Shown here: positions 1-64,000 of the stretch, in pieces
Layout: every line of letters starts with the position of its first letter
Numbering within the stretch: the first letter of the stretch is position 1
Made by a program: the position numbers and the translations under genes
The notes under the pieces: generated by a model
The model's input: only the letters and a program-made list of their open reading frames with translations
What the model was told of the DNA's origin: nothing
The model's database searches: none
Origin: Acidimicrobiia bacterium
GTDB lineage: Bacteria > Actinomycetota > Acidimicrobiia > IMCC26256 > PALSA-610
NCBI GenBank assembly: GCA_036271555.1
Contig: DATBAK010000003.1
Span: 62,001 to 126,000 of the forward strand
Direction of reading: 5' to 3'
DNA length: 64,000 nt

Positions 1-2
1 TG

Positions 3-410
3 CTCGAGTCGGGCGCCCGGGTGCTGATCGACACATCGGGTCGCGAGAGTCGCGACCTCGCCGAAGAGGCGACTCACTACGGCGCCGACGTGGTCGTCGC
101 ACTCGGCGTCGGCGACGAGCCGGGCCGGCGCGTGACCTACTTCGCGACCTCGACGTTCCGATCTGAACGCGGCTACTCCCTCGCAAGGCGCATCGCCGAG
201 GAGCTCGACCGGGTCCACGGACCGGTCGAGGCCTGCGGCCGCGCGTACGGCATCCTGCGCGAGACGCCGATGACCGCCGTGGAGTGCCAGCCTGCGGGAC
301 GGGACGACGAAGACGGGCTGCGCGCCGCAGCGGCCGCGCCGGTCGCGCTCGTCAGCGCGATCGTGTGTGGTGTTCGGCGCGGTGTCGAGGAACCGATCGA
401 GAACGGCTGA
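3..410 (+). CDS. N-acetylmuramoyl-L-alanine amidase (Amidase_3), 5' end cut by window
   Basis: The reading frame is open from the first bases of the window and ends at 410, so only the C-terminal part of about 135 residues is visible. The segment resembling 'YGILRETPMTAVECQP' matches the late Amidase_3 region in which a conserved Glu near the C terminus helps bind zinc, and the run around 'RGYSLARRIAEEL' fits the helix before it. Amidase_3 enzymes cleave the amide bond between muramic acid and the stem peptide of peptidoglycan outside the membrane. The gene converges with parB, 14 bases away. An amidase next to parB/parA is a usual actinobacterial arrangement. The family call rests on a short segment, and the N-terminal signal cannot be judged. 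Confidence 0.72.
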   Translation, partial: LESGARVLIDTSGRESRDLAEEATHYGADVVVALGVGDEPGRRVTYFATSTFRSERGYSLARRIAEELDRVHGPVEACGRAYGILRETPMTAVECQPAGRDDEDGLRAAAAAPVALVSAIVCGVRRGVEEPIENG

Positions 411-424
411 TCCTCGGTCGGGCG

Positions 425-1318
425 TCAGTCCGCCGACGTCGGGGCAGTCGAGCCGTTGGTCATCTTGCGGTAGATCCGCTCGAGGTCCTCGAGGTCCGCG
501 AACTCGACGATCACCCGACCTCGGCGGTCGGCGTCCGACATGACAACGCTCACGCGGGTGTCGAGATGATCCGACAGCAGGTTCTCGAGCTCGGGTAGGC
601 CCGGTGGGCGGAGCTTGCGCCCGGCTCGCGCGACCCGCTCGGCGACCGGCTCGCCGCCGCGTGCCCGAACCGCGTCCTCGACCGAGCGAACCGAGAGATC
701 GTCCGAGACCGCGCGGCGGGCAAGCTGCTCCTGGAACGCACGATCGGGAGTGCCGAGCAGCGCGATCGCATGACCGCGCTTGAGCGAACCGTCGTGGATG
801 TAGCGCTGCACGGTCGGCGGGAGCTGCAGGATCCGCAGGCAGTTCGAGACCGCGGCCCGGCTCTTGCCGATCCGGCGCGCAACGTCGTCATGGGTCAGCT
901 GGAAGTCCTCGATGAGCTGTTGATACGCGGCGGCCTCCTCGAGCGGATCGAGGTTCTCCCGCTGCACGTTCTCGACGATCGCCTGCTGCAACGCGAGCGC
1001 GTCGTCGGCCACCCGCACGACTGCCGGGATCGTCTGGAGCCCGACTCGACGTGCGGCGCGCCAGCGGCGTTCGCCCGCGATGAGCTCGTACCCGTCGCCG
1101 GACAGCCGGACCAGGACCGGTTGGAGGACGCCCACCTCGCGGATCGACTCCGCAAGGGTCGCGAGTGCCTGCTCGTCGAAGATCTCGCGCGGCTGATGAG
1201 GGTTCGGACGGATGGACTCGGTCGGAAGCTCGAGCAGCCCGGCCGCCGGCATCGCTGCCGAATCGCCGGACGGGATGAGCGCGCCGAGCCCCCTACCCAG
1301 CCCGCCGGGTCGCGCCAC
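425..1318 (-). CDS. parB: Chromosome partitioning protein ParB
   Basis: ParB is a CTP-dependent clamp that loads at parS and spreads on the origin region for segregation and SMC loading. The protein (297 aa) starts with the typical ParB leader rich in GLGRGLGALIP. It then has the N-terminal domain with the CTP-binding motifs GERRWRAARR and ENVQREN, a helix-turn-helix near residues 145-175 (VARRIGKSRAAVSNCLRILQLP) that reads parS, and a C-terminal dimerisation part. I chose GTG at 1318 because AAGGAGG lies six bases upstream and the leader begins there; a longer frame upstream is out of character. The start overlaps the parA 3' end by 26 bases, so the two are cotranscribed. Three parS sites lie upstream of parA. 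Confidence 0.97.
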   Translation of the reverse strand: MARPGGLGRGLGALIPSGDSAAMPAAGLLELPTESIRPNPHQPREIFDEQALATLAESIREVGVLQPVLVRLSGDGYELIAGERRWRAARRVGLQTIPAVVRVADDALALQQAIVENVQRENLDPLEEAAAYQQLIEDFQLTHDDVARRIGKSRAAVSNCLRILQLPPTVQRYIHDGSLKRGHAIALLGTPDRAFQEQLARRAVSDDLSVRSVEDAVRARGGEPVAERVARAGRKLRPPGLPELENLLSDHLDTRVSVVMSDADRRGRVIVEFADLEDLERIYRKMTNGSTAPTSAD

Positions 1319-2171
1319 GGCTGACCTCCTTGGCGAGCTCGCGGTAGGCGATCGCGCCCCGCGAGGATGAATCGAACACGATGATCGGCTGACCGAACGA
1401 CGGCGCCTCGGAGATGCGCACCGTCCGAGGAACGACCGTGCGGTAGACGCGCGACCCGAAGTGCAAGCGGACCTCCTGTTCGACCTGTTCCGCGAGCTTC
1501 GTGCGGGCATCGAACATCGTGAGCACGATGCCGCGCATCTCGAGCGTGGCGTTCAAGTTGGTCCGGACCAGCTTGACGTTGCGCAGCAGCTGACCCAAGC
1601 CCTCGAGCGCGTAGTACTCGCACTGGATCGGAACGAGGACGGCATCCGCCGCGGCCAACCCGTTCACAGTGAGCAGACCGAGGGACGGCGGGCAGTCGAT
1701 GAGCACGAAGTCGTAGTCGTCGCTCACTGCGCTCAGCGCTCGTCGAAGCTTCAGCTCACGGGACATCGCCGGGACGAGCTCGATCTCGGCGCCGGCGAGA
1801 TCGATCGTGGCCGGGATGACGAAGAGGTTCCGCACACTCGTGGGTTCGACGCAGTCCTCGACCGGGACGTCGTTCATGATCACGTCGTAGACCGAGCCCT
1901 CGACGTTGCGATGGCTGATGCCCAGTCCGGTTGTCGCGTTGCCCTGGGGATCCAGGTCCACCACGAGTACACGGAAACCGAGTTCGGCGAGCGCAGCGCC
2001 GAGGTTGACGGCGGTGGTCGTCTTCCCGACGCCGCCCTTCTGGTTGGCGACCGCCAGCACCGACGGCATCTCGATCGGCGGCAGCGGTGCCATGGTGTCG
2101 GGCGACGGCACGGCACTCGACGACTCGACGGGTGGCGCCGAATCGGGCGCCTCGACATGGGATTCGTTCAC
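1293..2171 (-). CDS. parA: Chromosome partitioning ATPase ParA (Soj)
   Basis: ParA is the deviant-Walker ATPase that moves ParB-parS complexes. The protein has a low-complexity acidic/proline leader of about 38 residues. The ATPase core then starts with the deviant Walker A KGGVGKTTTA, followed by VVDLDPQGNATTGLG, the Walker B region DFVLIDCPPSLGLLT and the late PRTVRISEAPSFGQPI. All residues expected for dimer-dependent ATP hydrolysis, including the signature lysine of KGGVGKT, are present. It is 292 aa, the usual length with the actinobacterial leader. It precedes parB on the same strand and overlaps it. Upstream is a gene-free 1.3 kb region with three parS sites. Confidence 0.97.
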   Translation of the reverse strand: MNESHVEAPDSAPPVESSSAVPSPDTMAPLPPIEMPSVLAVANQKGGVGKTTTAVNLGAALAELGFRVLVVDLDPQGNATTGLGISHRNVEGSVYDVIMNDVPVEDCVEPTSVRNLFVIPATIDLAGAEIELVPAMSRELKLRRALSAVSDDYDFVLIDCPPSLGLLTVNGLAAADAVLVPIQCEYYALEGLGQLLRNVKLVRTNLNATLEMRGIVLTMFDARTKLAEQVEQEVRLHFGSRVYRTVVPRTVRISEAPSFGQPIIVFDSSSRGAIAYRELAKEVSRGATRRAG

Positions 2172-2283
2172 CGGCGCATCGCTTTCCTGGGTTCACCCGC
2201 GACGAGGAGGAGGGGGTTCGGCGAGCCCAGGATCCGTCCATGCGACCCGGCTCTCGTCGCCCGTAGGCGCCCGATCTTCCCCG

Positions 2284-2299
2284 TGTTCCACGTGGAACA
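2284..2299. promoter_or_regulatory. parS: parS site 1
   Basis: TGTTCCACGTGGAACA is a perfect 16-bp palindrome and a close match to the known ParB site TGTTTCACGTGAAACA. It lies 112 bases upstream of the parA start. Confidence 0.93.
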
Positions 2300-2485
2300 T
2301 TGTCCCGTGGGGTCGCATCGTACTACCGCGCCGCGCGCGAGGGAATGCCCCGCGGCCGATTCGTCGCAGCTTCCGAGACACACGGTCGGCCTTCCGACGT
2401 TTATCCCCAACCCTGTCAACAGCCTGGGTATATGTAGAGGCTGGTGGCCGTTTCGCGCTCCGCAGCGCTCTGAGACGGTTCGGTG

Positions 2486-2505
2486 GACGTTCCACGTGGA
2501 ACGTC
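2486..2505. promoter_or_regulatory. parS: parS site 2, 20-bp palindrome
   Basis: GACGTTCCACGTGGAACGTC is a perfect 20-bp palindrome with the ParB core GTTCCACGTGGAAC. Sequence to its right (about 2520-2605) resembles what lies right of parS site 3, namely the 3' end of rsmG. This suggests the site was copied together with that gene end. Confidence 0.92.
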
Positions 2506-2519
2506 GCCGCCTCAATCCG

Positions 2520-3440
2520 GCCCCAGGGCAGCGTTTGGCGGCACGCCGTGCCTGTGCCCGACCCAGCATCGGCGAGCGGGCGTGATCCGCCGTCGCCGCG
2601 CGGTGAGCCATCGGCGGGTCGGCTCGATCCGGCGCAGGTTCACAACCGAGGTTCCCCGGCGCCGCTCGTTCGGGACCGCGAAGTTGTCGGAAATGGCGTC
2701 GGCGGGTCGGCTCGATCCGGCGCAGGTTCACAACCGAGGTTCCCCGGCCCCGCTCGTTCGGGACCGCGAAGTTGTCGGAAATGGCGTCCGTGGCCAATCC
2801 GGCGCGGGGATCACGACGCCGGCGCCCGTCGGTCCGCCTCGGCGACGGCCCCGGGGCCGTCGGAAGTGACGTCGGCGGCCGGCGACCGTCCTCGGCCGGC
2901 GCGAGCCGTCGTCACTCCATGCCGGGCGGCGGCCCCCGGTTCGATCCGCCGCGGGATTGCCACGCCGGCGCCCGCCGTCCGGCGGGTCACAGGGAGACCA
3001 CCGGGCAGCTCGGGAATTGGCGTCGGCACCCGCCTCTATCCGCCGTCGCTCCGTACCCGGCATCGGCGACCGGTTGATCCCGCGCAAGATCACGCCGGCG
3101 CTTCTTCCGGTCGGGCTCGTCGGGCTGACCGTACCGGTCGAAAGTGGGACGGCGTCGATTCGTCCGCCGTTCTCCGTGGCGAGGCGTCGACGGCCGGTCC
3201 GATCCGCCGTCAGGATCGCGTTGCCGGCGCCCTTCGGTCCCGTCGACGTTGACCGCGGCGCCGTCGGAAGTGACGTCAGGGCGGCGGGTTCGATTCGCCG
3301 TCGCTCCGTTCGAGGCACCGGCAGCCGCTTCGATCCGCCGCGGACGACGATGCCGACGCCTTCGGTCCGGACGTCGGTCGCGGACCACCGGGACGAGTCG
3401 GAAGTGGCGTCGGGCCTGCTCGGCGCTCACCGGGTGGCCC
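2520..3440. repeat. Array of decayed rsmG 3'-end copies between parS sites 2 and 3
   Basis: This gene-free stretch is built from degenerate copies of one module. On the plus strand each copy holds a 'TCGATCCGCCG' core, a 'CACGCCGGCGCC' part and usually a 'GTCGGAARTGRCG' end, spaced about 85-150 bases. Read on the minus strand, several copies still translate to something close to the rsmG C terminus GIVVLRRIEP, for example GVAIPRRIEP near 2950, SVVNLRRIEP in the tandem pair and GVILRGINRS near 3080. The piece right after parS site 2 translates to a decayed form of the last rsmG residues (HGVPPNAAL against NGVPAKRPL). Short open frames exist, but none has a start with a ribosome site or a sensible protein. 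A lone DnaA-box-like TTATCCCCA sits just outside at 2401. Confidence 0.75.
2611..2786. repeat. Tandem 88-bp repeat, two copies
   Basis: Copies at 2611-2698 and 2699-2786 are adjacent and differ at one base only (GGCGCCGC against GGCCCCGC). They are the youngest part of the rsmG-derived array and show that it still expands or is homogenised. Each copy keeps a minus-strand run encoding NLRRIEP, as in rsmG. Confidence 0.93.
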
Positions 3441-3451
3441 GAGCAATCATG

Positions 3452-3483
3452 GAGGTTGACGTTCCACGTGGAACGTCAACCTC
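3452..3483. promoter_or_regulatory. parS: parS site 3 inside a 32-bp perfect palindrome
   Basis: The ParB core is centred between 3467 and 3468. Symmetry continues outward without a mismatch from 3452 to 3483, through the arms GAGGTTGAC and GTCAACCTC. It is far longer than a normal parS and sits ten bases from the rsmG stop codon, so it could also form a strong hairpin at the end of the rsmG transcript. Confidence 0.93.
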
Positions 3484-3493
3484 AGTGAACCGG

Positions 3494-4207
3494 CTACCAG
3501 AGCGGGCGCTTGGCGGGGACGCCGTTGCCCCGAGGCCAGGCGTCGTCGAGCGGCTCGATCCGTCGCAGGACGACGATGCCGGCGCCTTCGGTCCGACGTC
3601 GGTCGCCGACGGCGAGGCCGAGTCGAGCGAGACCTTCCGACGGCCACCGATCCGCGTCGGTTTCGGGCTCGCTCACCACGAGCACTCCGTGCGGCGAAAC
3701 GAGCGCCCCGCCGATCTCCGCAGTGACCGCCGGACTTGCGAACGACCGGGCCACCACGAGCGGCGACGACGCCCGGAGCTCGGGCCGACGGGCGAGCGTC
3801 TCGCCCCGCCCCTCGAAGACAACGATCCGATCCGCCCAACCGAGACTCCGAACCGTCTCCCGAAGGAACGCGCAGCGCCGCGCCGAGGCATCGAGCAGCC
3901 CGCCGCCCGCGTCCGTCCACACGGCCGCGAGGGCGAGCCCCGGAAGCCCGCCGCCCGAGCCGAGATCGAGGAACGGCGACGCAACGATCTCGGCTTCCTC
4001 GATCAGTTGGAGGAGTGCCCGTGCATGAGTCAGTTGCTCTGCCACGGGACGAGGGCCGAAGAACCCGAGCCGCCGAGCCTCTTCGAGCGCCCGATCGAGC
4101 TCCGCTTGATCGAACGGGACGGCCGCATCGACGCGATCCGCGAGGCGATGCGTCGGGTCGAGATCGGCTTGATCGAACGGGACGGCGCCGCCGACGGAAT
4201 CCGTCAC
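3494..4207 (-). CDS. rsmG: 16S rRNA (guanine-N7) methyltransferase RsmG (GidB)
   Basis: RsmG methylates N7 of G527 of 16S rRNA using S-adenosylmethionine. The class I methyltransferase fold is clear, with the SAM-binding motif FLDLGSGGGLPGL around residue 80 and a C-terminal strand GIVVLRRIEP. The protein is 237 aa. Its first 40 residues hold an in-frame duplication: VPFDQADLD and VPFDQAELD recur 21 codons apart, encoded by an identical 20-base run at 4104-4123 and 4167-4186. The GTG at 4207 is used; a start inside the second repeat would give a family-standard N terminus, so the first repeat may be an extension. It follows jag by 19 bases. Its 3' end is the source of the repeats further downstream. 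Confidence 0.95.
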   Translation of the reverse strand: MTDSVGGAVPFDQADLDPTHRLADRVDAAVPFDQAELDRALEEARRLGFFGPRPVAEQLTHARALLQLIEEAEIVASPFLDLGSGGGLPGLALAAVWTDAGGGLLDASARRCAFLRETVRSLGWADRIVVFEGRGETLARRPELRASSPLVVARSFASPAVTAEIGGALVSPHGVLVVSEPETDADRWPSEGLARLGLAVGDRRRTEGAGIVVLRRIEPLDDAWPRGNGVPAKRPLW

Positions 4208-4226
4208 CCGACGAGCCGGCTCGGAA

Positions 4227-5198
4227 TCAGGCCGGGCGGATCACGACGTGACGGCGGGCGTCCTCGCCCTCCGACACGGTCGACAGCCCGTCGAGTTCGG
4301 CCACGGTGTCGTGCACGACCTTCCGGTCGGCGGCCGACATCGGCTCGAGCGCGCGAGCGTCGCCGCCCGACTGCACCTCGGACGCCACCTGGCGCGTGAA
4401 CTCGGCGAGCGCCTCGCGGCGTCGCTGGCGGTATCCGCCGACGTCGACGTGCAGCCGCGCCCGCGCGCCATCTCCCGCGTGCTGCACCGCGGCGCGGGTC
4501 AGCTCTTCGAGCGCCGCGAGCGTCGCGCCCTTGGGCCCGACGAGAAGGCCGAGACCATCCCCCTCGATGTCGAGCTCCACGCCGTCGTCCTCGGTGCGAG
4601 TCGTCCGCACCGAACCCCCGACCCCGAGCGCGTCGAGCAGGCCCTCGACGAATTCGACTGCGACAGCTTCCTGCTCGTCGAGATTGACTTCGCTGTCCAT
4701 GTCGGGCTGCTCCTCTTCATCTGACTCTGTGACTTCGGCGCGATTCGGGCGGTTGCGTGATCGCGACCGGTTCCGGCGCTTGGGACCCGGTGCCGCGCCG
4801 GCCGGCGCGGAAGACTCCGCGGCCCCGGTGGCTACCTCGGCTGCTGGCGTCGGTTCGGGCTTCGGTTTCGACCTCGGCTTGGGCTTCGACTTCGCCGCGC
4901 CGCCACCGCCGCCCTCGCGAGCAGGCCGCTTCCGGCCTCGACTGCCGCTCGAACCTTCGCCATCGCCCCGTCCGCCTTCGGAGCGGCGCCGACGCCGGCG
5001 GTCGGCCGGCTTCTCCCGCGAGAGCGGCTTGATGCGGGCGCGGATGCGGGCGTCGCTGCGACCGATCCGCCCGAGGAACCCGGAGCGGGCTTCGTCGAGC
5101 ACTTCGAACTCGAGCTCGGACTCATGGACGCCGAGCTCGTCGAGCGCCCGTTCCTTCGCCTCGTCGACCGTACGGCCGGTGACTTCGATCCACTCCAT
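4227..5198 (-). CDS. jag: RNA-binding protein Jag (KhpB/EloR)
   Basis: Jag/KhpB is a cytoplasmic RNA-binding protein linked in other bacteria to cell elongation control. Domains in order: a Jag_N domain at residues 1-55 (WIEVTGRTVDEAKERALDEL, then FLGRIGRSDARIRARI); a long Arg/Lys/Pro/Glu-rich disordered linker from about 60 to 175; a KH domain at about 180-260 with the loop VGPKGATL; and an R3H domain at the C terminus (DRKVVHDTVAEL, EGEDARRHVVI). At 323 aa it is longer than firmicute versions because of the linker. It starts 9 bases after the yidC stop in the conserved yidC-jag-rsmG run. Confidence 0.95.
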   Translation of the reverse strand: MEWIEVTGRTVDEAKERALDELGVHESELEFEVLDEARSGFLGRIGRSDARIRARIKPLSREKPADRRRRRRSEGGRGDGEGSSGSRGRKRPAREGGGGGAAKSKPKPRSKPKPEPTPAAEVATGAAESSAPAGAAPGPKRRNRSRSRNRPNRAEVTESDEEEQPDMDSEVNLDEQEAVAVEFVEGLLDALGVGGSVRTTRTEDDGVELDIEGDGLGLLVGPKGATLAALEELTRAAVQHAGDGARARLHVDVGGYRQRRREALAEFTRQVASEVQSGGDARALEPMSAADRKVVHDTVAELDGLSTVSEGEDARRHVVIRPA

Positions 5199-5207
5199 GG
5201 CGGTCGG

Positions 5208-6293
5208 TCAGCGCTTGCGCTTCTTGCGCCGGGCGCCGGCCGACATTGAAGTCGGCCCGCCGTTCCCGGCTCCCTTACCCGTGCCATTGCCGCCGGCCTT
5301 GCCGGCACTACCGTTCCCGCCGCTCTTGGCCGGTGATCTCCCGCCCGCGTTCGTCGCCGCGCCCTTTCCACCCGCGCCTTTGGGCGCACCGGGCCGGCGC
5401 ACGCTCGGCTTCGAGCCTCCCGTGGGCCGACTCGCGGTGTCGACGACGGACCCGTCGTCTTCCCCGCCGTCGTCGTCGTCATCGTCCGCGACGGACGCCT
5501 TCGGGGCCGGCGCCGCGTGCGCGTCGTCGTAGATCTTGTTGAGGACGAGGTGTTGCTGCCCGATCCGCCAGACGTTGCTCGTCACCCAGTAGACGATGAG
5601 CCCGGACGCGAATCGGAGCGACAGCACGCCGAACACGACCGGGAAGACCTTGGTCATGAACTGCATCTGCGAGTTGATCGCGCTCGCGGCCTGCGGCTGG
5701 TTCTGCTGGCGCGCCATGGTCTGGCGGGCCTGGTACCAGCCGCTCGCGATGATCAGAAGGATGCTGATGACGTACGGGATGACGGTGGCGATGGACTCCG
5801 CCCGCACGCTCCACAGCGACTTCGACATGTCCATGCCGAGGAATCTGAGGCCCTTGGGATGGACCTGACACTTCCCGCTGGCGACCGCCGCCTTGCCGCA
5901 GATGTCGACGTAGAGCTTGTTGAACTGCCCCGTCTTCGGGACGTTGCTGTGGACCTTCTCGAGGACATGGAAGAGCGAGATGAAGATCGGAATCTGCATC
6001 ACCAGGGGCAGGCACCCGGCGAGCGGGTTGATCTTGTTCTCCTGGTAGAACTTGAGGATCTCCTCGTTCTGCTTCTGCTTGTCGTTCTTGTACTTCTGCT
6101 GCAGGCGCTTGATCTCCGGCTGCACCTTCTGCATGGCGATCATCGAGCGAGCCTGCTTCGCGGTGAGCGGGAACAGGATCAGCATCACCACGCAGGTGAC
6201 GACGATGACCGCGACGCCGAGATTGTGCGGCGGCACCACCGAGTAGGCGACGGCGAGCAGGTAGCCGAGGGCCTTGTAGATCGGGTTCAGCAC
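5208..6293 (-). CDS. yidC: Membrane protein insertase YidC
   Basis: YidC inserts and folds inner-membrane proteins with or without SecYEG. The protein (361 aa) has the Oxa1 core: a first helix near residues 5-22, a second near 25-50 ending [12 protein letters not shown], a charged cytoplasmic hairpin with [16 protein letters not shown], then helices around [32 protein letters not shown] and [13 protein letters not shown]. The tail after about residue 265 is Asp-rich and then Gly/Ala/Lys-rich, ending RKKRKR, which fits ribosome contact. I chose GTG at 6293, which begins VLNPIYKAL and overlaps the yidD stop by 7 bases; a longer frame upstream lacks family similarity. Confidence 0.96.
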
Positions 6294-6577
6294 GGGCCGG
6301 CCTTCCGGAGCGACGGGGCGCCGCGGCGCGAGGGACGCGCCTCCGGAACCGGATCGAAGCCGTGCCCGCCGAGCGGGTGGCACCGACCGAGACGGCGCAG
6401 AGCGAGGAGCGAGCCTGCCGCCGCGCCGTGTGCGGCAATGGCCTCACGCGCGTATTGGGAGCAGGTGGGGAAGTAGCGACAACGCGGCAGACGGTGAACC
6501 GTCGCGCGCTGGTAGAGGTTGAGGGCGGTGTCGGCCGCCCGTGCGGATCGGCTCGTTCGGGGCGCGTCGGGCGTCAT
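6287..6577 (-). CDS. yidD: Membrane protein insertion efficiency factor YidD
   Basis: This is a small (96 aa) YidD/DUF37 protein with the diagnostic segment [18 protein letters not shown] followed by [18 protein letters not shown]. It is thought to assist YidC-dependent insertion at the membrane. The start is ATG at 6577, which overlaps the rnpA stop in an ATGA. Its own stop overlaps the yidC start. Neighbours rnpA and yidC are the standard partners. Confidence 0.95.
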
Positions 6578-6906
6578 GAGGCGTCCTCGTGGGCACGGGC
6601 GATCAGGTTCAGCCACGCGGCCGTGAGCTCATCGGGCGTGCTCCGTCGTACTTCGGGACGAACCCCCACCAGATATTGCCAATCGGGACGGAGTTGGGCT
6701 TCGTGCGCCGCGATGACGTGGCGCAGCCGGCGACGGACGCGGTTGCGGTCGACCGCGCCGCCGGCGCGGCGACCGATCGCATACGCCACGCGCGGCGGGC
6801 CCGGGTCCGCGGCGCGACAGCAGGTCAGCACGAGCGGACCCCGCCGGTGACGGCGGGCGGAATCGAAGGCACGGAATTCACGGGGGGCTCGGACCCTCCA
6901 GATCAC
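6574..6906 (-). CDS. rnpA: Ribonuclease P protein component
   Basis: RnpA is the protein subunit that helps the catalytic RNase P RNA mature tRNA 5' ends. The 110-residue protein contains the conserved basic helix [20 protein letters not shown] (RNR motif region), preceded by [11 protein letters not shown] and followed by [12 protein letters not shown]. The start is GTG at 6906, overlapping the rpmH stop (GTGA). A much longer upstream frame runs antisense to the dnaA leader and is not credible. The order rpmH-rnpA-yidD-yidC is the widely conserved operon. Confidence 0.95.
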
Positions 6907-7037
6907 GCCGAAAGGCGGGTGCGGCCCTTCGTTCTCCGGTTCTTCAGGAGGGCGCGACCCGCGCGGGTCGACATGCGATGGCGAAAGCCGTGCTTCTTGT
7001 TGCGGCGCCGGTTGTTGGGTTGGAACGTGCGCTTCAC
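6903..7037 (-). CDS. rpmH: 50S ribosomal protein L34
   Basis: This is a 44-residue, highly basic protein that matches L34 end to end ([20 protein letters not shown], then [14 protein letters not shown]). It is a component of the large ribosomal subunit. The GTG start at 7037 has GAGGAGG seven bases upstream. First gene of the rpmH-rnpA-yidD-yidC-jag-rsmG run, divergent from dnaA. Confidence 0.97.
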
Positions 7038-7111
7038 GCAATGGCCTCCTCGGCCCGGATAGGCGCGCAAGCCCTGGCGTCCGTCGTCGGACGCGGCTGC
7101 GCAGACCCCAC

Positions 7112-7197
7112 AGTCTACGGCCGTCGAGCGCGGCGCGGCAATCGGCGGGCGCTGGACGAGGCGTCGCCTTGTCGCTCCCGAGGGCCGATGGTACGGT
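7112..7197. promoter_or_regulatory. Divergent promoter pair, rpmH (-) and dnaA (+)
   Basis: The 283-bp rpmH-dnaA gap holds no gene. On the plus strand, TTGTCG (7169-7174) and TACGGT (7192-7197) are separated by 17 bases and point at dnaA. On the minus strand, TTGCCG (7141-7136) and TAGACT (7117-7112) are separated by 18 bases and point at rpmH. Both resemble SigA-type promoters of high-GC actinobacteria; this is motif reading only. Confidence 0.45.
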
Positions 7198-7320
7198 CCG
7201 AAACTGCGCCCAACGGTCCGGCCCCGGACGGCGCACACTTCCCCGGAACCGTTCACGTTCGGACCTTGGAGAGGCCACTCGCGCCGCCGCCGGTCCGGGC
7301 GAGAGGCTTTCTCCACACCT

Positions 7321-8766
7321 GTGGATGTTGCTGTGGACAACCGGGACGACGAGGACTACGCGAACCGTGCCGGTGCGGAAGACCTATGGAGCAAGGTCTC
7401 GCTCGCGGTCCAGAGCCAGCTCGCGGAGTCGACCTGGAACACCTGGTTCCGGGGGGTTCGGGCACTCGCACTGCGAGCCGATGACGACGTCCTCGTCCTC
7501 GCGGTGCCGAGCGCGCTCGCAGTCGAACGCATCCGTCGGAGCTACGTCGGCATCCTGAACGACGCCGCGCAGACGCTCAGTGGGACGCCGATGCGGTGCG
7601 ACTTCGTCGTCGAGACCGACCCGCGCGAGCTCGAGCTCATGGACCTGCCGCCCGTGGTGACCCCCGCGCCGCAGCACGAGGCGCCGGCGCCCCTGCTCGC
7701 GGCCGTCGACGAGGCCGAGCCGCGGACGAAGGGCTCGCTGAACCCGAAATGCACGTTCGAGAACTTCATCGTCGGATCGTCGAACCGCTTCGCCCAGGCC
7801 GCGTCGCTGTCGGTCGCGGAGTCGCCCGCCCGTACCTACAACCCGCTGTTCATCTACGGACCGGCGGGCCTCGGCAAGACGCACCTGCTGCAGGCCATCG
7901 GGCAGCACGTGCTCTACCTCTTCACGACGAAGCACGTTCGCTACGTGTCGACCGAGACGATGATGAACGAGTTCGTCGACGCGATGCGGCTGAAGTCGAT
8001 GCCGTCGTTCAAGCGCCGCTACCGCGAGGTCGACGTGCTGCTCGTCGACGACATCCAGTTCCTCGAGCGCACGGAACAGCTGCAGGAAGAGTTCTTCCAC
8101 ACCTTCAACGACCTGCACGCGCGCGGCAGCCAGATCGTCATCTCGTCCGACCGGCCGCCGAAGTCGATCGCGACCATCGAAGACCGGCTCCGCAGCCGCT
8201 TCGAGTGGGGGCTCATCGTCGACATCCAGCCCCCGGAGCTCGAGACGCGCCTCGCAATCCTGCGCAAGAAGGCGCAATCCGAGGGCCTCACCGGCATCCC
8301 GCCGGAAGTGTTCGAGTACATCGCGAAGAACGTCGTCGACAACGTCCGAGAGCTCGAAGGCGCGATCACGCGCGTCGCCGCGTACTCGACGCTGCACCGC
8401 GCCAAGTTGACCGAGGAGGTCGCGCGCGCGGTGCTCTCGGACATCCTCCCGGCGGAGCGGCGCCGCCAAATCACGCCGGACCTGATCCTCTCGGAGACCG
8501 CGGAGATGTTCCGGTTCCCGATCGAGGAGCTCATCGGCAAGAGTCGGCGCCGACCGCTCGTGAACGCACGTCAGATCTGCATGTACGTGTTCCGCGAGCT
8601 CACCGATTACAGCTATCCGCAGATCGCGAAGGTCTTCGGCGGACGCGACCACACGACGGTCATGCACGCGTACGAGAAGATCCGCGGTCAGCTCCCCGAG
8701 AAGCTCTTGGTCTTCGATCAGGTCAACGAGCTCATCAATCGCATCAAGCACGGATCGCCGGCATGA
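7321..8766 (+). CDS. dnaA: Chromosomal replication initiator DnaA
   Basis: DnaA binds DnaA boxes at oriC and opens the duplex. Domain I spans about residues 20-85 ([21 protein letters not shown]). Domain II is a short Pro/Ala linker. The AAA+ domain carries Walker A GPAGLGKT at 180-187, Walker [11 protein letters not shown] near 240 and sensor region [10 protein letters not shown]. Domain IV ends with the DnaA signature [15 protein letters not shown] near 440. Length 481 aa is normal. The GTG at 7321 lies in a DnaA-box cluster (TGTGGATGT at 7320, perfect TGTGGACAA at 7332-7340), so autorepression is likely. A second in-frame GTG at 7333 is a possible alternative start; neither has a strong ribosome site. 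Confidence 0.96.
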
Positions 8767-8986
8767 GCCGACCGGTGGACAACCCTGTGGATAGCTGGGG
8801 ATATCTCCCGTCCACTGTGGACGCGCTCCGCGCTCCGCGACCCGAGCTGTGGAAACCTGTGGACAACGGAGCGGCTCGTCCACATGTCGATGGACCTTCC
8901 GACCTGCAGGGACGCGTTTTCGTGCACAATCCACAGCCCCTACAGAGACAAAGAGATCTTTCCGCGCGAATGACAGGAGATCTGAG
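8767..8986. other. oriC: Replication origin oriC (DnaA-box cluster)
   Basis: The 220-bp dnaA-dnaN gap has at least seven DnaA-box-like 9-mers. They are GGTGGACAA (8774), TGTGGATAG (8786), TGTGGACGC (8816), TGTGGAAAC (8848), a perfect TGTGGACAA (8858-8866), TCGTCCACA on the other strand (8876-8884) and CAATCCACA (8927-8935). There is also a local AT-richer patch near 8911-8970 that could be the unwinding element. Position and box density are those of an actinobacterial oriC. Confidence 0.9.
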
Positions 8987-10078
8987 GTGAAGTTCCAGTG
9001 CGAGCGGGACACCCTCGCCGAGGCGGTCGCCACGGTGCAGCGGGCCGTCGCCAGTCGTTCGGGCGCGCTGCCCGTGCTCACGGACCTGCATGTCACCGCG
9101 GATGCGGACGGCATCGAGCTCGTCGGCTCCGACCTCGAGATCACGAATCGGGTGCGGGTGCCGGCGCAGGTCGACGAGCCCGGCGTCGCCGTGATCCCGA
9201 AGCTGCTCGGCGAGATCGTGCGCAAGCTCGAGCCGGGAACGGTGACGGTCTCCGTGGACGACGAGGCGCACATCTCCGGCGGAGGGTTCACGACGACCCT
9301 GCGACTCAAGGCCGCGGACGAGTACCCGCGGCTCGGCACGAGTCACGACCAGGGCGTGCGCATCGAAGCGGCGGCGTTCGCGAGCGCGCTCCGGCAGGTG
9401 GTGCGTGCGGCGTCGAAGGACGACCTGCGGCCGATCCTGACCGGCGTCCTCGTCGCGGCGCAGCCGGGCGGACTCCGGCTCGTGGCGACCGATTCCTACC
9501 GGCTCGCGATGCGCGACCTGAAGGGCGTGAGCATGCTGGCCGAGGGCCAGAAGGTGCTCGTCGCGGCGAAGGGGCTCGCGGAGGTGCAGCGGCTCGCCGG
9601 TGACGGCGAGATCGAGATCGTCCTGGGTGAGCGCGAGGTCGTGTTCCGCACGTCGCGTGCCGAGGTGACGGCCCGGCTCATCGAAGGCGAGTTCCCGAAC
9701 TACGAGCAGCTGATCCCGAGCGGCTACCCGAACCGGTTGACGGTCGCGAAGGACGCGTTCCGCGACGCCGTCGAGCGCGTGATGATCGTCGGGCAGGGCC
9801 GCGACAACGCGGCCGTGCGGTTGACGATGAGCTCCAGCGGCCTCGAGCTCTCGATGGTGGCGCAGGACGTCGGATCGTCGAGCGGCGCGGTCGACGCGAA
9901 GTTCGAGGGCACCGAGCTCGCGGTCGCGTTCAACCCGCAGTTCCTGCTCGAAGGCATCGACGCGGTCGACGGCGCGGAGGTCGCGCTCGACACAGTCGAC
10001 CCGCTCAAGCCTGCGACCTTGCGATCGGCCGATGGCGGCGACTTCATGTATCTCCTCATGCCGGTGCGAACGTCATAG
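8987..10078 (+). CDS. dnaN: DNA polymerase III sliding clamp (beta subunit)
   Basis: DnaN is the ring-shaped processivity clamp of replicative DNA polymerase. The 363-aa protein has three tandem clamp folds of about 120 residues, with typical segments GSDLEITNRV, LVATDSYRLAM and, at the C terminus, FMYLLMPVR. The GTG at 8987 is chosen because the N terminus KFQCERDTLAEAVATVQRAV matches the family and an AGGAG lies about ten bases upstream. The frame runs further upstream into oriC, but that part is not protein-like. Confidence 0.97.
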   Translation: MKFQCERDTLAEAVATVQRAVASRSGALPVLTDLHVTADADGIELVGSDLEITNRVRVPAQVDEPGVAVIPKLLGEIVRKLEPGTVTVSVDDEAHISGGGFTTTLRLKAADEYPRLGTSHDQGVRIEAAAFASALRQVVRAASKDDLRPILTGVLVAAQPGGLRLVATDSYRLAMRDLKGVSMLAEGQKVLVAAKGLAEVQRLAGDGEIEIVLGEREVVFRTSRAEVTARLIEGEFPNYEQLIPSGYPNRLTVAKDAFRDAVERVMIVGQGRDNAAVRLTMSSSGLELSMVAQDVGSSSGAVDAKFEGTELAVAFNPQFLLEGIDAVDGAEVALDTVDPLKPATLRSADGGDFMYLLMPVRTS

Positions 10079-10155
10079 GTCTCGGCCAGCCGCCGCCGCA
10101 GCAGGCGCAGCAACCGTTCCGTCCCACAGACGGTGACGCGCACGCGGATGCGAAC

Positions 10156-11280
10156 GTGAACGCCGGCACGGCGCGCGTCGCGCGCGTTTGGCTCAATGAT
10201 TTCCGGTGCTTTCACGAGCTCGACGTCGAGTTCGCTCCGGGTCTCACCGTGCTCTTCGGTGCGAACGCGGTGGGCAAGACAAGCCTGTTGGAAGCGGTCG
10301 CGTGGGCCGCACGCGCGAAATCGTTCCGTGGCGTGCCCGACAGCGCGCTCGTGCGCAGCGGTTGCGACGAAGCAATCCTGCGCGCGGAGGTGCAGGAAGG
10401 AGAGCGCCGGCAGTTGCTCGAGGTCGCGATCCGCGCGTCGGGAGCGAATCGTGTGCTGCTGAATCGCAACCGGCTGACGCGCACGCGCGATCTCGCGGGT
10501 CTCGTGCGCGTGACCGTCTTCGCGCCCGACGATCTCGAGCTCGTGAAGGGCGGTCCGTCGGGGCGTCGCGATCTGCTCGACGATCTCCTCGGCGGGCTCG
10601 CGGCGCGCTACGACGCGGCGCGCGGCGACTATGAGCGGGTGCTGCGGCATCGCAATGCGCTCCTGCGCTCCGGAATCCGCGACGAAGACGATCGCACGAC
10701 GCTTACGGTCTTCGACGAGCAGCTCGTGCAGGCGGGTACCGAGCTGGTGCGGGGCCGGGTCCAGCTCGTCGAACGCCTCCTCCCGGTGCTGACCACCAGC
10801 TACGCGCACCTCGCGGGCCGGGAGAGCGCGGTCGAGGCGACCTACGTCGCGGAATGGTCCGAGGAGCCGATCGCCACCACGTTGCTCGATGCGGTCGCAG
10901 GCGTGCTGCGCGACGCGCTCGAGCGGAAACGGAAGCAGGAGATCGACCGCGGCGTGACGCTCGTCGGTCCGCACCGAGACGAGCTGCGACTCCGACTCGA
11001 CGATCTCGACGCGCGAACGCACGCGTCGCAGGGTGAGCAACGATCACTCGCGCTCGCGCTGCGACTCGCCGGTCATCACGTCACCGCGGACCTGACGGAT
11101 GTGTCGCCGGTGCTGTTGCTCGACGACGTGTTCAGCGAGCTCGACGCGGCGCGCGCGGACGCGCTCGTGCGCGAGCTCCCGCCGGGTCAGACGTTGTTGA
11201 CGACGGCGAGTGCGGTGCCACCCGGTGTCGATCCCGAGCAACGATTGCGCATCGTCGACGGCACGGTGCGCGCATCATGA
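10156..11280 (+). CDS. recF: DNA replication and repair protein RecF
   Basis: RecF is an SMC/ABC-type ATPase that helps load RecA at gaps. Walker A is FGANAVGKTSLLEAV near residue 35. The signature SQGEQRSLALALRLA is near 290, and Walker B PVLLLDDVFSELD is near 318. The coiled region between is short, as is typical. Length 374 aa, GTG start. It follows dnaN by 77 bases, with nothing else evident in that gap, and is 4 bases from the next gene. Confidence 0.96.
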   Translation: MNAGTARVARVWLNDFRCFHELDVEFAPGLTVLFGANAVGKTSLLEAVAWAARAKSFRGVPDSALVRSGCDEAILRAEVQEGERRQLLEVAIRASGANRVLLNRNRLTRTRDLAGLVRVTVFAPDDLELVKGGPSGRRDLLDDLLGGLAARYDAARGDYERVLRHRNALLRSGIRDEDDRTTLTVFDEQLVQAGTELVRGRVQLVERLLPVLTTSYAHLAGRESAVEATYVAEWSEEPIATTLLDAVAGVLRDALERKRKQEIDRGVTLVGPHRDELRLRLDDLDARTHASQGEQRSLALALRLAGHHVTADLTDVSPVLLLDDVFSELDAARADALVRELPPGQTLLTTASAVPPGVDPEQRLRIVDGTVRAS

Positions 11281-13668
<2,388 letters not shown>

Positions 13669-13691
13669 GGATCGTCGAAAGCCTTTCAGTC

Positions 13692-16259
13692 ATGTCCGAC
13701 GACGGCCAGCAGACACTCGGTGGTGGCACCGAGCCCATCGAGATCCAGGAGGAGATGGAACGCTCCTTCCTGGACTATGCGATGTCGGTCATCACCGCGC
13801 GCGCGTTGCCCGACGCGCGCGACGGCTTGAAGCCGGTGCACCGCCGCATCCTCTACGGGATGTACGAGCAGGGGATGCGGCCGGAGCGGCCGCACAAGAA
13901 GTGCGCGAACGCAGTCGGTCAGGTGATGGCCTCGTACCACCCGCACGGCGACAGCGCGATCTACGACGCGCTCGCGCGCATGGCGCAGGACTTCTCCTTG
14001 AGGTATCCGCTCATCGACGGCCACGGCAACTTCGGATCTCCGGACCCGAACGACCGGCCGGCCGCGTCGCGCTACACGGAGTCGCGCCTCGCGCCGCTCG
14101 CGATGCGATTGCTCGACGGCATCGACGAAGACACCGTCGACATGCAGCCGACGTACGACGGCAGCACGAACGAGCCGCTCGTGCTGCCCGCGCGGTTCCC
14201 GAACCTGTTGGTCAACGGCGGCGGCGGCATCGCGGTCGGGATGGCGACGAACATTCCGCCGCACAACCTGCGTGAGGTCATCGACGCGACCGTCCACCTG
14301 CTCGCGAATCCCGAAGCGACGGTGAAGGACCTGCAGCAGTTCGTGCAGGCGCCCGACTTCCCGACCGGCGCGCTGATCCTCGGACGCGCGGGACTCGACG
14401 AGGTCTACGAGACCGGGCGCGGCTCGGTGCGCATGCGCGCGGTCGCCGAGATCGAGGAAGGGCGCAACGGCGGGGTCAGCATCGTCGTGTCGCAGATCCC
14501 GTACCAGACCTCGGCCGAGGTGATCGGCCAGAAGATCGCCGAGATCGTCGACGACCGCCGCGTCGACGGGATCCGCGACGTGCGCAACGAGTCCGCGGGC
14601 GACACCGTGCGGCTCGTGGTCGACCTCAAGCGCGACGCGAACGCGCAGGTGGTGCTGAATCTGCTCTACAAGCACACCCCGATGCAGACGAGCTTCCCCG
14701 TCAACCTGCTCGCGCTCGTCGACGGTGTGCCCCGATTGCTCAATCTGCGCGACGCACTGGGCCACTACATCGCGCACCAGGTCGAGGTCATCACGAGGCG
14801 GTCGCAGTATCGGCTCGACAACGCGCGCAAACGCGCACACATCGTCGAGGGACTCCTGCGCGCGCTCGACATGATCGACGCGATCATCGCGTTGATCCGC
14901 GCGAGCGCCGACGCGGCGGCCGCACGCGACGCGCTGCAGGCCGAGCCCTTCTCGTTCTCGGAGATCCAGGCCGCGCACATCCTCGACATGGCGCTGCGCC
15001 GGCTCGCGCAGCTCGAAGGTCAGAACCTGCGCGACGAGTACAACGAGCTCCAGACGAAGATCGCGGAGCTCGAGTCGATCCTCGCCGACGAGGCCAAGCT
15101 GCGCGGCGTGATCCGCGACGAGCTGCTCGACGTCCGCGAGGTGTACGGCGACGATCGGCGCACGAAGATCACGTTCGACCCCGGCGCGATCGACACGCTC
15201 GACCTCATCGACGATGAGGAGCTCGTCGTCGTGCTGTCGCACAACGGCTACGTGAAGACGGTCGCGGCCGACGCGTTCCGCACGCAGGCGCGCGGCGGAC
15301 GCGGCGTCGCCGGCGCGAAGCTGCGCGACGAGGACTACGTCGAGCATCTGCTCACGACGACCGCGCACGCGTACCTGTTGTTCTTCTCGAACCGCGGTCG
15401 CGTCTACCGACTGCGCGCGCACGAGATTCCGATGAAGGATCGAACCGCGCGCGGGATCGCGCTCGTCAACCTGATCTCGCTGCAGCCCGACGAGCACATC
15501 GAGGCGATCATCGACACGCGCACCTACGAAGACGGTGCGTACCTGTTCTTCGCGACGCGTCGGGGCACCGTGAAGAAGACGCGCATGGGCGAGTACGACT
15601 CGTCGCTGCGGTCGGGGCTCATCGCGCTGAACCTGCATGCGGGCGACGAGCTCGTGCGCGTCGTGCAGACGAGTGGGCGCGACGACATCGTCATGGCGTC
15701 GCGCGACGGTATGAGCATCCGGTTCTCCGAGGAGGACGTTCGCCCGATGGGGCGGGCCGCAGCCGGTGTCCGCGGGATGCGACTCAAGAACGGCGATGAT
15801 GGTGTCGTGAGCTGCGATGTCGCCCGCGAGGGCGCGGTGATGCTCTTCGTGTCGTCGAGTGGTCACGGCAAGCGCACTCCGCTCGACGAGTTCCATCGCC
15901 AGGGCCGGGGTGGCCAGGGCGTTCGCGGCATGAAGCTGCCCGCGGAGCGGGGTGAGGTCGTCGCTGCATTCACGGTCTCGGCGGACGATGAGATGCTGGT
16001 GTTCTCGTCGGGGGGAAACATCGTCCGAATGAGCGTGAACGAGATCTCGCAGCAGGGACGCGCCGCCACCGGTGTGCGCGTCGCGCGCCTCGACGAGGGC
16101 GAGAGCGTCGTCGCGGTCGCGCGCGTGCTCGAGACGGTGGGCGACGAGGCTGCAACCGCGGACGCGGACAGCGACGCGACGGATTTCGCGGACGACGCGG
16201 ACGACGCGGATGTCGCGGATGGCGCGCCGCCGGTCGAGCCCGAGGACGAAGGTGACTGA
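13692..16259 (+). CDS. gyrA: DNA gyrase subunit A
   Basis: GyrA is the DNA cleaving and rejoining subunit. The catalytic Tyr is Y128 in AASRYTESR. The quinolone-determining region reads HPHGDSAIYD, with Ser88 and Asp92 at the positions where resistance changes occur, so it looks wild type. The C-terminal beta-pinwheel begins near residue 510. Its GyrA box is QARGGRG at 532-538, where the second residue is usually Arg. A later blade has QGRGGQG. The last 35 residues are an acidic Asp/Ala tail. Length 855 aa. It follows gyrB by 23 bases, and its 3' end overlaps the next gene. Confidence 0.97.
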   Translation: MSDDGQQTLGGGTEPIEIQEEMERSFLDYAMSVITARALPDARDGLKPVHRRILYGMYEQGMRPERPHKKCANAVGQVMASYHPHGDSAIYDALARMAQDFSLRYPLIDGHGNFGSPDPNDRPAASRYTESRLAPLAMRLLDGIDEDTVDMQPTYDGSTNEPLVLPARFPNLLVNGGGGIAVGMATNIPPHNLREVIDATVHLLANPEATVKDLQQFVQAPDFPTGALILGRAGLDEVYETGRGSVRMRAVAEIEEGRNGGVSIVVSQIPYQTSAEVIGQKIAEIVDDRRVDGIRDVRNESAGDTVRLVVDLKRDANAQVVLNLLYKHTPMQTSFPVNLLALVDGVPRLLNLRDALGHYIAHQVEVITRRSQYRLDNARKRAHIVEGLLRALDMIDAIIALIRASADAAAARDALQAEPFSFSEIQAAHILDMALRRLAQLEGQNLRDEYNELQTKIAELESILADEAKLRGVIRDELLDVREVYGDDRRTKITFDPGAIDTLDLIDDEELVVVLSHNGYVKTVAADAFRTQARGGRGVAGAKLRDEDYVEHLLTTTAHAYLLFFSNRGRVYRLRAHEIPMKDRTARGIALVNLISLQPDEHIEAIIDTRTYEDGAYLFFATRRGTVKKTRMGEYDSSLRSGLIALNLHAGDELVRVVQTSGRDDIVMASRDGMSIRFSEEDVRPMGRAAAGVRGMRLKNGDDGVVSCDVAREGAVMLFVSSSGHGKRTPLDEFHRQGRGGQGVRGMKLPAERGEVVAAFTVSADDEMLVFSSGGNIVRMSVNEISQQGRAATGVRVARLDEGESVVAVARVLETVGDEAATADADSDATDFADDADDADVADGAPPVEPEDEGD

Positions 16260-16782
16260 CGTGGCCAAGCGCGTCGCGTTCGACGCGGACGCAGACGCGC
16301 ACACCGACGCGCACGCGGACGGCGACACCGGCGCGGCCGCGTCGACGACGCCGATGCTGAGCCGGCGCGAGCGTCTGAAGCAGCGCAAGCGCAACCTCGT
16401 GGTCGCCCCGGTCGGTCGCGCGAACCGCCGCAGCTATCGGCAGACGGTCACGAAGATCGATCTGTGGTCGGTGCTGAAGCTGGCGATCTGCTTCTATCTC
16501 GGCGCGTTGGTCGTCGTGCTCGTCGCCGCGATCGCGTTGTGGGAGATCGCGAGCGTCGCGGGCGTGATCGACTCCGTACAGAACTTCATGCGCGACCTGC
16601 TCGGCTCGAACGACTTCACGTTCCTGTCGTGGCGAATCCTGCGCGGCTTCACGCTGCTCGGACTCGTCATCGTGAGCGTCGGCACGATCATCACGGTCGT
16701 GGCGGCCGCGTTCTACAACCTCTTCGCCGAGATGATGGGTGGCGTCGTGATCACGGTCGTCGAGGAGGACGAAGGCCGCTGA
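16252..16782 (+). CDS. DUF3566 membrane protein downstream of gyrA
   Basis: This is a membrane protein of about 176 aa. The N-terminal 45 residues are a low-complexity Asp/Ala/His tract followed by a basic patch (RRERLKQRKRN). Then come YRQTVTKIDLWSVLKLAICFYLGALVVVLVAAIALW (first membrane helix) and a second helix around RGFTLLGLVIVSVGTIITVVAAAFYNLFAEMMGG. The paired helices and the 'KIDLWSVLK' entry are the DUF3566 pattern found after gyrA in most actinobacteria. Function is not established. The start may be GTG 16252 (overlapping gyrA, with GAGGACGAAG upstream) or GTG 16261. Confidence 0.88.
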   Translation: MTDVAKRVAFDADADAHTDAHADGDTGAAASTTPMLSRRERLKQRKRNLVVAPVGRANRRSYRQTVTKIDLWSVLKLAICFYLGALVVVLVAAIALWEIASVAGVIDSVQNFMRDLLGSNDFTFLSWRILRGFTLLGLVIVSVGTIITVVAAAFYNLFAEMMGGVVITVVEEDEGR

Positions 16783-16832
16783 TCGCCCGGGGCCTGCAAA
16801 TGCCCCGCTGGTACGATGCCCGCTCGGTTCCG

Positions 16833-16906
16833 GGGGCTATAGCTCAGTCGGTTAGAGCGCATCCCTGATAAGGATGAGGTCGATGGTTCGAATCCATCTA
16901 GCCCCA
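16833..16906 (+). tRNA. tRNA-Ile (GAT anticodon)
   Basis: A 74-base cloverleaf: acceptor GGGGCTA/TAGCCCC, D arm AGCTCAGTCGGTTAGAGCG, anticodon loop CTGATAA with GAT, T arm GATGGTTCGAATCCATC and discriminator A. CCA is not encoded. A TACGAT -10-like hexamer lies at 16812-16817. It sits directly after the gyrA-DUF3566 pair, as in many actinobacteria. Confidence 0.98.
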
Positions 16907-16961
16907 CGCACGCACGCACGCAGCACCGTGCTCGTCGGCGGTCTCGAACGCGCGCCGTCCG

Positions 16962-19900
16962 TCAGCTCTTGATGCGGACCGTCACGGTGACGGCGGCGTG
17001 CTTGGAACCGTTGCGGCTCACCGTCCGGCCGGTGAAGACCACCCTGGTCGACGTGCCGTACGCGTCGGTCAACGTCAGCCTCACCCTGTAGTTCCCCGCG
17101 ACCGCGTAGGTATGCGCAACCGTCGGCGTGGTCGCCGCCGCCGAGGAGCCGTCGCCGAAGGTCCACTGGTAGCTGACGATCGGCGCGCCGTTCGCGATCG
17201 ATGCCGAGGCGTCGAATTGCGTCGGCTGCCCGGCCCGCCCTCGAACGGCGCTGAACGCGGCCGAGGGTGCCTGGTCGGGCAGGGTCGCGATGTCGATCGG
17301 CCGCGGTTCGTAGGTTCCCACGGTCGTCGGGATTCGTGCACCGACCGCATTGGTGGCGGTCTGGATCGGGGTGACCCCGTCGCTGCCGTCGCCATGCAGC
17401 GTGCCGAGCCCCGCGACGTACGCGAGGGCGCCGTCCGGCGAGAACGCGATGCTGTACGGGCTCAGGCCGACGCGGATCGCCGGGCCGGCTGCATTGGTCG
17501 CGACCGTGATCGGCGTGACCGTGTTGTCCGCGGAGTTCGCGATGTAGACGGTCCTGCCGTTCGGGTTGACCGCGACACCGATCGGGCGCGCCCCGACCGG
17601 GATCGCCGGCCCCGCGGTGTCGGTCGCGACCGTGATCGGCGTGACCGAGTTGCCGAGGTAGTTCGAGACGTAGACCGTCTTGCCGTTCGGTGTGACCGTG
17701 ACGGCGCTCGGTTTCGCCCCGACCGGGATCGCCGGACCGGTCACGCCGGTCGCAGCCGTGATCGGCGTGACCGTGTTGTCCGCGGAGTTCGCGACGTAGA
17801 CGGTCTTGCCGTCGGGCGTGACGACGATGCCGCCCGGCTGCGCGCCGACAGGAATGGCCGCGCGGGGCGTGCCCGTCGCGGTGTCGACGGGGGTGACGAT
17901 GTTGCCGTCCTCACCTGCGACGTACACGGTGCTGCCGTCGGGGGAGATCGCCACCGCGTCCGGGCCGCCGGCGACGGCGATCGGCGTGCCCGCGGTGTGC
18001 GTCGAGATCGTGACGGGCGTCACCGTGTTCTCGGCGTAGCTGGCAACGTACGCAGTCCGACCGTCGGGTGTGATCGCGAAACTGAACGCGTAGGTCCCGA
18101 CCGCCGTGGGCGCGCTCCCGTCGAGGGGCGCCAGCCAGTCGTTGTTCGTGTCCAAGATGTACGCATCGACGGGTTGCGCGACGACCAGCGTGGTCGCCGT
18201 CGCCGACTTGGCGCCGTTCCGACTGACCGTGCGCCCCGTGAACACGCGCGTCGTCGCCGTGCCCGTCGTGTCGGTCGCGGTGAGTCGCACGCGGTACGAA
18301 CCCTGCCGGGCGAAGGTGTGGCTGACGTCCGCCGCGCCGGTGCTGACGGGGGCGGTGCCGTCGCCGAAGTCCCAGGTGTAGGTCGCGATCGGCGTCCCCG
18401 GCGCGCCCGAGGTCAGGGCGCTGAACGACATCGCGAGGCCGACCCCGTGCGTGAACCGGGCGACGGGGCCTTGATCCGGCGCGATCGCGATTCCCTGCGG
18501 TTGGTGGCCGACCGGCACCGCGGCTCCCGCCGTGTTGGTCGCGGTCGCGATCGACACGATCGAGTCGTCGCCGTACCTGGTCACCTCCACTGCGGATCCG
18601 TCGGGGGTGACGGTGAGGTCGAAGGGCGAGGCGCCGACTGCGATCGCCGCGCCCGCGCTCTTGGTCGCCGTCGCGATCGGTGTGACGGTGTTCGATCCGG
18701 AGTTGCTCACATAGACCGTCGAGCCGTCAGGGGTGACCGCGACACCGAACGGCTCCGCGCCGACGGCGATCGCCGCGCCCGCGCGGTTGGACGCGGTCGC
18801 GATCGGCGTCACCGTGTTCGAATCGGAGTTCGCGACATAGACGGTCTTGCCGTCGGGCGTCACCGCGAGCTGGCGCGGCGTGGTGCCGACGACGATCGTC
18901 TTGCTCGGCGTGTTCGTCGCGACCGTGATCCGCGTGACCGTGTTCGACTGCGAGTTCGCGACGTAGAGGAACTTCCCGTTGGGTGTGATCGCGAGACCGT
19001 TCGGTTGGACGCCGACGGGGATCGGCGTTCCCGCGGTGTTGGTCGCCGTCGAGATCGGGGTGACCGTGTCGGAGAAGCCGTTCGCGACGTAGAGGGTCTT
19101 GCCGTCGGGTGTGATCGCGAGCCCTTCGGGCAGCGAGCCGACGGGGATCGGCGTACCGGGAGTATTCGTGATCGTCGAGATCGGCGTGACCGTGTTCGAT
19201 CCGGTGTTCCCGACATACGCGGTCGTGCCGTCGGGCGTGATCGCGATGCCGAACGGGGCCGTCCCCACGGTGATCGGCGCGCCGGCCACGTTCCCGACGA
19301 TCGGCGTCACCGTGTTCGCGGCGGAGTTCGTGACGTAGGCAGTCGGACCCTGACACAGCACACCGGCGAGTGCCGCCGCGTTCGGTGTCCCGAGCCCGGT
19401 CGCCATGTCGTAACCCGGGCCCGCCGGAAAGAGCCCGGGGTGGTTGCCGTTGCTCTCGTCGTTGTTCCCGACCGTGACGTCGTTGAAGTACGTCGCGTAC
19501 GACCGGGCCGCGGCGCGGTAGAGCGCGGGGTTGGCGAAGCCGACGCTCGTACCGGCACACGCCGGCGTCGAGTCGATCAGCGCGGTCATCGCCGCCCACA
19601 GCGGAGCCGACGCGCTCGTGCCGCCGACGGCGGTCCATCCTCCCTCGTAGACGACGTAGGCCGTGCTGGGAGCGGCGTCGGCCGCGACATCGGGTACCTC
19701 ACGACAGAAGCCGGATCCCGCGGCGCACGGCGCGCCCGAGGAGTTCGCGTTGATCACGTGGAGTCCCGCCGGTGCGTCCGCCTGGTACGACGGCATCGGC
19801 CATGCGGTCGAGATGCCTCCGCCGCTGCCGCCCGCCGTACACCCGATGCCCGTACAGCCGTTCCACACGACTTCCGAGGGCGGCGATCCCTCGGCGACGA

Positions 19901-21269
19901 CCCGCGTGCCCCCGACGCCGGTGACGTACGGGTCGTCGGCGGGGAAGTTGACGCTGAGGTCCCCACCCAACGTTTCGGCGCAGACATTGCCGTCGTCACC
20001 CGACGCGGCGAAGACCGTCTGGCCCTGCACCGCGGCCTGCGCGAAGAGCGTGGTGAACGGTTCGAGATCGCTGCGTGCCGTCACGAGCTCGCAGCTGCCC
20101 CACGAGATGGACACGACCGGCGCGGTGTCGGCGGTCACGATCGCGTTCAGCACGTCGTAGAAGGCGTTCCCCGCCGGCGGGGCTTGGTAGACGTCGACCG
20201 TCGCCTGGGGAGCGAGACCGATGACGGTCTCGATGTCGAGATTCGTCTCGGGGGTCCGGGGCGTGGCGTTTCCACCGTCGACGGGGACGTAGTTCACGGT
20301 CGCGTTCGTGCCGTAACACGCCTGGTACGCGGCGACGTCGCCGTGGTCGCTCCCTTCGAGCTCCATCAGCGCGACGTGCACGCCGTGGCCGAACGCGCCG
20401 GTCCCGTACAGGGGCGAGAAGCGATACATGGACGCGAGGCGATCCGCGGTGAAGGCCCCGAGGGCCGAGCCCGCGAACGACGCGGCCGCGCAGGGCTGCG
20501 GACCGCCGGTGACCACCTGCGATGCCGCAGACTTCGCAGTCGTGGCTGCCGCGCGCGCGGGAGGTGCCGCCGCGTCGCCCGCTCCGATCCGCTGCGGCTG
20601 GTGCACGGTGTCGAGCCCGATCACGGTTTGCACGAGCGCGGAGATCGCCGGCCGCAGCAGGGGCGCGGCGGTGTTGGCGAACGCGGTCCGTCCGTCGGCG
20701 AGTCGGTACCGGCGGAACCCCGTGCCGAAGGCCGCGCCGACGCGCGCGGCGGAGCCGGTGACCGGCAGGCTCAAGCGGTTGGCCGACGCCGTGCCGACCC
20801 GCAGGCCTTCGGCGCGCAGCGCGGCGCTCGTCGCCGCGAGCGCGGCGGGGGTCGCGCCGAAGTGCTGCGCGAACTGGTGCGGGGAGAGATAACGGCGGTA
20901 CGCGCCGCTGCCCGGCGTCGCGACCGCGGTCGCGTACTGCTCGAGGCCGTGAGGGTCGCTCGGCTGGAGCGCGACGATGAGGTGCATCGCGGTGGAGGAG
21001 GCGAGCGTCCCGAGGGCGACGGAGTGCGCGGGTGCCGCGGGCGCGACACCGACCCGGCGTGCGTTTCCGACGAGCGCCGCTCCGCTGGTCGAGCGCGCCC
21101 GGCCTGACGCGCCGATCGCCGCCGCGGCCGGACCAGGAGCGCGGCCCGCGGCGGCCGCCGGGGCGGCGAGCGTGCCCATCGAAACGAATGTGACCGCCAT
21201 GGCCACCACTAGGGCCGGCGCGGCCCAAGTGGCTCGGTGATTCCTGCGAGCTGCAGTGACCGTGTGCAT
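16962..21269 (-). CDS. Secreted S53 (sedolisin/kumamolisin) protease with YVTN propellers and PKD domains
   Basis: This is a 1435-residue secreted protein. The signal peptide is at about 1-43 (AAPALVVAMAVTFVSMGTLAAPAAAA). A Pro-kumamolisin prodomain follows to about 270 (LIVALQPSDPHGLEQY, YLSPHQFAQHFG), then an S53 catalytic domain with Glu341 and Asp345 (PETNLDIE), Asp425 (AASGDDG) and Ser552 (GGTSASAP). The calcium site is FNDV...GYDMATGLGTP. The remaining 800 residues are a duplicated block: a run of about 42-residue YVTN repeats (PDGKTVYVANS..NTVTPI), a PKD domain and the sentence VFTGRTVSRNG; then again YVTN repeats, PKD and VFTGRTVSRNG. S53 enzymes are acid-active endopeptidases. ATG 21269 has AAGGGGG upstream. 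Confidence 0.93.
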   Translation of the reverse strand: MHTVTAARRNHRATWAAPALVVAMAVTFVSMGTLAAPAAAAGRAPGPAAAAIGASGRARSTSGAALVGNARRVGVAPAAPAHSVALGTLASSTAMHLIVALQPSDPHGLEQYATAVATPGSGAYRRYLSPHQFAQHFGATPAALAATSAALRAEGLRVGTASANRLSLPVTGSAARVGAAFGTGFRRYRLADGRTAFANTAAPLLRPAISALVQTVIGLDTVHQPQRIGAGDAAAPPARAAATTAKSAASQVVTGGPQPCAAASFAGSALGAFTADRLASMYRFSPLYGTGAFGHGVHVALMELEGSDHGDVAAYQACYGTNATVNYVPVDGGNATPRTPETNLDIETVIGLAPQATVDVYQAPPAGNAFYDVLNAIVTADTAPVVSISWGSCELVTARSDLEPFTTLFAQAAVQGQTVFAASGDDGNVCAETLGGDLSVNFPADDPYVTGVGGTRVVAEGSPPSEVVWNGCTGIGCTAGGSGGGISTAWPMPSYQADAPAGLHVINANSSGAPCAAGSGFCREVPDVAADAAPSTAYVVYEGGWTAVGGTSASAPLWAAMTALIDSTPACAGTSVGFANPALYRAAARSYATYFNDVTVGNNDESNGNHPGLFPAGPGYDMATGLGTPNAAALAGVLCQGPTAYVTNSAANTVTPIVGNVAGAPITVGTAPFGIAITPDGTTAYVGNTGSNTVTPISTITNTPGTPIPVGSLPEGLAITPDGKTLYVANGFSDTVTPISTATNTAGTPIPVGVQPNGLAITPNGKFLYVANSQSNTVTRITVATNTPSKTIVVGTTPRQLAVTPDGKTVYVANSDSNTVTPIATASNRAGAAIAVGAEPFGVAVTPDGSTVYVSNSGSNTVTPIATATKSAGAAIAVGASPFDLTVTPDGSAVEVTRYGDDSIVSIATATNTAGAAVPVGHQPQGIAIAPDQGPVARFTHGVGLAMSFSALTSGAPGTPIATYTWDFGDGTAPVSTGAADVSHTFARQGSYRVRLTATDTTGTATTRVFTGRTVSRNGAKSATATTLVVAQPVDAYILDTNNDWLAPLDGSAPTAVGTYAFSFAITPDGRTAYVASYAENTVTPVTISTHTAGTPIAVAGGPDAVAISPDGSTVYVAGEDGNIVTPVDTATGTPRAAIPVGAQPGGIVVTPDGKTVYVANSADNTVTPITAATGVTGPAIPVGAKPSAVTVTPNGKTVYVSNYLGNSVTPITVATDTAGPAIPVGARPIGVAVNPNGRTVYIANSADNTVTPITVATNAAGPAIRVGLSPYSIAFSPDGALAYVAGLGTLHGDGSDGVTPIQTATNAVGARIPTTVGTYEPRPIDIATLPDQAPSAAFSAVRGRAGQPTQFDASASIANGAPIVSYQWTFGDGSSAAATTPTVAHTYAVAGNYRVRLTLTDAYGTSTRVVFTGRTVSRNGSKHAAVTVTVRIKS

Positions 21270-21317
21270 CTGCGGTCCCCCTTCACGGCGCCGGGTGCGT
21301 CTCGAATCGGGCGATCC

Positions 21318-21911
21318 TTGCGAACGGCCGTTACAGGCGCGCATCACGGGGATCCGCTGTACCTCGATCGCGGCAGCGACTCGCTCACGACGACCCTCGA
21401 GGATCTGGGCCGTCCCGATCCGGCGGGCATCTTGGCGACGGGATCCGGCAGCGGAACGTTCTTCCAAGGGCGCGGCGACGAGGAGTGCGGCAGGCAGGAC
21501 AGCTCGACCGACGACTGGTCCGGAGCGCTCACGGGAGGGTCGGGCGGCCCGTTGAGCGTGCGCATCGACCCCCAGGGCAACCGCACGTACTCGATGGAGC
21601 CGTGGAACGGCGGCGGGTCGTTCTTCGGGATCGCGCAGGCGACGAACGCAGCGCACGTGTGGGGTTACAACGCGCACGGCGTCTGCCACGCGACGAACAC
21701 GACGTCGGCCGAGCCCTTCGAGGTCGTGTTGCAGAGCCCCGCGCCGCTGACGATCCGGTTGCCGAAGGGCGTCACCGAGGTCAAGGGGCGCATCCCGCGG
21801 CACGGAACGGAGTCCGTGGGACCCGACACCACCACGTCATCGAGCGTCCTGGACTACGACCTCGTCGTGAAGTGCTCGATGGGCGCCACGACCTGCGCAC
21901 CCCCGTCCTGA
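21318..21911 (+). CDS. Orphan secreted-like open frame, probably 5'-truncated remnant
   Basis: The frame encodes about 197 residues with protein-like composition: GSGSGTFFQGRGDEECG, GGPLSVRIDPQGNRTYSMEP, HVWGYNAHGVCHATN and a C-terminal pair of Cys (VKCSMGATTC). Cys and Gly/Thr content suggest an extracytoplasmic protein, but no signal peptide is present. Upstream the frame runs into the start of the divergent protease gene. The only start near the credible part is TTG 21318, without a ribosome site; GTG 21237 would lie antisense to the protease signal peptide. I see no family. A decayed gene whose 5' end was replaced by the protease gene explains this best. Confidence 0.4.
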   Translation: MRTAVTGAHHGDPLYLDRGSDSLTTTLEDLGRPDPAGILATGSGSGTFFQGRGDEECGRQDSSTDDWSGALTGGSGGPLSVRIDPQGNRTYSMEPWNGGGSFFGIAQATNAAHVWGYNAHGVCHATNTTSAEPFEVVLQSPAPLTIRLPKGVTEVKGRIPRHGTESVGPDTTTSSSVLDYDLVVKCSMGATTCAPPS

Positions 21912-22045
21912 ACGAGCGCCGCGAGGAACGTCACGCCGCCGTCATGAGTGGATCTTCGATCACCACACGATTCACAAGGGGAACGCCAGCGCGCGTTGAC
22001 ACTCACGAGCGACGCCGCGATGCGTCCTTCTGTTGCGGTGCGAGC

Positions 22046-22069
22046 GCGGTTGCCTCCACACTGTGACCG
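22046..22069 (+). promoter_or_regulatory. Conserved leader element with CACACTGTG palindrome (copy 1)
   Basis: GCGGTTGCCTCCACACTGTG and the next bases recur, with few changes, ahead of the paralogous gene at 33880. The centre CACACTGTG (22057-22065) is an odd palindrome. It lies 20 bases before the start codon. A separate TTGACA occurs at 21996-22001. It may be a shared promoter element or operator. Confidence 0.5.
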
Positions 22070-22084
22070 CCAGGGAGGGCGGGG

Positions 22085-24454
22085 GTGGGTCTGATGCGAC
22101 GGTTCATGGTCGCGATCGTGATTGTCGGTGCGTGCGCGGGCATCGGGGTTCGTTCCGCGGACGCGGCCGTCGGCTCGATCTCGTTGAACGGCTCGCCGGT
22201 CACGGTGACGCTCACGAAGTCCGGTGACTACGGCATCTACACGTTCAGCGGCACGGCGGGCACCCGCGTCTTCGCCGAGCTCACCAGCTCGACGTTCGGG
22301 CCCGACTGCCCCGCGGTCGCGCTGTCGCTCTATTACCAGGACTTCACGAAGCTCGGGTCCACCGCGACGACCTGCGGCTCGACCGCGGTGCTCGAGACGC
22401 GAACGCTCACGAACACCGGAACCTGGGGTTTCCTCGTCGATCCGCAGCAGAACGACATCGGATCGGCAACGTTGCGCGCGTGGAGCGTTCCCGCGGACCA
22501 GAGCGCGCCGATCACGCTCGACGCGCCCGCGACCGCGGTGAGTCTCGGCACGCCCGGCCAGAACGGCGCGTTCACGTTCACGCCGACCGTCGGCCAACCG
22601 GTCTCGGCGGCGCTCACCGGCGCCGCGTTCAGCGGAGCGTGTCCGACCGTCGCGCTGTCGTTCGTCCGGCCCGACGGCAGTCAGGCCGCGACCACGAGCA
22701 CGTGCACCAGCACCGCGTCCCTCAACGCGATACCAATCGACCAGGCGGGCACCTGGACCGCGCGCGTCGATCCGCAGCTCGACAGCACCGGCTCGGCCGC
22801 GCTGCAGGTTCTCGACAACACCGACCAGCACGCGCCGCTGATCCTGAACGGTGGCGCCGTCGACGTCGAGCTCGCTCGCGACGGTCAGAACGGCATCTAC
22901 TCGTTCGCGGGGACGGCGGGGCAGAAGGTGTCGGCGACCGTGGCCGCCGCGACGTTCCCCGGCTGTCCCGCGTACACGCTCGCGCTCGTGCGCCCCGACG
23001 GCACGACCCTCGGGACCCCCGTCGGCCAATGCGGCGACACCGGCTTCCTCGACGGGCAACTCCTCGATCAGACGGGCACCTGGTCACTGCGCGTCGACCC
23101 GCAGGGAAGCGCGACCGGAAGCGCGCAGCTCACCGCGTACGACGCGACCGATCAGGTGCGCAGCATCAAGATCAACGGTCCCGGTGTCAGCGCGAACCTC
23201 TTGAAGCCCGGACAGAACAGCCTCCTGCAGTTCGACGGGACCACGGGCACCACGATCACCGCGCAGGTGACGGGCGCGACGTTCTCGGGGTCGTGCCCGA
23301 CGTTCGCGTTCTCGCTCGTGCGCCCCGACGGCACGACCCTCGGGAGTCCCGTCACCGGCTGCACCGACACCACGCAGCTCGCTGCGCAGACGCTCGACCA
23401 GACCGGCACGTGGAGCTTCCGCGTCGACGCGCAAGGACCGGCGACGGGGACCGCGACGGTGCAGGCATTCGTCGCGACGAACGACGTGCGTGCGATCGCG
23501 CTCAACGGCGCGCGCCTGGGCCTCCATCTGAACGCCGTGCAGAGCGGCGACTACACGTTCACGGGTACCGCGGGCCAGAACGTGTCGGCCGCGGTCTCGA
23601 ACGCGTCCTTCGCCGGCGGCTGCCCCGGCTACACGTTGGCGCTCGTGCGGCCGGACGGCACGACGCTCGGCGCGCCGGTCGACGGCTGCGACGCCGACGC
23701 GTTCCTCGACGCACTTGTGCTCGACCAAGACGGGACCTGGACGTTCGTCGTGCAGCCCGTGGGGACCACGCTCGACGCGAGCATCCAGGCGTACACGTTC
23801 AACGAGCTCACGAAGCCGACCGCGTCGACGGGCAAGAGCCTCAAGGTCATCGTCAAGCGTCCGGGGCAGAACGCGACGCTCACGTTCTCGGGCACGGCCG
23901 GGCAGCGCATCTCGGCCGTCGTCTCGAGCAGCCTGACCGGCGGCGCGTGCCCGGGCGTCGCGCTCACGCTCGTACGGCCCGACGGCACGAACTCGGTCGC
24001 CGTGCCGAGCACCTGTGCCGACGGTGCGTTCCTCGATGCGGTGACGCTCGACGCGACCGGCACGTGGCAGCTCGCCATCGACCCTCAGGGCGCGAGTGAC
24101 GGCACGGTGCGGGCGCAGATCTACACCGTCGTGGACGACGTGCGCACCATCGCTCCGAGCGGCACGCCGAAGTCGTTCACCGCGCAGCAACCGGGAGCCA
24201 ATGGGCACTTCCATTTCAAGGGCAGCGCGGGTCAGGTCCGCACGGTCACGGTGTCGTGGTCGACGTTCACCGGATGTCCGGGAGTCGTCGTCTCGCTCGT
24301 TCGCCCCGACGGCAGCGTGCTCGCGTCCGTCGACGGCTGCGACGCCAACTTCGTGCTCGGGCCCGCGACGCTCGACGCGAAAGGCAAGTTCACGGTGATC
24401 GTCGATCCGCAGGGACCCGTCGAGGGGACCATGATCGTCAAGCTGACGGGTTGA
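22085..24454 (+). CDS. Secreted seven-domain Cys-paired beta-sandwich repeat protein (paralog A)
   Basis: A signal peptide (about residues 1-28, VAIVIVGACAGIGVRSADA) is followed by seven repeats of about 105 residues. Each reads roughly: NG..V.L..PGQNG.YTFTGTAGQ.VSA......F.G.CP...L.LVRPDGT.LG.P...C....FLD...LDQTGTW...VDPQG..TG.A.L. Two Cys per repeat (CP... and the later C) probably pair. The pattern resembles bacterial pre-peptidase C-terminal-type beta sandwiches, but no enzyme domain is present; an adhesion or ligand-binding role is a guess. GTG 22085 has AGGGAGG six bases upstream; ATG 22094 is an alternative. A glycosidase-like gene follows 5 bases later. Its paralog is at 33880. Confidence 0.82.
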   Translation: MGLMRRFMVAIVIVGACAGIGVRSADAAVGSISLNGSPVTVTLTKSGDYGIYTFSGTAGTRVFAELTSSTFGPDCPAVALSLYYQDFTKLGSTATTCGSTAVLETRTLTNTGTWGFLVDPQQNDIGSATLRAWSVPADQSAPITLDAPATAVSLGTPGQNGAFTFTPTVGQPVSAALTGAAFSGACPTVALSFVRPDGSQAATTSTCTSTASLNAIPIDQAGTWTARVDPQLDSTGSAALQVLDNTDQHAPLILNGGAVDVELARDGQNGIYSFAGTAGQKVSATVAAATFPGCPAYTLALVRPDGTTLGTPVGQCGDTGFLDGQLLDQTGTWSLRVDPQGSATGSAQLTAYDATDQVRSIKINGPGVSANLLKPGQNSLLQFDGTTGTTITAQVTGATFSGSCPTFAFSLVRPDGTTLGSPVTGCTDTTQLAAQTLDQTGTWSFRVDAQGPATGTATVQAFVATNDVRAIALNGARLGLHLNAVQSGDYTFTGTAGQNVSAAVSNASFAGGCPGYTLALVRPDGTTLGAPVDGCDADAFLDALVLDQDGTWTFVVQPVGTTLDASIQAYTFNELTKPTASTGKSLKVIVKRPGQNATLTFSGTAGQRISAVVSSSLTGGACPGVALTLVRPDGTNSVAVPSTCADGAFLDAVTLDATGTWQLAIDPQGASDGTVRAQIYTVVDDVRTIAPSGTPKSFTAQQPGANGHFHFKGSAGQVRTVTVSWSTFTGCPGVVVSLVRPDGSVLASVDGCDANFVLGPATLDAKGKFTVIVDPQGPVEGTMIVKLTG

Positions 24455-24459
24455 ATTCG

Positions 24460-25647
24460 ATGGGGCGCGCGACGACCCGGCACTCCGTGCGCGCGCGGTT
24501 GTGCACGATCGGCGCGCTCGTCTCGATCGTCGCTGGCGTCGTCGCGACGACGCCGCTGAGCGCGGACGCCGGCAACGCGCGTCCTGCGGCGACGGCGCGG
24601 CCCTCGTTCGCACCCGGCTACTTCGGCATCTCGTCCGGTGCCGATCTCACGAACGAGAGCGCGGCGCTCTTCGACAAGGAGATCGGCCTCATGAAGCTCG
24701 CCGGCGCGGAGTGGGTCCGTGCCGACATCCCGTGGTCGCTGGTCGAGCACGACCGTCCGAACGAGGGCCACTGGCTACTGGTCGACCGGCTCGTGAACAT
24801 GGTGCAGGCGCAGGGCATGAAGCTCGACGCGATCATCGGCCAGGTGCCGCTGTGGGCCTATCGGTCGCCGCCGCCCGTCGCCGACTGCCCGGTCGCGCCG
24901 GACTTCGACGTGTTCGCGTACGCGAACTTCGCGAGTGAGGTCGCGCAGCGCTACGGCAGCGCGCGCGTCCAGGCGATGGAGCTCCAGAACGCACCGAACC
25001 TGCCGGGCCCGCACTCCGACTGGCGCACCGCGAACGCGTGCGCGTACTCACGCTTGATGCAGGCGAGCTACCCGGCGATCAAGGCTGTCGACCCGAACAT
25101 CACGGTGCTCACGGGCGGCCTCGGCGCGCAGAACAACAAGCGCGGCGGCATCTCCGGGGACTCGTTCCTCGCGTCGATGTACCAGTACGGCGTGCAGGGC
25201 TCGTTCGATGCCGTGAGCTGGCACCCGTACTCGTATCCGTGCTTCCCGACGCAGTCGTGTGACAAGAGTCGCCCTTGGAACCGGACCACGACGGTGCGGC
25301 AGCTGATGGTCGACAACGGCGACGGCAACAAGCTCATCTGGGCGACCGAGTTCGGCGCGCCGACGAACGGCGTCCCGAAAGACGGCCACGTCGACGAGAA
25401 CAACCAGGCCGCGATGATGGTGAACGCATTGCAGACGTGGCAGACGTTCCCGTTCGCGGGTCCCTTCTTCGTGTTCGAGTTCCGCGACACCGGCGGTTCG
25501 ACGAAGCACAAGGACAACTGGTTCGGGCTGACGTCGACCGACATGACGCAGCGCAAGCTCGCGTATTACACGTACCGGTACGAGGCGACGGGGAAGTCGA
25601 AGGTCGCGATCCCGGACAACGTGCTCCTCGGCGAGCCGCACGCCTGA
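24460..25647 (+). CDS. Secreted clan-A glycoside-hydrolase-like protein lacking acid/base Glu (paralog A)
   Basis: A signal peptide (residues 1-38) is followed by a TIM-barrel of the GH39/GH5 kind: an early FGISSGADL strand, [13 protein letters not shown], then [12 protein letters not shown] and LIWATEFGAP. In clan-A enzymes the motif after strand 4 is W-N-E-P, with Glu as acid/base. Here it is Q-N-A-P, with Ala178 in place of Glu and Gln in place of Trp. The strand-7 nucleophile Glu297 is kept. The protein may therefore be a carbohydrate binder, or use another acid. The 395-aa product starts at ATG 24460, five bases after the beta-sandwich gene, and is presumably cotranscribed. 69% or so of residues look shared with the paralog at 36261 by eye. 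Confidence 0.82.
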   Translation: MGRATTRHSVRARLCTIGALVSIVAGVVATTPLSADAGNARPAATARPSFAPGYFGISSGADLTNESAALFDKEIGLMKLAGAEWVRADIPWSLVEHDRPNEGHWLLVDRLVNMVQAQGMKLDAIIGQVPLWAYRSPPPVADCPVAPDFDVFAYANFASEVAQRYGSARVQAMELQNAPNLPGPHSDWRTANACAYSRLMQASYPAIKAVDPNITVLTGGLGAQNNKRGGISGDSFLASMYQYGVQGSFDAVSWHPYSYPCFPTQSCDKSRPWNRTTTVRQLMVDNGDGNKLIWATEFGAPTNGVPKDGHVDENNQAAMMVNALQTWQTFPFAGPFFVFEFRDTGGSTKHKDNWFGLTSTDMTQRKLAYYTYRYEATGKSKVAIPDNVLLGEPHA

Positions 25648-25684
25648 CGATCGGCGTGCCGCGCGGCTCGGCGATACTTCCGGG

Positions 25685-26479
25685 ATGACGATGGCGCCGC
25701 GAGTCGAGGCGTTCGGGGTCTCGGGCGCCGAGCGTGACGCACTGGTCGAGCACTTCCGCACGCACGGCTGGGTCGCGGTCGACGCGCTCGCCGCGCCGGT
25801 CGCGGCCGCCTTGTCGGGCTGGGTCGACGAGGTCGCGGCGCTCGCCGACGGCGAGCAGGGCGTCATGCAGCACTACGAGGGCACCGACGTCGGGCCGATG
25901 CTGTGTCGCACCGAGAACTTCGTGCCGATGCACGCTCCGCTGCGGGCACTGCTGTGCGACGGCGCGCTCGTCGACATCGCCGGCGCGCTGCTCGGTGAGC
26001 CCGCCGTGCTCTACAAGGAGAAGATCAACTACAAGCTCCCCGGCGGCGCGGGCTTCTCACCCCATCAGGACGCGCCCGCGTACCCGATGATCGACGTGCA
26101 CGCGTCCGCGATGGTCGCAATCGACGATGCCGACGCGACGAACGGTGGCCTGGAAGTCGTGTCGGGCTGCTTCGACGAGGTGCTGCCCGTCGACGGGCGC
26201 GGCTGTGTCGCCGCGGACGTCGTCGCGCGCTTGGAGTGGACTCCGGTGTCGGTCCGTGCCGGCCAGACGTTGTGGTTCCACAGCCGGACGCCCCATCGCA
26301 GCGGGCCGAACCCGACGAACCGCCCGCGCCGCGCGCTCTACCCGACGTACAACGCGGCGCGCGAGGGCGATCTGCGGTCCGCGTACTACGAGACCAAGCG
26401 CGCCGCGTTCGCGTCGCCGTCGGAGGGCGATCGTTCGCGGGTCTCGCTCATCGGCGACTTCGAGGGCCGGCCGGTCTGA
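25685..26479 (+). CDS. Phytanoyl-CoA dioxygenase (PhyH) family protein
   Basis: A 264-aa protein of the Fe(II)/2-oxoglutarate oxygenase superfamily. The iron triad is His127-X-Asp129 (SPHQDAPAY) and His204 (SRTPHRSGPN), and a 2-oxoglutarate-binding Arg is likely in NRPRRALYPTY. The fold fits the PhyH group, which hydroxylates small molecules or acyl chains; the substrate cannot be told. The gene is 37 bases after the glycosidase-like gene on the same strand, but nothing else links it to it. The adjacent minus-strand gene converges. Confidence 0.87.
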   Translation: MTMAPRVEAFGVSGAERDALVEHFRTHGWVAVDALAAPVAAALSGWVDEVAALADGEQGVMQHYEGTDVGPMLCRTENFVPMHAPLRALLCDGALVDIAGALLGEPAVLYKEKINYKLPGGAGFSPHQDAPAYPMIDVHASAMVAIDDADATNGGLEVVSGCFDEVLPVDGRGCVAADVVARLEWTPVSVRAGQTLWFHSRTPHRSGPNPTNRPRRALYPTYNAAREGDLRSAYYETKRAAFASPSEGDRSRVSLIGDFEGRPV

Positions 26480-26508
26480 ACGCGGCTGCGAGCGCGCCGG
26501 GCGCCGCG

Positions 26509-26850
26509 CTACGGCTCGACGACGATCCAGCCGCGGCGTTGCAGCTCCGCCGCGAGCGCTTGATCCGAGAACCGGCGCAGCGCGCGCTCCGCCGTGGACG
26601 GGTGCGGCGCGCGGGTGACGACGGGCGCTTCCACGGGCGTGTCGGCTTCGCCGTCGGCCGTGGCCTGGAGCTGCTCGATGAACCCGTCGGCCTCGTCGCG
26701 CGTGAAGCGGCCCGCGGCCTGCCGCTGGTTGAATCGCATCGGCCCACGCGCGTCCCGGAAATCGGTGTGGCCGGCGACCTGGAGCAGCTCGAGCAGCTCC
26801 TTCACCTGGCGGGGCGTCGCCGGGGGACCGGCGGTCTGTCCGAAGGGCAT
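26509..26850 (-). CDS. Hypothetical protein, 113 aa
   Basis: A small soluble protein with the visible segment PATPRQVKELLELLQVAGHTDFRDARGPMRFNQRQAAGRFTRDEADGFIEQLQA: two helices with a basic loop. A proline-rich linker and a C-terminal AERALRRFSDQALAAELQRRGWIVVEP follow. I do not recognise a family with confidence. ATG at 26850 begins the protein-like part; the frame extends further upstream without protein character. Coding seems likely from the amphipathic pattern and GC-rich third positions. Confidence 0.6.
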   Translation of the reverse strand: MPFGQTAGPPATPRQVKELLELLQVAGHTDFRDARGPMRFNQRQAAGRFTRDEADGFIEQLQATADGEADTPVEAPVVTRAPHPSTAERALRRFSDQALAAELQRRGWIVVEP

Positions 26851-26992
26851 GCGCGCAGTGTCGCACGACCGTGTGACATCGAAGCGGACATCGAAACGCC
26901 ACAATGAGTCGATGGCCTGCGTCCCCACCGGGATCGGCATCGACTGCAACGATGCGGCCCGCGTCGACTGATCCTCCGAGGAGACCCGATCG

Positions 26993-27457
26993 ATGTCGTA
27001 CACCGTGGACTTCACGAACGTCTCGACCGTCGGTCTCGAGTCGTCGCCCGTCGCGGCGGCGCTCGCGGGCCTGCGGGCGAACGAGGCGCGCTACTTCAAG
27101 AACAAGTACGACCACGTCTTCACGGTGGAGCCGGCGAGCAAGGGCAAGAAGACCGTCGACTGGGTGCATCGGATCCTCGCCGAAGAGCGCGACCTCGTGA
27201 TCTCGTCGGCCCCGCTGGAGGCGACGGAGTTCGAAGTCGAGAACATCCGCATCGCGTACGTCTTCTACGAGAGCGGTCTGTCGATCAACGTGATGTACAC
27301 GATCGCCGACGCGTCGAAGCGCGCGGTCGGGTTCAAGCTGTCGGACGGGATGGAGATCCCCGCGGAGCTGGAATCCCGGTTCAAGTTCGCGCGGCAGAAG
27401 TCGAAGCTCGCCGGAACCATCCGCGGTTCCTACTTCGTGATCAAGAACGAGCACTGA
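26993..27457 (+). CDS. Hypothetical protein, 154 aa
   Basis: A mixed alpha/beta protein without signal peptide or membrane segment (SYTVDFTNVSTVGLESSPVA, ARYFKNKYDHVFTVEP, GLSINVMYTIADASKRAVGFKLSDGM). I do not recognise the family. The ATG at 26993 has GGAG about ten bases upstream. The encoded protein is Lys-richer than its neighbours. It stands alone between the convergent small gene and a membrane protein gene. Confidence 0.7.
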   Translation: MSYTVDFTNVSTVGLESSPVAAALAGLRANEARYFKNKYDHVFTVEPASKGKKTVDWVHRILAEERDLVISSAPLEATEFEVENIRIAYVFYESGLSINVMYTIADASKRAVGFKLSDGMEIPAELESRFKFARQKSKLAGTIRGSYFVIKNEH

Positions 27458-27548
27458 GCTCGCCGGGCGTGCCGGCGGGCGGTGAGCCCGGTTTCGCTAC
27501 GCTCCGCGGCGTGCGGGGGCCCGGATCGATCCGTTCGTCACGAGCGCG

Positions 27549-29546
27549 ATGAGTCGCAGCCGAAACCAGCGGCGCAAGGTACAACGCGCCTCGGGAACGC
27601 GACCGGGCGCGCGCGTGAACGCGCGTCCCGGCTCGCCGTCGACGCGTCGGCGCGAGCGGATCGAGGGACCGGGCGAACGCGACACGCCGCAGGAGTGGAT
27701 CTGGCAGGGCGCGCTCACGCTCATCGCCGCCGTGCTCTTCGCGTCCACGTTCTCCTCGCACGTCGCGCTCGGCGACGCGCCGGAGTCGGTCGCGGGCGTG
27801 CGGACGCTCGGAGTGCTGCACGCGCCGGGTTACCCGACGTACGTGTTGCTCGCGAAGGCCTTCGGCACCGTGCTGCCGTTCGGCAGCTGGGCGTTCCGCG
27901 TGAACCTCTTCAGCCTCGTGTGCGCGGCCCTGGCCGTTGGCGTCGTCTTCCGGCTCGCACGGCACTTCGGCGCGAGCCGGATCGGCGGGAGCGTCGGCGC
28001 GCTCGGGCTCGCGACCGCCGTGTCGTTCTGGTTCAACGCCGACTTCGCCAAGTACTACGCGGTCACCACGCTCATGCTCGCGGGCGCGGCCCTCGGCGTC
28101 GTGATCTGGGAGGAGCGGGGCTCGACGGCGGCGCTCGTCGTCAGCGGGCTCCTGCTCGGTGCGAGCGTCGGCTCGGGATGGCAGCTCGCCGCGATCATGA
28201 CCCTCGCGGTGGCGACGCTCGTCGCCTTCGGCCGGCGCCGGCCGACGCGCGCCGCGGTGATCGGCGCGGTCGCGAGCCTGGTCGTCGTCGCCGTCGTCGG
28301 GCTCGTCTACGTCCTCGTGCGCGCGGCGCAGGATCCGACGTTGAACTGGGGCGCGGCGTCGAACCCGTCACGCCTCGTCGGGCTCGTGATGCGGCACGAC
28401 TTCGGGGGCACGGTGAGCGGCAAGGTCGGCGCGGTCACGGAGCGCGTCGCGACGCTCTTCGGCGGGCTCGAGCGCGACTTCGGTGCGGTCGTCGCCGTCC
28501 TCTTCGCGTGCGGCGTCGCCGAGCTCGTTCGCCGGCGTCTGGACCCGGCGCGCGTCGCGTTCCTCGCGATCGCGGCCGGCGTGAACCTCGTCGCCGTCGC
28601 GATCGGGTCCGGCGTGACGCAGATGTGGGGGTTCGAGAACGTCGTCGTCGGTGGCGGCTACCTGCTCGCGACGATGATCGTGATCGCAGTGGTCGTCGCG
28701 GTCGGAACGACGGGTGCGGTCGACTTCGTCGGGCGCGCGATGGCTCAGCGTTCGGATTCCGACGACGATGCCCCCGCGGAGCGCGCGCGCGTGCTGCCGG
28801 CCATGGTCGCGGCGGCGTTGCTCGCCGCGGTTGTCGTGCCGTCGGTCGTCGTGCACCGTGCGCACGCGTCGCTGAAGGTGGCGCCGCTCGCCGACGCGTA
28901 CGGCCACCGCGTCCTCGAGCAGCTTCCGCGTCACGCGGTGCTGCTCGTGTGGGGCGAGGAGTACAGCATGCCGATGCTGTACCGACAGCTCGTCGACCAC
29001 GAGCGACGCGACGTCACGATCGTCAGCGCCAACGCGGTCGGACTCGACTGGGGACGAGCACAGCTGACGCAGCGCCTGCACCTCGGCGACGCGCTCCGCC
29101 TCGACAGCGCCGACAAGATGGTCGAGCGGATGATCGCCAGCATCCAGCGGACCCGACCCGTCTTCCTCGACGTCACCGCGATGCACGTGCTCGAGCCGTT
29201 CGTCGCCTACCGCACCGACGGCTATGTCGGGGAAGTCGTCGCCGGGAAGGCGGGACCGCGATCGGTGACCGACGTCGACGCGGTCGCCGCGATGGTGAAG
29301 CGTTCCGACACCGCCGACGGACTCGACCACGAGGCCTACCGGCGGCTCGTGTGGAAGACGGTCTACGCCTTCCACGAGCGCGCGCACCTCGAGCTCGCGA
29401 AGGCCTACGCGTTGCAGGACGACATTGCCGCCGCGACCGCGCAGGTGCGGCTCGCGAACGGCGTCAATCCCGTCGACGGTGCGACGCTCGCGAAGCTGAG
29501 AACGATGTCGGCGAAGGACGCGAAGGCCTTCATCCTCACCTTGTGA
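27549..29546 (+). CDS. DUF2723 multi-membrane protein, glycosyltransferase-like
   Basis: A 665-aa protein with a basic disordered N terminus (about 45 residues) and then around ten membrane helices. The loop after the first helix reads GDAPESVAGVRTLGVLHAPGYPTYVLLAKAFG. That is the DUF2723 hallmark, in which the acidic pair in the first outer loop resembles the catalytic Asp of GT-C fold mannosyltransferases. Eukaryotic relatives (TMEM260) O-mannosylate proteins. A C-terminal soluble part (from about 440) follows the last helix. A role in glycosylating the secreted proteins encoded around it is an inference. The 3' end converges with the ABC permease gene, 6 bases away. Confidence 0.85.
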   Translation: MSRSRNQRRKVQRASGTRPGARVNARPGSPSTRRRERIEGPGERDTPQEWIWQGALTLIAAVLFASTFSSHVALGDAPESVAGVRTLGVLHAPGYPTYVLLAKAFGTVLPFGSWAFRVNLFSLVCAALAVGVVFRLARHFGASRIGGSVGALGLATAVSFWFNADFAKYYAVTTLMLAGAALGVVIWEERGSTAALVVSGLLLGASVGSGWQLAAIMTLAVATLVAFGRRRPTRAAVIGAVASLVVVAVVGLVYVLVRAAQDPTLNWGAASNPSRLVGLVMRHDFGGTVSGKVGAVTERVATLFGGLERDFGAVVAVLFACGVAELVRRRLDPARVAFLAIAAGVNLVAVAIGSGVTQMWGFENVVVGGGYLLATMIVIAVVVAVGTTGAVDFVGRAMAQRSDSDDDAPAERARVLPAMVAAALLAAVVVPSVVVHRAHASLKVAPLADAYGHRVLEQLPRHAVLLVWGEEYSMPMLYRQLVDHERRDVTIVSANAVGLDWGRAQLTQRLHLGDALRLDSADKMVERMIASIQRTRPVFLDVTAMHVLEPFVAYRTDGYVGEVVAGKAGPRSVTDVDAVAAMVKRSDTADGLDHEAYRRLVWKTVYAFHERAHLELAKAYALQDDIAAATAQVRLANGVNPVDGATLAKLRTMSAKDAKAFILTL

Positions 29547-29552
29547 GGCGAC

Positions 29553-32420
29553 TCACTCGGACGCGCGCAGCGCGCCCGCGGGTTGGAGGCGCGCGGCGCG
29601 GCGAGCCGCCACCGTGGTCGCGGCGAGCGCGGTGGCCAGCGCGATCACCACGATCGCGATCAACAGGCCACCCGGCAGGCTGAACGGTGTCGACTCGCCG
29701 ATCGCGCCCGTCGCTGCGAGTCGCCACGAGAGCAGCGCGGCGGTGAGCGCGCCGGCGATCGTGCCCTCGAGCCCGATGACGAGCGCCTCGACGCGCGCCG
29801 CGCGCCGCAGCGTCGAACGGCGGAAGCCGAGCGCGCGCAGCGTTGCGAGCTGGCGCCGGCGCTCCCGCACCGCATCGATCATCGCGACCGCGAGCGCGGC
29901 GGCGCCGCCGAGCAGACCGAGTGCGGTGTAGCCCGAGACGAGGTTCAGGAACCGCTGCTGCGCGCTCAGGCGGTCGTCGGCGAGGTGGTGGAACGAGCGC
30001 GCGTACGCGCCGTTCGGCAGGTGCGTGCCGTCGACGATCGCGGCGACCGTGTCGTTGTTCGTGCCTGGGCTCGTCTCGACGTACAAGACGTTCTGCACGA
30101 CCGGCGCGGCGTGGAGCGTGTCGAGCAGCGGCGCGGCCGCATAGACGTGATCGACACCCTCGTAACGAGCCGCGGCGACGAGCCCCGCGACGGTCACCGT
30201 GCGCGTCACGCCCGTCGTCGGGTCCTGGAGCGAGAGCTTCTCGCCGACGCGTGGAGTGTGATGGTCGAGCGTGTTCTGCGGTGTCGTGCGCAGGTCGGCG
30301 CCGACGAGCACCAGATCGGGGTTCGCCATCACCCGCGCGTACGTGCTCGCGCTCGACGGGCCGACCGCGACCGGCGGAGTGCCGTGGCCGACGAGCGCGG
30401 GACTCACGCCGACGAGCGTGACGTCGGCGAACGATTGCGAACCACCCGCGAGCACGTGCGTGTCGAGCGAGGACGCACCGACGACACGCGTGACGCCGGG
30501 GAGCTCGCGCACGTCCTTGACCGGAACCGGTTGCGCGCCGTTCGACGTCACCTCGAGCGCGGCGTTGCCCCCGAGCTGCGCCGCCACACTGTCGACGCTG
30601 CCCGCGTACAGGTGCGCCATCGTGACGACGAGGCAGAGCGTGAAGACGACCACGCCGTACATCGCCGCGATCGTCGCGGTGCGATTCGGCGTCGCGTGCG
30701 AGTACGCGAACCCGAGCGTGACCGGTGCGGTCCGGCGGCGACCGACCGCACGGCGCCGGTCGGCGAGCGCGCGGTCGACGATGCTGACGAGCGCGACCGC
30801 GGCGATGCTCATCGCCGCTGCGATCGTGAGGATCTCGGCGGGCGACGGACCGGTGAACGCCCGATGGCCCGCGCGTACCTCGATCACGGCCCACGCGATC
30901 TCGACGACGGCGGCGGCGGCCGCGGTGAGGCGCCGCCACGGGGGCGGCGCGAGCAACGGCGCGGCGATCGCGACGAGCGCGCCACCGGCAACCGCGAACG
31001 ACGCGTTCGTGGCGACGGCACCGACGATCGCGACCACGAGACCGACGCCTCCGAGCGCGAGGCCGCCGTTGCGCACCAGACGCGGATCGATCACGCGCGG
31101 CGTGCCCGTGTCGCCGCGCATGAGCGTGACGACGCCGGTCCGGGCGACGACGCCGGCCGCGATCGCCAGGGCGATCAGCGACGCGACGAGACCGATCGCG
31201 AGGCCCGTGAGCAACGTCGCGGTGCGGACCGAGAACGCGAGGTCGACACCACCCGACGCCGCGTTCGCCAGCGTCCCGTGCGCGATCAGCACGACGAGCG
31301 CGGCGATCCCCGCGCCGGCGATCGCGCCGAGCACGACGCCGAGCACACAGCTCGGGAGCGCCTCGAGCACGACCGTGGCCGCGAGGTCGCGGCGACGGAG
31401 ACCGAAGGCGCGCAGGATCCCGAGCGATTGCGCGCGCTCGCGCGCGAGCGCGCCGAACGTGAGCAGCAACAGGAGCAGACCCGCGAGGAGGCTGAGCAGA
31501 CCGAACGCGCGGAACAGCGCGCTGAACTGCCGGCTCTGCGCAGCGGCGTCGTCGAGGACGAGCTGCTTGACCGGGATCACGTCGACCGTCTGCCCGTGGA
31601 GCGCGCGTTGCAGCTCGGCGGTCACCGCAGTGCTCGACGCGTGCGACGTGAGCACACCGCCGCGATTCGACACGACGACGACCGCCGAGGGCGCGGGACC
31701 GGATTGCGAGCCCGCGCCTTGCATCGCGGCGAGCGTTCCCGGCGGCACGAACAGGTTCAGCGACGCGCTGCCGGCGGGCGCGCCCGGCGACTCGAGACCC
31801 GCGAGCCCGACTCGCGGGGCGATGCCCTCGATGTGGAAGGTGCGCGCGGTGCCGTAGGCGTGCACGGTGGCGCTGTGGCGGAGGAGCAGCGACGTCTCGG
31901 TCGCGAGGTCCGCGCTCATCACACCGGTGTTCCCGGACGGCGTCGATCCGGTGATGCCCGTGTGCGCGGGATCGCCGCCGAAGCGTGCGGCGGCCGCGAA
32001 GTCGAGCTCGATCACCTGCGCCTGTGCGACGCGCGGCACGTAGTCGCGACCCTGCACGGTGAGCCGCGCGGTGACGAGCGGGAGCACACCGTCGACGCCG
32101 TCGAGGTGCGCGCGCGTGATCGTGTCGGCGATCGTGCGTGCCGTATCCGCACCGCCCGACGCGACGACCATCTCGTCGACCGGCCCGAGCTGCGTGTACG
32201 CAGAGTTGCGGATCGACGATCGCAGCGAGTCGCCGATCGCCGACGCGCTCGTGAGCGTGGCCGTCGCGAGCAGCACGCCCGCGGCCACGAGCAACGCGCG
32301 CCCGGGCCGTACGCGCAGGTTGCGTACCGCGACCGCGCGCAGCTCCGGCCGGGTCACACCGACCCGCGCCGCGAGCACGATCGCGACGACCGTGACGATC
32401 AGGACGACGATCGTGAGCAC
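29553..32420 (-). CDS. FtsX/MacB-type ABC transporter permease, two-module
   Basis: A 955-residue permease with two FtsX-like modules. There is an N-terminal helix, a large extracytoplasmic region to about 290, then three helices (LLSLLAGLLLLLLTFGALARERAQSLGILRAFGLRR and following), a middle helical block, a second extracytoplasmic region and a final three-helix module (RERRRQLATLRALGFRR). The motif 'ERxxxxxxLRAxG.RR' after the third-last helix of each module is typical of this family, which works as a mechanotransmitter or lipoprotein exporter and not as a classic importer. It starts 3 bases after the ATPase gene and forms an operon with the ATPase and a lipoprotein. Confidence 0.9.
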   Translation of the reverse strand: MLTIVVLIVTVVAIVLAARVGVTRPELRAVAVRNLRVRPGRALLVAAGVLLATATLTSASAIGDSLRSSIRNSAYTQLGPVDEMVVASGGADTARTIADTITRAHLDGVDGVLPLVTARLTVQGRDYVPRVAQAQVIELDFAAAARFGGDPAHTGITGSTPSGNTGVMSADLATETSLLLRHSATVHAYGTARTFHIEGIAPRVGLAGLESPGAPAGSASLNLFVPPGTLAAMQGAGSQSGPAPSAVVVVSNRGGVLTSHASSTAVTAELQRALHGQTVDVIPVKQLVLDDAAAQSRQFSALFRAFGLLSLLAGLLLLLLTFGALARERAQSLGILRAFGLRRRDLAATVVLEALPSCVLGVVLGAIAGAGIAALVVLIAHGTLANAASGGVDLAFSVRTATLLTGLAIGLVASLIALAIAAGVVARTGVVTLMRGDTGTPRVIDPRLVRNGGLALGGVGLVVAIVGAVATNASFAVAGGALVAIAAPLLAPPPWRRLTAAAAAVVEIAWAVIEVRAGHRAFTGPSPAEILTIAAAMSIAAVALVSIVDRALADRRRAVGRRRTAPVTLGFAYSHATPNRTATIAAMYGVVVFTLCLVVTMAHLYAGSVDSVAAQLGGNAALEVTSNGAQPVPVKDVRELPGVTRVVGASSLDTHVLAGGSQSFADVTLVGVSPALVGHGTPPVAVGPSSASTYARVMANPDLVLVGADLRTTPQNTLDHHTPRVGEKLSLQDPTTGVTRTVTVAGLVAAARYEGVDHVYAAAPLLDTLHAAPVVQNVLYVETSPGTNNDTVAAIVDGTHLPNGAYARSFHHLADDRLSAQQRFLNLVSGYTALGLLGGAAALAVAMIDAVRERRRQLATLRALGFRRSTLRRAARVEALVIGLEGTIAGALTAALLSWRLAATGAIGESTPFSLPGGLLIAIVVIALATALAATTVAARRAARLQPAGALRASE

Positions 32421-32423
32421 GGC

Positions 32424-33128
32424 TCAGCCGCGCTGCTCGTCGACGACGCGCCCGTCGCGCATCTCGATCCGCCGGTCGCTGCGTTCCGCGAGCCCGAGGT
32501 CGTGCGTGACCAGGACCACCGTCGCGCCGTCGCCGTGGAGCTCGCGCAACAGCGCCATCACGACCTCGGCCGACTTCGAGTCGAGGTTGCCGGTCGGCTC
32601 GTCGGCCCACACGACGCGCGGCCGCTTGACGAACGCGCGTGCCAGCGCGACCCGTTGCTGCTCACCACCCGACATCTCTCCGGGCTTCTGGTCGCGCCGG
32701 TGGCCGACCCCGACCCGTTCCAGCACGTCGCTCGCGCGCGCCCGCGCGTCACCCGGGCTGGTGCCGGTCAGCACGAGCGGTAGCGCCACGTTCTCGAGCG
32801 CGGAGAAGACGGGCAGCAGGTTGGGCGCCTGGAAGACGAACCCCATCGTCGAGCCCCGCAGGTCGGTGCGCGCCGTGTCGTCGAGCCCGGCGAGGTCGAC
32901 ACCGTCGAGCACGACTGCGCCGGTGTCGATCGTGTCGATGCCCGACAGACAGTTGAGCAACGTCGTCTTGCCGGAGCCCGACGGTCCGGTCACCGCGAGG
33001 AACTCACCCGCGGCGACGTCGAGATCGATCCCGTCGAGCGCGACGACGGGCTCCGGTCGCGACGGATAGGACTTCGTGACACCCGACGCGTGCAGCAGCA
33101 TCGAGTCGTTCGTGTCGGTCGCGGTCAT
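32424..33128 (-). CDS. ABC transporter ATP-binding protein (MacB/LolD type)
   Basis: A 234-aa nucleotide-binding subunit. Walker A GPSGSGKTT is at 48-56, Q-loop FVFQAPNLLP near 98, signature SGGEQQR at 153-159, Walker B VVWADEPTGNLD and H-loop VTHD. The sequence LLPVFSALENVALPL and 'ADEPTGNLDSK' place it in the MacB/LolD/FtsE group that pairs with FtsX-type permeases, here the next gene. The start ATG 33128 overlaps the stop of the lipoprotein gene (ATGA). The frame upstream of this ATG is not protein-like. Confidence 0.94.
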   Translation of the reverse strand: MTATDTNDSMLLHASGVTKSYPSRPEPVVALDGIDLDVAAGEFLAVTGPSGSGKTTLLNCLSGIDTIDTGAVVLDGVDLAGLDDTARTDLRGSTMGFVFQAPNLLPVFSALENVALPLVLTGTSPGDARARASDVLERVGVGHRRDQKPGEMSGGEQQRVALARAFVKRPRVVWADEPTGNLDSKSAEVVMALLRELHGDGATVVLVTHDLGLAERSDRRIEMRDGRVVDEQRG

Positions 33129-33700
33129 CAGCTTCCACCCATGCCGATCAGTTGTCCGTTCTTGAGCAACGGGTTCGCCTTCGAACCCGACTTGCACGCC
33201 TGGATCACGAGCGGTCCGGTGTAACCCGCGTCGGGATCCTCGACGATCACTTCTGCGAGCGACTGCGTCGGCAGCTGTGTGAACTTCGATCGCACGCACT
33301 TCAAGTCGGGCTTCGACATGCCCGGCGGCGCGAAGCGCATGTACGTGTCGACGATGTAGTTGTAACCGCACAAGAGGTAGGCGAACATCACCGCCTGGCG
33401 CAGGTCCTTGTTCTCGATCTGCGCGATGTCGTTCGCGACCTGGTCGAGCAACGGGTTCTCGACGACCGTCTTCGCGACGCACCGCACGATCGTCGCGGGC
33501 GGCGCGCTCTTCAAGCCGCCGACGTTCACGAGTCGCGCCGCTTCCTTGTACTGCGCGGCGCTGACGTCGCCCGGCTTCACCGACTTCGCCGCATGGATGT
33601 TCGGCTCGTCGTCGTCGCCACCACACGCCGCGAGGGCGACGATCAACGCCAGCACCACCGCCCCGGCGACGACTCGCCTCGTGCGCACGCCCCTCACCAT
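33128..33700 (-). CDS. Putative lipoprotein in ABC operon
   Basis: A 190-residue protein with a basic start (VRGVRTRRVV), one hydrophobic helix and lipobox LAAC with Cys26 as the acylation site, followed by an acidic GGDDDEP. The mature part has four further Cys, suggesting disulfides, and repeats of a short helical pattern (FTQLPTQSLAEVIVEDP). No family is evident. It is the first gene of the operon with the ATPase and FtsX permease, so it may be the periplasmic partner or cargo. ATG 33700 is chosen because it places the signal peptide at the N terminus. Confidence 0.8.
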   Translation of the reverse strand: MVRGVRTRRVVAGAVVLALIVALAACGGDDDEPNIHAAKSVKPGDVSAAQYKEAARLVNVGGLKSAPPATIVRCVAKTVVENPLLDQVANDIAQIENKDLRQAVMFAYLLCGYNYIVDTYMRFAPPGMSKPDLKCVRSKFTQLPTQSLAEVIVEDPDAGYTGPLVIQACKSGSKANPLLKNGQLIGMGGS

Positions 33701-33835
33701 GCGGTCCGCTCCTGTCCGCCCCGTCCGGCAGAAGGAAGGGTAATCCGCGCGCGCAACGGGCTCGAATCGCCGCGCTTCGCGCGAAACAGGAGTGAACGGC
33801 GAGAGTTCATCCCCGCTCGGTTGACCGTTCGAGGG

Positions 33836-33858
33836 CGGTTGGCTACACACTGTGGGCG
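33836..33858 (+). promoter_or_regulatory. Conserved leader element with CACACTGTG palindrome (copy 2)
   Basis: GCGGTTGGCTACACACTGTG and the next bases match the leader of the paralogous gene at 22085. The CACACTGTG core is at 33846-33854, 26 bases from the start codon. A TTGACC (33821-33826) is spaced 17 bases from TACACA (33844-33849), so the palindrome overlaps a possible -10. Confidence 0.5.
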
Positions 33859-33879
33859 ACCGTGCGGAGGAAAACGCGT

Positions 33880-36255
33880 TTGAGGGGTCGGTCAAAGCTC
33901 ACACGGATGTTGTCGCCTGTGCTCGTCGTCTCGGCGATGGTGGGTCTCGGTGCCGTCTCCGCGCGCGGGGCGACGGGGGCGATCTCGCTCGACGGCACGC
34001 CGGTGAGCGTCGCGATCCCGAAGGCCAATCAGAACGGCAACTACAAGTTCGCCGCGAACGCGGGCACGCGCGTGGTCGCGGAGTTGACGGGCTCGACGTT
34101 CGGTCCGGCCTGTCCCGCGGTCGCGCTCGTGCTGAAGCGTCCCGACGGCACGCGCTTCGGAACGACCACGAGCACGTGTGGCGGCACCGACTTCCTCGAC
34201 ACCCAGACCCTCGACGCGAGCGGCACGTGGACCGTGTTCGTCGACGCGCTGAAGAAGAACACGGGCACGGGCACCTTGCGCGCGTGGAGCGTGCCCGCGG
34301 ACGAGAGCGGGCCGATCGCGTTGAACGCGTCGGCGACCGCGGTGAACCTGGGCACGCCCGGACAGAACGGCCGCTTCACGTTCACGCCGACGGTGGGGCA
34401 CGCGGTCTCGGTGGAGCTCGGCGGCGCGTCGTTCACGGGCGCGTGTCCCGATGTTGCCGTCGCGCTGATCCGGCCCGACGGCACGCAGGCCGCCGGCGCG
34501 ACCACGTGCAGCGCCACCGCGTTCATCGACACGACCACGATCGACCAGGCGGGCACGTGGACCGTCGTCGTCGACCCGCAACTCGACGCCACGGGTTCGG
34601 GCGGCCTGCAGGTCTGGGACGTGACCGATCAGCACGCGAGCGCGGCCCTCGGGGGCGCGACGGCGAACGTCTCGCTCTCGGAGCCCGGGCAGAACGGCCA
34701 GTTCACGTTCACCGGCACGAGTGGTCAGAAGGTTTCGGCCACCGTCGCGAACGCGACCTTCCCCGGATGTCCCGCGTACACGCTCTCGCTCGTGCGACCG
34801 GACGGCACGACGCTCGGCACTCCTGCGGCCCAGTGCGGCGCCACCGGCTTCCTCGACGGGCACGTGCTCGACCAGAGCGGGACCTGGGTCGTGCGGGTCG
34901 ACCCGCAGGGCGCCGCGACCGGCACCGCACAGCTCGCAACGCACAACGCGACCGACCAGGTGCGGAGTATCAAGGTCGGTGGCCCCGCGGTCCCCGCGAA
35001 CCTGCTGCAGCCCGGGCAGAACAGCCTGCTCCAGTTCGACGGGACCTCCGGCACGACGATCAGCGCGCAGGTGGCCGGAGCGACGTTCTCGGACCCGTGC
35101 CCGACCTTCGCGTTCTCGCTCGTGCGACCCGACGGTTCGACGCTCGGCGCGCCCGTGACGAGCTGCAGCGCCAGCGCGCAGCTGGCGGCGCTCACGCTCG
35201 ACCAGACCGGGACGTGGAGCCTCCTCGTCGACGCGCAGGGACCCGCGACGGGCACCGCGAACGTGCAAGCTCTCGTCGCGAACGACCAGGTGCGCGACAT
35301 CACGCTGAACGGCGCGCGGCTCGGCTTCTCGCTCGCCGCGACGGAGGACGGCGACTTCACCTTCTCCGGCACGACCGGGCAGGAGGTCTCGGCCGATATC
35401 GCCGACGCGACCGCGAGCGGTTGCCCGGGCTACACGCTGTCGCTGCAGCGGCCCGGTGGTTCGCAACTCGGCGCGACCGTGAACGGCTGCGCCGCCGACG
35501 CCTTCCTCGACTCGGTCACGCTCGACCAGACCGGCACGTGGATGTTCGTCGTGCACCCGGTCACCGGCGCGATGACCGGCTCGATCCAGGCGTACACGTT
35601 CACCGATCTCAACGAGCCCGCGGACCTCAGTGGCAAGCGCACGAAGCTGGTCTTCAAGCATCCCGGCCAGAACGCGACGCTCACCTTCAAGGGCAAGAAC
35701 GGCGACCAGATCTCGGCGGTGCTGAGCAATTCGAACGTGACGGGCGATGCCTGCCCCGCGGTCGCGGTGACCCTCGTACGTCCGGGGGGCACGACCGTGG
35801 CCGGTCCCGTCACAACGTGCTCGGACGGCGCGTTCCTCGACACGTTCACGCTGAACCGGCGCGGCACCTGGAAGTTGATCATCGACCCGCAGGGCGACGC
35901 CGCGGGCACGCTGAACGCGCAGATCTTCACCGTCGAGGACGACGTGCGGCCGCTCCCGCTGAACGCCTTGCGATCGTTCACCGCGCAGCAGCCGGGCGCC
36001 GACGGCATCTTCCACTTCAAAGGCACGGCGGGGCAGACCCGCACGCTCACGATCTCGTCGTCGACGTTCACGGGCTGTGCCGGTGTGGTCGTGTCGTTCG
36101 TGCGACCGAACGGCACCGTGCTCGCGTCGGTGAACGGCTGTGACCCCAACTTCGCGCTCGGCCCGGTGACGCTCGACGCGAGCGGCGCGTGGACGGCCGT
36201 CGTGGATCCGCAAGGACCCGGTGAGGGAACCATGATCCTGAAGCTCACGAGTTGA
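33880..36255 (+). CDS. Secreted seven-domain Cys-paired beta-sandwich repeat protein (paralog B)
   Basis: Built like the gene at 22085: a signal peptide (LSPVLVVSAMVGLGAVSARGA) and seven repeats of about 105 residues, each with VRPDGT, a FLD turn, a DQTGTW strand and two Cys. The two proteins align repeat by repeat, so the whole gene was duplicated and not single repeats. I chose TTG 33880 because GGAGG lies nine bases before it; GTG 33862 and ATG 33907 are in frame as alternatives. A glycosidase-like paralog follows at once, then a phosphoesterase, as one transcription unit. It is divergent from the ABC operon. Confidence 0.82.
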   Translation: MRGRSKLTRMLSPVLVVSAMVGLGAVSARGATGAISLDGTPVSVAIPKANQNGNYKFAANAGTRVVAELTGSTFGPACPAVALVLKRPDGTRFGTTTSTCGGTDFLDTQTLDASGTWTVFVDALKKNTGTGTLRAWSVPADESGPIALNASATAVNLGTPGQNGRFTFTPTVGHAVSVELGGASFTGACPDVAVALIRPDGTQAAGATTCSATAFIDTTTIDQAGTWTVVVDPQLDATGSGGLQVWDVTDQHASAALGGATANVSLSEPGQNGQFTFTGTSGQKVSATVANATFPGCPAYTLSLVRPDGTTLGTPAAQCGATGFLDGHVLDQSGTWVVRVDPQGAATGTAQLATHNATDQVRSIKVGGPAVPANLLQPGQNSLLQFDGTSGTTISAQVAGATFSDPCPTFAFSLVRPDGSTLGAPVTSCSASAQLAALTLDQTGTWSLLVDAQGPATGTANVQALVANDQVRDITLNGARLGFSLAATEDGDFTFSGTTGQEVSADIADATASGCPGYTLSLQRPGGSQLGATVNGCAADAFLDSVTLDQTGTWMFVVHPVTGAMTGSIQAYTFTDLNEPADLSGKRTKLVFKHPGQNATLTFKGKNGDQISAVLSNSNVTGDACPAVAVTLVRPGGTTVAGPVTTCSDGAFLDTFTLNRRGTWKLIIDPQGDAAGTLNAQIFTVEDDVRPLPLNALRSFTAQQPGADGIFHFKGTAGQTRTLTISSSTFTGCAGVVVSFVRPNGTVLASVNGCDPNFALGPVTLDASGAWTAVVDPQGPGEGTMILKLTS

Positions 36256-36260
36256 CCGCG

Positions 36261-37439
36261 ATGCGACCTACGAACCGACACTCCATCCGACGACGCGTGC
36301 TCGTCATCGTCGCGGTGCTCGCGACCGCGACTGGCGCGATCGCGACGCGACCGCTGGTCGCGAACGCGGGGCAACCGACCGCGGCGAAGCCTCCGACGTT
36401 TCCTCCCGACTTCTTCGGCATCTCGACCGGCGCCGACCTCACGAACGAGACCCCCGAGGTCTTCGACGCCGAGATGAACATCATGAAGGCCGCCGGCGCC
36501 GACTGGGTGCGCGCCGACATCCCGTGGGGACTCGTCGAGCACAACAGCGCGAGCGACGCCAACTGGCTGCTCATCGACCGCATCGTGAACATGGTCCAGG
36601 CCGAGGGCATGAAGCTCGAGGCGATCATCGGCGCGCCGCCGTTGTGGGCGTACGACAACCCACCCCCGGTCGCGGATTGCACGACGCAGGCCGAGTTCGA
36701 CGTGTTCGCGTATGCCAACTTCGCGGCCGAGGTCGCGCAGCGCTACGGCAGCGCGCGCGTCCCCGTGATCGAGCTCGAGAACGCGCCGAACCTGCCCGGG
36801 CCGCACTCCGACTGGCACACCGCGAACGCGTGCGCGTACACGCGCCTCATGCAGGCCAGCTACACCGCGATCAAGAACGTCGACCCGAACATCACGGTGC
36901 TCACGGGCGGGCTCGGCGCGCAGAACAACAGCCGCGGCGGCATCTCGGGTGACGCGTTCCTCGCGCAGATGTACCAGTACGGCGCGCAGGGCTCGTTCGA
37001 TGCAGTGAGCTGGCACCCGTACTCGTACCCGTGCTTCCCGTCGATGTCGTGCAAGAAGCCCCGCCCGTGGTACCGCACCGACACCGTGCGCCAGCTCATG
37101 ATCGACAACGGTGACAGCGCCAAGCTCATCTGGTCGACGGAGTACGGCGCGCCGACCAAGGGCGCACCCGACGACGGGCACGTCGACCAGAACAACCAGG
37201 CCGCGATGATGGTGAACGCGATGCAGACCTGGATGGCGCTGCCGTACGCGGGTCCGCTCTTCGTGTTCGAGCTCCGCGACACCGGTGGGTCGACGAAGCA
37301 CAAGGACAACTGGTTCGGGATGATCTCGCACGACGGCACGAAGCGAAAGCTCTCGTACTACGCGTTCCAGTACGAGGCGAAGGGCCACACGTCCGTCAAG
37401 CTCCCCGCCAACGTGATCGCGGGAACGCCGGGCCCTTGA
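36261..37439 (+). CDS. Secreted clan-A glycoside-hydrolase-like protein lacking acid/base Glu (paralog B)
   Basis: Paralog of the protein encoded at 24460, 392 aa, with a signal peptide and the same barrel landmarks ([32 protein letters not shown]). The strand-4 motif is E-N-A-P: Ala175 replaces the acid/base Glu, and Glu replaces the usual Trp. Glu294 at the nucleophile position is kept. The same double change in both copies means the loss predates the duplication and is under selection or tolerated. ATG 36261 is chosen; TTG 36252 overlaps the preceding stop. The downstream phosphoesterase begins in a TTGA overlap with this gene's stop. Confidence 0.82.
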
Positions 37440-40093
37440 TCGGCTGGCGCCGAGCTCGTTCCCACGTCTCGATCGCACTCGCGGCCGCGCTCGTCGCGGT
37501 CGGCGGGAACGCGGTCGTCATCGCACGAGCACGCGCCGGCGCCGCCACCGGGCCGGTCGCGCTGCTGAAGGGCACGTCGGCGTCCGCCGACCTGTCGAAG
37601 ATCAAGCACATCGTGATCGTCATGCAGGAGAACCGGTCGTTCGACAACTACTTCGGGATGTACCCCGGCGCCGACGGCATCCCCGTCGACGGCAGCGGCA
37701 ACCCGACCGTGTGTCTCAACGATCCGGAGACCGATCAGTGCGTGTACCCGTGGCACGACGCGGCCGACGTTCAGAACGGCGGCCCGCACGGCTCGTCGGA
37801 CGCGAACGCCGACATCGACAAGGGCAAGATGAACGGCTTCGTCAAGCAGTACGCGGTCGCGCTGAAGAAGTGCCAGGCGCGTCCGGGCGCACAGGACTGC
37901 GGTGTGACGAAGCCGTTCCCCGACGTCATGGGCTACAAGCTGCGCGCCGACATCCCGAACTACTGGGCGTACGCCGACGACTACGTGCTCATGGACCACA
38001 TGTTCGGGCCCGGCGTCACCTGGAGCCTCCCCGAGCATCTCTTCATGGTCTCGGGGTGGGCCGCGCGGTGTTACCGCGAGAACGATCCGTCGAGCTGTGA
38101 GAACGAGATCAACACGGTCGACGACGCGCGTTTCCAGAACAGCGTCAACTACGCCTGGACCGACATCACGTACCTGTTGAACCAGCACCACGTGAGCTGG
38201 GACTACTACCTGTTCGACGGAACCGAGCCGGACTGCACCAACCCGTCCGACCTCACGTGTGTGCCGTTGCCGCAGTCGTCGAAGACGGGGAGCATCTGGA
38301 ACCCGTTGCCGAACTTCACCGACGTGAAGCAGTCGGGCTCGCTCTCGAACATCCAGAGCGTCGACAACTTCGCGGCCGCCGCGCAGAACGGCACGCTGCC
38401 GTCGGTGTCGTGGGTCGTGCCGACGAACCCCGTGAGCGAGCATCCACCCGCGGGCGTGAACGACGGCGAGAAGTACGTCACCTACATGATCAACCAGGTC
38501 ATGCAGGGACCCGACTGGGACTCGACCGCGGTCTTCCTCGCGTGGGACGACTGGGGTGGCTTCTACGACAACGTCGTGCCCCCGAAGGTCGACGCGAACG
38601 GTCTCGGCATCCGCGTGCCCGCGCTCCTCATCAGCCCCTACGCCAAGCGCGGCTACATCGACAGCGGCGTCCACAGCTTCGACTCGTATCTGAAGTTCAT
38701 CGAGGACGTCTTCATGGACGGCGCGCGACTCGACCCGACGACCGACGGGCGCGCCGACCCCCGCCCGACGGTGCGCGAGAACGCGCCGCAACTCGCCGAC
38801 CTCGCCGACGACTTCGACTTCACGCAGACGCCGCGCCAGCCCACGTTGTTACCGACGGTCGCGCCCGACAAGCTCGCGGCGGCGATCCACCCGACCCCCG
38901 CTCCGACCGTCGCGGCGAAGAAGGCCGCGAGCGCGCCGCAGCCCACACCCGCCGCCGCGGCGGGCGGTCGGTTGAGCGGGACCGCGCCGTACAGCACCGT
39001 GTTCGACGGGTCGAAGAGTCGCGCCGGCAACGCGCCGATCAAGCGGTGGACGCTGACGTTCGGCGACGGGAAGAAGGCGATCGGCAAGGGCGCGCCCCCC
39101 AAGTCGATCTCGCACAAGTACCTCGCTCCGGGTCACTACAGCGCGCGCCTGCTCGTCGTCGACGACACCGACGCGTCGGCGACCGACCGCGTCTCGGTCG
39201 ACGTCACGGCCGGGACCCCGCACGCGTGGATCGAGGGCGACAAGCCGCTCGGTTTCGACAGCGACTCCGAGAAGTTCGACGCGTCGCAGAGCTCGCGTGG
39301 AAGCTGGACCATCGACTTCGGCGACGGCTCGAATCCGGTGAAGGGCAACGGCCTGCCACCGCGATCGACCGCGCACAACTACACGACGCCGGGCACGTAC
39401 ACGACGACGCTCACCGTCGTCGACAAGAAGTCCGGGCTCTCCGCCGTCGCGCGCGCGATCACCGTCGTCTCCGCGAGTCGCGCGCCGACCGTCACGACGC
39501 GCGCTCCGAATCCCGGCCCCACGTCATCGCAGCTCATCGCCGCGATCTGGAACAACGGCAAGCCGACCTCGTACCACTTCGAATGGGGCACGGATCCAAC
39601 CCTCAGCGCGCACGAGAGCTCGCCGGAGAAGCAGGCCGGTTCCGGCAGCACCGTGCCCGCCGTCATCGTCAAGGACCTGACGCCGGGCGCGCGGTACTAC
39701 TACCGCGGTGTCGCAACGAACAGCGTCGGCACGACCAACGGCAACATCGTCTCGTTCGTCACCGCGACCGGCCCGCGCGTCACGATCGACGCGGCGACCG
39801 CCGTCGGAGCCGACACCGCAACGCTGAACGGCGCGGTGAACCCTTTGAACTCGGTCACGACCGCGCACTACGAGTGGGGCGCGAACGGCGCGCTGAACCA
39901 CTCGACCCCGGACGTGCACCTGCAGTCGGACAACCGCAAGCAGGCGGTGACCGCGGTGCTCAGCGGGCTCGACCCTTCGACGACCTACTCGTACCAACTG
40001 GTCGCGACGAACGGCGTCGGCACGACGACCTCGGCGGTGCGCACGTTCACGACGACGAACGCGTCGGGTGCGATCGCGTGGCGGCGATTCTGA
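37436..40093 (+). CDS. Secreted phospholipase C-type phosphoesterase with PKD and Fn3-like domains
   Basis: An 885-aa protein with a hydrophobic signal segment (residues 13-36) and a phosphoesterase domain (PF04185 type) at about 55-475. It carries [43 protein letters not shown] and [11 protein letters not shown], all near metal ligands of this acid phosphatase/phospholipase C family. The rest holds two PKD domains ([16 protein letters not shown]) and two fibronectin-like domains ([25 protein letters not shown]). Such enzymes cleave phosphodiesters or monoesters of lipids or sugars outside the cell. The TTG start overlaps the upstream stop, implying translational coupling with the glycosidase-like gene. 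A paralog converges from 42433. Confidence 0.9.
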
Positions 40094-40126
40094 CGAGCTG
40101 ACCGCGCGCGACGCGAGGACGCGCGC

Positions 40127-42433
40127 TCAGGGCGCGGTCGTCACGTGCTGCAGCTTCCCGATCGACGTGCCGATCGAGTTCATCGCGACCGCCTCGTAGT
40201 AATAGGTCGTGTTCGGCTGCAGGTCCGTGAGGTCCCACGCGATCGCGGTGATGAGGTTGTGTGTGCCGATGTCGCGCGGCGTGGTCTGGTTGCCGAAGTC
40301 GGGCGTCAGACCCCAGCGGAAGTAGGCCGTGGACTGCAGGCCGTTCGGCTCGATCTTCGCCTTGATCTGCGCGCCCGTCGAGGTGATCCGCTTCGGTTGC
40401 ATCGGTCCCACACCCGGTTTGCGCAGCGCGGAGATCAACGTGTTCGCGCGCATGACCGACGAGTTGCCTTGGTCGTCGGTGACCGTGAGGGTCGCGGTGT
40501 ACTTGCCGACCGATGTGTAGGAGTGCTGCAGGTCCGAGGGCGGGACGCCGGTGCCCTGGACCGGGTCGGAGCCGTCACCGAAGTCGATGGTCCAGTTGCC
40601 CGCGTCGCTCAGCGACGCGTCGAAGGTCACGTTCGCGTGCGTGAACGCGGTGACCGGCGTGCCCCACAACCAGGCCTGCGGGCCGGCCGGGCTCACGTTG
40701 ATCACCTGTGTGGCGCGCGCGTGGCCGCCGGAGCCGTCGTTGGTGACGAGCGCGGCGGTGAAGGCCCCCGACTTCGTGTACGTATGCACGAGCGACGACG
40801 GCGGATCACCGGTGCCGGTCGCGTCGTCGGAGCCGTCACCGAACGACAACCGCCAGCTCGCGATGCCGCCGGCCGCGTGGCTCCCGGATCCGTCGAACCG
40901 AACCTTGAACGGCGCGGTCCCCGCGAGCGGGCGTTTGCCCGCGGGTTGGGCCGCGCTCGCGCGCGCCTTCGGGATCGGTGGCATCGGCTGCGCCAACTGC
41001 GCGCCCGCCTTCACCGTCGGCATGATCACGCCCGCCGACGGCGTCTGCGTGAAGTCGAACGCGTCGCGGAGATCTCCGGTCGTCGGCGCGAGCTCGCGCA
41101 CGGTCGGGCGCGGATCCGGCCGGCCGTCGGTCGCCGGGTCGAGGCGCTGACCGCCCGTGAAGCGATCCTCGATGAACTTCACGATCGAGTCGAACGTGTA
41201 GGTCGAGTGATCGATCACGCCGTGCTTCGCGTACGGACTGATCACGATGGTCGGGACGCGGATGCCGGTGCCGTTCTGGTCGACGCGCGGTGGTACCTCG
41301 TGGTCGTAGAAGCCGCCCCAGTCGTCCCACGCGAGGAAGATCGCGGTCGAGTCCCAGTCGGGGCTCTGCATGATGTGGTTGATGACGTAGGTCGTGTAGT
41401 TCTGGCTGTCGGTGATCGATGCCGGCGGGTGGTCGCTCACCGGCTGGCTCGGCAGCACCCACGACACCGAGGGCAGCGTTCCCGTGTTCGTGGCGCCGAT
41501 GAAGTTCTGGATCGGCTGGATGTTGCCGGTCTGCTTGTCCTTCTTCACGTCGTCGAACCGCGGAAGCGGGTTCCAGAAGCTCGCGGTCTTCGAACCCTGC
41601 GGCGCGGGAACGCACGCGATCGCGTCGGGGTTCGAGCAGTCCGGCTGCGTGCCGTCGAACACGTAGTAGCCCCAGGACGTGTGCGACTTCTTCAACAGGT
41701 ACGTGACGTCGGTCCACTGGTACACCGCGGGACCGCCCGACGCGGCCGTGAGGATGTCGGGCGACTCGGCGTCGTTCTCGCACGACATCGGATCGTTCTT
41801 CTGGAAGCAGCGCGCCGACCACGACGACACCATGTAGAGATGCTCGGGCGCGCTCCACGAGTTCGACGGAGCGAACATGTGGTCGAGCAGCGTGTAGTCG
41901 TCGGCGTAGCCCCAGTACGCGGGGATGTCGGCGCGCGTGCGATAGCCCATCACGTCGGAGATCGGCTTCTGCCCGCCGCAGCGCGTGTCGCCGACGGCGC
42001 AGCGGCGCTCCCACGCGGCCAAGAAGCCGTCCATCTTGCCGCCGTCGACGTCCTGCGAGTACGAGGTGATCGAGTGGCCGGCGCCGTAGTCGACGTCGTC
42101 GGTGTCGTGGAACACGGGCACGCACGCGTTGCCTTGGCGCGGGTCGTACGCGCAGTTCGTCGGCTTCCCGTCGCCGTCGAGCGTGTAACCGTCGGCGCCG
42201 GGATACATCCCGAAGTACTCGTCGAAGCTGCGGTTCTCCTGCATGATCACGACGATGTGATCGATCTTGTTGATGTCGGAGGCCGTGCTCGTCGCGGTGA
42301 GCACCGCCGCGGGTGACGCGGCCGCGGCCGTCTGGGCCGGGATCGCGCCCCGGCCGATCACCGCGACCGCGAGGATCCAGGCGCCCCACCACCCCGCGCG
42401 TCGTCGGCCCTTTGCGACCGCCCGTGTTCCCAC
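40127..42433 (-). CDS. Secreted phospholipase C-type phosphoesterase (paralog, convergent)
   Basis: A 768-aa relative of the protein ending at 40093. Signal segment [21 protein letters not shown], catalytic region with [43 protein letters not shown] and [11 protein letters not shown], then two PKD domains ([16 protein letters not shown]) and one fibronectin-like domain ([12 protein letters not shown]). The C terminus is one Fn3 shorter than the paralog. The GTG at 42433 starts the signal peptide. The two stops are 33 bases apart, tail to tail. Confidence 0.9.
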
Positions 42434-42459
42434 GAGTGCGGAGAGTAATGCCCCGCAAC

Positions 42460-42861
42460 TCAGCGGTCGAGCCTTGCCTCCGAGATCGTCGGCTGGAAGA
42501 GCTCGACCGGATTGCCCGACGGGTCGTCGACGATCACCTGCCGGCCGCCGACCCCGTCGATGATCGGGCCGCGCGCGTGCACACCCGCGGCCGTGAGCTG
42601 GGTGTGCAGCGTGTCGAGATCGTCGACCTCGATCGCGAAGCGGTTCCAGCCGCCGGGCGTGGGGACCGTGCCGTCGGGCATCGCCGCGCCGCCGCCGGGA
42701 CCGCCGCCGGGCTTGCTCAGCACGAGGCGAAGGTCGCCGCGGGCGAGCATCGCGAACGCCGGCGCGGGATGCATCACCTCGTCGAAGCCGAGCCGATCGA
42801 CGTAGAAGCGGATCGCGTCGTCGACGTCGTCGACGATGTACCGCACGCTCACACTCGCCAT
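42460..42861 (-). CDS. VOC (glyoxalase/bleomycin-resistance) family protein
   Basis: A 133-aa protein with two paired beta-alpha-beta-beta-beta halves: [24 protein letters not shown] at the start and [20 protein letters not shown] at the end. These contain the metal-ligand Glu position (VELFQP). The family includes glyoxalases, dioxygenases and resistance proteins; no substrate can be inferred. A Gly/Pro loop in the middle is unusually long. It lies 62 bases from the amidase gene on the same strand; that gap holds short tandem TCACCGGG/GGATCACGGGGCC runs. Confidence 0.85.
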
Positions 42862-42923
42862 CGTGACCTCCTCGCGTGAAGACGCATCACCGGGTCACCG
42901 GGTCACCGGATCACGGGGCCGGA

Positions 42924-44447
42924 TCACGGGGCCGGCGCGGGCACTCCGGTCGACGCGATCAGCGGCCACGCGAGCTCGCGTTCCGCGGCGAGGGCGACGT
43001 CGAACAGGAGCGCGTCGGCATGATGACGCGTGAGTATCTGCATCCCCACCGGCAGACCGTCGACGAACCCGGCCGGGATCGACACCGCCGGGTTGCCGTA
43101 GATGTTCGAGATGATCGTCAGCGCCCCCATGTTCACGAGATCGGGGAAGCGCGTCGACGTGAAGTCGAGCAGCGCCGACGGCAGCTTCGGGAACGCGCCC
43201 GCCGCGAGTCGCACGCCACCCATCACCCCGCGGAACGCGAGCCGCGCGGCGGGGTTCGCCTTCGCGGTGTCGACGAAGCTCGCGGTCGGGCTGCTCATCG
43301 CGGCATCCGCCGCGAACGCGGGTCCGGGATTCGTCGCCGCGATCACGAAGTCGACGTCGTCGAGCAGCGCGGCCATCGCCTCGTTCGCGGCGATGCGCTG
43401 CTCCTCGGCGACCGCGGCGGTGTGCAGGTTGTAGAGCGACTGCGCGCACAGCAGGCCGACCGCGACCTCGTCGGTCAGATCGGGCAGGCACGCGGGCCAC
43501 TCGTCGCCCAGCTCGGCGAGGAGCGTCGCGAGGTTGCCCATCGCCCACTGCGCGGCGAGGTTCGGTAGCTCGATGGCCCGTTCCACCTCGACCATTCCGG
43601 TGGCGTGGATGAGCGCGTTCGCAGCGGCCCGCACGCGGTCCTCGACGCCGGGCTCCAAGGTGACGCCACCGATGTCGGGAACGATCGCGATTCGCCGGCC
43701 CCGCAGCTCGTGCGCGCCGAGCCCCGACTCCCAGCCGCCCGGCGAGGGCAGACTCCACGGGTCGTGCGCGTCGTGCCCCGCGCACACGTCGAAGTAGCGC
43801 GCCGCGTCGCGCACGGATCGGGCGAGGCAGCCGAGCACGACCGTGCCCGGACGGAAGAAGGCGTTCGGACCGCGCGGGATGCGGCCGTACGTGCCCTTCA
43901 TGCCGACGAGCCCGGTGTAGCCCGCGGGGATGCGGATCGAACCGCCGCCGTCGCCGCCGGTCGCGAGGGTCACGAGCCCGCCCGCGACCGCGGCCGCGCT
44001 GCCCGCCGACGAACCGCCGACCGTGCGCCCGTGCCGCCACGGATTGTGCGTGACGCCGTTGAGCTTCGTGACGCTCACGTTGAGGCCGCCGAACTCGCTC
44101 GCGGTCGTGAGCCCGACCGGCACCGCGCCGCCCGCGCCGAGGAGGCGGTCGACCATCGTGCCGGTGTGCGTCGCCACGCGATTGCGGAAGACGAGCGAGC
44201 CCTCGGTGAACGGCCAACCCGTGACGGGCTCGAGCTCCTTGATGCCGACCGGCAGCCCGCCGAAGGGCTTCGTGAGATCCGCACGGTCGGCCGCAGCGCG
44301 CGCCCGTTCGGGATCGACGTGCGAGAACGCGTTCAGCGAGTCGTTGCCGATCGCGTCGAGAACCGCGTCGAGCTCCTCTCGCGGACTGCGCTCACCGCGC
44401 CGGAAGGCGTCGACGAGCGAGCACGCGTCACCGGTCCACGTGTCCAC
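42924..44447 (-). CDS. Amidase signature family hydrolase
   Basis: A 507-aa enzyme of the amidase signature family. The Ser-cisSer-Lys triad is visible: Lys70 in LPVGIKE, Ser146 in GGSSAGSAAAVAGG and nucleophile Ser170 in GGDGGGSIRIPA, with the usual spacing of 76 and 24. The last part (SIPAGFVDGLPVGMQI) is also typical. Such enzymes hydrolyse amides, indole acetamide or similar small molecules, or act in GatA; it lacks a GatB/GatC partner, so a catabolic amidase is more likely. GTG start at 44447. Confidence 0.9.
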   Translation of the reverse strand: MDTWTGDACSLVDAFRRGERSPREELDAVLDAIGNDSLNAFSHVDPERARAAADRADLTKPFGGLPVGIKELEPVTGWPFTEGSLVFRNRVATHTGTMVDRLLGAGGAVPVGLTTASEFGGLNVSVTKLNGVTHNPWRHGRTVGGSSAGSAAAVAGGLVTLATGGDGGGSIRIPAGYTGLVGMKGTYGRIPRGPNAFFRPGTVVLGCLARSVRDAARYFDVCAGHDAHDPWSLPSPGGWESGLGAHELRGRRIAIVPDIGGVTLEPGVEDRVRAAANALIHATGMVEVERAIELPNLAAQWAMGNLATLLAELGDEWPACLPDLTDEVAVGLLCAQSLYNLHTAAVAEEQRIAANEAMAALLDDVDFVIAATNPGPAFAADAAMSSPTASFVDTAKANPAARLAFRGVMGGVRLAAGAFPKLPSALLDFTSTRFPDLVNMGALTIISNIYGNPAVSIPAGFVDGLPVGMQILTRHHADALLFDVALAAERELAWPLIASTGVPAPAP

Positions 44448-44527
44448 GGCTCGATCATGCCAGCGCTACGCCCGTTGCGCCCGTTGCGCCCGTTGCGGCG
44501 CGGCCGCGGAGACGTGATCATCTCGCG

Positions 44528-44860
44528 GTGATCTTCATCGTCGTGAAATTCCCGGTCCGCCCCGAGCACGCCGACGCGTGGATGGACCGTGTCGGCGGCT
44601 TCACCGACGCGACCCGCGCCGAGCCGGGGAACCTGTGGTTCGACTGGTCGCGCAGTGTCGACGACCCGAACGAGTTCGTGCTGATCGAGGCGTTCCGCGA
44701 CGCCGAGGCCGGCGCCGCGCACGTCACGAGCGAGCACTTCCAGCGAGTGGTGGAGGAGCTCGGCAACTACCTCTCGGCCGTGGCGCGCATCGTCAATGTC
44801 GAGGTGCCGGGAGCCGAATGGTCGGAGCTCGCCGAGATCGTCGTACCCGACGGCCGCTGA
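44528..44860 (+). CDS. Antibiotic biosynthesis monooxygenase (ABM) domain protein
   Basis: A 110-residue ferredoxin-like fold of the ABM family: IFIVVKFPVRPEHADAWM, EPGNLWFDWSRSVDDPNEFVLIEAFRD and AAHVTSEHFQRVVEEL match the pattern in which a conserved His near the third helix is often seen. Members act as cofactor-free monooxygenases or heme/quinone handling proteins. GTG start 44528. It is flanked on both sides by short tandem 9-mers (CCCGTTGCG at 44471 on; CGACCGACG at 44872 on). Confidence 0.82.
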   Translation: MIFIVVKFPVRPEHADAWMDRVGGFTDATRAEPGNLWFDWSRSVDDPNEFVLIEAFRDAEAGAAHVTSEHFQRVVEELGNYLSAVARIVNVEVPGAEWSELAEIVVPDGR

Positions 44861-44931
44861 CCCGACCGGCGCGACCGACGCGACCGACGCGCCGACTGGT
44901 GCTGCCCGCGACCGACGGCGGAGGTGACGTG

Positions 44932-45396
44932 ATGCCCGAAGTGTCGCTGCGGCCGATGTCGGACGCCGAGTTCGACGACTGGTTCGCGCGCTCCAAGGAG
45001 GGCTACGCGGACGACCTCGCGCGCGCGTACGGACGGTTGGAGGCTGATGCGCGCGCGATGGCCGACGCGGCGTCGGCGCGCATGCTGCCGGACGGCCGCG
45101 CGACGACTGGGCACGAGTTCCTGCGGGTGCTGCGCGGCGACGACCCGGTCGGCTGGCTCTGGCTCGGTCCCGGCGACGACGGCGGGCTGTGGATCTACGA
45201 CATCGTGATGGCGCCCGACGCTCAGGGTCGCGGATTCGGCACGGCCACGCTGGGGGCCGTCGAGGCGATCGCGCGGGCGCGTGGTCTCGGCGCCATCGCG
45301 ATCAACGTCTTCGGGCACAACCCCCGCGCGCAGGCGCTCTACGAAGCGGTCGGCTACGAGACCGTCACCACGGAGATGCGGAAGCGGCTGTCGTGA
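44932..45396 (+). CDS. GNAT family N-acetyltransferase
   Basis: A 154-aa protein with the acetyl-CoA binding motif MAPDAQGRGFGTATLGAVEAIA (Q/R-x-x-G-x-G/A) and the C-terminal NVFGHNPRAQALYEAVGYE, where the Tyr usually contacts the leaving group. The N-terminal half is typical of the RimI-like branch. Acceptor unknown. ATG 44932 has GGAGG seven bases upstream. It stands 71 bases after the ABM gene. Confidence 0.9.
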   Translation: MPEVSLRPMSDAEFDDWFARSKEGYADDLARAYGRLEADARAMADAASARMLPDGRATTGHEFLRVLRGDDPVGWLWLGPGDDGGLWIYDIVMAPDAQGRGFGTATLGAVEAIARARGLGAIAINVFGHNPRAQALYEAVGYETVTTEMRKRLS

Positions 45397-45403
45397 TCGC
45401 GGG

Positions 45404-46489
45404 TCACGCGCCGTCGACGAGGCGCGCGTAGGCGACGGGATCGGTCACGCCTTCGGTGCCGAACAGCAGCACGCTGGTATCGGCAACGACTTCGGGCGCG
45501 GCGACGGCGAGCGCGAGCAGGCCCGCGAGCCCGGACGCGCCGGTCTCGCCGGCGGCGATCCCGAGCCCGGCGAGCTCGCGCAGCGCCGCGATGGCGACGT
45601 CGTCGTCGATCGCGACGAACACGTCGACGCCGTCGCGCAGGCGCGGCCACGCGACGATCGACACTGCTCCGCAGTTGAGCCCGGCCATGACCGAGTCGTG
45701 GGGTCCCGGTACGAGCACGGGTTCGCCGGCGCGCGCCGCGGCCAGCCCACACGCGGCCGACTTCGGCTCGACCACCACGATGCGGCTCGTCGCCGCGTAG
45801 TGATCGACCATCGCGGCCGCGAGCGCGCCGACGCCCGACTGCACGACCACGAGGTCGGGTGCGCGGCCGAGCTGCTCGTCGGCTTCGGTCGCGATCGTCT
45901 CGTAGCCTTCGATCACGGATTCCGGCACGGTCGTGTAGCCGGGCCACGACGTGTCCGACACCACGAGGGTGCGATCGCCGGCCCGCGCCGCCGACGCCGC
46001 GACCGAGTCGTCGTACGTGCCGTCGATCACCTCGACGTGCGCGCCTTCCGACGCGATGCCGTCGATGCGCGCCGCGGCGGTGCCGTGCGGCACGAGGATC
46101 GTCGCGTCGAAGCCGAGCAGCATCGCGACGCGAGCGACCGCGCGCCCGTGATTGCCGTCGGTCGCGGCGACGAATCGGAGCGGGCGGAGCGGCTCGAACG
46201 CGGCGCGCAGCGCTGCGATGTCGCGCCACTCGGGCTCGCGACCGAGACGGTCGACGAGCAGCCGGTAGATCGCCCACGACGCACCGAGGATCTTGAACGC
46301 GGGCAGTCCGAAGCGTGCCGACTCGTCCTTGATCCAGACGTCTCGAAGACCGAGCCGCGCCGCGATGGTCGGCAGCGCGCGCACCGGACGCACCTCGTAA
46401 CCGGGCAACCGGCGGTGGAACGCACGCGCGTCGTTGCGCACCGACGCACGCCACGGTCGCCGCGCGGGATTGACGAAGACCTCGGTCAC
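45404..46489 (-). CDS. PLP-dependent lyase, diaminopropionate ammonia-lyase-like
   Basis: A 361-aa fold-type II PLP enzyme. The internal aldimine Lys is K66 in RFGLPAFKILGASWA, and KDESARFGLPAFK is the diaminopropionate ammonia-lyase pattern. TDGNHGRAVA supplies the substrate-binding Asp/Asn loop; a glycine-rich QSGVGALA and a late FGTEG bind the cofactor phosphate and ring. Relatives eliminate ammonia from 2,3-diaminopropionate or serine/threonine-like amino acids. It is shorter than E. coli YgeX (about 400). The GTG start overlaps the stop of the upstream isomerase gene (GTGA), so it is translated with it. Confidence 0.85.
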   Translation of the reverse strand: MTEVFVNPARRPWRASVRNDARAFHRRLPGYEVRPVRALPTIAARLGLRDVWIKDESARFGLPAFKILGASWAIYRLLVDRLGREPEWRDIAALRAAFEPLRPLRFVAATDGNHGRAVARVAMLLGFDATILVPHGTAAARIDGIASEGAHVEVIDGTYDDSVAASAARAGDRTLVVSDTSWPGYTTVPESVIEGYETIATEADEQLGRAPDLVVVQSGVGALAAAMVDHYAATSRIVVVEPKSAACGLAAARAGEPVLVPGPHDSVMAGLNCGAVSIVAWPRLRDGVDVFVAIDDDVAIAALRELAGLGIAAGETGASGLAGLLALAVAAPEVVADTSVLLFGTEGVTDPVAYARLVDGA

Positions 46490-47334
46490 GCGGTGAGGAG
46501 CCGGCGGGTCGCGTCGCCGGCGAGCCGACCGGCTTCGACGGCGTCGCGCGCGTGCAGGTCGTCGGAGAGCACCTCGACGCCGACGGGTGCGACCGCGCCG
46601 ATCTCACGCAATGCGCGGAGCAGCGGAGCCAGATCGAGATCGCCCGCGCCGGGAACGAGTCGAGCATGCAGCGCGGCGGTCATGAGATCGGCTTCGGGCG
46701 TACGCGGCGCGTCGCACAGTTGGATGCCGAGCACCCTGTCGCCCGGAACCGCGCGCAGCGCGTCGAGGTCGTTGGACCCGCGGAACCAGTGCCACGCGTC
46801 GATTGCGATGCCACCGTTCGCGCGACCGGCGCCGCGCGCGATGTCCCACGCGGTGTTCACGTCCGGGACGTTCGACCACGGCAGGAACTCGAGCTGCACG
46901 AGCAGGCCGTGCTCGGCGGCGCGGTCGCAGAGCCCGGCGAATGCTTCGACCGCGTCGTCGACGCCCCAGCGCCCTCCGAAGACGTCGACGGCGTTGACCG
47001 AGCGCGCGCCGGTCGCGTCGGCGATCGCGAAGAGCTCGTCCTCGCGGTACCGGAAGATCTCCAGGTCGTCGAGCGCGAGCAGCGACTCGTGATCGGGTTG
47101 CGCGGGCGTCCAGCACCAGGCCGGATCGATCTCCGCGACGGCAAGACCGCGGTCGGCGAGCGCGGCGCGCAGATTGGCATCGCTCCATCCGTCCTGACTC
47201 GCGGCCCAGTAGTCGCGACCCCAGAGCGAGATCGCGGTGAAGCCCCCGGCCGCCGCCGCGTCGAGCCGCTCGCCGAACGTCGCCGCGCGGGGCAGCGTCC
47301 CCGAGCAGAGCACGAGGTCGTCGGGACCGAGCAC
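46486..47334 (-). CDS. Sugar phosphate isomerase/epimerase (AP endonuclease 2 barrel)
   Basis: A 282-aa TIM barrel of the xylose-isomerase-like group, which act as sugar or inositol epimerases/isomerases. LVLCSGTLPRA, FTAISLWGRDY, LLVQLEFLPWSNV (Glu ligand), IAIDAWHWFRG and LGIQLCDAPRT are the strand ends carrying metal ligands. I chose GTG 47334; further upstream the frame collides with the divergent cupin gene's start. Divergent from the cupin-led cluster, with a 56-bp shared region between. Related enzymes often work with Gfo/Idh dehydrogenases such as the one at 48802. Confidence 0.85.
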   Translation of the reverse strand: MLGPDDLVLCSGTLPRAATFGERLDAAAAGGFTAISLWGRDYWAASQDGWSDANLRAALADRGLAVAEIDPAWCWTPAQPDHESLLALDDLEIFRYREDELFAIADATGARSVNAVDVFGGRWGVDDAVEAFAGLCDRAAEHGLLVQLEFLPWSNVPDVNTAWDIARGAGRANGGIAIDAWHWFRGSNDLDALRAVPGDRVLGIQLCDAPRTPEADLMTAALHARLVPGAGDLDLAPLLRALREIGAVAPVGVEVLSDDLHARDAVEAGRLAGDATRRLLTA

Positions 47335-47390
47335 GTCGACATTGTGACCGCTTGACCGCGCGCCGCCCGTTCGTGGGACGCTGATCGTCC

Positions 47391-47846
47391 ATGGCGAACA
47401 GTCCACGCTTCACCCACCTCGACGACCACCGCTGGCAGGAGTGTCGGCGCCAGCAACACGGCGACCACACCGCGTCGGTGTGGGAACGGTGGCTCGAGTT
47501 CTCGCCCCGATACCTCTCGCTCTACGCGCGCTGGGACCCGGGCATGATCGTGCGCCCGCACGGTCACAACAGCGACCACCTCGTATTCGTGCTCGAGGGC
47601 GAGATGACGTGCGGCGACGTTCACTGCCCGGCGGGCACGCACATCGCGCTCGACCGGGGCGACACGTTCGGCCCGTTCGTCGCGGGTCCCGAAGGTGTCG
47701 TCCTCTTCGAGGTGATGATGGGCGACCCGCGGTCGTTCCCCGCCGACGACGCCGGGTACGAGCGGTTCCTGCACGAGCGGGGCGTCGTGCAGCTGCCGAA
47801 CCCTCCGATCGACCTGCCCACCGAGCTCGAGGACACCAGGAACTGA
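47391..47846 (+). CDS. Cupin domain protein
   Basis: A 151-aa single-domain cupin. The motif-1 region reads IVRPHGHNSDHLVFVLEGEMTCG, and motif 2 reads THIALDRGDTFGPFVAG. The His-X-His and Glu ligands of motif 1 are present in part (HGHNSDH...E); the motif-2 His is less clear. It may bind a metal and an organic acid, or act as a sensor. It starts the forward cluster of five overlapping genes and is divergent from the isomerase. Its stop overlaps the next start (TGATG). Confidence 0.85.
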   Translation: MANSPRFTHLDDHRWQECRRQQHGDHTASVWERWLEFSPRYLSLYARWDPGMIVRPHGHNSDHLVFVLEGEMTCGDVHCPAGTHIALDRGDTFGPFVAGPEGVVLFEVMMGDPRSFPADDAGYERFLHERGVVQLPNPPIDLPTELEDTRN

Positions 47847-48805
47847 TGACCGGACCGTTCGCGCCGGCATCGGTGTCGCTGCGTAGCTACCCGCACGACG
47901 GGCTCGACGCGGTCGACACGATCGCGGAGCTGCGCGCGCAGGCCGCGCTCGCGGCGCGCGCCGGCTTCGACGGAGTGATGACGAGCGAGCACCACGCCGG
48001 GTTCGCGGGCTACCTGCCGAATCCGCTGTCGCTCGCCGCGTTCCTGCTCGACGCGATGCCGAACGGTTGGGCCGCGGCGTGCCCGCTGCTGTTGCCGCTC
48101 CGCGCGCCCGCGCTCGTCGCGGAAGAGGTCGCGTGGCTCGCGGCGCGTTTTCCCGGCCGCGTCGGACTCGGCGTCGCCGCGGGCGCGCTGCCGGTCGACT
48201 TCGAGATCGCCGGCACCACGATGGACGACCTCACCGCCCGTTTCGCATCCGGGTTGCACACGGTCGCGCGCCTCCTGCGCGGCGATGTCGACGGCCCGCT
48301 CGCGCGCGACGCCGCGATCGCCCGCTGCCGCGACCATCCGATCCCTATCCTGAGCGCGGCGGCGAGTGTCACCGCGGCGCGTCGCGCCGCCGCGAACGGC
48401 TGCGGTCTGCTCTTCGACTCACTCTCGACGGCGGCGCGGTGCCGGGAGCTCACCGACGCGTACCGCGACGCGGGTGGTGACCAGCCCGTCGTGCTCGTCC
48501 GTCGCTGCTGGCTCGGCGAACCGCCGCCCGGAGCGTTCGACCGTCAGGTCGCGGTGTACCGCGGCTACGCACCCGATGCCGCGACCGCGCGCTGGGGGAG
48601 CGACGAGCTCGCGCAGTCGACCGACGCCGCGGTCGTGGTCGAACGGCTCGTCGCCGCGGTTCGCGACGCGGGCGCCGACGCGCTCAACCTGCGCGTGCAC
48701 GTGCCCGGCATCGAACCGGCGTCGGCGCGCGCGCAGATCGAAGCGCTCGGTGAAGCCGTGCTGCCGCGGGTCCGAAACGCGCTGGCGACGGCGGCCGCGC
48801 GATGA
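47846..48805 (+). CDS. Luciferase-like (F420/FMN-dependent) oxidoreductase
   Basis: A 319-aa member of the bacterial luciferase-like superfamily. AARAGFDGVMTSEHHAGFAGYLPNP, PLLLPLRAPALVAEEVAWLAARFPGRVGLGVAAGA and the later GLHTVARLLRG match the barrel in which flavin or F420 is bound. Actinobacteria often use F420 here; the sequence alone does not decide. ATG 47846, overlapping the cupin stop. A monooxygenase or reductase for a cyclic small molecule is likely. Confidence 0.86.
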   Translation: MTGPFAPASVSLRSYPHDGLDAVDTIAELRAQAALAARAGFDGVMTSEHHAGFAGYLPNPLSLAAFLLDAMPNGWAAACPLLLPLRAPALVAEEVAWLAARFPGRVGLGVAAGALPVDFEIAGTTMDDLTARFASGLHTVARLLRGDVDGPLARDAAIARCRDHPIPILSAAASVTAARRAAANGCGLLFDSLSTAARCRELTDAYRDAGGDQPVVLVRRCWLGEPPPGAFDRQVAVYRGYAPDAATARWGSDELAQSTDAAVVVERLVAAVRDAGADALNLRVHVPGIEPASARAQIEALGEAVLPRVRNALATAAAR

Positions 48806-49893
48806 CGGGCGTCGCGGTCGTCGGCACCGGCTTCGGCTGTCTCACGCACGCCCGCGCGCTGCGCGCCGCGGGGTTCGACGTCGTCGCGCTCGTCGGGCGT
48901 GACCCCGAGAAGACGGCAGCGCGTGCCGCGCGCTTCGAGATCCCGAACGCGTGCACGGCGCTGGCCGACGCGCTCGCGTTGCCGGGCGTCGACGCGGTCA
49001 CGATCGCGACACCGCCGTACACCCACGCGCCGATCGCGCACGAGGCGATCGCCGCGGGCCGGCACGTGCTGTGCGAGAAGCCATTCACGCGCGACGCGCC
49101 CGAGGCGCGCGGATTGCTCGCGGCCGCGGAAGTCGCGGGCGTCGTGCACCTGCTCGGCGCGGAGATGCGCTTCACTCCGGGGCAGGCGCTCCTCGCGCGC
49201 ACGGTCACCGACGGTGTGATCGGTGCGCCCCGCATCGCGACCTTCCTCATGCACATCCCGCTGCTCGCCGACGCGTCGAGCGCGGTGCCCGCGTGGTGGT
49301 CCGACGCCGATGCCGGCGGCGGCTGGCTCGGCGCGCACGCGCCGCACGTCGTCGATCAGATCGCAACGACCGTCGGCCGCATCACCGGCGTCAGCGCGAC
49401 CCTCAGCCACGTCGTCGACCGCGCCTGGACGGCCGAGGACGGTTACGTCGTGCACTTCCGCACCGATTCCGTCGCAGGCCCATGTGCCGGAGTGCTGCAA
49501 GCCGTCGCCGCCGATCGCGGGCCGATGCTCTTCGTCACCCGGGTCGTCGGCGCGCTCGGCACCGCGTGGTCCGAAGGCGATCGCGTGCAGGTTCAGGACG
49601 CGAACGGCGTGCGCGAGATCCCGACGCCCGACGACTTGCGCGTCGAGCCGCCGCAGCCGCCGCCGTCGGATCTGCTCGTCACGGAGTACGACATGCTCCA
49701 CTCGTTCGGGATCGACTACGGCCCGTACGTGCGCCTCTGTGAGCACTTCCTCGCGCGCATCGAAGGTCGTGACGCGCCACCGGGCGCGGCGCCCGCGACG
49801 TTCGTCGACGGAGTCGCCGGAATGGCCGTGCTCGACGCGGTGCGCGCGTCCGACGCCGCCGGCGGCGCGTTCGTGGAGGTCGAAGCCACATGA
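48802..49893 (+). CDS. Gfo/Idh/MocA family oxidoreductase
   Basis: A 363-aa NAD(P)-dependent dehydrogenase. The Rossmann motif is GVAVVGTGFGCLTHARALRAAG at the N terminus. The cofactor-side EKP motif is CEKPFTRD near residues 92-99, and a C-terminal alpha/beta domain has GGWLGAHAPHVVDQIATTVG, carrying the Asp/His pair common in the family. Substrates are usually sugars, inositols or similar polyols. ATGA overlap with the preceding gene and with the following VOC gene. Confidence 0.92.
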   Translation: MTGVAVVGTGFGCLTHARALRAAGFDVVALVGRDPEKTAARAARFEIPNACTALADALALPGVDAVTIATPPYTHAPIAHEAIAAGRHVLCEKPFTRDAPEARGLLAAAEVAGVVHLLGAEMRFTPGQALLARTVTDGVIGAPRIATFLMHIPLLADASSAVPAWWSDADAGGGWLGAHAPHVVDQIATTVGRITGVSATLSHVVDRAWTAEDGYVVHFRTDSVAGPCAGVLQAVAADRGPMLFVTRVVGALGTAWSEGDRVQVQDANGVREIPTPDDLRVEPPQPPPSDLLVTEYDMLHSFGIDYGPYVRLCEHFLARIEGRDAPPGAAPATFVDGVAGMAVLDAVRASDAAGGAFVEVEAT

Positions 49894-50279
49894 TCACGGG
49901 CATGGCGAACCTCGCGATCAAGGTCGCCGACGTCGACGCCGCGGCGGAGTGGTACGCACAACGCGGCTTCGAAGTGCGCGACCGGATGAGCTGGAACGGC
50001 ATCGAGCGCGCCGACGTGTTCCTCGGCCCGATCCAGATCACCCTGTTCGACCGCGCGATCTACGAGAGCGACGGATACGCCGTCGGTGCCGAGGGCTTCC
50101 TGCATCCCGCGCTGTTCTGCGACGATCTCGACGCGCAGCTCGCGGGCCATACCGTCGTCTACGGACCCGAGATCGTGTCCGGTCCGTTCGGTCGTCGCCG
50201 CATCGTGTTCGTCGAGGCGCCGGGCGGCATCCGGCTGGAGTTCATGGAGCAACTGCCCGACGCGGAGGAGCCCGCATGA
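49890..50279 (+). CDS. VOC family protein (first of pair)
   Basis: A 129-aa glyoxalase-fold protein: ITGMANLAIKVADVDAAAEWYAQRGFEV and a C-terminal IVFVEAPGGIRLEFMEQ with the conserved Glu ligand. The first half lacks the usual His metal ligand at the expected place (NLAIKV). Coupled to the previous gene by an ATGA overlap and to the next by another. Ring-cleavage or isomerase activity is possible. Confidence 0.85.
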   Translation: MITGMANLAIKVADVDAAAEWYAQRGFEVRDRMSWNGIERADVFLGPIQITLFDRAIYESDGYAVGAEGFLHPALFCDDLDAQLAGHTVVYGPEIVSGPFGRRRIVFVEAPGGIRLEFMEQLPDAEEPA

Positions 50280-50656
50280 AGATCACGCGCCTGCTGCACG
50301 CGAGCGTCAACGTCAGCGGTGATCTCGAGGGCACGCGCGACTGGTACGCGCGGACGCTCGGGCTCGAGTCCACCTGGCGCCCCGAGATCCCCGGCGTGCC
50401 GGGTGCCTGGTTCGCGGTCGACGCGGTGCAGCTCCATCTCGTCGGCGCGCCCGAGCGCGGCGACGGTCGCATCGACCCGAGCGCGCACCACGTCTGCTTC
50501 GCGGTCGACGATCTCGTCGCCGCGGTCGCGGAGCTCGAGGCCGGTGGGATTCCGTACGTGCGCGGTTCGCAGGATCAACGCGGCGTCGAGGTCGCGCAGG
50601 TCTTCGTCACCGATCCGGTGGGCAACGTCGTCGAGCTCCAGCAGGACCAGAGCTGA
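50276..50656 (+). CDS. VOC family protein (second of pair)
   Basis: A 126-aa glyoxalase-fold protein beginning KITRLLHASVNVSGDLEGTRDWYARTLGLE, where His8 is a likely metal ligand. It has HHVCFAVDDL in the middle and FVTDPVGNVVELQQ with the C-terminal Glu. Unlike its neighbour it keeps all candidate metal ligands, so it may be the catalytic member of the pair. Last gene of the five-gene run; ends 12 bases from the convergent GGDEF-EAL gene. Confidence 0.87.
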   Translation: MKITRLLHASVNVSGDLEGTRDWYARTLGLESTWRPEIPGVPGAWFAVDAVQLHLVGAPERGDGRIDPSAHHVCFAVDDLVAAVAELEAGGIPYVRGSQDQRGVEVAQVFVTDPVGNVVELQQDQS

Positions 50657-50668
50657 TCAGGCCGCAGC

Positions 50669-52609
50669 TCAGGCCGAGGTGACGACCGTCTCCGTCTCGA
50701 TCGGCGCGCTCGGTGCCGGCGCGGGGTCGATGCGCGGCTCGTCGGGGCAGGGTCGCCCGAGCAGATAGCCCTGCGCGAAGTCGCAGCCGAGCTCGGTGAG
50801 CACCCGGTACTGCCCTTCGGTCTCGACGCCTTCGGCCACGACCTTCATGTCGATGCTGTGCACCAGCGCGACGATGCCGCGCACGATCGCCTGCGAGCGC
50901 GGCGCGAGGTCGATGCCGTCGACGAAGCTGCGGTCGATCTTCACGACGCTCACGGGGAAATCCTTCACGTACGCGAGCGACGAGTAACCGGTGCCGAAGT
51001 CGTCGACCGCGAGCGTGATGCCGAGATCGTGGAGCTGGGCGAGCCGGTGGCGCTCCCGCTCCTCGTTCACGGCGATGAACGTCTCGGTGAGCTCGAACGA
51101 GAGCCGCAGCGCCTGCGGATCGATGCGCTGGTTCGTGAGCAGCTCGCGGATCTTCCACACGAGGTTCGGTTCCGCGAGCTGTCGGGGCGAGAGGTTGACG
51201 CTGAGGTTCAGCCGGTGCTCGGGCGGGCGCGTGTAGTTCCAGCGCGAGACCGTGTTGCAGGCCTCCGTCAACACCCACTCGCCGATCGGGATGATCGCGC
51301 CGGTGCGCTCCGCGAGCTCGAGGAACTCACCGGGTCCGAGCAGCCCGCGCTCGGGGTGCTGCCAACGGACCAGTGCTTCGACACCGACGGTCCGTCCGGT
51401 CGCGATCTCGATGATCGGCTGATAGTGGAGGCGCATCTCGTTGCGGTCGAGCGCGTGCGCGAGCGCGGTCTCGGTCTGGACGCGGTTGCGCGCGTCGGCG
51501 CGCGTCTCGGGGTCGAACAGCTGTACCTTGCCGGCCTCGCCGTGCGCCTTCGCGTAGTACATCGCGGCGTCGGCGTCGCTCAGCAGCACTTCGGTCGTCG
51601 TGACTGCGTCGTCGAGCACCGCGATGCCGATGCTCACCGACATGGGCAGCTTCTCGCCCGCGACGAGGAACGGCTCGTCGAACACCGCGTGTACGCGCTC
51701 ACTGATCGCGTTCACCGATTCGTGCGCGCCGAGCTCCTCGCACAGCACGACGAACTCGTCGCCGCCGAAGCGCGAGAGCGTGTCGCTCGTGCGCACCACT
51801 TCGAGCAGACGCTCGGCGACCTGCACGAGCAGCTCGTCGCCCGCGTGGTGACCGAACGTGTCGTTCACGAGCTTGAAGCGGTCGAGGTCGAGGAACATCA
51901 CGACCGGCGGGACGCCGCGCCGCCGCTGCGCGAGCTCGATCGCGTGGGTGAGCCGGTCGACGAGCAGCTGCCGGTTCGGCAGGCCCGTGAGCGAGTCGTG
52001 CAGCGCGCGGTGCTCGAGCAGCTGCTCCATCTGCTCCTTGCGCTCGGCGACCGCGCCGGCCATGCGGATCGCGATCGCGAACACGATCGCGCCGAGGAAG
52101 CCGATCGTCATCGCCTGCGAACGGGTCATGAGCGTCGGCGCCCAGCGATTGAAGACGAAGATCTGTCCGGCTGCGCAGCCGACGAGCGACCAACCGAGCG
52201 ACGCGCGCCACGCCTCCGCGCCGGACTGCTCCATGTCGGCGAGCGCCGAGAACATGTACGCCATGCCGAGGCCGGGGCCCCAGCCGGTCATGTAGATGAC
52301 GATCGTGACCGCGAGCACGTGCACGACGACGCGCACGTGCAGTCGCGCCGATCCGGCCTCCGCGCTGCGCCAGCGCTCGGCGACCCGGCTCGTGATGCCC
52401 GAGCCGACGAGCGCGGTGACGTACGCCCAGATCGGTGCCTTCGCAACGAGACCTTCGTGACGGAACAGGAGCAGCAGCGCGAGCGCGACCGGACCGATGC
52501 CGTACGCGATGACCGTTGGCGAGAGCGAGGGGATCCGCAGGCGCGCGCGTCGACGAAGGCCGACGTCCGGGGTTCCTACGGCGGCCCCGCCCGCCGCGTC
52601 CCTGCTCAT
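50669..52609 (-). CDS. Membrane-bound GGDEF-EAL (cyclic di-GMP) protein
   Basis: A 646-aa protein. Six or so membrane helices occupy residues 30-185. A diguanylate cyclase domain follows, with active-site GGDEF at 282-286 and an inhibitory I-site RTSD at 273-276, five residues before it. Then comes a phosphodiesterase domain with EAL at 411-413, VDDFGTGYSSL, KIDRSFV and VAEGVET. Both active sites look complete, so the net output may switch. It may link an envelope signal to c-di-GMP. Start ATG 52609; the 141-bp gap to the divergent DGAT gene contains no clear promoter. Confidence 0.94.
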   Translation of the reverse strand: MSRDAAGGAAVGTPDVGLRRRARLRIPSLSPTVIAYGIGPVALALLLLFRHEGLVAKAPIWAYVTALVGSGITSRVAERWRSAEAGSARLHVRVVVHVLAVTIVIYMTGWGPGLGMAYMFSALADMEQSGAEAWRASLGWSLVGCAAGQIFVFNRWAPTLMTRSQAMTIGFLGAIVFAIAIRMAGAVAERKEQMEQLLEHRALHDSLTGLPNRQLLVDRLTHAIELAQRRRGVPPVVMFLDLDRFKLVNDTFGHHAGDELLVQVAERLLEVVRTSDTLSRFGGDEFVVLCEELGAHESVNAISERVHAVFDEPFLVAGEKLPMSVSIGIAVLDDAVTTTEVLLSDADAAMYYAKAHGEAGKVQLFDPETRADARNRVQTETALAHALDRNEMRLHYQPIIEIATGRTVGVEALVRWQHPERGLLGPGEFLELAERTGAIIPIGEWVLTEACNTVSRWNYTRPPEHRLNLSVNLSPRQLAEPNLVWKIRELLTNQRIDPQALRLSFELTETFIAVNEERERHRLAQLHDLGITLAVDDFGTGYSSLAYVKDFPVSVVKIDRSFVDGIDLAPRSQAIVRGIVALVHSIDMKVVAEGVETEGQYRVLTELGCDFAQGYLLGRPCPDEPRIDPAPAPSAPIETETVVTSA

Positions 52610-52750
52610 GTGTATTCATCGACCCGGTGCCGGTACGTCTTGATGCAGCCGCACCCGAAACCGTCGAATCGGATGTTCGGCGCGAATCGGACAGGGCCGC
52701 GGCGGAAGGGCGGCGGTACGCTCCCGCGAGACCGACCGGGGGAGGTCCTG

Positions 52751-54142
52751 ATGGATCGCATGAGCCCGCTCGACGCGTCGTTCCTCCACATCGAGGACGC
52801 CGTGAGCCACATGCACATCGGCTCGATCGCGGTGTTCGAGGGCCCGGCGCCCGGCTACGACGAGTTCGAGGCGATGGTCGCGGGCAAGCTCCCGGCCGTC
52901 CCCCGTTACCGCCAGAAGGTGCGGTTCGTGCCGCTCCAGCTCGGCCGGCCGGTGTGGGTCGACGACCCGCACTTCAACCTCGGCTATCACCTCCGGCACA
53001 CCGCGCTCGCGTCGCCGGGTGGCGATCACCAGCTGCGCACGCTGGTCGGCCGCCTGATGTCGCAGCAGCTCGACCGGCACAAGCCGCTGTGGGAGATGTG
53101 GATGGTCGAGGGCCTCGAGCAGGGCCACTGGGCGCTCGTGTCGAAGGTGCATCACTGCATGGTCGACGGCGTGTCGGGCACCGACCTGCTCGCGGTGGTG
53201 CTCGACTCGGAGCCCGAGCCCGCGCCGCCGTTGCGCGACGCGTGGAAACCCGACACCGAACCGAGCGACATCCGCCTCGTCGCCGATGCGCTCGTCGACG
53301 TCGTGGTGAGCCCGTACGAGCAGCTGCGCGCCGTGCGCTCGATCACGCGCGCGCCCCGTCAGGCCGTGGCGCAGCTCGGCGAGGTCACGAAGGGCTTGCG
53401 CGCGTGGACCGGCGTCGTGCGGCCGACGCCGCTGACGATGCTGAACGGTCCGATCGGTCCGCACCGCCGCTGGGACTGGGCGCGCACGACGCTCGCCGAC
53501 GTGAAGACGGTTCGCCGCGGGCTCGGCGGCACCGTGAACGACGTCGTGTTGACGGTGCTGACGCGCGGATTCCGCGAGTTGTTGCTCGCGCACGACGACG
53601 ACGTGACCGATCGCGTCGTACGAACGTTGGTGCCGGTGTCGGTGCGGACGCCCGGTGAGCGCGGTACCTACAACAACCGCGTCTCCGCGATGATCGCCGA
53701 GCTACCCGTCGGCATCGACGACCCGCTCGAACGGCTCGGCGCGATCCGCGCGCAGATGGACGGGCTGAAGGATTCGAAGCAGGCGGTCGCGGGCGAGGTG
53801 CTCACGTCCTTGAGCGGATTCGCGCCGCCGTTGCTGCTCTCATTGGGCACGCGCGTCGCGATGCGGTTGCCGCAGCGGAACATCAACACCGTGACGACCA
53901 ACGTGCCGGGACCGCAGTGGCAGCTCTACGCGTGCGGCCGCGCGATGCTCGAAGCGTTCCCGTTCGTGCCGCTCGCGAGCAACGTGCGGGTCGGTGTCGC
54001 GATCTTCTCGTACAACGGGATGCTGAACTACGGCGTCACCGGCGACCTCGACACCGCGCCCGACATCGCCGTGCTGTGCGGCGGTGTCGAAGCGGGCATG
54101 ACGGAGTTGCTCAAGCGGGCCGAGTCGACGCCGAACGCCTGA
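52751..54142 (+). CDS. Wax ester synthase/diacylglycerol acyltransferase (WS/DGAT)
   Basis: A 463-aa enzyme of the bacterial WS/DGAT family, which makes triacylglycerol or wax esters from acyl-CoA at the membrane or lipid-body surface. The catalytic motif HHxxxDG is HHCMVDG at 134-140. Other landmarks are PLDASFLHIED, PLWEMWMVEGL and NDVVLTVLTRGFRELL, plus a C-terminal TNVPGP and VGVAIFSYNGML. ATG 52751 with GGAGG five bases upstream. Its 3' end overlaps the patatin gene, tail to tail, by 32 bases. Confidence 0.94.
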   Translation: MDRMSPLDASFLHIEDAVSHMHIGSIAVFEGPAPGYDEFEAMVAGKLPAVPRYRQKVRFVPLQLGRPVWVDDPHFNLGYHLRHTALASPGGDHQLRTLVGRLMSQQLDRHKPLWEMWMVEGLEQGHWALVSKVHHCMVDGVSGTDLLAVVLDSEPEPAPPLRDAWKPDTEPSDIRLVADALVDVVVSPYEQLRAVRSITRAPRQAVAQLGEVTKGLRAWTGVVRPTPLTMLNGPIGPHRRWDWARTTLADVKTVRRGLGGTVNDVVLTVLTRGFRELLLAHDDDVTDRVVRTLVPVSVRTPGERGTYNNRVSAMIAELPVGIDDPLERLGAIRAQMDGLKDSKQAVAGEVLTSLSGFAPPLLLSLGTRVAMRLPQRNINTVTTNVPGPQWQLYACGRAMLEAFPFVPLASNVRVGVAIFSYNGMLNYGVTGDLDTAPDIAVLCGGVEAGMTELLKRAESTPNA

Positions 54143-55115
54143 TCAGCGCGATCCGTTCGGTTGCGCGATCGGATGCGATCCTTTGGCGCGCGGTCTCGAA
54201 CGCGGTCGTCGCGACGGGCGCGCGTCGATCCTCGGACATCGCGTTCAAACCCATCACCGCGAGGTCGGTCGCGGTCGGCTGGAACGTCAGCACCGGCGTT
54301 CCCGCGCGGCGGATGCGCGCGACCTCGCGCGCGAGCAGGACGCGCGCCCATCGGCGCGCCGGCTGATCCGCCGCGAGCCGCGGTGCTGCACTCGCGATCG
54401 ACATCGGCGAGCTCACGATCACGAGGTCGAGCGCGAGTCCCGCGACGAGCTCCGCGTTCGTCGGCGAGTGCACGCCACCGTCGACGTAGCGCACGCCGTC
54501 GATGACCACCGGCGCGAAGAACGACGGGATCGCGCACGACGCGGCGACCGCGTCGGCGACGGTCGCTTCGACACGCGGGTCGCGTCCGAACACGACGCGC
54601 CGTCCCGTGTCGAGCGCGACCGCGTTGATCCAGAGCGCGGGGTCGGGCCAGCCGTCGAAGAGCGGACGTAGCCCCGCGGCGACGAGCTCGGTGGGGATCC
54701 GCCCGGCCGGCAGGAGGGCCGCCGCGACCGCGCCCGGGCGACTGGCCCACGGGCGCAAGGCGGCGCGCGTCAACGCGCGGGGTGACGACGAGAAGCTCGG
54801 AAAGCGTCGACCCGCCCGCGAGGGGATCGGCGCGACCGGCGAGGGTCCGCTCTCGGCGCGGGCGACGAGCCGCTGCCCGGCGCGCGACAGCGGGCGTCCC
54901 GCCGCCCGGGCCCACAGGTCGGGTGCGGACGCGCCCGCGCGCAGCAGCGCACCGACGACCGATCCCGCCGAGGTGCCCACGACGACGTCGGCGTCGCGCG
55001 GGTCCCAGCCCGTCTCCTCCGTCAGCGCCGCGAGCACGCCCGCGTGGAACGCGTGGCCCACGACCCCGCCCGCGCCGAGCACCAATCCGATCCTGCTCGT
55101 TGGTCGGGCTTGCAC
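54111..55115 (-). CDS. Patatin-like phospholipase/lipase
   Basis: A 334-aa patatin-family hydrolase: oxyanion segment GLVLGAGGVVGHAFHAGVL, nucleophile Ser49 in GTSAGS, and Asp212 in VDGGVHSP as the second half of the Ser-Asp dyad. Substrates in this family are acyl glycerols and phospholipids. GTG 55115 is chosen because AAGGAGGG lies six bases upstream; the longer frame upstream is not protein-like. It lies between the DGAT and the phasin-like gene, so it may mobilise stored lipid. Confidence 0.9.
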   Translation of the reverse strand: MQARPTSRIGLVLGAGGVVGHAFHAGVLAALTEETGWDPRDADVVVGTSAGSVVGALLRAGASAPDLWARAAGRPLSRAGQRLVARAESGPSPVAPIPSRAGRRFPSFSSSPRALTRAALRPWASRPGAVAAALLPAGRIPTELVAAGLRPLFDGWPDPALWINAVALDTGRRVVFGRDPRVEATVADAVAASCAIPSFFAPVVIDGVRYVDGGVHSPTNAELVAGLALDLVIVSSPMSIASAAPRLAADQPARRWARVLLAREVARIRRAGTPVLTFQPTATDLAVMGLNAMSEDRRAPVATTAFETARQRIASDRATERIALIRRSASTRPA

Positions 55116-55194
55116 GCTTCGCCCTCCTTGACGCCTCAGGCGCCGGCTCGGGCCGGCCGCAGAGCGACCTGCCCGCTCTTGCGGGTACCTCAGC

Positions 55195-55230
55195 TTGACA
55201 TCGTCATGCATATGCTAGATATAGTTAGCA
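55195..55230 (+). promoter_or_regulatory. Promoter with operator-like inverted repeat ahead of the phasin-like gene
   Basis: A perfect TTGACA (55195-55200) is followed 17 bases later by GATATA, and 19 bases later by TATAGT (55220-55225). TGCTAGATATAGTTAGCA at 55213-55230 is an inverted repeat (TGCTA/TAGCA) covering the -10 area, a natural operator for the XRE regulator encoded downstream. It is the AT-richest spot in this part of the window. Confidence 0.65.
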
Positions 55231-55257
55231 GACCCGAACCTCCCAAGGAGCATGCGC

Positions 55258-55530
55258 ATGACCGTGACCGAGATCGCCGACGAGGTCCAATCGCAGATCC
55301 TCACCGCCGTCCAGGTCGTCCAGGAGAACGTCGTCACCGCGCTCGAGTGGGTGACGGGGCAGGCCGAGACCCGGCTGCCCGAGCAGGTCTCGAAGCTGAC
55401 CGAGCGGCTGCCCCAGGCGACCCAGTACGTCGACCGGGGCTTCGACACCGCCGAGGCGTGGCTGCGCAACCAGCGCGACTTCGCCAGCAAGGTTGCGGGC
55501 GCGGTGCAGCGCCCGCCGGCGACGGCCTAA
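55258..55530 (+). CDS. Small phasin/HBHA-like amphipathic protein
   Basis: A 90-residue, all-helical protein with no signal peptide or membrane helix. The helices VTEIADEVQSQILTAVQVVQENVV and LTERLPQATQYVDRGFDTAEAWLRNQRDFASKVAGAVQ are amphipathic. The end NQRDFASKVAG resembles phasins and the N-terminal part of heparin-binding haemagglutinin. Relatives coat polyester granules or lipid bodies (for example TadA/MLDS in Rhodococcus). ATG 55258 has AAGGAG seven bases upstream. It follows a strong promoter and is followed by an XRE regulator; next door are a DGAT and a lipase. The family link is by resemblance only. Confidence 0.72.
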   Translation: MTVTEIADEVQSQILTAVQVVQENVVTALEWVTGQAETRLPEQVSKLTERLPQATQYVDRGFDTAEAWLRNQRDFASKVAGAVQRPPATA

Positions 55531-55538
55531 TTCTCTCC

Positions 55539-55898
55539 GTGCCGGGCGATCCCTGGCAGCAGCACGTCGACGCGCTCGGCGAGTTCATTCGAGCGCAGCG
55601 CCGACTCGCGAAGTTGTCGCTGCGTGAGCTCGCCGAGCGCGCTCGCGTCTCCAACCCCTACCTGAGCCAGATCGAACGCGGGCTGCACGCGCCGTCGGTG
55701 CGCGTGCTCACGTCGATCGCCGGTGCGCTCGGACTCACGCCCGAGACGCTGCTCGCGCAAGCGGGCATGGCCGAGAGCGACGACGCACCGGCGACTTCGA
55801 CCGAGGCCGCGATCCGCTCCGACGCCGCGCTCACCGACCCGCAGAAGGACGCGTTGCTCGCCGTGTATCGCAGCTATGTGGCTGCGAACACGCTGTGA
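55539..55898 (+). CDS. XRE-family transcriptional regulator
   Basis: A 119-aa protein with a single helix-turn-helix at about 15-70 (RAQRRLAKLSLRELAERARVSNPYLSQIERGLHAPSVRVL) and an acidic C terminus with TDPQKDALLAVYRSYVA. It starts eight bases after the phasin-like gene, so the two are likely cotranscribed from the promoter at 55195. In mycobacteria and rhodococci an XRE-type regulator adjoins the HBHA/lipid-body protein. Autoregulation through the inverted repeat is a reasonable inference. GTG start, no strong ribosome site, so coupling is likely. Confidence 0.87.
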   Translation: MPGDPWQQHVDALGEFIRAQRRLAKLSLRELAERARVSNPYLSQIERGLHAPSVRVLTSIAGALGLTPETLLAQAGMAESDDAPATSTEAAIRSDAALTDPQKDALLAVYRSYVAANTL

Positions 55899-55965
55899 TC
55901 ACGGCGTCGCGATGCGCTCCGGTCGGCCCGGTGTGCTGCGGGAACCCGTCGATACACTGCCCGCC

Positions 55966-56106
55966 GTGAAGGCCTTCCGGCGGGTCATGCTCGTGCTCGG
56001 CGTCGCCGGCGTCATCGGCGGAGTCGCGCGGATCGTCGGCAAGCCCGTTCCCACTCCCAGCACGAAGGGAGGGTGGCGGGAGCTCGAGGGGCCGAACTTT
56101 CGATGA
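55966..56106 (+). CDS. Small single-span membrane protein, 46 aa
   Basis: KAFRRVMLVLGVAGVIGGVARIVGKPVP encodes one membrane helix with basic residues on both sides, followed by a short polar tail STKGGWRELEGPNF. The GTG 55966 starts it, and its stop overlaps the next gene's ATG (ATGA). No family known to me. Conservation of such a small frame next to the following gene would need a comparison. Confidence 0.6.
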   Translation: MKAFRRVMLVLGVAGVIGGVARIVGKPVPTPSTKGGWRELEGPNFR

Positions 56107-57092
56107 GTCGCGTGCTGCTCGTCGGGCTCGGTGAGGTCGGCGTGCGCGCGGCCCGTCAGCTCGTCGAGACACCCGGTGTCGATCGGGTGCTCGTCGCCGG
56201 CCATCGGCACCGCCGCGTCGACGAGCTCGTCGAATCGCTCGGTACGCGCGCGGAGTCCATCGACTTCCGGCCCGGCGATCCGATCCCGAACGTCGACGCG
56301 GTCGCGTGCGCGCTGCCCGACGACCTCGACGTCAAGGTCGTGATGACCGCGGTCGAGCAGGGTGTCGCGGTCGCTTCGTGTGCCGATGCGGCGCCCACGA
56401 TCGACCGCCTGCGCGCACTCGCCGACTCCGCACGCGAGCGCGCGGTCACCGTTGCGTTGGGTTGCGGGATCGCGCCCGGCCTCGCCGACGTGCTCGCGCG
56501 GCACGGTGCCGAAGCCTTCGACGAGGTCGACGAGATCGCGGTCGCGCGCTTCGGATGCGCGGGGCCGGCGAGCGTCGCGTCGGTGCGTTCCGAGCGGTCG
56601 GCTCCGGCGCGCGACTGGTACGACGGGGCGTGGCGTTCGATCGACCGGCCCGCCGAGGAGATCGTGTGGTTTCCCGAACCGATCGGCGCGCGTGACTGCC
56701 GCTCGGTGACCGGTGGGGCTTCGTTGCTCGTCGACGCGTTCCCGGGCGTTCCCTGCATTGGCGTGCGGCTCGGCGAGGCGCAACGCCGGCGCTTCGCGGT
56801 GCGGCGCCGCGTCGGCGACGAAGGCGAGTGGGGCGCGGCACGCGTCGAGGTGTACGGCCGGCGTGGTCGTGAGCGCGACGTCGTCGTCTACGGGGTCATC
56901 GAGCGGACCGCCGTCGCGGCCGGCACCGTGCTCGCGGTCGCGGCGGCGCAGCTCTGCGGTGCCGCGGGCGCGACGATCCACCGGCCGGGCGTGCACGGAC
57001 TCGCGGCGCTGGTCGAGCCGGTGATCTTTCTCTCCGAGCTGTCGGCTCGCGGCGTGCGGGTCGCGACCTTCGAAGGCGCGCCGGTCGGCTGA
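56103..57092 (+). CDS. Saccharopine dehydrogenase-like NAD(P)-binding protein
   Basis: A 329-aa protein beginning with a Rossmann fold (VLLVGLGEVGVRAARQL) and a 'saccharopine dehydrogenase NADP-binding' layout: GCGIAPGLADVLARHGAEAFDEVDEIAVARFG and later SVTGGASLLVDAFPGV. These proteins are often carboxynorspermidine-like or putative reductases. ATGA overlap with the small membrane protein. Next feature is the tRNA-Ala gene that hosts the mobile element. Confidence 0.8.
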   Translation: MSRVLLVGLGEVGVRAARQLVETPGVDRVLVAGHRHRRVDELVESLGTRAESIDFRPGDPIPNVDAVACALPDDLDVKVVMTAVEQGVAVASCADAAPTIDRLRALADSARERAVTVALGCGIAPGLADVLARHGAEAFDEVDEIAVARFGCAGPASVASVRSERSAPARDWYDGAWRSIDRPAEEIVWFPEPIGARDCRSVTGGASLLVDAFPGVPCIGVRLGEAQRRRFAVRRRVGDEGEWGAARVEVYGRRGRERDVVVYGVIERTAVAAGTVLAVAAAQLCGAAGATIHRPGVHGLAALVEPVIFLSELSARGVRVATFEGAPVG

Positions 57093-57138
57093 TTCGGTCC
57101 GCCACCCGGTGAGGCGAGCGCGTAGCGTTGACGCACCC

Positions 57139-57214
57139 GGGGACGTAGCTCAGTTGGCAGAGCACCTGCTTTGCAAGCAGGGGGTCGTGGGTTCGAATCC
57201 CATCGTCTCCACCA
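57139..57214 (+). tRNA. tRNA-Ala (TGC anticodon), target of integration
   Basis: Cloverleaf with acceptor GGGGACG/CGTCTCC, including the G3:U70 pair diagnostic for alanine, anticodon loop CTTTGCAAG with TGC, T arm GTGGGTTCGAATCCCAT and CCA encoded (57212-57214). The 3' part from 57170 is repeated at 63949, so the integrated element restored the gene. A transcription terminator hairpin lies 37 bases after the CCA. Confidence 0.98.
57170..57212 (+). repeat. attL, 43-bp direct repeat
   Basis: From TTTGCAAGCAGG in the anticodon arm to the first C after the discriminator. It is identical to 63949-63991, the only other copy in the window. The crossover probably lies in this core. Confidence 0.95.
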
Positions 57215-57250
57215 ATCACGAGCCTCTTGACCAGGACTTCTGTACTCTGA

Positions 57251-57274
57251 ACCCCGCCTTCGAGCGGGGTTTTT
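57251..57274 (+). terminator. Rho-independent terminator after tRNA-Ala
   Basis: Stem ACCCCGC (57251-57257) and GCGGGGT (57264-57270), loop CTTCGA, then a run of five T. It stops tRNA-Ala transcription, which otherwise would enter the integrase gene. It lies inside the element. Confidence 0.88.
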
Positions 57275-57288
57275 GCATCGGTGATTAT

Positions 57289-57309
57289 CGATGTATCAAG
57301 GATGTATCA
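57289..57309 (+). repeat. 21-bp direct repeat, left copy (candidate integrase arm site)
   Basis: CGATGTATCAAGGATGTATCA is itself two GATGTATCA boxes two bases apart. It recurs exactly at 63810-63830. It covers the far-upstream ATG of the integrase frame. Position just inside both att sites suits arm-type binding sites for the integrase. Confidence 0.7.
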
Positions 57310-57326
57310 GAACGGGGCGGCACTGG

Positions 57327-58460
57327 ATGGTCTGGAAAGCGACAGGACGGCCGATTGTTCGCCAGCAGCGCGGGCGCTGGGTCGTTCGCATCGACGGGCT
57401 GGAAACAACGACCGGAACGGCGCGCCCGCGCCAAATCGGCACCTATTCGAGCCGGCGCGCGGCGCAGAGGGCGGCGACCGACGCCGCCGCATCGGGTGAA
57501 GGCCCCGTCGCTCGGGGCTCGGTCTCGTGGTTGGTTCACCGGTGGCTTGCATCGAAGACCGACATCTCGGTGAAGGGCAAAGCTCAGTACGAGTGGGCCG
57601 CGGGCCACATAGACCGGGCGCTCGGCCCGGTCCGTCTCGATCGGCTCGACCGCGAAGACATTGCACGCTGGCTCGAGGATCTCGCGCAGGGCGGGAAGTA
57701 CTCGCGGCGCAGCATCCAGATCTTCCGCAACACGCTGAAGGCCGCCCTCGCCGATGCGACCGACGAGGGCCTTATCCCGCGCAATCCTGCGGCGCGGGTT
57801 CCGATGCCGCGCGCCGTGGTGAAGCCAGGTTTGATCCGCGACACACCGAGCTGGGACGAGCAGCAGGTCGCGACGTTCCTCGCCGCGATCGTCGACCACC
57901 GCCTCGCCGCGCCGATCCGCCTCGAGACGCTCTACGGCTTGCGTCGCAGCGAGTTGCTCGCGTTGAAATGGGACGACATCGACTTCCGGAACGGCACCGT
58001 TGAAATCGACGAGGGCCTCGTGGAGGTCAAGGGTGGTGTGGTCTGGACTCCGGGCAAGAGCGCCCGTTCACGGCGCACCATGCCCGTCGACGAAGCGACG
58101 ATGGCGGGTCTGAAGTCGCACCGCCGAGCACAGAACGCCGAGCGATTGCAGGCGGGCGCAGAGTGGATCGGCCTCGACCTGGTGGTCACGACTCGAAACG
58201 GCAATTACGTCGAACCTCGCAACTTTGACGCGATCCTGGATCGGTTGATCACGCGCGCTGGCCTTCCACGCTTGACGTCGCACGGCCTGCGACATACCGC
58301 GGCGACACTGATGGTCCGACACTCGGCCGATCTTGGTGAGCTGCGAGCTGTGGCCGACATTCTCGGACACAGCCCCGACATGCTGATGAAGGTCTACGCG
58401 CACACCGTTCCTGAGAGCCTGCGTTCCGTCGTCGCCAAGATCGGTGATCGATCGTCCTGA
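57327..58460 (+). CDS. int: Tyrosine recombinase (site-specific integrase)
   Basis: A 377-aa integrase. An N-terminal arm-binding part reads RGRWVVRIDG...RQIGTYSSRRAAQRAAT, followed by a core-binding SAM-like domain (around KAQYEWAAGHIDRALGPVRLDRLDREDIARWLEDLAQ). The catalytic domain carries Arg206 (LYGLRRSE), His319-x-x-Arg322 (HGLRH), His348 (LGHS) and nucleophile Tyr357 (VYAHT), so it is intact. ATG 57327 is preferred because the ATG at 57291 lies within a repeat also found at the far end, outside any gene. Encoded beside the tRNA target, reading away from it; convergent with the relaxase. Confidence 0.93.
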   Translation: MVWKATGRPIVRQQRGRWVVRIDGLETTTGTARPRQIGTYSSRRAAQRAATDAAASGEGPVARGSVSWLVHRWLASKTDISVKGKAQYEWAAGHIDRALGPVRLDRLDREDIARWLEDLAQGGKYSRRSIQIFRNTLKAALADATDEGLIPRNPAARVPMPRAVVKPGLIRDTPSWDEQQVATFLAAIVDHRLAAPIRLETLYGLRRSELLALKWDDIDFRNGTVEIDEGLVEVKGGVVWTPGKSARSRRTMPVDEATMAGLKSHRRAQNAERLQAGAEWIGLDLVVTTRNGNYVEPRNFDAILDRLITRAGLPRLTSHGLRHTAATLMVRHSADLGELRAVADILGHSPDMLMKVYAHTVPESLRSVVAKIGDRSS

Positions 58461-58476
58461 ACACGGGGGCAAGTAT

Positions 58477-60945
58477 TCAGAGTTCGAGTTCCCGCGTGGC
58501 GATTCGTCTTCGCGGCTGCGTGTCGGTGGCGAGTTGTTCGGCTCCGGTGCGGGCGAGACCGCGTTCGAGTGGGGCGAGCTGGTGGTCGGGTTCGGTGTCG
58601 GGCAGGACGTAGAGGTGGTTGCTGGTCTTGCCGCGGGAGAGGCCGGTGTACGCGAGCTCTCGGTAGACGGTGTCGTCGACGAGCGCGTGCACGTGGCGCG
58701 CGGTCATGCCTTGGGTCTTGTGGATCGTGAACGCGTATCCGAGGTCGACGTGGCCGTCAGCGGCGTAGCGGAGTGGTAGCCGTCGTTGTTCGCCGTTGGT
58801 GGTGGTGATGTCGAGCATTCCGTCAACGGAGGTGATGACTCCGCGGGTTCCGTTGCGGACACCGACTCTCGTGTCGTTGCGCAGGCAGATGATCTCGTCA
58901 CCGGCTTGGTAGTGCCGGCCGGCGGCCATGAGCGTGGAGCCGGACAGTTGTCCGTCGTGGTCCATTCGTCGGCGGGCGAGTTGGTTGAGGTTGCGGACGT
59001 CGTCTCGGTGCGCGGCGATGATGATCGACTCGCCACCGCCGGCCCGATGGTTCCACCAGTCGTCGACGAGCTGGCGGAGAAGCTGATCGCGGGTGGGTGC
59101 GTGGTGAACGCGGCCGTGCTCGACATACATGGCGAGCGCGCGTTGAGGGTCGCCGGTGCGGAGCTCGCCGAGCGCGATCTGTTCCCAGACGGCTTGTTGA
59201 CGTCGGTTTTCGACGAGTTCGATGATGGGGAGCCGGCGGGCGAGTCCGGCGAGGAGTCCGCCGGCGTCGATGGCGGGGAGTTGGTGGGGGTCGCCGACGA
59301 GGACGAGTTTGCCGTTGGCGTCCCAGACGTGGCGGGCGAGCGCGGCGAGTTGCCGGGTGCCGACCATTGCGGCTTCGTCCACGATCACGATCGTGCCTGC
59401 GTCGAGCCGTTCCCCGCGTTCGAAGGCACCGAGGAGCGACGCGATCGTGAACGCCGGGATCTTGGCGGCGGTCGAGAGTTCGTCGACAGCCCGTCCCGCG
59501 AGCGCGGTGCCGATGACCGGCACATGCGTGGTCTGCCAGGCTTGAACGGCGGTGGCGAGCGCGGTGGTTTTGCCGGTTCCGGCTGCGGCGACGACGAGTT
59601 CGATCCCGCGGGTCGATCGGTTGAGCGTGGTGACGAGCTCGCGTTGCTCGTCGGAGAGGCCCGGCGTCCGATCGAGCACGCGTTGGAGGTCGGTGTCGTC
59701 GACGGCGCGCGTGTGCGAGCCCGCGGCTTTGGTGCGGGCGTGGGTGAGAATCTCGTGTTCGATGTCGAGGAGTTCACGCGTCGTGTAGCTCCGACCGGGG
59801 ACACCGCGACGTTGTATCGGACCGAGCGGAACGAAACGCGCGTCGAGCACGAGGTCGTCGGCGAGCCACTCGATCTCGGCGACGGTGCCACCGTCGCGGA
59901 GTTGGTCGCAGACACCTTGCAGCATCTCGAGCCGGCTGAACGTCGAACGTTTCGCAGTGAGACCACTCGTGGGTGCGCTCAGCGCAACGGCGACGGACGC
60001 GACGGACGGGCCGACACGACTGGTGGGCTCATTGGTGGGTGTTCTGGTGAGACTTTCGGTCAACTGAGCCGCGGGGAACCCGGCCGCGATCGCTTCGGCC
60101 GCCCAACGCGCCCGCAGGTCGGCGTCGTGTTCACCGACGATCTTCGCCGGCCGCGTCGCGAGCGTCGCGACCTGCGCGGCACGCGCGGACCGGCGGCCTT
60201 CGCGGGCGAGTTCGGCGACGATCGCGGCGCGCCGTTTCGAGAACAGACGCCGCAGCGGTTCGGTGACGCTGGTGAGCTCGCCGACACCGCTGCCGACCGG
60301 ACCCCAATCGGCACCGAGCCGCTGGGAGAGCTCGTGCCGGAGCTGTGCTTGGTAGAGGTAACCGGCGGTCTTGGCGTGGGCGAAGATCCGGCGGCTATCG
60401 AGCGTCCGCCAGACACCGTCATTCGGTGTCGGGGTGCTGTTCGCCACGATCACATGCGTGTGCAGGAGCGGGTCGCGTTCGCGGCTCGTGCGATGCACGA
60501 ACGCCGCAGCCAGGAACCCGCCACCCGCAGTCGTCGCGAGGCCGTTGTGGCCGCGACGGACCGCGCAGGCCTCACGCTCGAGGAACCCGACCGCAGCAGC
60601 GACCGCAGCGGCGTGCGCGCCGACGATCTCCGCCGCGACATCGGCTGGGGCGAACGCCCACGCGACCGAGACCGATTTCGGTGCCCGGAACGTCAGATCG
60701 AACCCGCGGACGCGACGATTGTCCGCGACGCCGAGCCGGGCACCGTCGCGTGGGTGCCGGTCGTCGAGAACCGCGGTCAGGTCCGCTCGCGCGACGTCGC
60801 CGGAGAGTCCGAGCAGCGACGCTGACGCGCACCACACGCCCGCGGGTGCGTCGGTGCCGAGGTAGTAGTCCTCGACACCCGACACGACCGCCTCGGCGTA
60901 ATAGGCCTCGACGTTCGCGCCGGTGAGGACCTTCACGTTCAACAC
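58477..60945 (-). CDS. MobF-family conjugative relaxase fused to TraI/TrwC-type helicase
   Basis: An 822-aa two-domain protein. The relaxase has paired tyrosines Tyr15/Tyr16 (EAYYAEAV) for nicking, the GFDLTFRAPKSVSV segment and a metal-binding triad His151, His162, His164 (VHRTS...LLHTHV). The C-terminal SF1 helicase has Walker A AAGTGKTT at 454-461, Walker B IVIVDEAAM near 520, motif III LVGDPHQLP and late motifs FTIHKTQGM and YTGLSRG. It nicks oriT and unwinds the transferred strand. It is shorter than plasmid TraI. It is transcribed toward the integrase from the hairpin-rich region at 61199-61320. Confidence 0.95.
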   Translation of the reverse strand: MLNVKVLTGANVEAYYAEAVVSGVEDYYLGTDAPAGVWCASASLLGLSGDVARADLTAVLDDRHPRDGARLGVADNRRVRGFDLTFRAPKSVSVAWAFAPADVAAEIVGAHAAAVAAAVGFLEREACAVRRGHNGLATTAGGGFLAAAFVHRTSRERDPLLHTHVIVANSTPTPNDGVWRTLDSRRIFAHAKTAGYLYQAQLRHELSQRLGADWGPVGSGVGELTSVTEPLRRLFSKRRAAIVAELAREGRRSARAAQVATLATRPAKIVGEHDADLRARWAAEAIAAGFPAAQLTESLTRTPTNEPTSRVGPSVASVAVALSAPTSGLTAKRSTFSRLEMLQGVCDQLRDGGTVAEIEWLADDLVLDARFVPLGPIQRRGVPGRSYTTRELLDIEHEILTHARTKAAGSHTRAVDDTDLQRVLDRTPGLSDEQRELVTTLNRSTRGIELVVAAAGTGKTTALATAVQAWQTTHVPVIGTALAGRAVDELSTAAKIPAFTIASLLGAFERGERLDAGTIVIVDEAAMVGTRQLAALARHVWDANGKLVLVGDPHQLPAIDAGGLLAGLARRLPIIELVENRRQQAVWEQIALGELRTGDPQRALAMYVEHGRVHHAPTRDQLLRQLVDDWWNHRAGGGESIIIAAHRDDVRNLNQLARRRMDHDGQLSGSTLMAAGRHYQAGDEIICLRNDTRVGVRNGTRGVITSVDGMLDITTTNGEQRRLPLRYAADGHVDLGYAFTIHKTQGMTARHVHALVDDTVYRELAYTGLSRGKTSNHLYVLPDTEPDHQLAPLERGLARTGAEQLATDTQPRRRIATRELEL

Positions 60946-61361
60946 GCCGTGGTCCCCGCGACCCCACCAAAGAGCCCACCAATCGGGCCGAGCATCGCTG
61001 ATGCCAGTCTGTGCTCACCATCCGAACACTCACCAAAACCACGCCCGATCGCGCAGAACCGGCTCCCGCGCGACCCGGCATCGACCCGTCCCGTTGACTG
61101 CTCCATCGCACCGTCTCCCTCCGACCGAACGACCGTTCCGCGACCGCGAACGCATCCGACGCTCGCGACCCGTCCTCTGTGTGCGAACGCGCGAGCCAGA
61201 TCGGAACCAGAAATCGGTTCCGATCGCGCGATTTTTTCGGCACACAAGGGTCGACACCCAACGGAACGCGGTCACCAGCGCGCGCGAGCGAGCGACCGGA
61301 TCGGCATCAGAAGCCGATCCACCACCGGGCCGATGACACCAACGAGAAGGAGCAGCCACCG
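60946..61361. other. Gene-free block upstream of the relaxase with two related hairpins (candidate oriT)
   Basis: No credible gene in these 416 bases. It holds two inverted repeats: GATCGGAACC/GGTTCCGATC (61199-61208 and 61216-61225, 7-base loop AGAAATC), followed by ATCGCGCGAT and a T6 run; and GGATCGGC/GCCGATCC (61298-61305 and 61313-61320, 7-base loop ATCAGAA). The loops share CAGAA, and arms share GATCGG. Paired hairpins beside a MobF gene suggest oriT, though the first plus its T-run could also be a terminator for a plus-strand transcript. Confidence 0.45.
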
Positions 61362-61553
61362 ATGACAACCAGCCCGATTCGCACGAAGACGCCCGCGTCG
61401 ACGATGTCGATCACCGAAGCCGCCGACACGCTCGGCATCGGCCGAACCCTCGCCTACGAACTCGCCCGCACCGGCGAACTCCCCACCATCCGCCTCGGCC
61501 GCCGACTCGTCGTACCCCGACGAGCACTCCAACGACTGCTCGGCGATGGCTGA
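61362..61553 (+). CDS. Excisionase-like HTH protein (recombination directionality factor candidate)
   Basis: A 63-residue protein of the HTH_17/excisionase group: SITEAADTLGIGRTLAYELARTGELPTIRLGRRLVVPRRALQRLLG. It forms a winged helix-turn-helix that reads one DNA half-site. AAGGAG lies nine bases before ATG 61362. In elements of this kind it bends DNA at att to favour excision by the integrase. Confidence 0.87.
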   Translation: MTTSPIRTKTPASTMSITEAADTLGIGRTLAYELARTGELPTIRLGRRLVVPRRALQRLLGDG

Positions 61554-61891
61554 ACATCGCCGGCCGTCGCGGTTCCGCAGTGGACAGGCCGAGCGGCTAT
61601 CGAAACGAGCACCGCTCGTCCTCGATCACCGGACCATCTTGTTCGTTGCGCCAAGCGCAACGAACTGAGGGGATTCGCGGCGCGACAGGTTGTCGTGGGT
61701 CGGAGCGCGCAATCGAAGAAACGGACGTCGACGGACACCCCGGAAGAGGCCCGTAGCGATTGGTGATCGCCGCAACCGAGGTGCGCCGCCGCCCAAATGC
61801 GCTGTCGAGACTGCAGTCTCCTCCTGGGCTCTTGGCACTGCGTCGTCGGCGATCGCGCGCTGCGTCTCAGCGTGTCTCTACGCTTTCGTCT
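61554..61891. other. Gene-free stretch with strong hairpin at 61641-61665
   Basis: I see no gene in these 338 bases. At 61641-61651 and 61655-61665 there is a perfect 11-bp inverted repeat (GTTCGTTGCGC, loop CAA, GCGCAACGAAC) without a T-run. It may be a structured RNA element or a binding site. Confidence 0.6.
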
Positions 61892-62251
61892 GTGGCGGTG
61901 AAACGGCGCTGGCGCTTCTACACGACTGCAGCAGGTCGCAGCCCGGTTCGAGACTTCCTGACCGCGGCGCGTCTGTCGAGCGACGATCGCGACGAGATCC
62001 TCGCTGCGATGAAGGATGTCCAGGTCAACGGTCTGCCGATCGCGCGTCACCTCAGCGGCGACGTGTACGAGGTGCGTGCCGACGGCCGCCAAGCCACCTA
62101 CCGCGTCCTTTTCGCGGCTGAGGGAAAGAGCAGCCAGGTCCTCCTGGCGCTGTCGGCGTTCAGCAAGAAGACCCAACGCACACCGCCCGACGAGATCCGT
62201 CTCGCCCATCGGCGACTCACCGACTGGCGAGCGCGCGCCCGAACCGAATAA
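61892..62251 (+). CDS. higB: HigB/RelE-like toxin (Gp49-like, DUF891)
   Basis: A 119-aa basic protein: RRWRFYTTAAGRSPVRDFLTAARLSSDDRDEILAAMKDV, then GLPIARHLSGDVYEVRADGRQATYRVLFAAEG, KSSQVLLALSAFSKKTQRTPPDEIRLAHRRL. This is the phage-derived Gp49-like/HigB layout of mRNA-cleaving toxins with the RelE fold. It precedes the antitoxin gene, as is usual for HigBA. GTG 61892 or GTG 61898 may be the start. Activity is inferred from family and neighbour. Confidence 0.85.
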   Translation: MAVKRRWRFYTTAAGRSPVRDFLTAARLSSDDRDEILAAMKDVQVNGLPIARHLSGDVYEVRADGRQATYRVLFAAEGKSSQVLLALSAFSKKTQRTPPDEIRLAHRRLTDWRARARTE

Positions 62252-62276
62252 CTCAAATCTGGGTTATGCTGAGGTC

Positions 62277-62636
62277 ATGGCTCGCAAAGACGACCTCGAC
62301 ACGCTCATCGACGAGCTCGCAGCCGACGACCCCGACATCCATCTGCGCGTCGCCGCTGCCCTCCAGCGCCGCGAGCTCGCGCGCCAACTCGCCGACTGCC
62401 GACGCGCCGCCGGCCTTACCCAGGTCGCGATCGCCGAACGTATGGGAACGAGCCAGGGCCAGGTCACGCGTTTCGAGTCGGGCGCCGACACCAGACTGTC
62501 GACGGTCGCCCGTTACGCCGCCGCCCTCGGCGTCCAGATCGACTGGACAATCACACCGGCCCGACGGACGCGGCGACCGGTGGCTCGAGCGACGAAGACG
62601 CATCACCGCGCTCCTGCGCGAGCCTCACGAAACTGA
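62277..62636 (+). CDS. higA: HigA-like antitoxin, XRE family
   Basis: A 119-aa protein with a helix-turn-helix (LADCRRAAGLTQVAIAERMGTSQGQVTRFESGADTRLSTVARYAAALG), preceded by an N-terminal helix and followed by a basic tail. It binds the toxin and represses the pair. ATG 62277 follows a TATGCT -10 at 62265-62270 so closely that a separate leaderless transcript for the antitoxin is possible, besides cotranscription with the toxin 25 bases upstream. Confidence 0.87.
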   Translation: MARKDDLDTLIDELAADDPDIHLRVAAALQRRELARQLADCRRAAGLTQVAIAERMGTSQGQVTRFESGADTRLSTVARYAAALGVQIDWTITPARRTRRPVARATKTHHRAPARASRN

Positions 62637-62811
62637 GGTTCGAGGCAATCGCACTGACGGCCTCGCACAACCGACTCGACTTCCGCCGAACCCCGAAGGG
62701 GTCGATCACCCCCATCACCGCGGAGCCGGCGCTTGGAGACGCCCGAGACGCGTCGATATGGGAGCGCGCGTTGGGGCCAGCTTGGCGTGTTCTCGAGGAG
62801 GCGTTTCGGTG

Positions 62812-63483
62812 TTAGTCGACGGTCCAGGTTTTCGTGCGGTGTAGTCGAATACGCCAGTCGGCGGCGGAGCGATCCATACCGGCCGACTCGCAATACTCGA
62901 TCAGGCCTTCGATCTGTTGAAGCATTGCTCTTTGTCGCTGCGCCCAGGGCGGCCGTTGCTGTGCAGCCTCGAAGATTGCGTCGAGCGCATCGATAGCTTC
63001 GGGGTGGTGCATGCGGACGATCCACTCGCTCCAGGCGAGGTCCTCGATCGGGCTGCCGATGTGAGCCGATTCCCAGTCGAGAACGCCGGTGACGCGATCC
63101 GCGTTCAGGTCGAAGAGCATGTTCTGCGGTCCGAAGTCGCCGTGCACGATCACTGAACCCTCGCCGACGAGATCAGGAACCGTGTCGGGTGGCACCCCTT
63201 GCAACGCGACCAACGCCTCACCCGCGAGTCGCAACACCTTGGACGCATGGCCCTCATCGATCAGTTCTTGGCCGTGACGGCCCGGGAGCAAGCTCAGGCT
63301 CAGCCGCGGGACGGAGAGGTCCTGGTCCACGACAATGGCGACGGGCAGTTGACCGGCGAGTCCAACAAGACACGCCAGTTCCCGCGCCGAGTTCGCCCAG
63401 CGCCGCGGCCCGTCGTAAGTCTTTTCCACTTGCGCATCCACCAAGCGAGTGAAGTTCGTGTAGCCGTGCGGAAGGCGATCCAT
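62812..63483 (-). CDS. Aminoglycoside phosphotransferase (APH) family kinase
   Basis: A 223-aa protein of the APH/choline-kinase-like fold: VIVHGDFGPQNMLFD (catalytic loop with Asp116 and Asn121) and VTGVLDWESAHIG (metal-binding Asp136). The N-terminal lobe is present but short (LPHGYTNFTRLVDAQVEKTYDGPRRWANSARELACL). It is smaller than typical resistance enzymes (about 260-330), so it may not act on aminoglycosides; members also phosphorylate other small molecules. ATG 63483. It is the cargo gene of the element. Confidence 0.85.
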   Translation of the reverse strand: MDRLPHGYTNFTRLVDAQVEKTYDGPRRWANSARELACLVGLAGQLPVAIVVDQDLSVPRLSLSLLPGRHGQELIDEGHASKVLRLAGEALVALQGVPPDTVPDLVGEGSVIVHGDFGPQNMLFDLNADRVTGVLDWESAHIGSPIEDLAWSEWIVRMHHPEAIDALDAIFEAAQQRPPWAQRQRAMLQQIEGLIEYCESAGMDRSAADWRIRLHRTKTWTVD

Positions 63484-63809
63484 CCCGACATCATCGCGGG
63501 AGTCGGGCTTCGCCGATCGCCGCGATCCCAGTCGGTATGCCCCCCGCGATCGCGGGCGGGGGTTCACGCGCGTTCGAGACGCCGTCGCTCAGATCTGCAT
63601 TCTCATGGCGCGTTCATGGCGCGCGCTGACGTCCGTAGGGGTTCGGCGATGTTCGCTCCCGAGTACGACGCTCGCTGCTGACGTTCGCCGGCGCGCGTTT
63701 AGCGCCGACGGCCCGTACTGTACGCGGTGCATGAAGTCGCATCGCTCGTCTCGATCGAGCGGAGGAGTGACAGCGGCTCCCCTGCGCGCGTGCCCGGCTA
63801 AGACGGGCG
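63484..63809. other. Gene-free stretch at right end of the element
   Basis: No credible gene. It includes a 14-bp perfect palindrome CCCGCGATCGCGGG at 63543-63556, near the phosphotransferase start, and a short direct TCATGGCGCG repeat around 63603-63622. Otherwise nothing evident. Confidence 0.6.
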
Positions 63810-63830
63810 CGATGTATCAAGGATGTATCA
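63810..63830 (+). repeat. 21-bp direct repeat, right copy (candidate integrase arm site)
   Basis: Identical to 57289-57309, in the same orientation, 118 bases before attR. Outside any gene here, which supports a role as DNA signal and not as coding sequence. Confidence 0.7.
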
Positions 63831-63933
63831 AACCGCTGCGTTCTGAGGCGTGTCGGCGTGAACGTCGCGTGACCGTCAGTCTGTAAACGCCCAGGTCAGA
63901 AGCCCTGTGCGAACGCTGGCGGACGCCGGCGAA

Positions 63934-63991
63934 TAGCCCAATTGCAGATTTGCAAGCAGGGGGTCGTGGGTTCGAATCCCATCGTCTCCAC
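63934..63991 (+). repeat. attR with degenerate tRNA-Ala 5' half
   Basis: The last 43 bases (63949-63991) are identical to attL. Before them, TAGCCCAATTGCAGA resembles the D arm TAGCTCAGTTGGCAGA of the tRNA, with 8 bases between D arm and anticodon arm missing. It is not a functional tRNA. The element's attachment site therefore seems derived from a larger, decayed copy of the tRNA gene. Confidence 0.85.
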
Positions 63992-64000
63992 GAATCGACC

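Follow-up and report, generated by a model that had tools for sequence, protein, structure and literature searches.

A 6.8-kb MobF element in an actinobacterial tRNA-Ala gene, probably an integrative and mobilizable element with relatives across its class

The window, by which we mean the whole 64-kb stretch of DNA that was analyzed, carries an element of ~6.8 kb between two exact 43-bp direct repeats located at 57170-57212 (attL core, + strand) and 63949-63991 (attR core, + strand). The repeats had been proposed as att sites in a first-pass annotation, and both were confirmed at these positions; a contig search found the full-length exact core at these two places only in the genome. The left copy overlaps a tRNA-Ala(TGC) gene (57139-57214, + strand, predicted by ARAGORN), beginning at its anticodon loop and extending to its 3' end. 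This target gene is restored whole at attL, and the insertion therefore leaves the tRNA gene undestroyed. The GC content of the element is 66.7%, compared with 70.1% in the remaining window. Its gene set comprises a tyrosine integrase, a MobF relaxase-helicase, an HTH_17 protein, a Gp49/HTH pair, and an APH-like kinase.

The integrase gene (int, 57291-58460, + strand) encodes 389 amino acids and matches PF00589 with an E-value of 1.6e-20; an in-frame ATG at 57327 provides an alternative start. The R, HxxR, H, and Y residues of the signature were all found, in agreement with the complete set of integrase residues noted earlier. Just within the two ends of the element, we noticed a paired motif, TGTATCA-N4-TGTATCA, at 57292-57309 (+ strand, P' arm) and at 63813-63830 (+ strand, P arm), the latter 119 bp ahead of the attR core. 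These are the only two matches in the 64-kb window, where none are expected (none in 100 shuffles). The pair is placed as the arm-type sites of a tyrosine recombinase would be, and we predict this function for it. Because the left site overlaps the first possible start codon of int, binding of the integrase there could also regulate its own gene.

On the opposite strand lies the gene for an 822-amino acid MobF (TrwC-type) relaxase fused to a RecD-like helicase (58477-60945, - strand). The protein matches the TrwC (8.9e-75) and AAA_30 (8.9e-50) profiles and scores 225 bits against the NCBIfam MobF model NF041492, which has a cut-off of 100. It shows the N-terminal tyrosines, the three-histidine motif, and the fused SF1 helicase of the MOBF family. 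All residues tested were present, namely Y15/Y16, Y27/Y28, D83, H151/H162/H164, the Walker A lysine K459, and the Walker B aspartate D523, so that the claim of complete relaxase and helicase motifs holds; the tested catalytic residues are also conserved in most relatives. The best named relative comes from Nitriliruptoraceae, Actinomycetota (locus L008). A relaxase tree left so many forks unresolved that the window relaxase could not be positioned relative to those of plasmids or ICEs.

A small gene for a 63-amino acid HTH_17 protein of the excisionase-type DNA-binding family (61362-61553, + strand; PF12728, 7.4e-11; TIGR01764) lies beside the relaxase gene. In 15 of the 22 loci compared, a gene of this type adjoins the 5' end of the relaxase gene, which identifies it as a component of the mobilization module; the two genes are co-directional in 13 loci and divergent in the window and in L008. 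In one related genome (G002), two loci (L090 and L092) are 97% identical over 2.9 kb spanning the HTH and relaxase genes, and their integrases and att sites are unrelated. The use of a near-identical module by two unrelated integrases suggests a recent module exchange. The same finding weakens the assignment of the HTH_17 protein as an excisionase. The gene proposed as an excisionase candidate does exist and is of the expected family, but the label is doubtful, as the gene follows the relaxase rather than the integrase. On these comparisons, the protein is better described as a conserved relaxase partner, which might act as a directionality factor, a regulator, or a relaxosome accessory protein.

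The remaining genes lie toward the right end. A Gp49/RelE-superfamily toxin-like protein of 119 amino acids (61892-62251, + strand; PF05973, 2.3e-15) is followed by an HTH antitoxin-like protein of the same length (62277-62636, + strand; HTH_31, 1.2e-11; HTH_3, 2.8e-11). An APH-like phosphotransferase is carried as cargo (62812-63567, - strand; PF01636, 3.6e-18); it reached no NCBIfam equivalog cut-off. With this toxin-antitoxin-like pair (61892-62636) and the kinase aboard, the element is not strictly "minimal," as it had been called.

A long, imperfect inverted repeat (61178-61246, - strand) lies upstream of the relaxase gene. It was selected after a hairpin scan, and for this preselected region DNA folding gave z = -4.1, with 0 of 200 shuffles as good; the hairpin arms lie within 61199-61225. 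The region is not conserved in relatives, and no oriT was identified by homology. The hairpins located 5' of the relaxases in 18 loci had no common motif, and only L090, L092, and L093 shared a short hairpin (GCACGCCCYTGCACTCTTCG..AGTGC). Between the window and L008, the spacing of the HTH and relaxase genes is similar, without convincing sequence similarity. On the basis of its predicted fold, we tentatively propose 61178-61246 as a candidate oriT of the element.

We then considered the genes that transfer would need. Pfam and NCBIfam searches of the element genes gave no coupling or mating-pair match, and phmmer was likewise negative; the earlier statement that no secretion or coupling gene lies inside is therefore borne out, with no T4CP or VirB4 in the element. 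The host genome is a MAG of 4.68 Mb in 104 contigs (95.8% complete, 4.45% contamination); its high GC and very small class-mates tentatively point to Acidimicrobiia. It has one TrwC relaxase and a single FtsK, the latter outside the element, and it yielded no VirB4 (PF03135) and no TraG-D_C coupling protein, all AAA_10 matches being below the cut-off. Because no helper is recognizable in this MAG, the element may be stranded now; alternatively, it could be awaiting a helper or have one on a plasmid that was not binned.

To the left of the target lies a gene (56073-57092 of the window) that several related genomes also have ahead of tRNA-Ala(TGC). To the right, the host contig ends 180 bp after attR, and the host DNA continues in contig C73, a junction that rests on a 141-bp overlap and on synteny. 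The genes of C73 show synteny with those that follow tRNA-Ala in three related genomes (G002, G003, and G006). No copy of the window integrase was found in the tRNA-Ala interval of G003 or G006, and the interval is occupied in G000 and G002. An empty site in relatives, on which the first-pass annotation had placed weight, is thus represented by the same gene-tRNA-Ala-downstream block without the element in G003 and G006, both of other genera. The host genus is represented by one genome in the comparison set, and the syntenic evidence for an unoccupied site is evidence between genera and not within a species. For a sibling host (G176, described below), the flanks were not found in 0.8 Mb of its congener G059, a region chosen by guessed synteny. 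We also asked whether the break in the contig after attR could reflect a population in which empty and occupied sites coexist. The overlap between the contigs is exactly 141 bp long and begins ~82 bp past the start of the core, and an empty-site branch by itself therefore does not account for the break.

The search for a relative with an integrase, a MobF relaxase, and an HTH gene in tRNA-Ala was successful. The element L090, found in G002 (same family, other genus), occupies tRNA-Ala(TGC), measures 10.1 kb, and is bounded by a 42-bp repeat. Its integrase is 75% identical to that of the window and is situated at the same tRNA; its MobF relaxase is 41-44% identical. L090 further carries an HTH_17 gene and IS elements, and no T4SS or coupling genes were found in it. 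The att geometry is also the same: an arm-type site is located at 7266 of L090, and the core-to-arm spacings in the window and L090 are 80 and 81 bp on the left and 119 and 119 bp on the right.

When 395 genomes of the class were scanned for the arm motif, only 10 gave matches, and these revealed further elements. Two reside in G176, a 15.8-kb element in tRNA-Pro and a 16.3-kb element in tRNA-Ala, and one in G355, a 14.1-kb element in tRNA-Arg. All three carry a MobF relaxase, that of G355 apparently damaged in its N-terminal part, and a 5.6-kb element in tRNA-Pro of G196 is without a relaxase. Their four integrases are 54-59% identical to that of the window. Genes for a serpin, an ECF sigma factor, and IS110 transposases are among the cargo. 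Among the tested genes of the G176 and G355 MobF elements, no T4SS or T4CP Pfam match was obtained, and phmmer searches of the MobF-integrase loci with local T4CP and VirB4 proteins found none. Relaxases 40-45% identical to the window relaxase often adjoin other tyrosine integrases. Delimiting repeats were seen at a tRNA-Gly for L094 and for L106, the latter with a more distant relaxase, and at the end of a 437-amino acid protein-coding ORF for L092. By these comparisons, the window element is a member of a family that is scattered through the class.

Together, these data make the unit a likely integrative and mobilizable element (IME) of the iMOB type, equipped with a MOBF relaxase. It carries its own recombinase with flanking att sites and its own relaxase and has no recognizable mating-pair or coupling genes. 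The reading draws on the att repeats, arm sites, catalytic residues, siblings, unoccupied loci, and lack of recognizable transfer genes, from which we infer excision, an oriT, the use of a helper, and transfer. The integrase, bound to the paired TGTATCA arm sites, would recombine the 43-bp core in the 3' half of tRNA-Ala(TGC), and the element would be excised as a 6.8-kb circle. The relaxase-helicase would then nick an oriT near its own gene, the candidate being 61178-61246, and unwind a strand. A conjugative plasmid or ICE in the same cell would take over this strand with its coupling protein and mating channel, and the strand would recircularize and reintegrate in the tRNA-Ala gene of the recipient. 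The HTH_17 protein would act with the relaxase in one of the three roles named above, and the toxin-antitoxin-like pair may stabilize the element. The proposal of an integrated, helper-dependent element with a MobF relaxase is supported in this form, with the helper as its conjectural part.

The lack of transfer genes could also indicate decay, with the element being the remnant of a larger ICE that can no longer move between cells after losing its T4SS and coupling genes. Such a history would suit a host now without a helper, and MobF ICE-like loci with a TraG-type coupling protein do occur in the same family (G001, contig C79, and G002, contig C12). However, the integrase, relaxase, att repeats, and arm sites are intact, no T4SS fragments were found, and the integrase-HTH-relaxase core recurs in siblings from several genera, likewise with no recognizable transfer genes; we therefore consider a decayed ICE unlikely. 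It is very improbable, in our judgment, that the relaxase serves mainly as the rolling-circle replication initiator of an excised plasmid-like form that spreads by transduction or transformation. A Mob protein can play the initiator role (Ghinet et al., PMC3218068), and no separate replication gene was recognized in the element, but in its relaxase and helicase motifs it matches conjugative MobF proteins, it contains no capsid or packaging gene, and two IMG/VR scans returned no locus with the relaxase as query and only distant integrases with the integrase.

Transfer of the element might instead follow a route other than a canonical T4SS, for example through an FtsK/TraB-like pump or an unrecognized actinobacterial machine. 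Against such a route, FtsK is encoded only once in the host genome, outside the element; as of 2011, no interaction between a relaxase and FtsK had been published (PMC3158045); and the sibling host G002 has VirB4 and coupling proteins. In its favor, the host and most sampled family members are without VirB4 and TraG-type coupling proteins, and actinobacteria were described in 2011 as rich in MOB genes with surprisingly few T4SSs, which was presented as a puzzle (Guglielmini et al., PMC3158045). We give this route very little credence for the window element. In its class-wide form, the idea would be that a relaxase-only MOBF lineage persists in hosts largely without recognizable T4SS or coupling proteins because it leaves the cell by a DNA-export pathway that is so far not known to function with relaxases, whether FtsK/TraB-like or an unrecognized actinobacterial machine; this we regard as very unlikely.

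The preferred reading, a MOBF IME, can be compared with known systems. The canonical IMEs reviewed in 2017 (Guedon et al., PMC5704250) likewise have their own integrase and relaxase and no coupling or mating-pair protein, but their relaxases are MobP, MobQ, MobV, or MobC, with none of the MobF type; the sole actinobacterial example listed, ATE-1, encodes a MobV. Closer counterparts are the 24 MOBF IMEs delineated in Mesorhizobium in 2021, which start at 5.8 kb and use mostly tRNA sites (PMC8627217). They share with the window element an integrase and a MOBF relaxase, flanking att repeats, and the lack of a T4SS, and a putative directionality-factor gene adjoins their relaxase gene as the HTH_17 gene does here. 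In contrast, they are alphaproteobacterial, and most have a Ti-like traACD locus with the accessory proteins TraC and TraD, one having a lone MOBF gene. Neither traC nor traD was recognized among the genes of the window element with Pfam, NCBIfam, or PHROGs, and its HTH_17 partner and integrase family with TGTATCA arm sites set it apart.

The integrated elements of actinobacteria include T4SS ICEs, defined with a TrwC relaxase, and AICEs, often found in tRNA 3' ends (PMC3218068). The former encode T4CP and VirB4, found neither in the window element nor in its host genome, and the latter an FtsK/TraB translocase and Rep, both absent from the element. The small actinobacterial MobF plasmids pMAB23 and pCFAEC45971c also encode a MobF relaxase-helicase, with no T4SS gene annotated in the stretch shown, but they are replicating plasmids with Rep, and with Par on pCFAEC45971c; their relaxases, of about 1,110-1,140 amino acids, are only about 30% identical to that of the window.

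The element had been thought to represent a little-described group. This view stands in that there is a wider group in the class, but not as to a new kind, since MOBF IMEs were already delineated in Mesorhizobium (PMC8627217). In the open-access papers searched, a limited library, the actinobacterial lineage appears to be undescribed, as do the att arm motif and the HTH partner that characterize it. The element and its siblings provide cleanly bounded, apparently intact examples with a lone MOBF relaxase, and they open the way to testing how elements of this sort move. The att arm motif led to further members in the genome scan, and G002, which combines a sibling element with many relaxases, coupling proteins, and a VirB4, is the obvious place to seek a helper.

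Two MobF elements of a single genome from the same family as the window's host (G002) carry a relaxase-HTH module with 97% identity across 2.9 kb, located at 8479-11367 in L090, the sibling of the window element, and at 8200-11083 in L092. The integrases adjoining these near-identical modules are unrelated, and the att sites differ. Together, these sequence comparisons suggest that the module was recently swapped between the two elements. The reading frame of the L092 relaxase is split into pieces.

At L092, an exact direct repeat of 75 bp (3228-3302 and 12317-12391) overlaps the end of a 437-aa ORF with an integrase adjacent, and the MobF element apparently uses the 3' end of a protein gene as its site. 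More partial copies of this repeat lie close by. In each of two further relaxase loci, a repeat of the tRNA-Gly 3' end occurs three times, at 708, 4778, and 13606 in L106 and at 6111, 15606, and 18382 in L094, suggesting that elements accreted in tandem around these MobF relaxases.

A 5.6-kb element in G196 (L210, 8693-14361) lies within tRNA-Pro with a 46-bp repeat. Its integrase belongs to the same family as that of the window; it carries a methyltransferase-domain gene, lacks a relaxase, and may rely on the relaxase of another element. A MobF element of G176 carries as cargo a 703-aa protein (L206, 1722-3833) that ends in a serpin domain at its C terminus (PF00079, 2.9e-95).

Contig C3, which holds the window, stops 171 bp past the window end (64000), and its final 141 bp exactly match the end of C73 from the same genome on the reverse strand, the overlap that an assembly with k=141 would leave at a break near attR. 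Within the window, a perfect 11-bp hairpin (GTTCGTTGCGC-CAA-GCGCAACGAAC, 61641-61665) separates the HTH and toxin genes. The 94-nt tRNA-Phe called by ARAGORN at 56476-56569, inside a coding gene (56073-57092), is probably a false positive.
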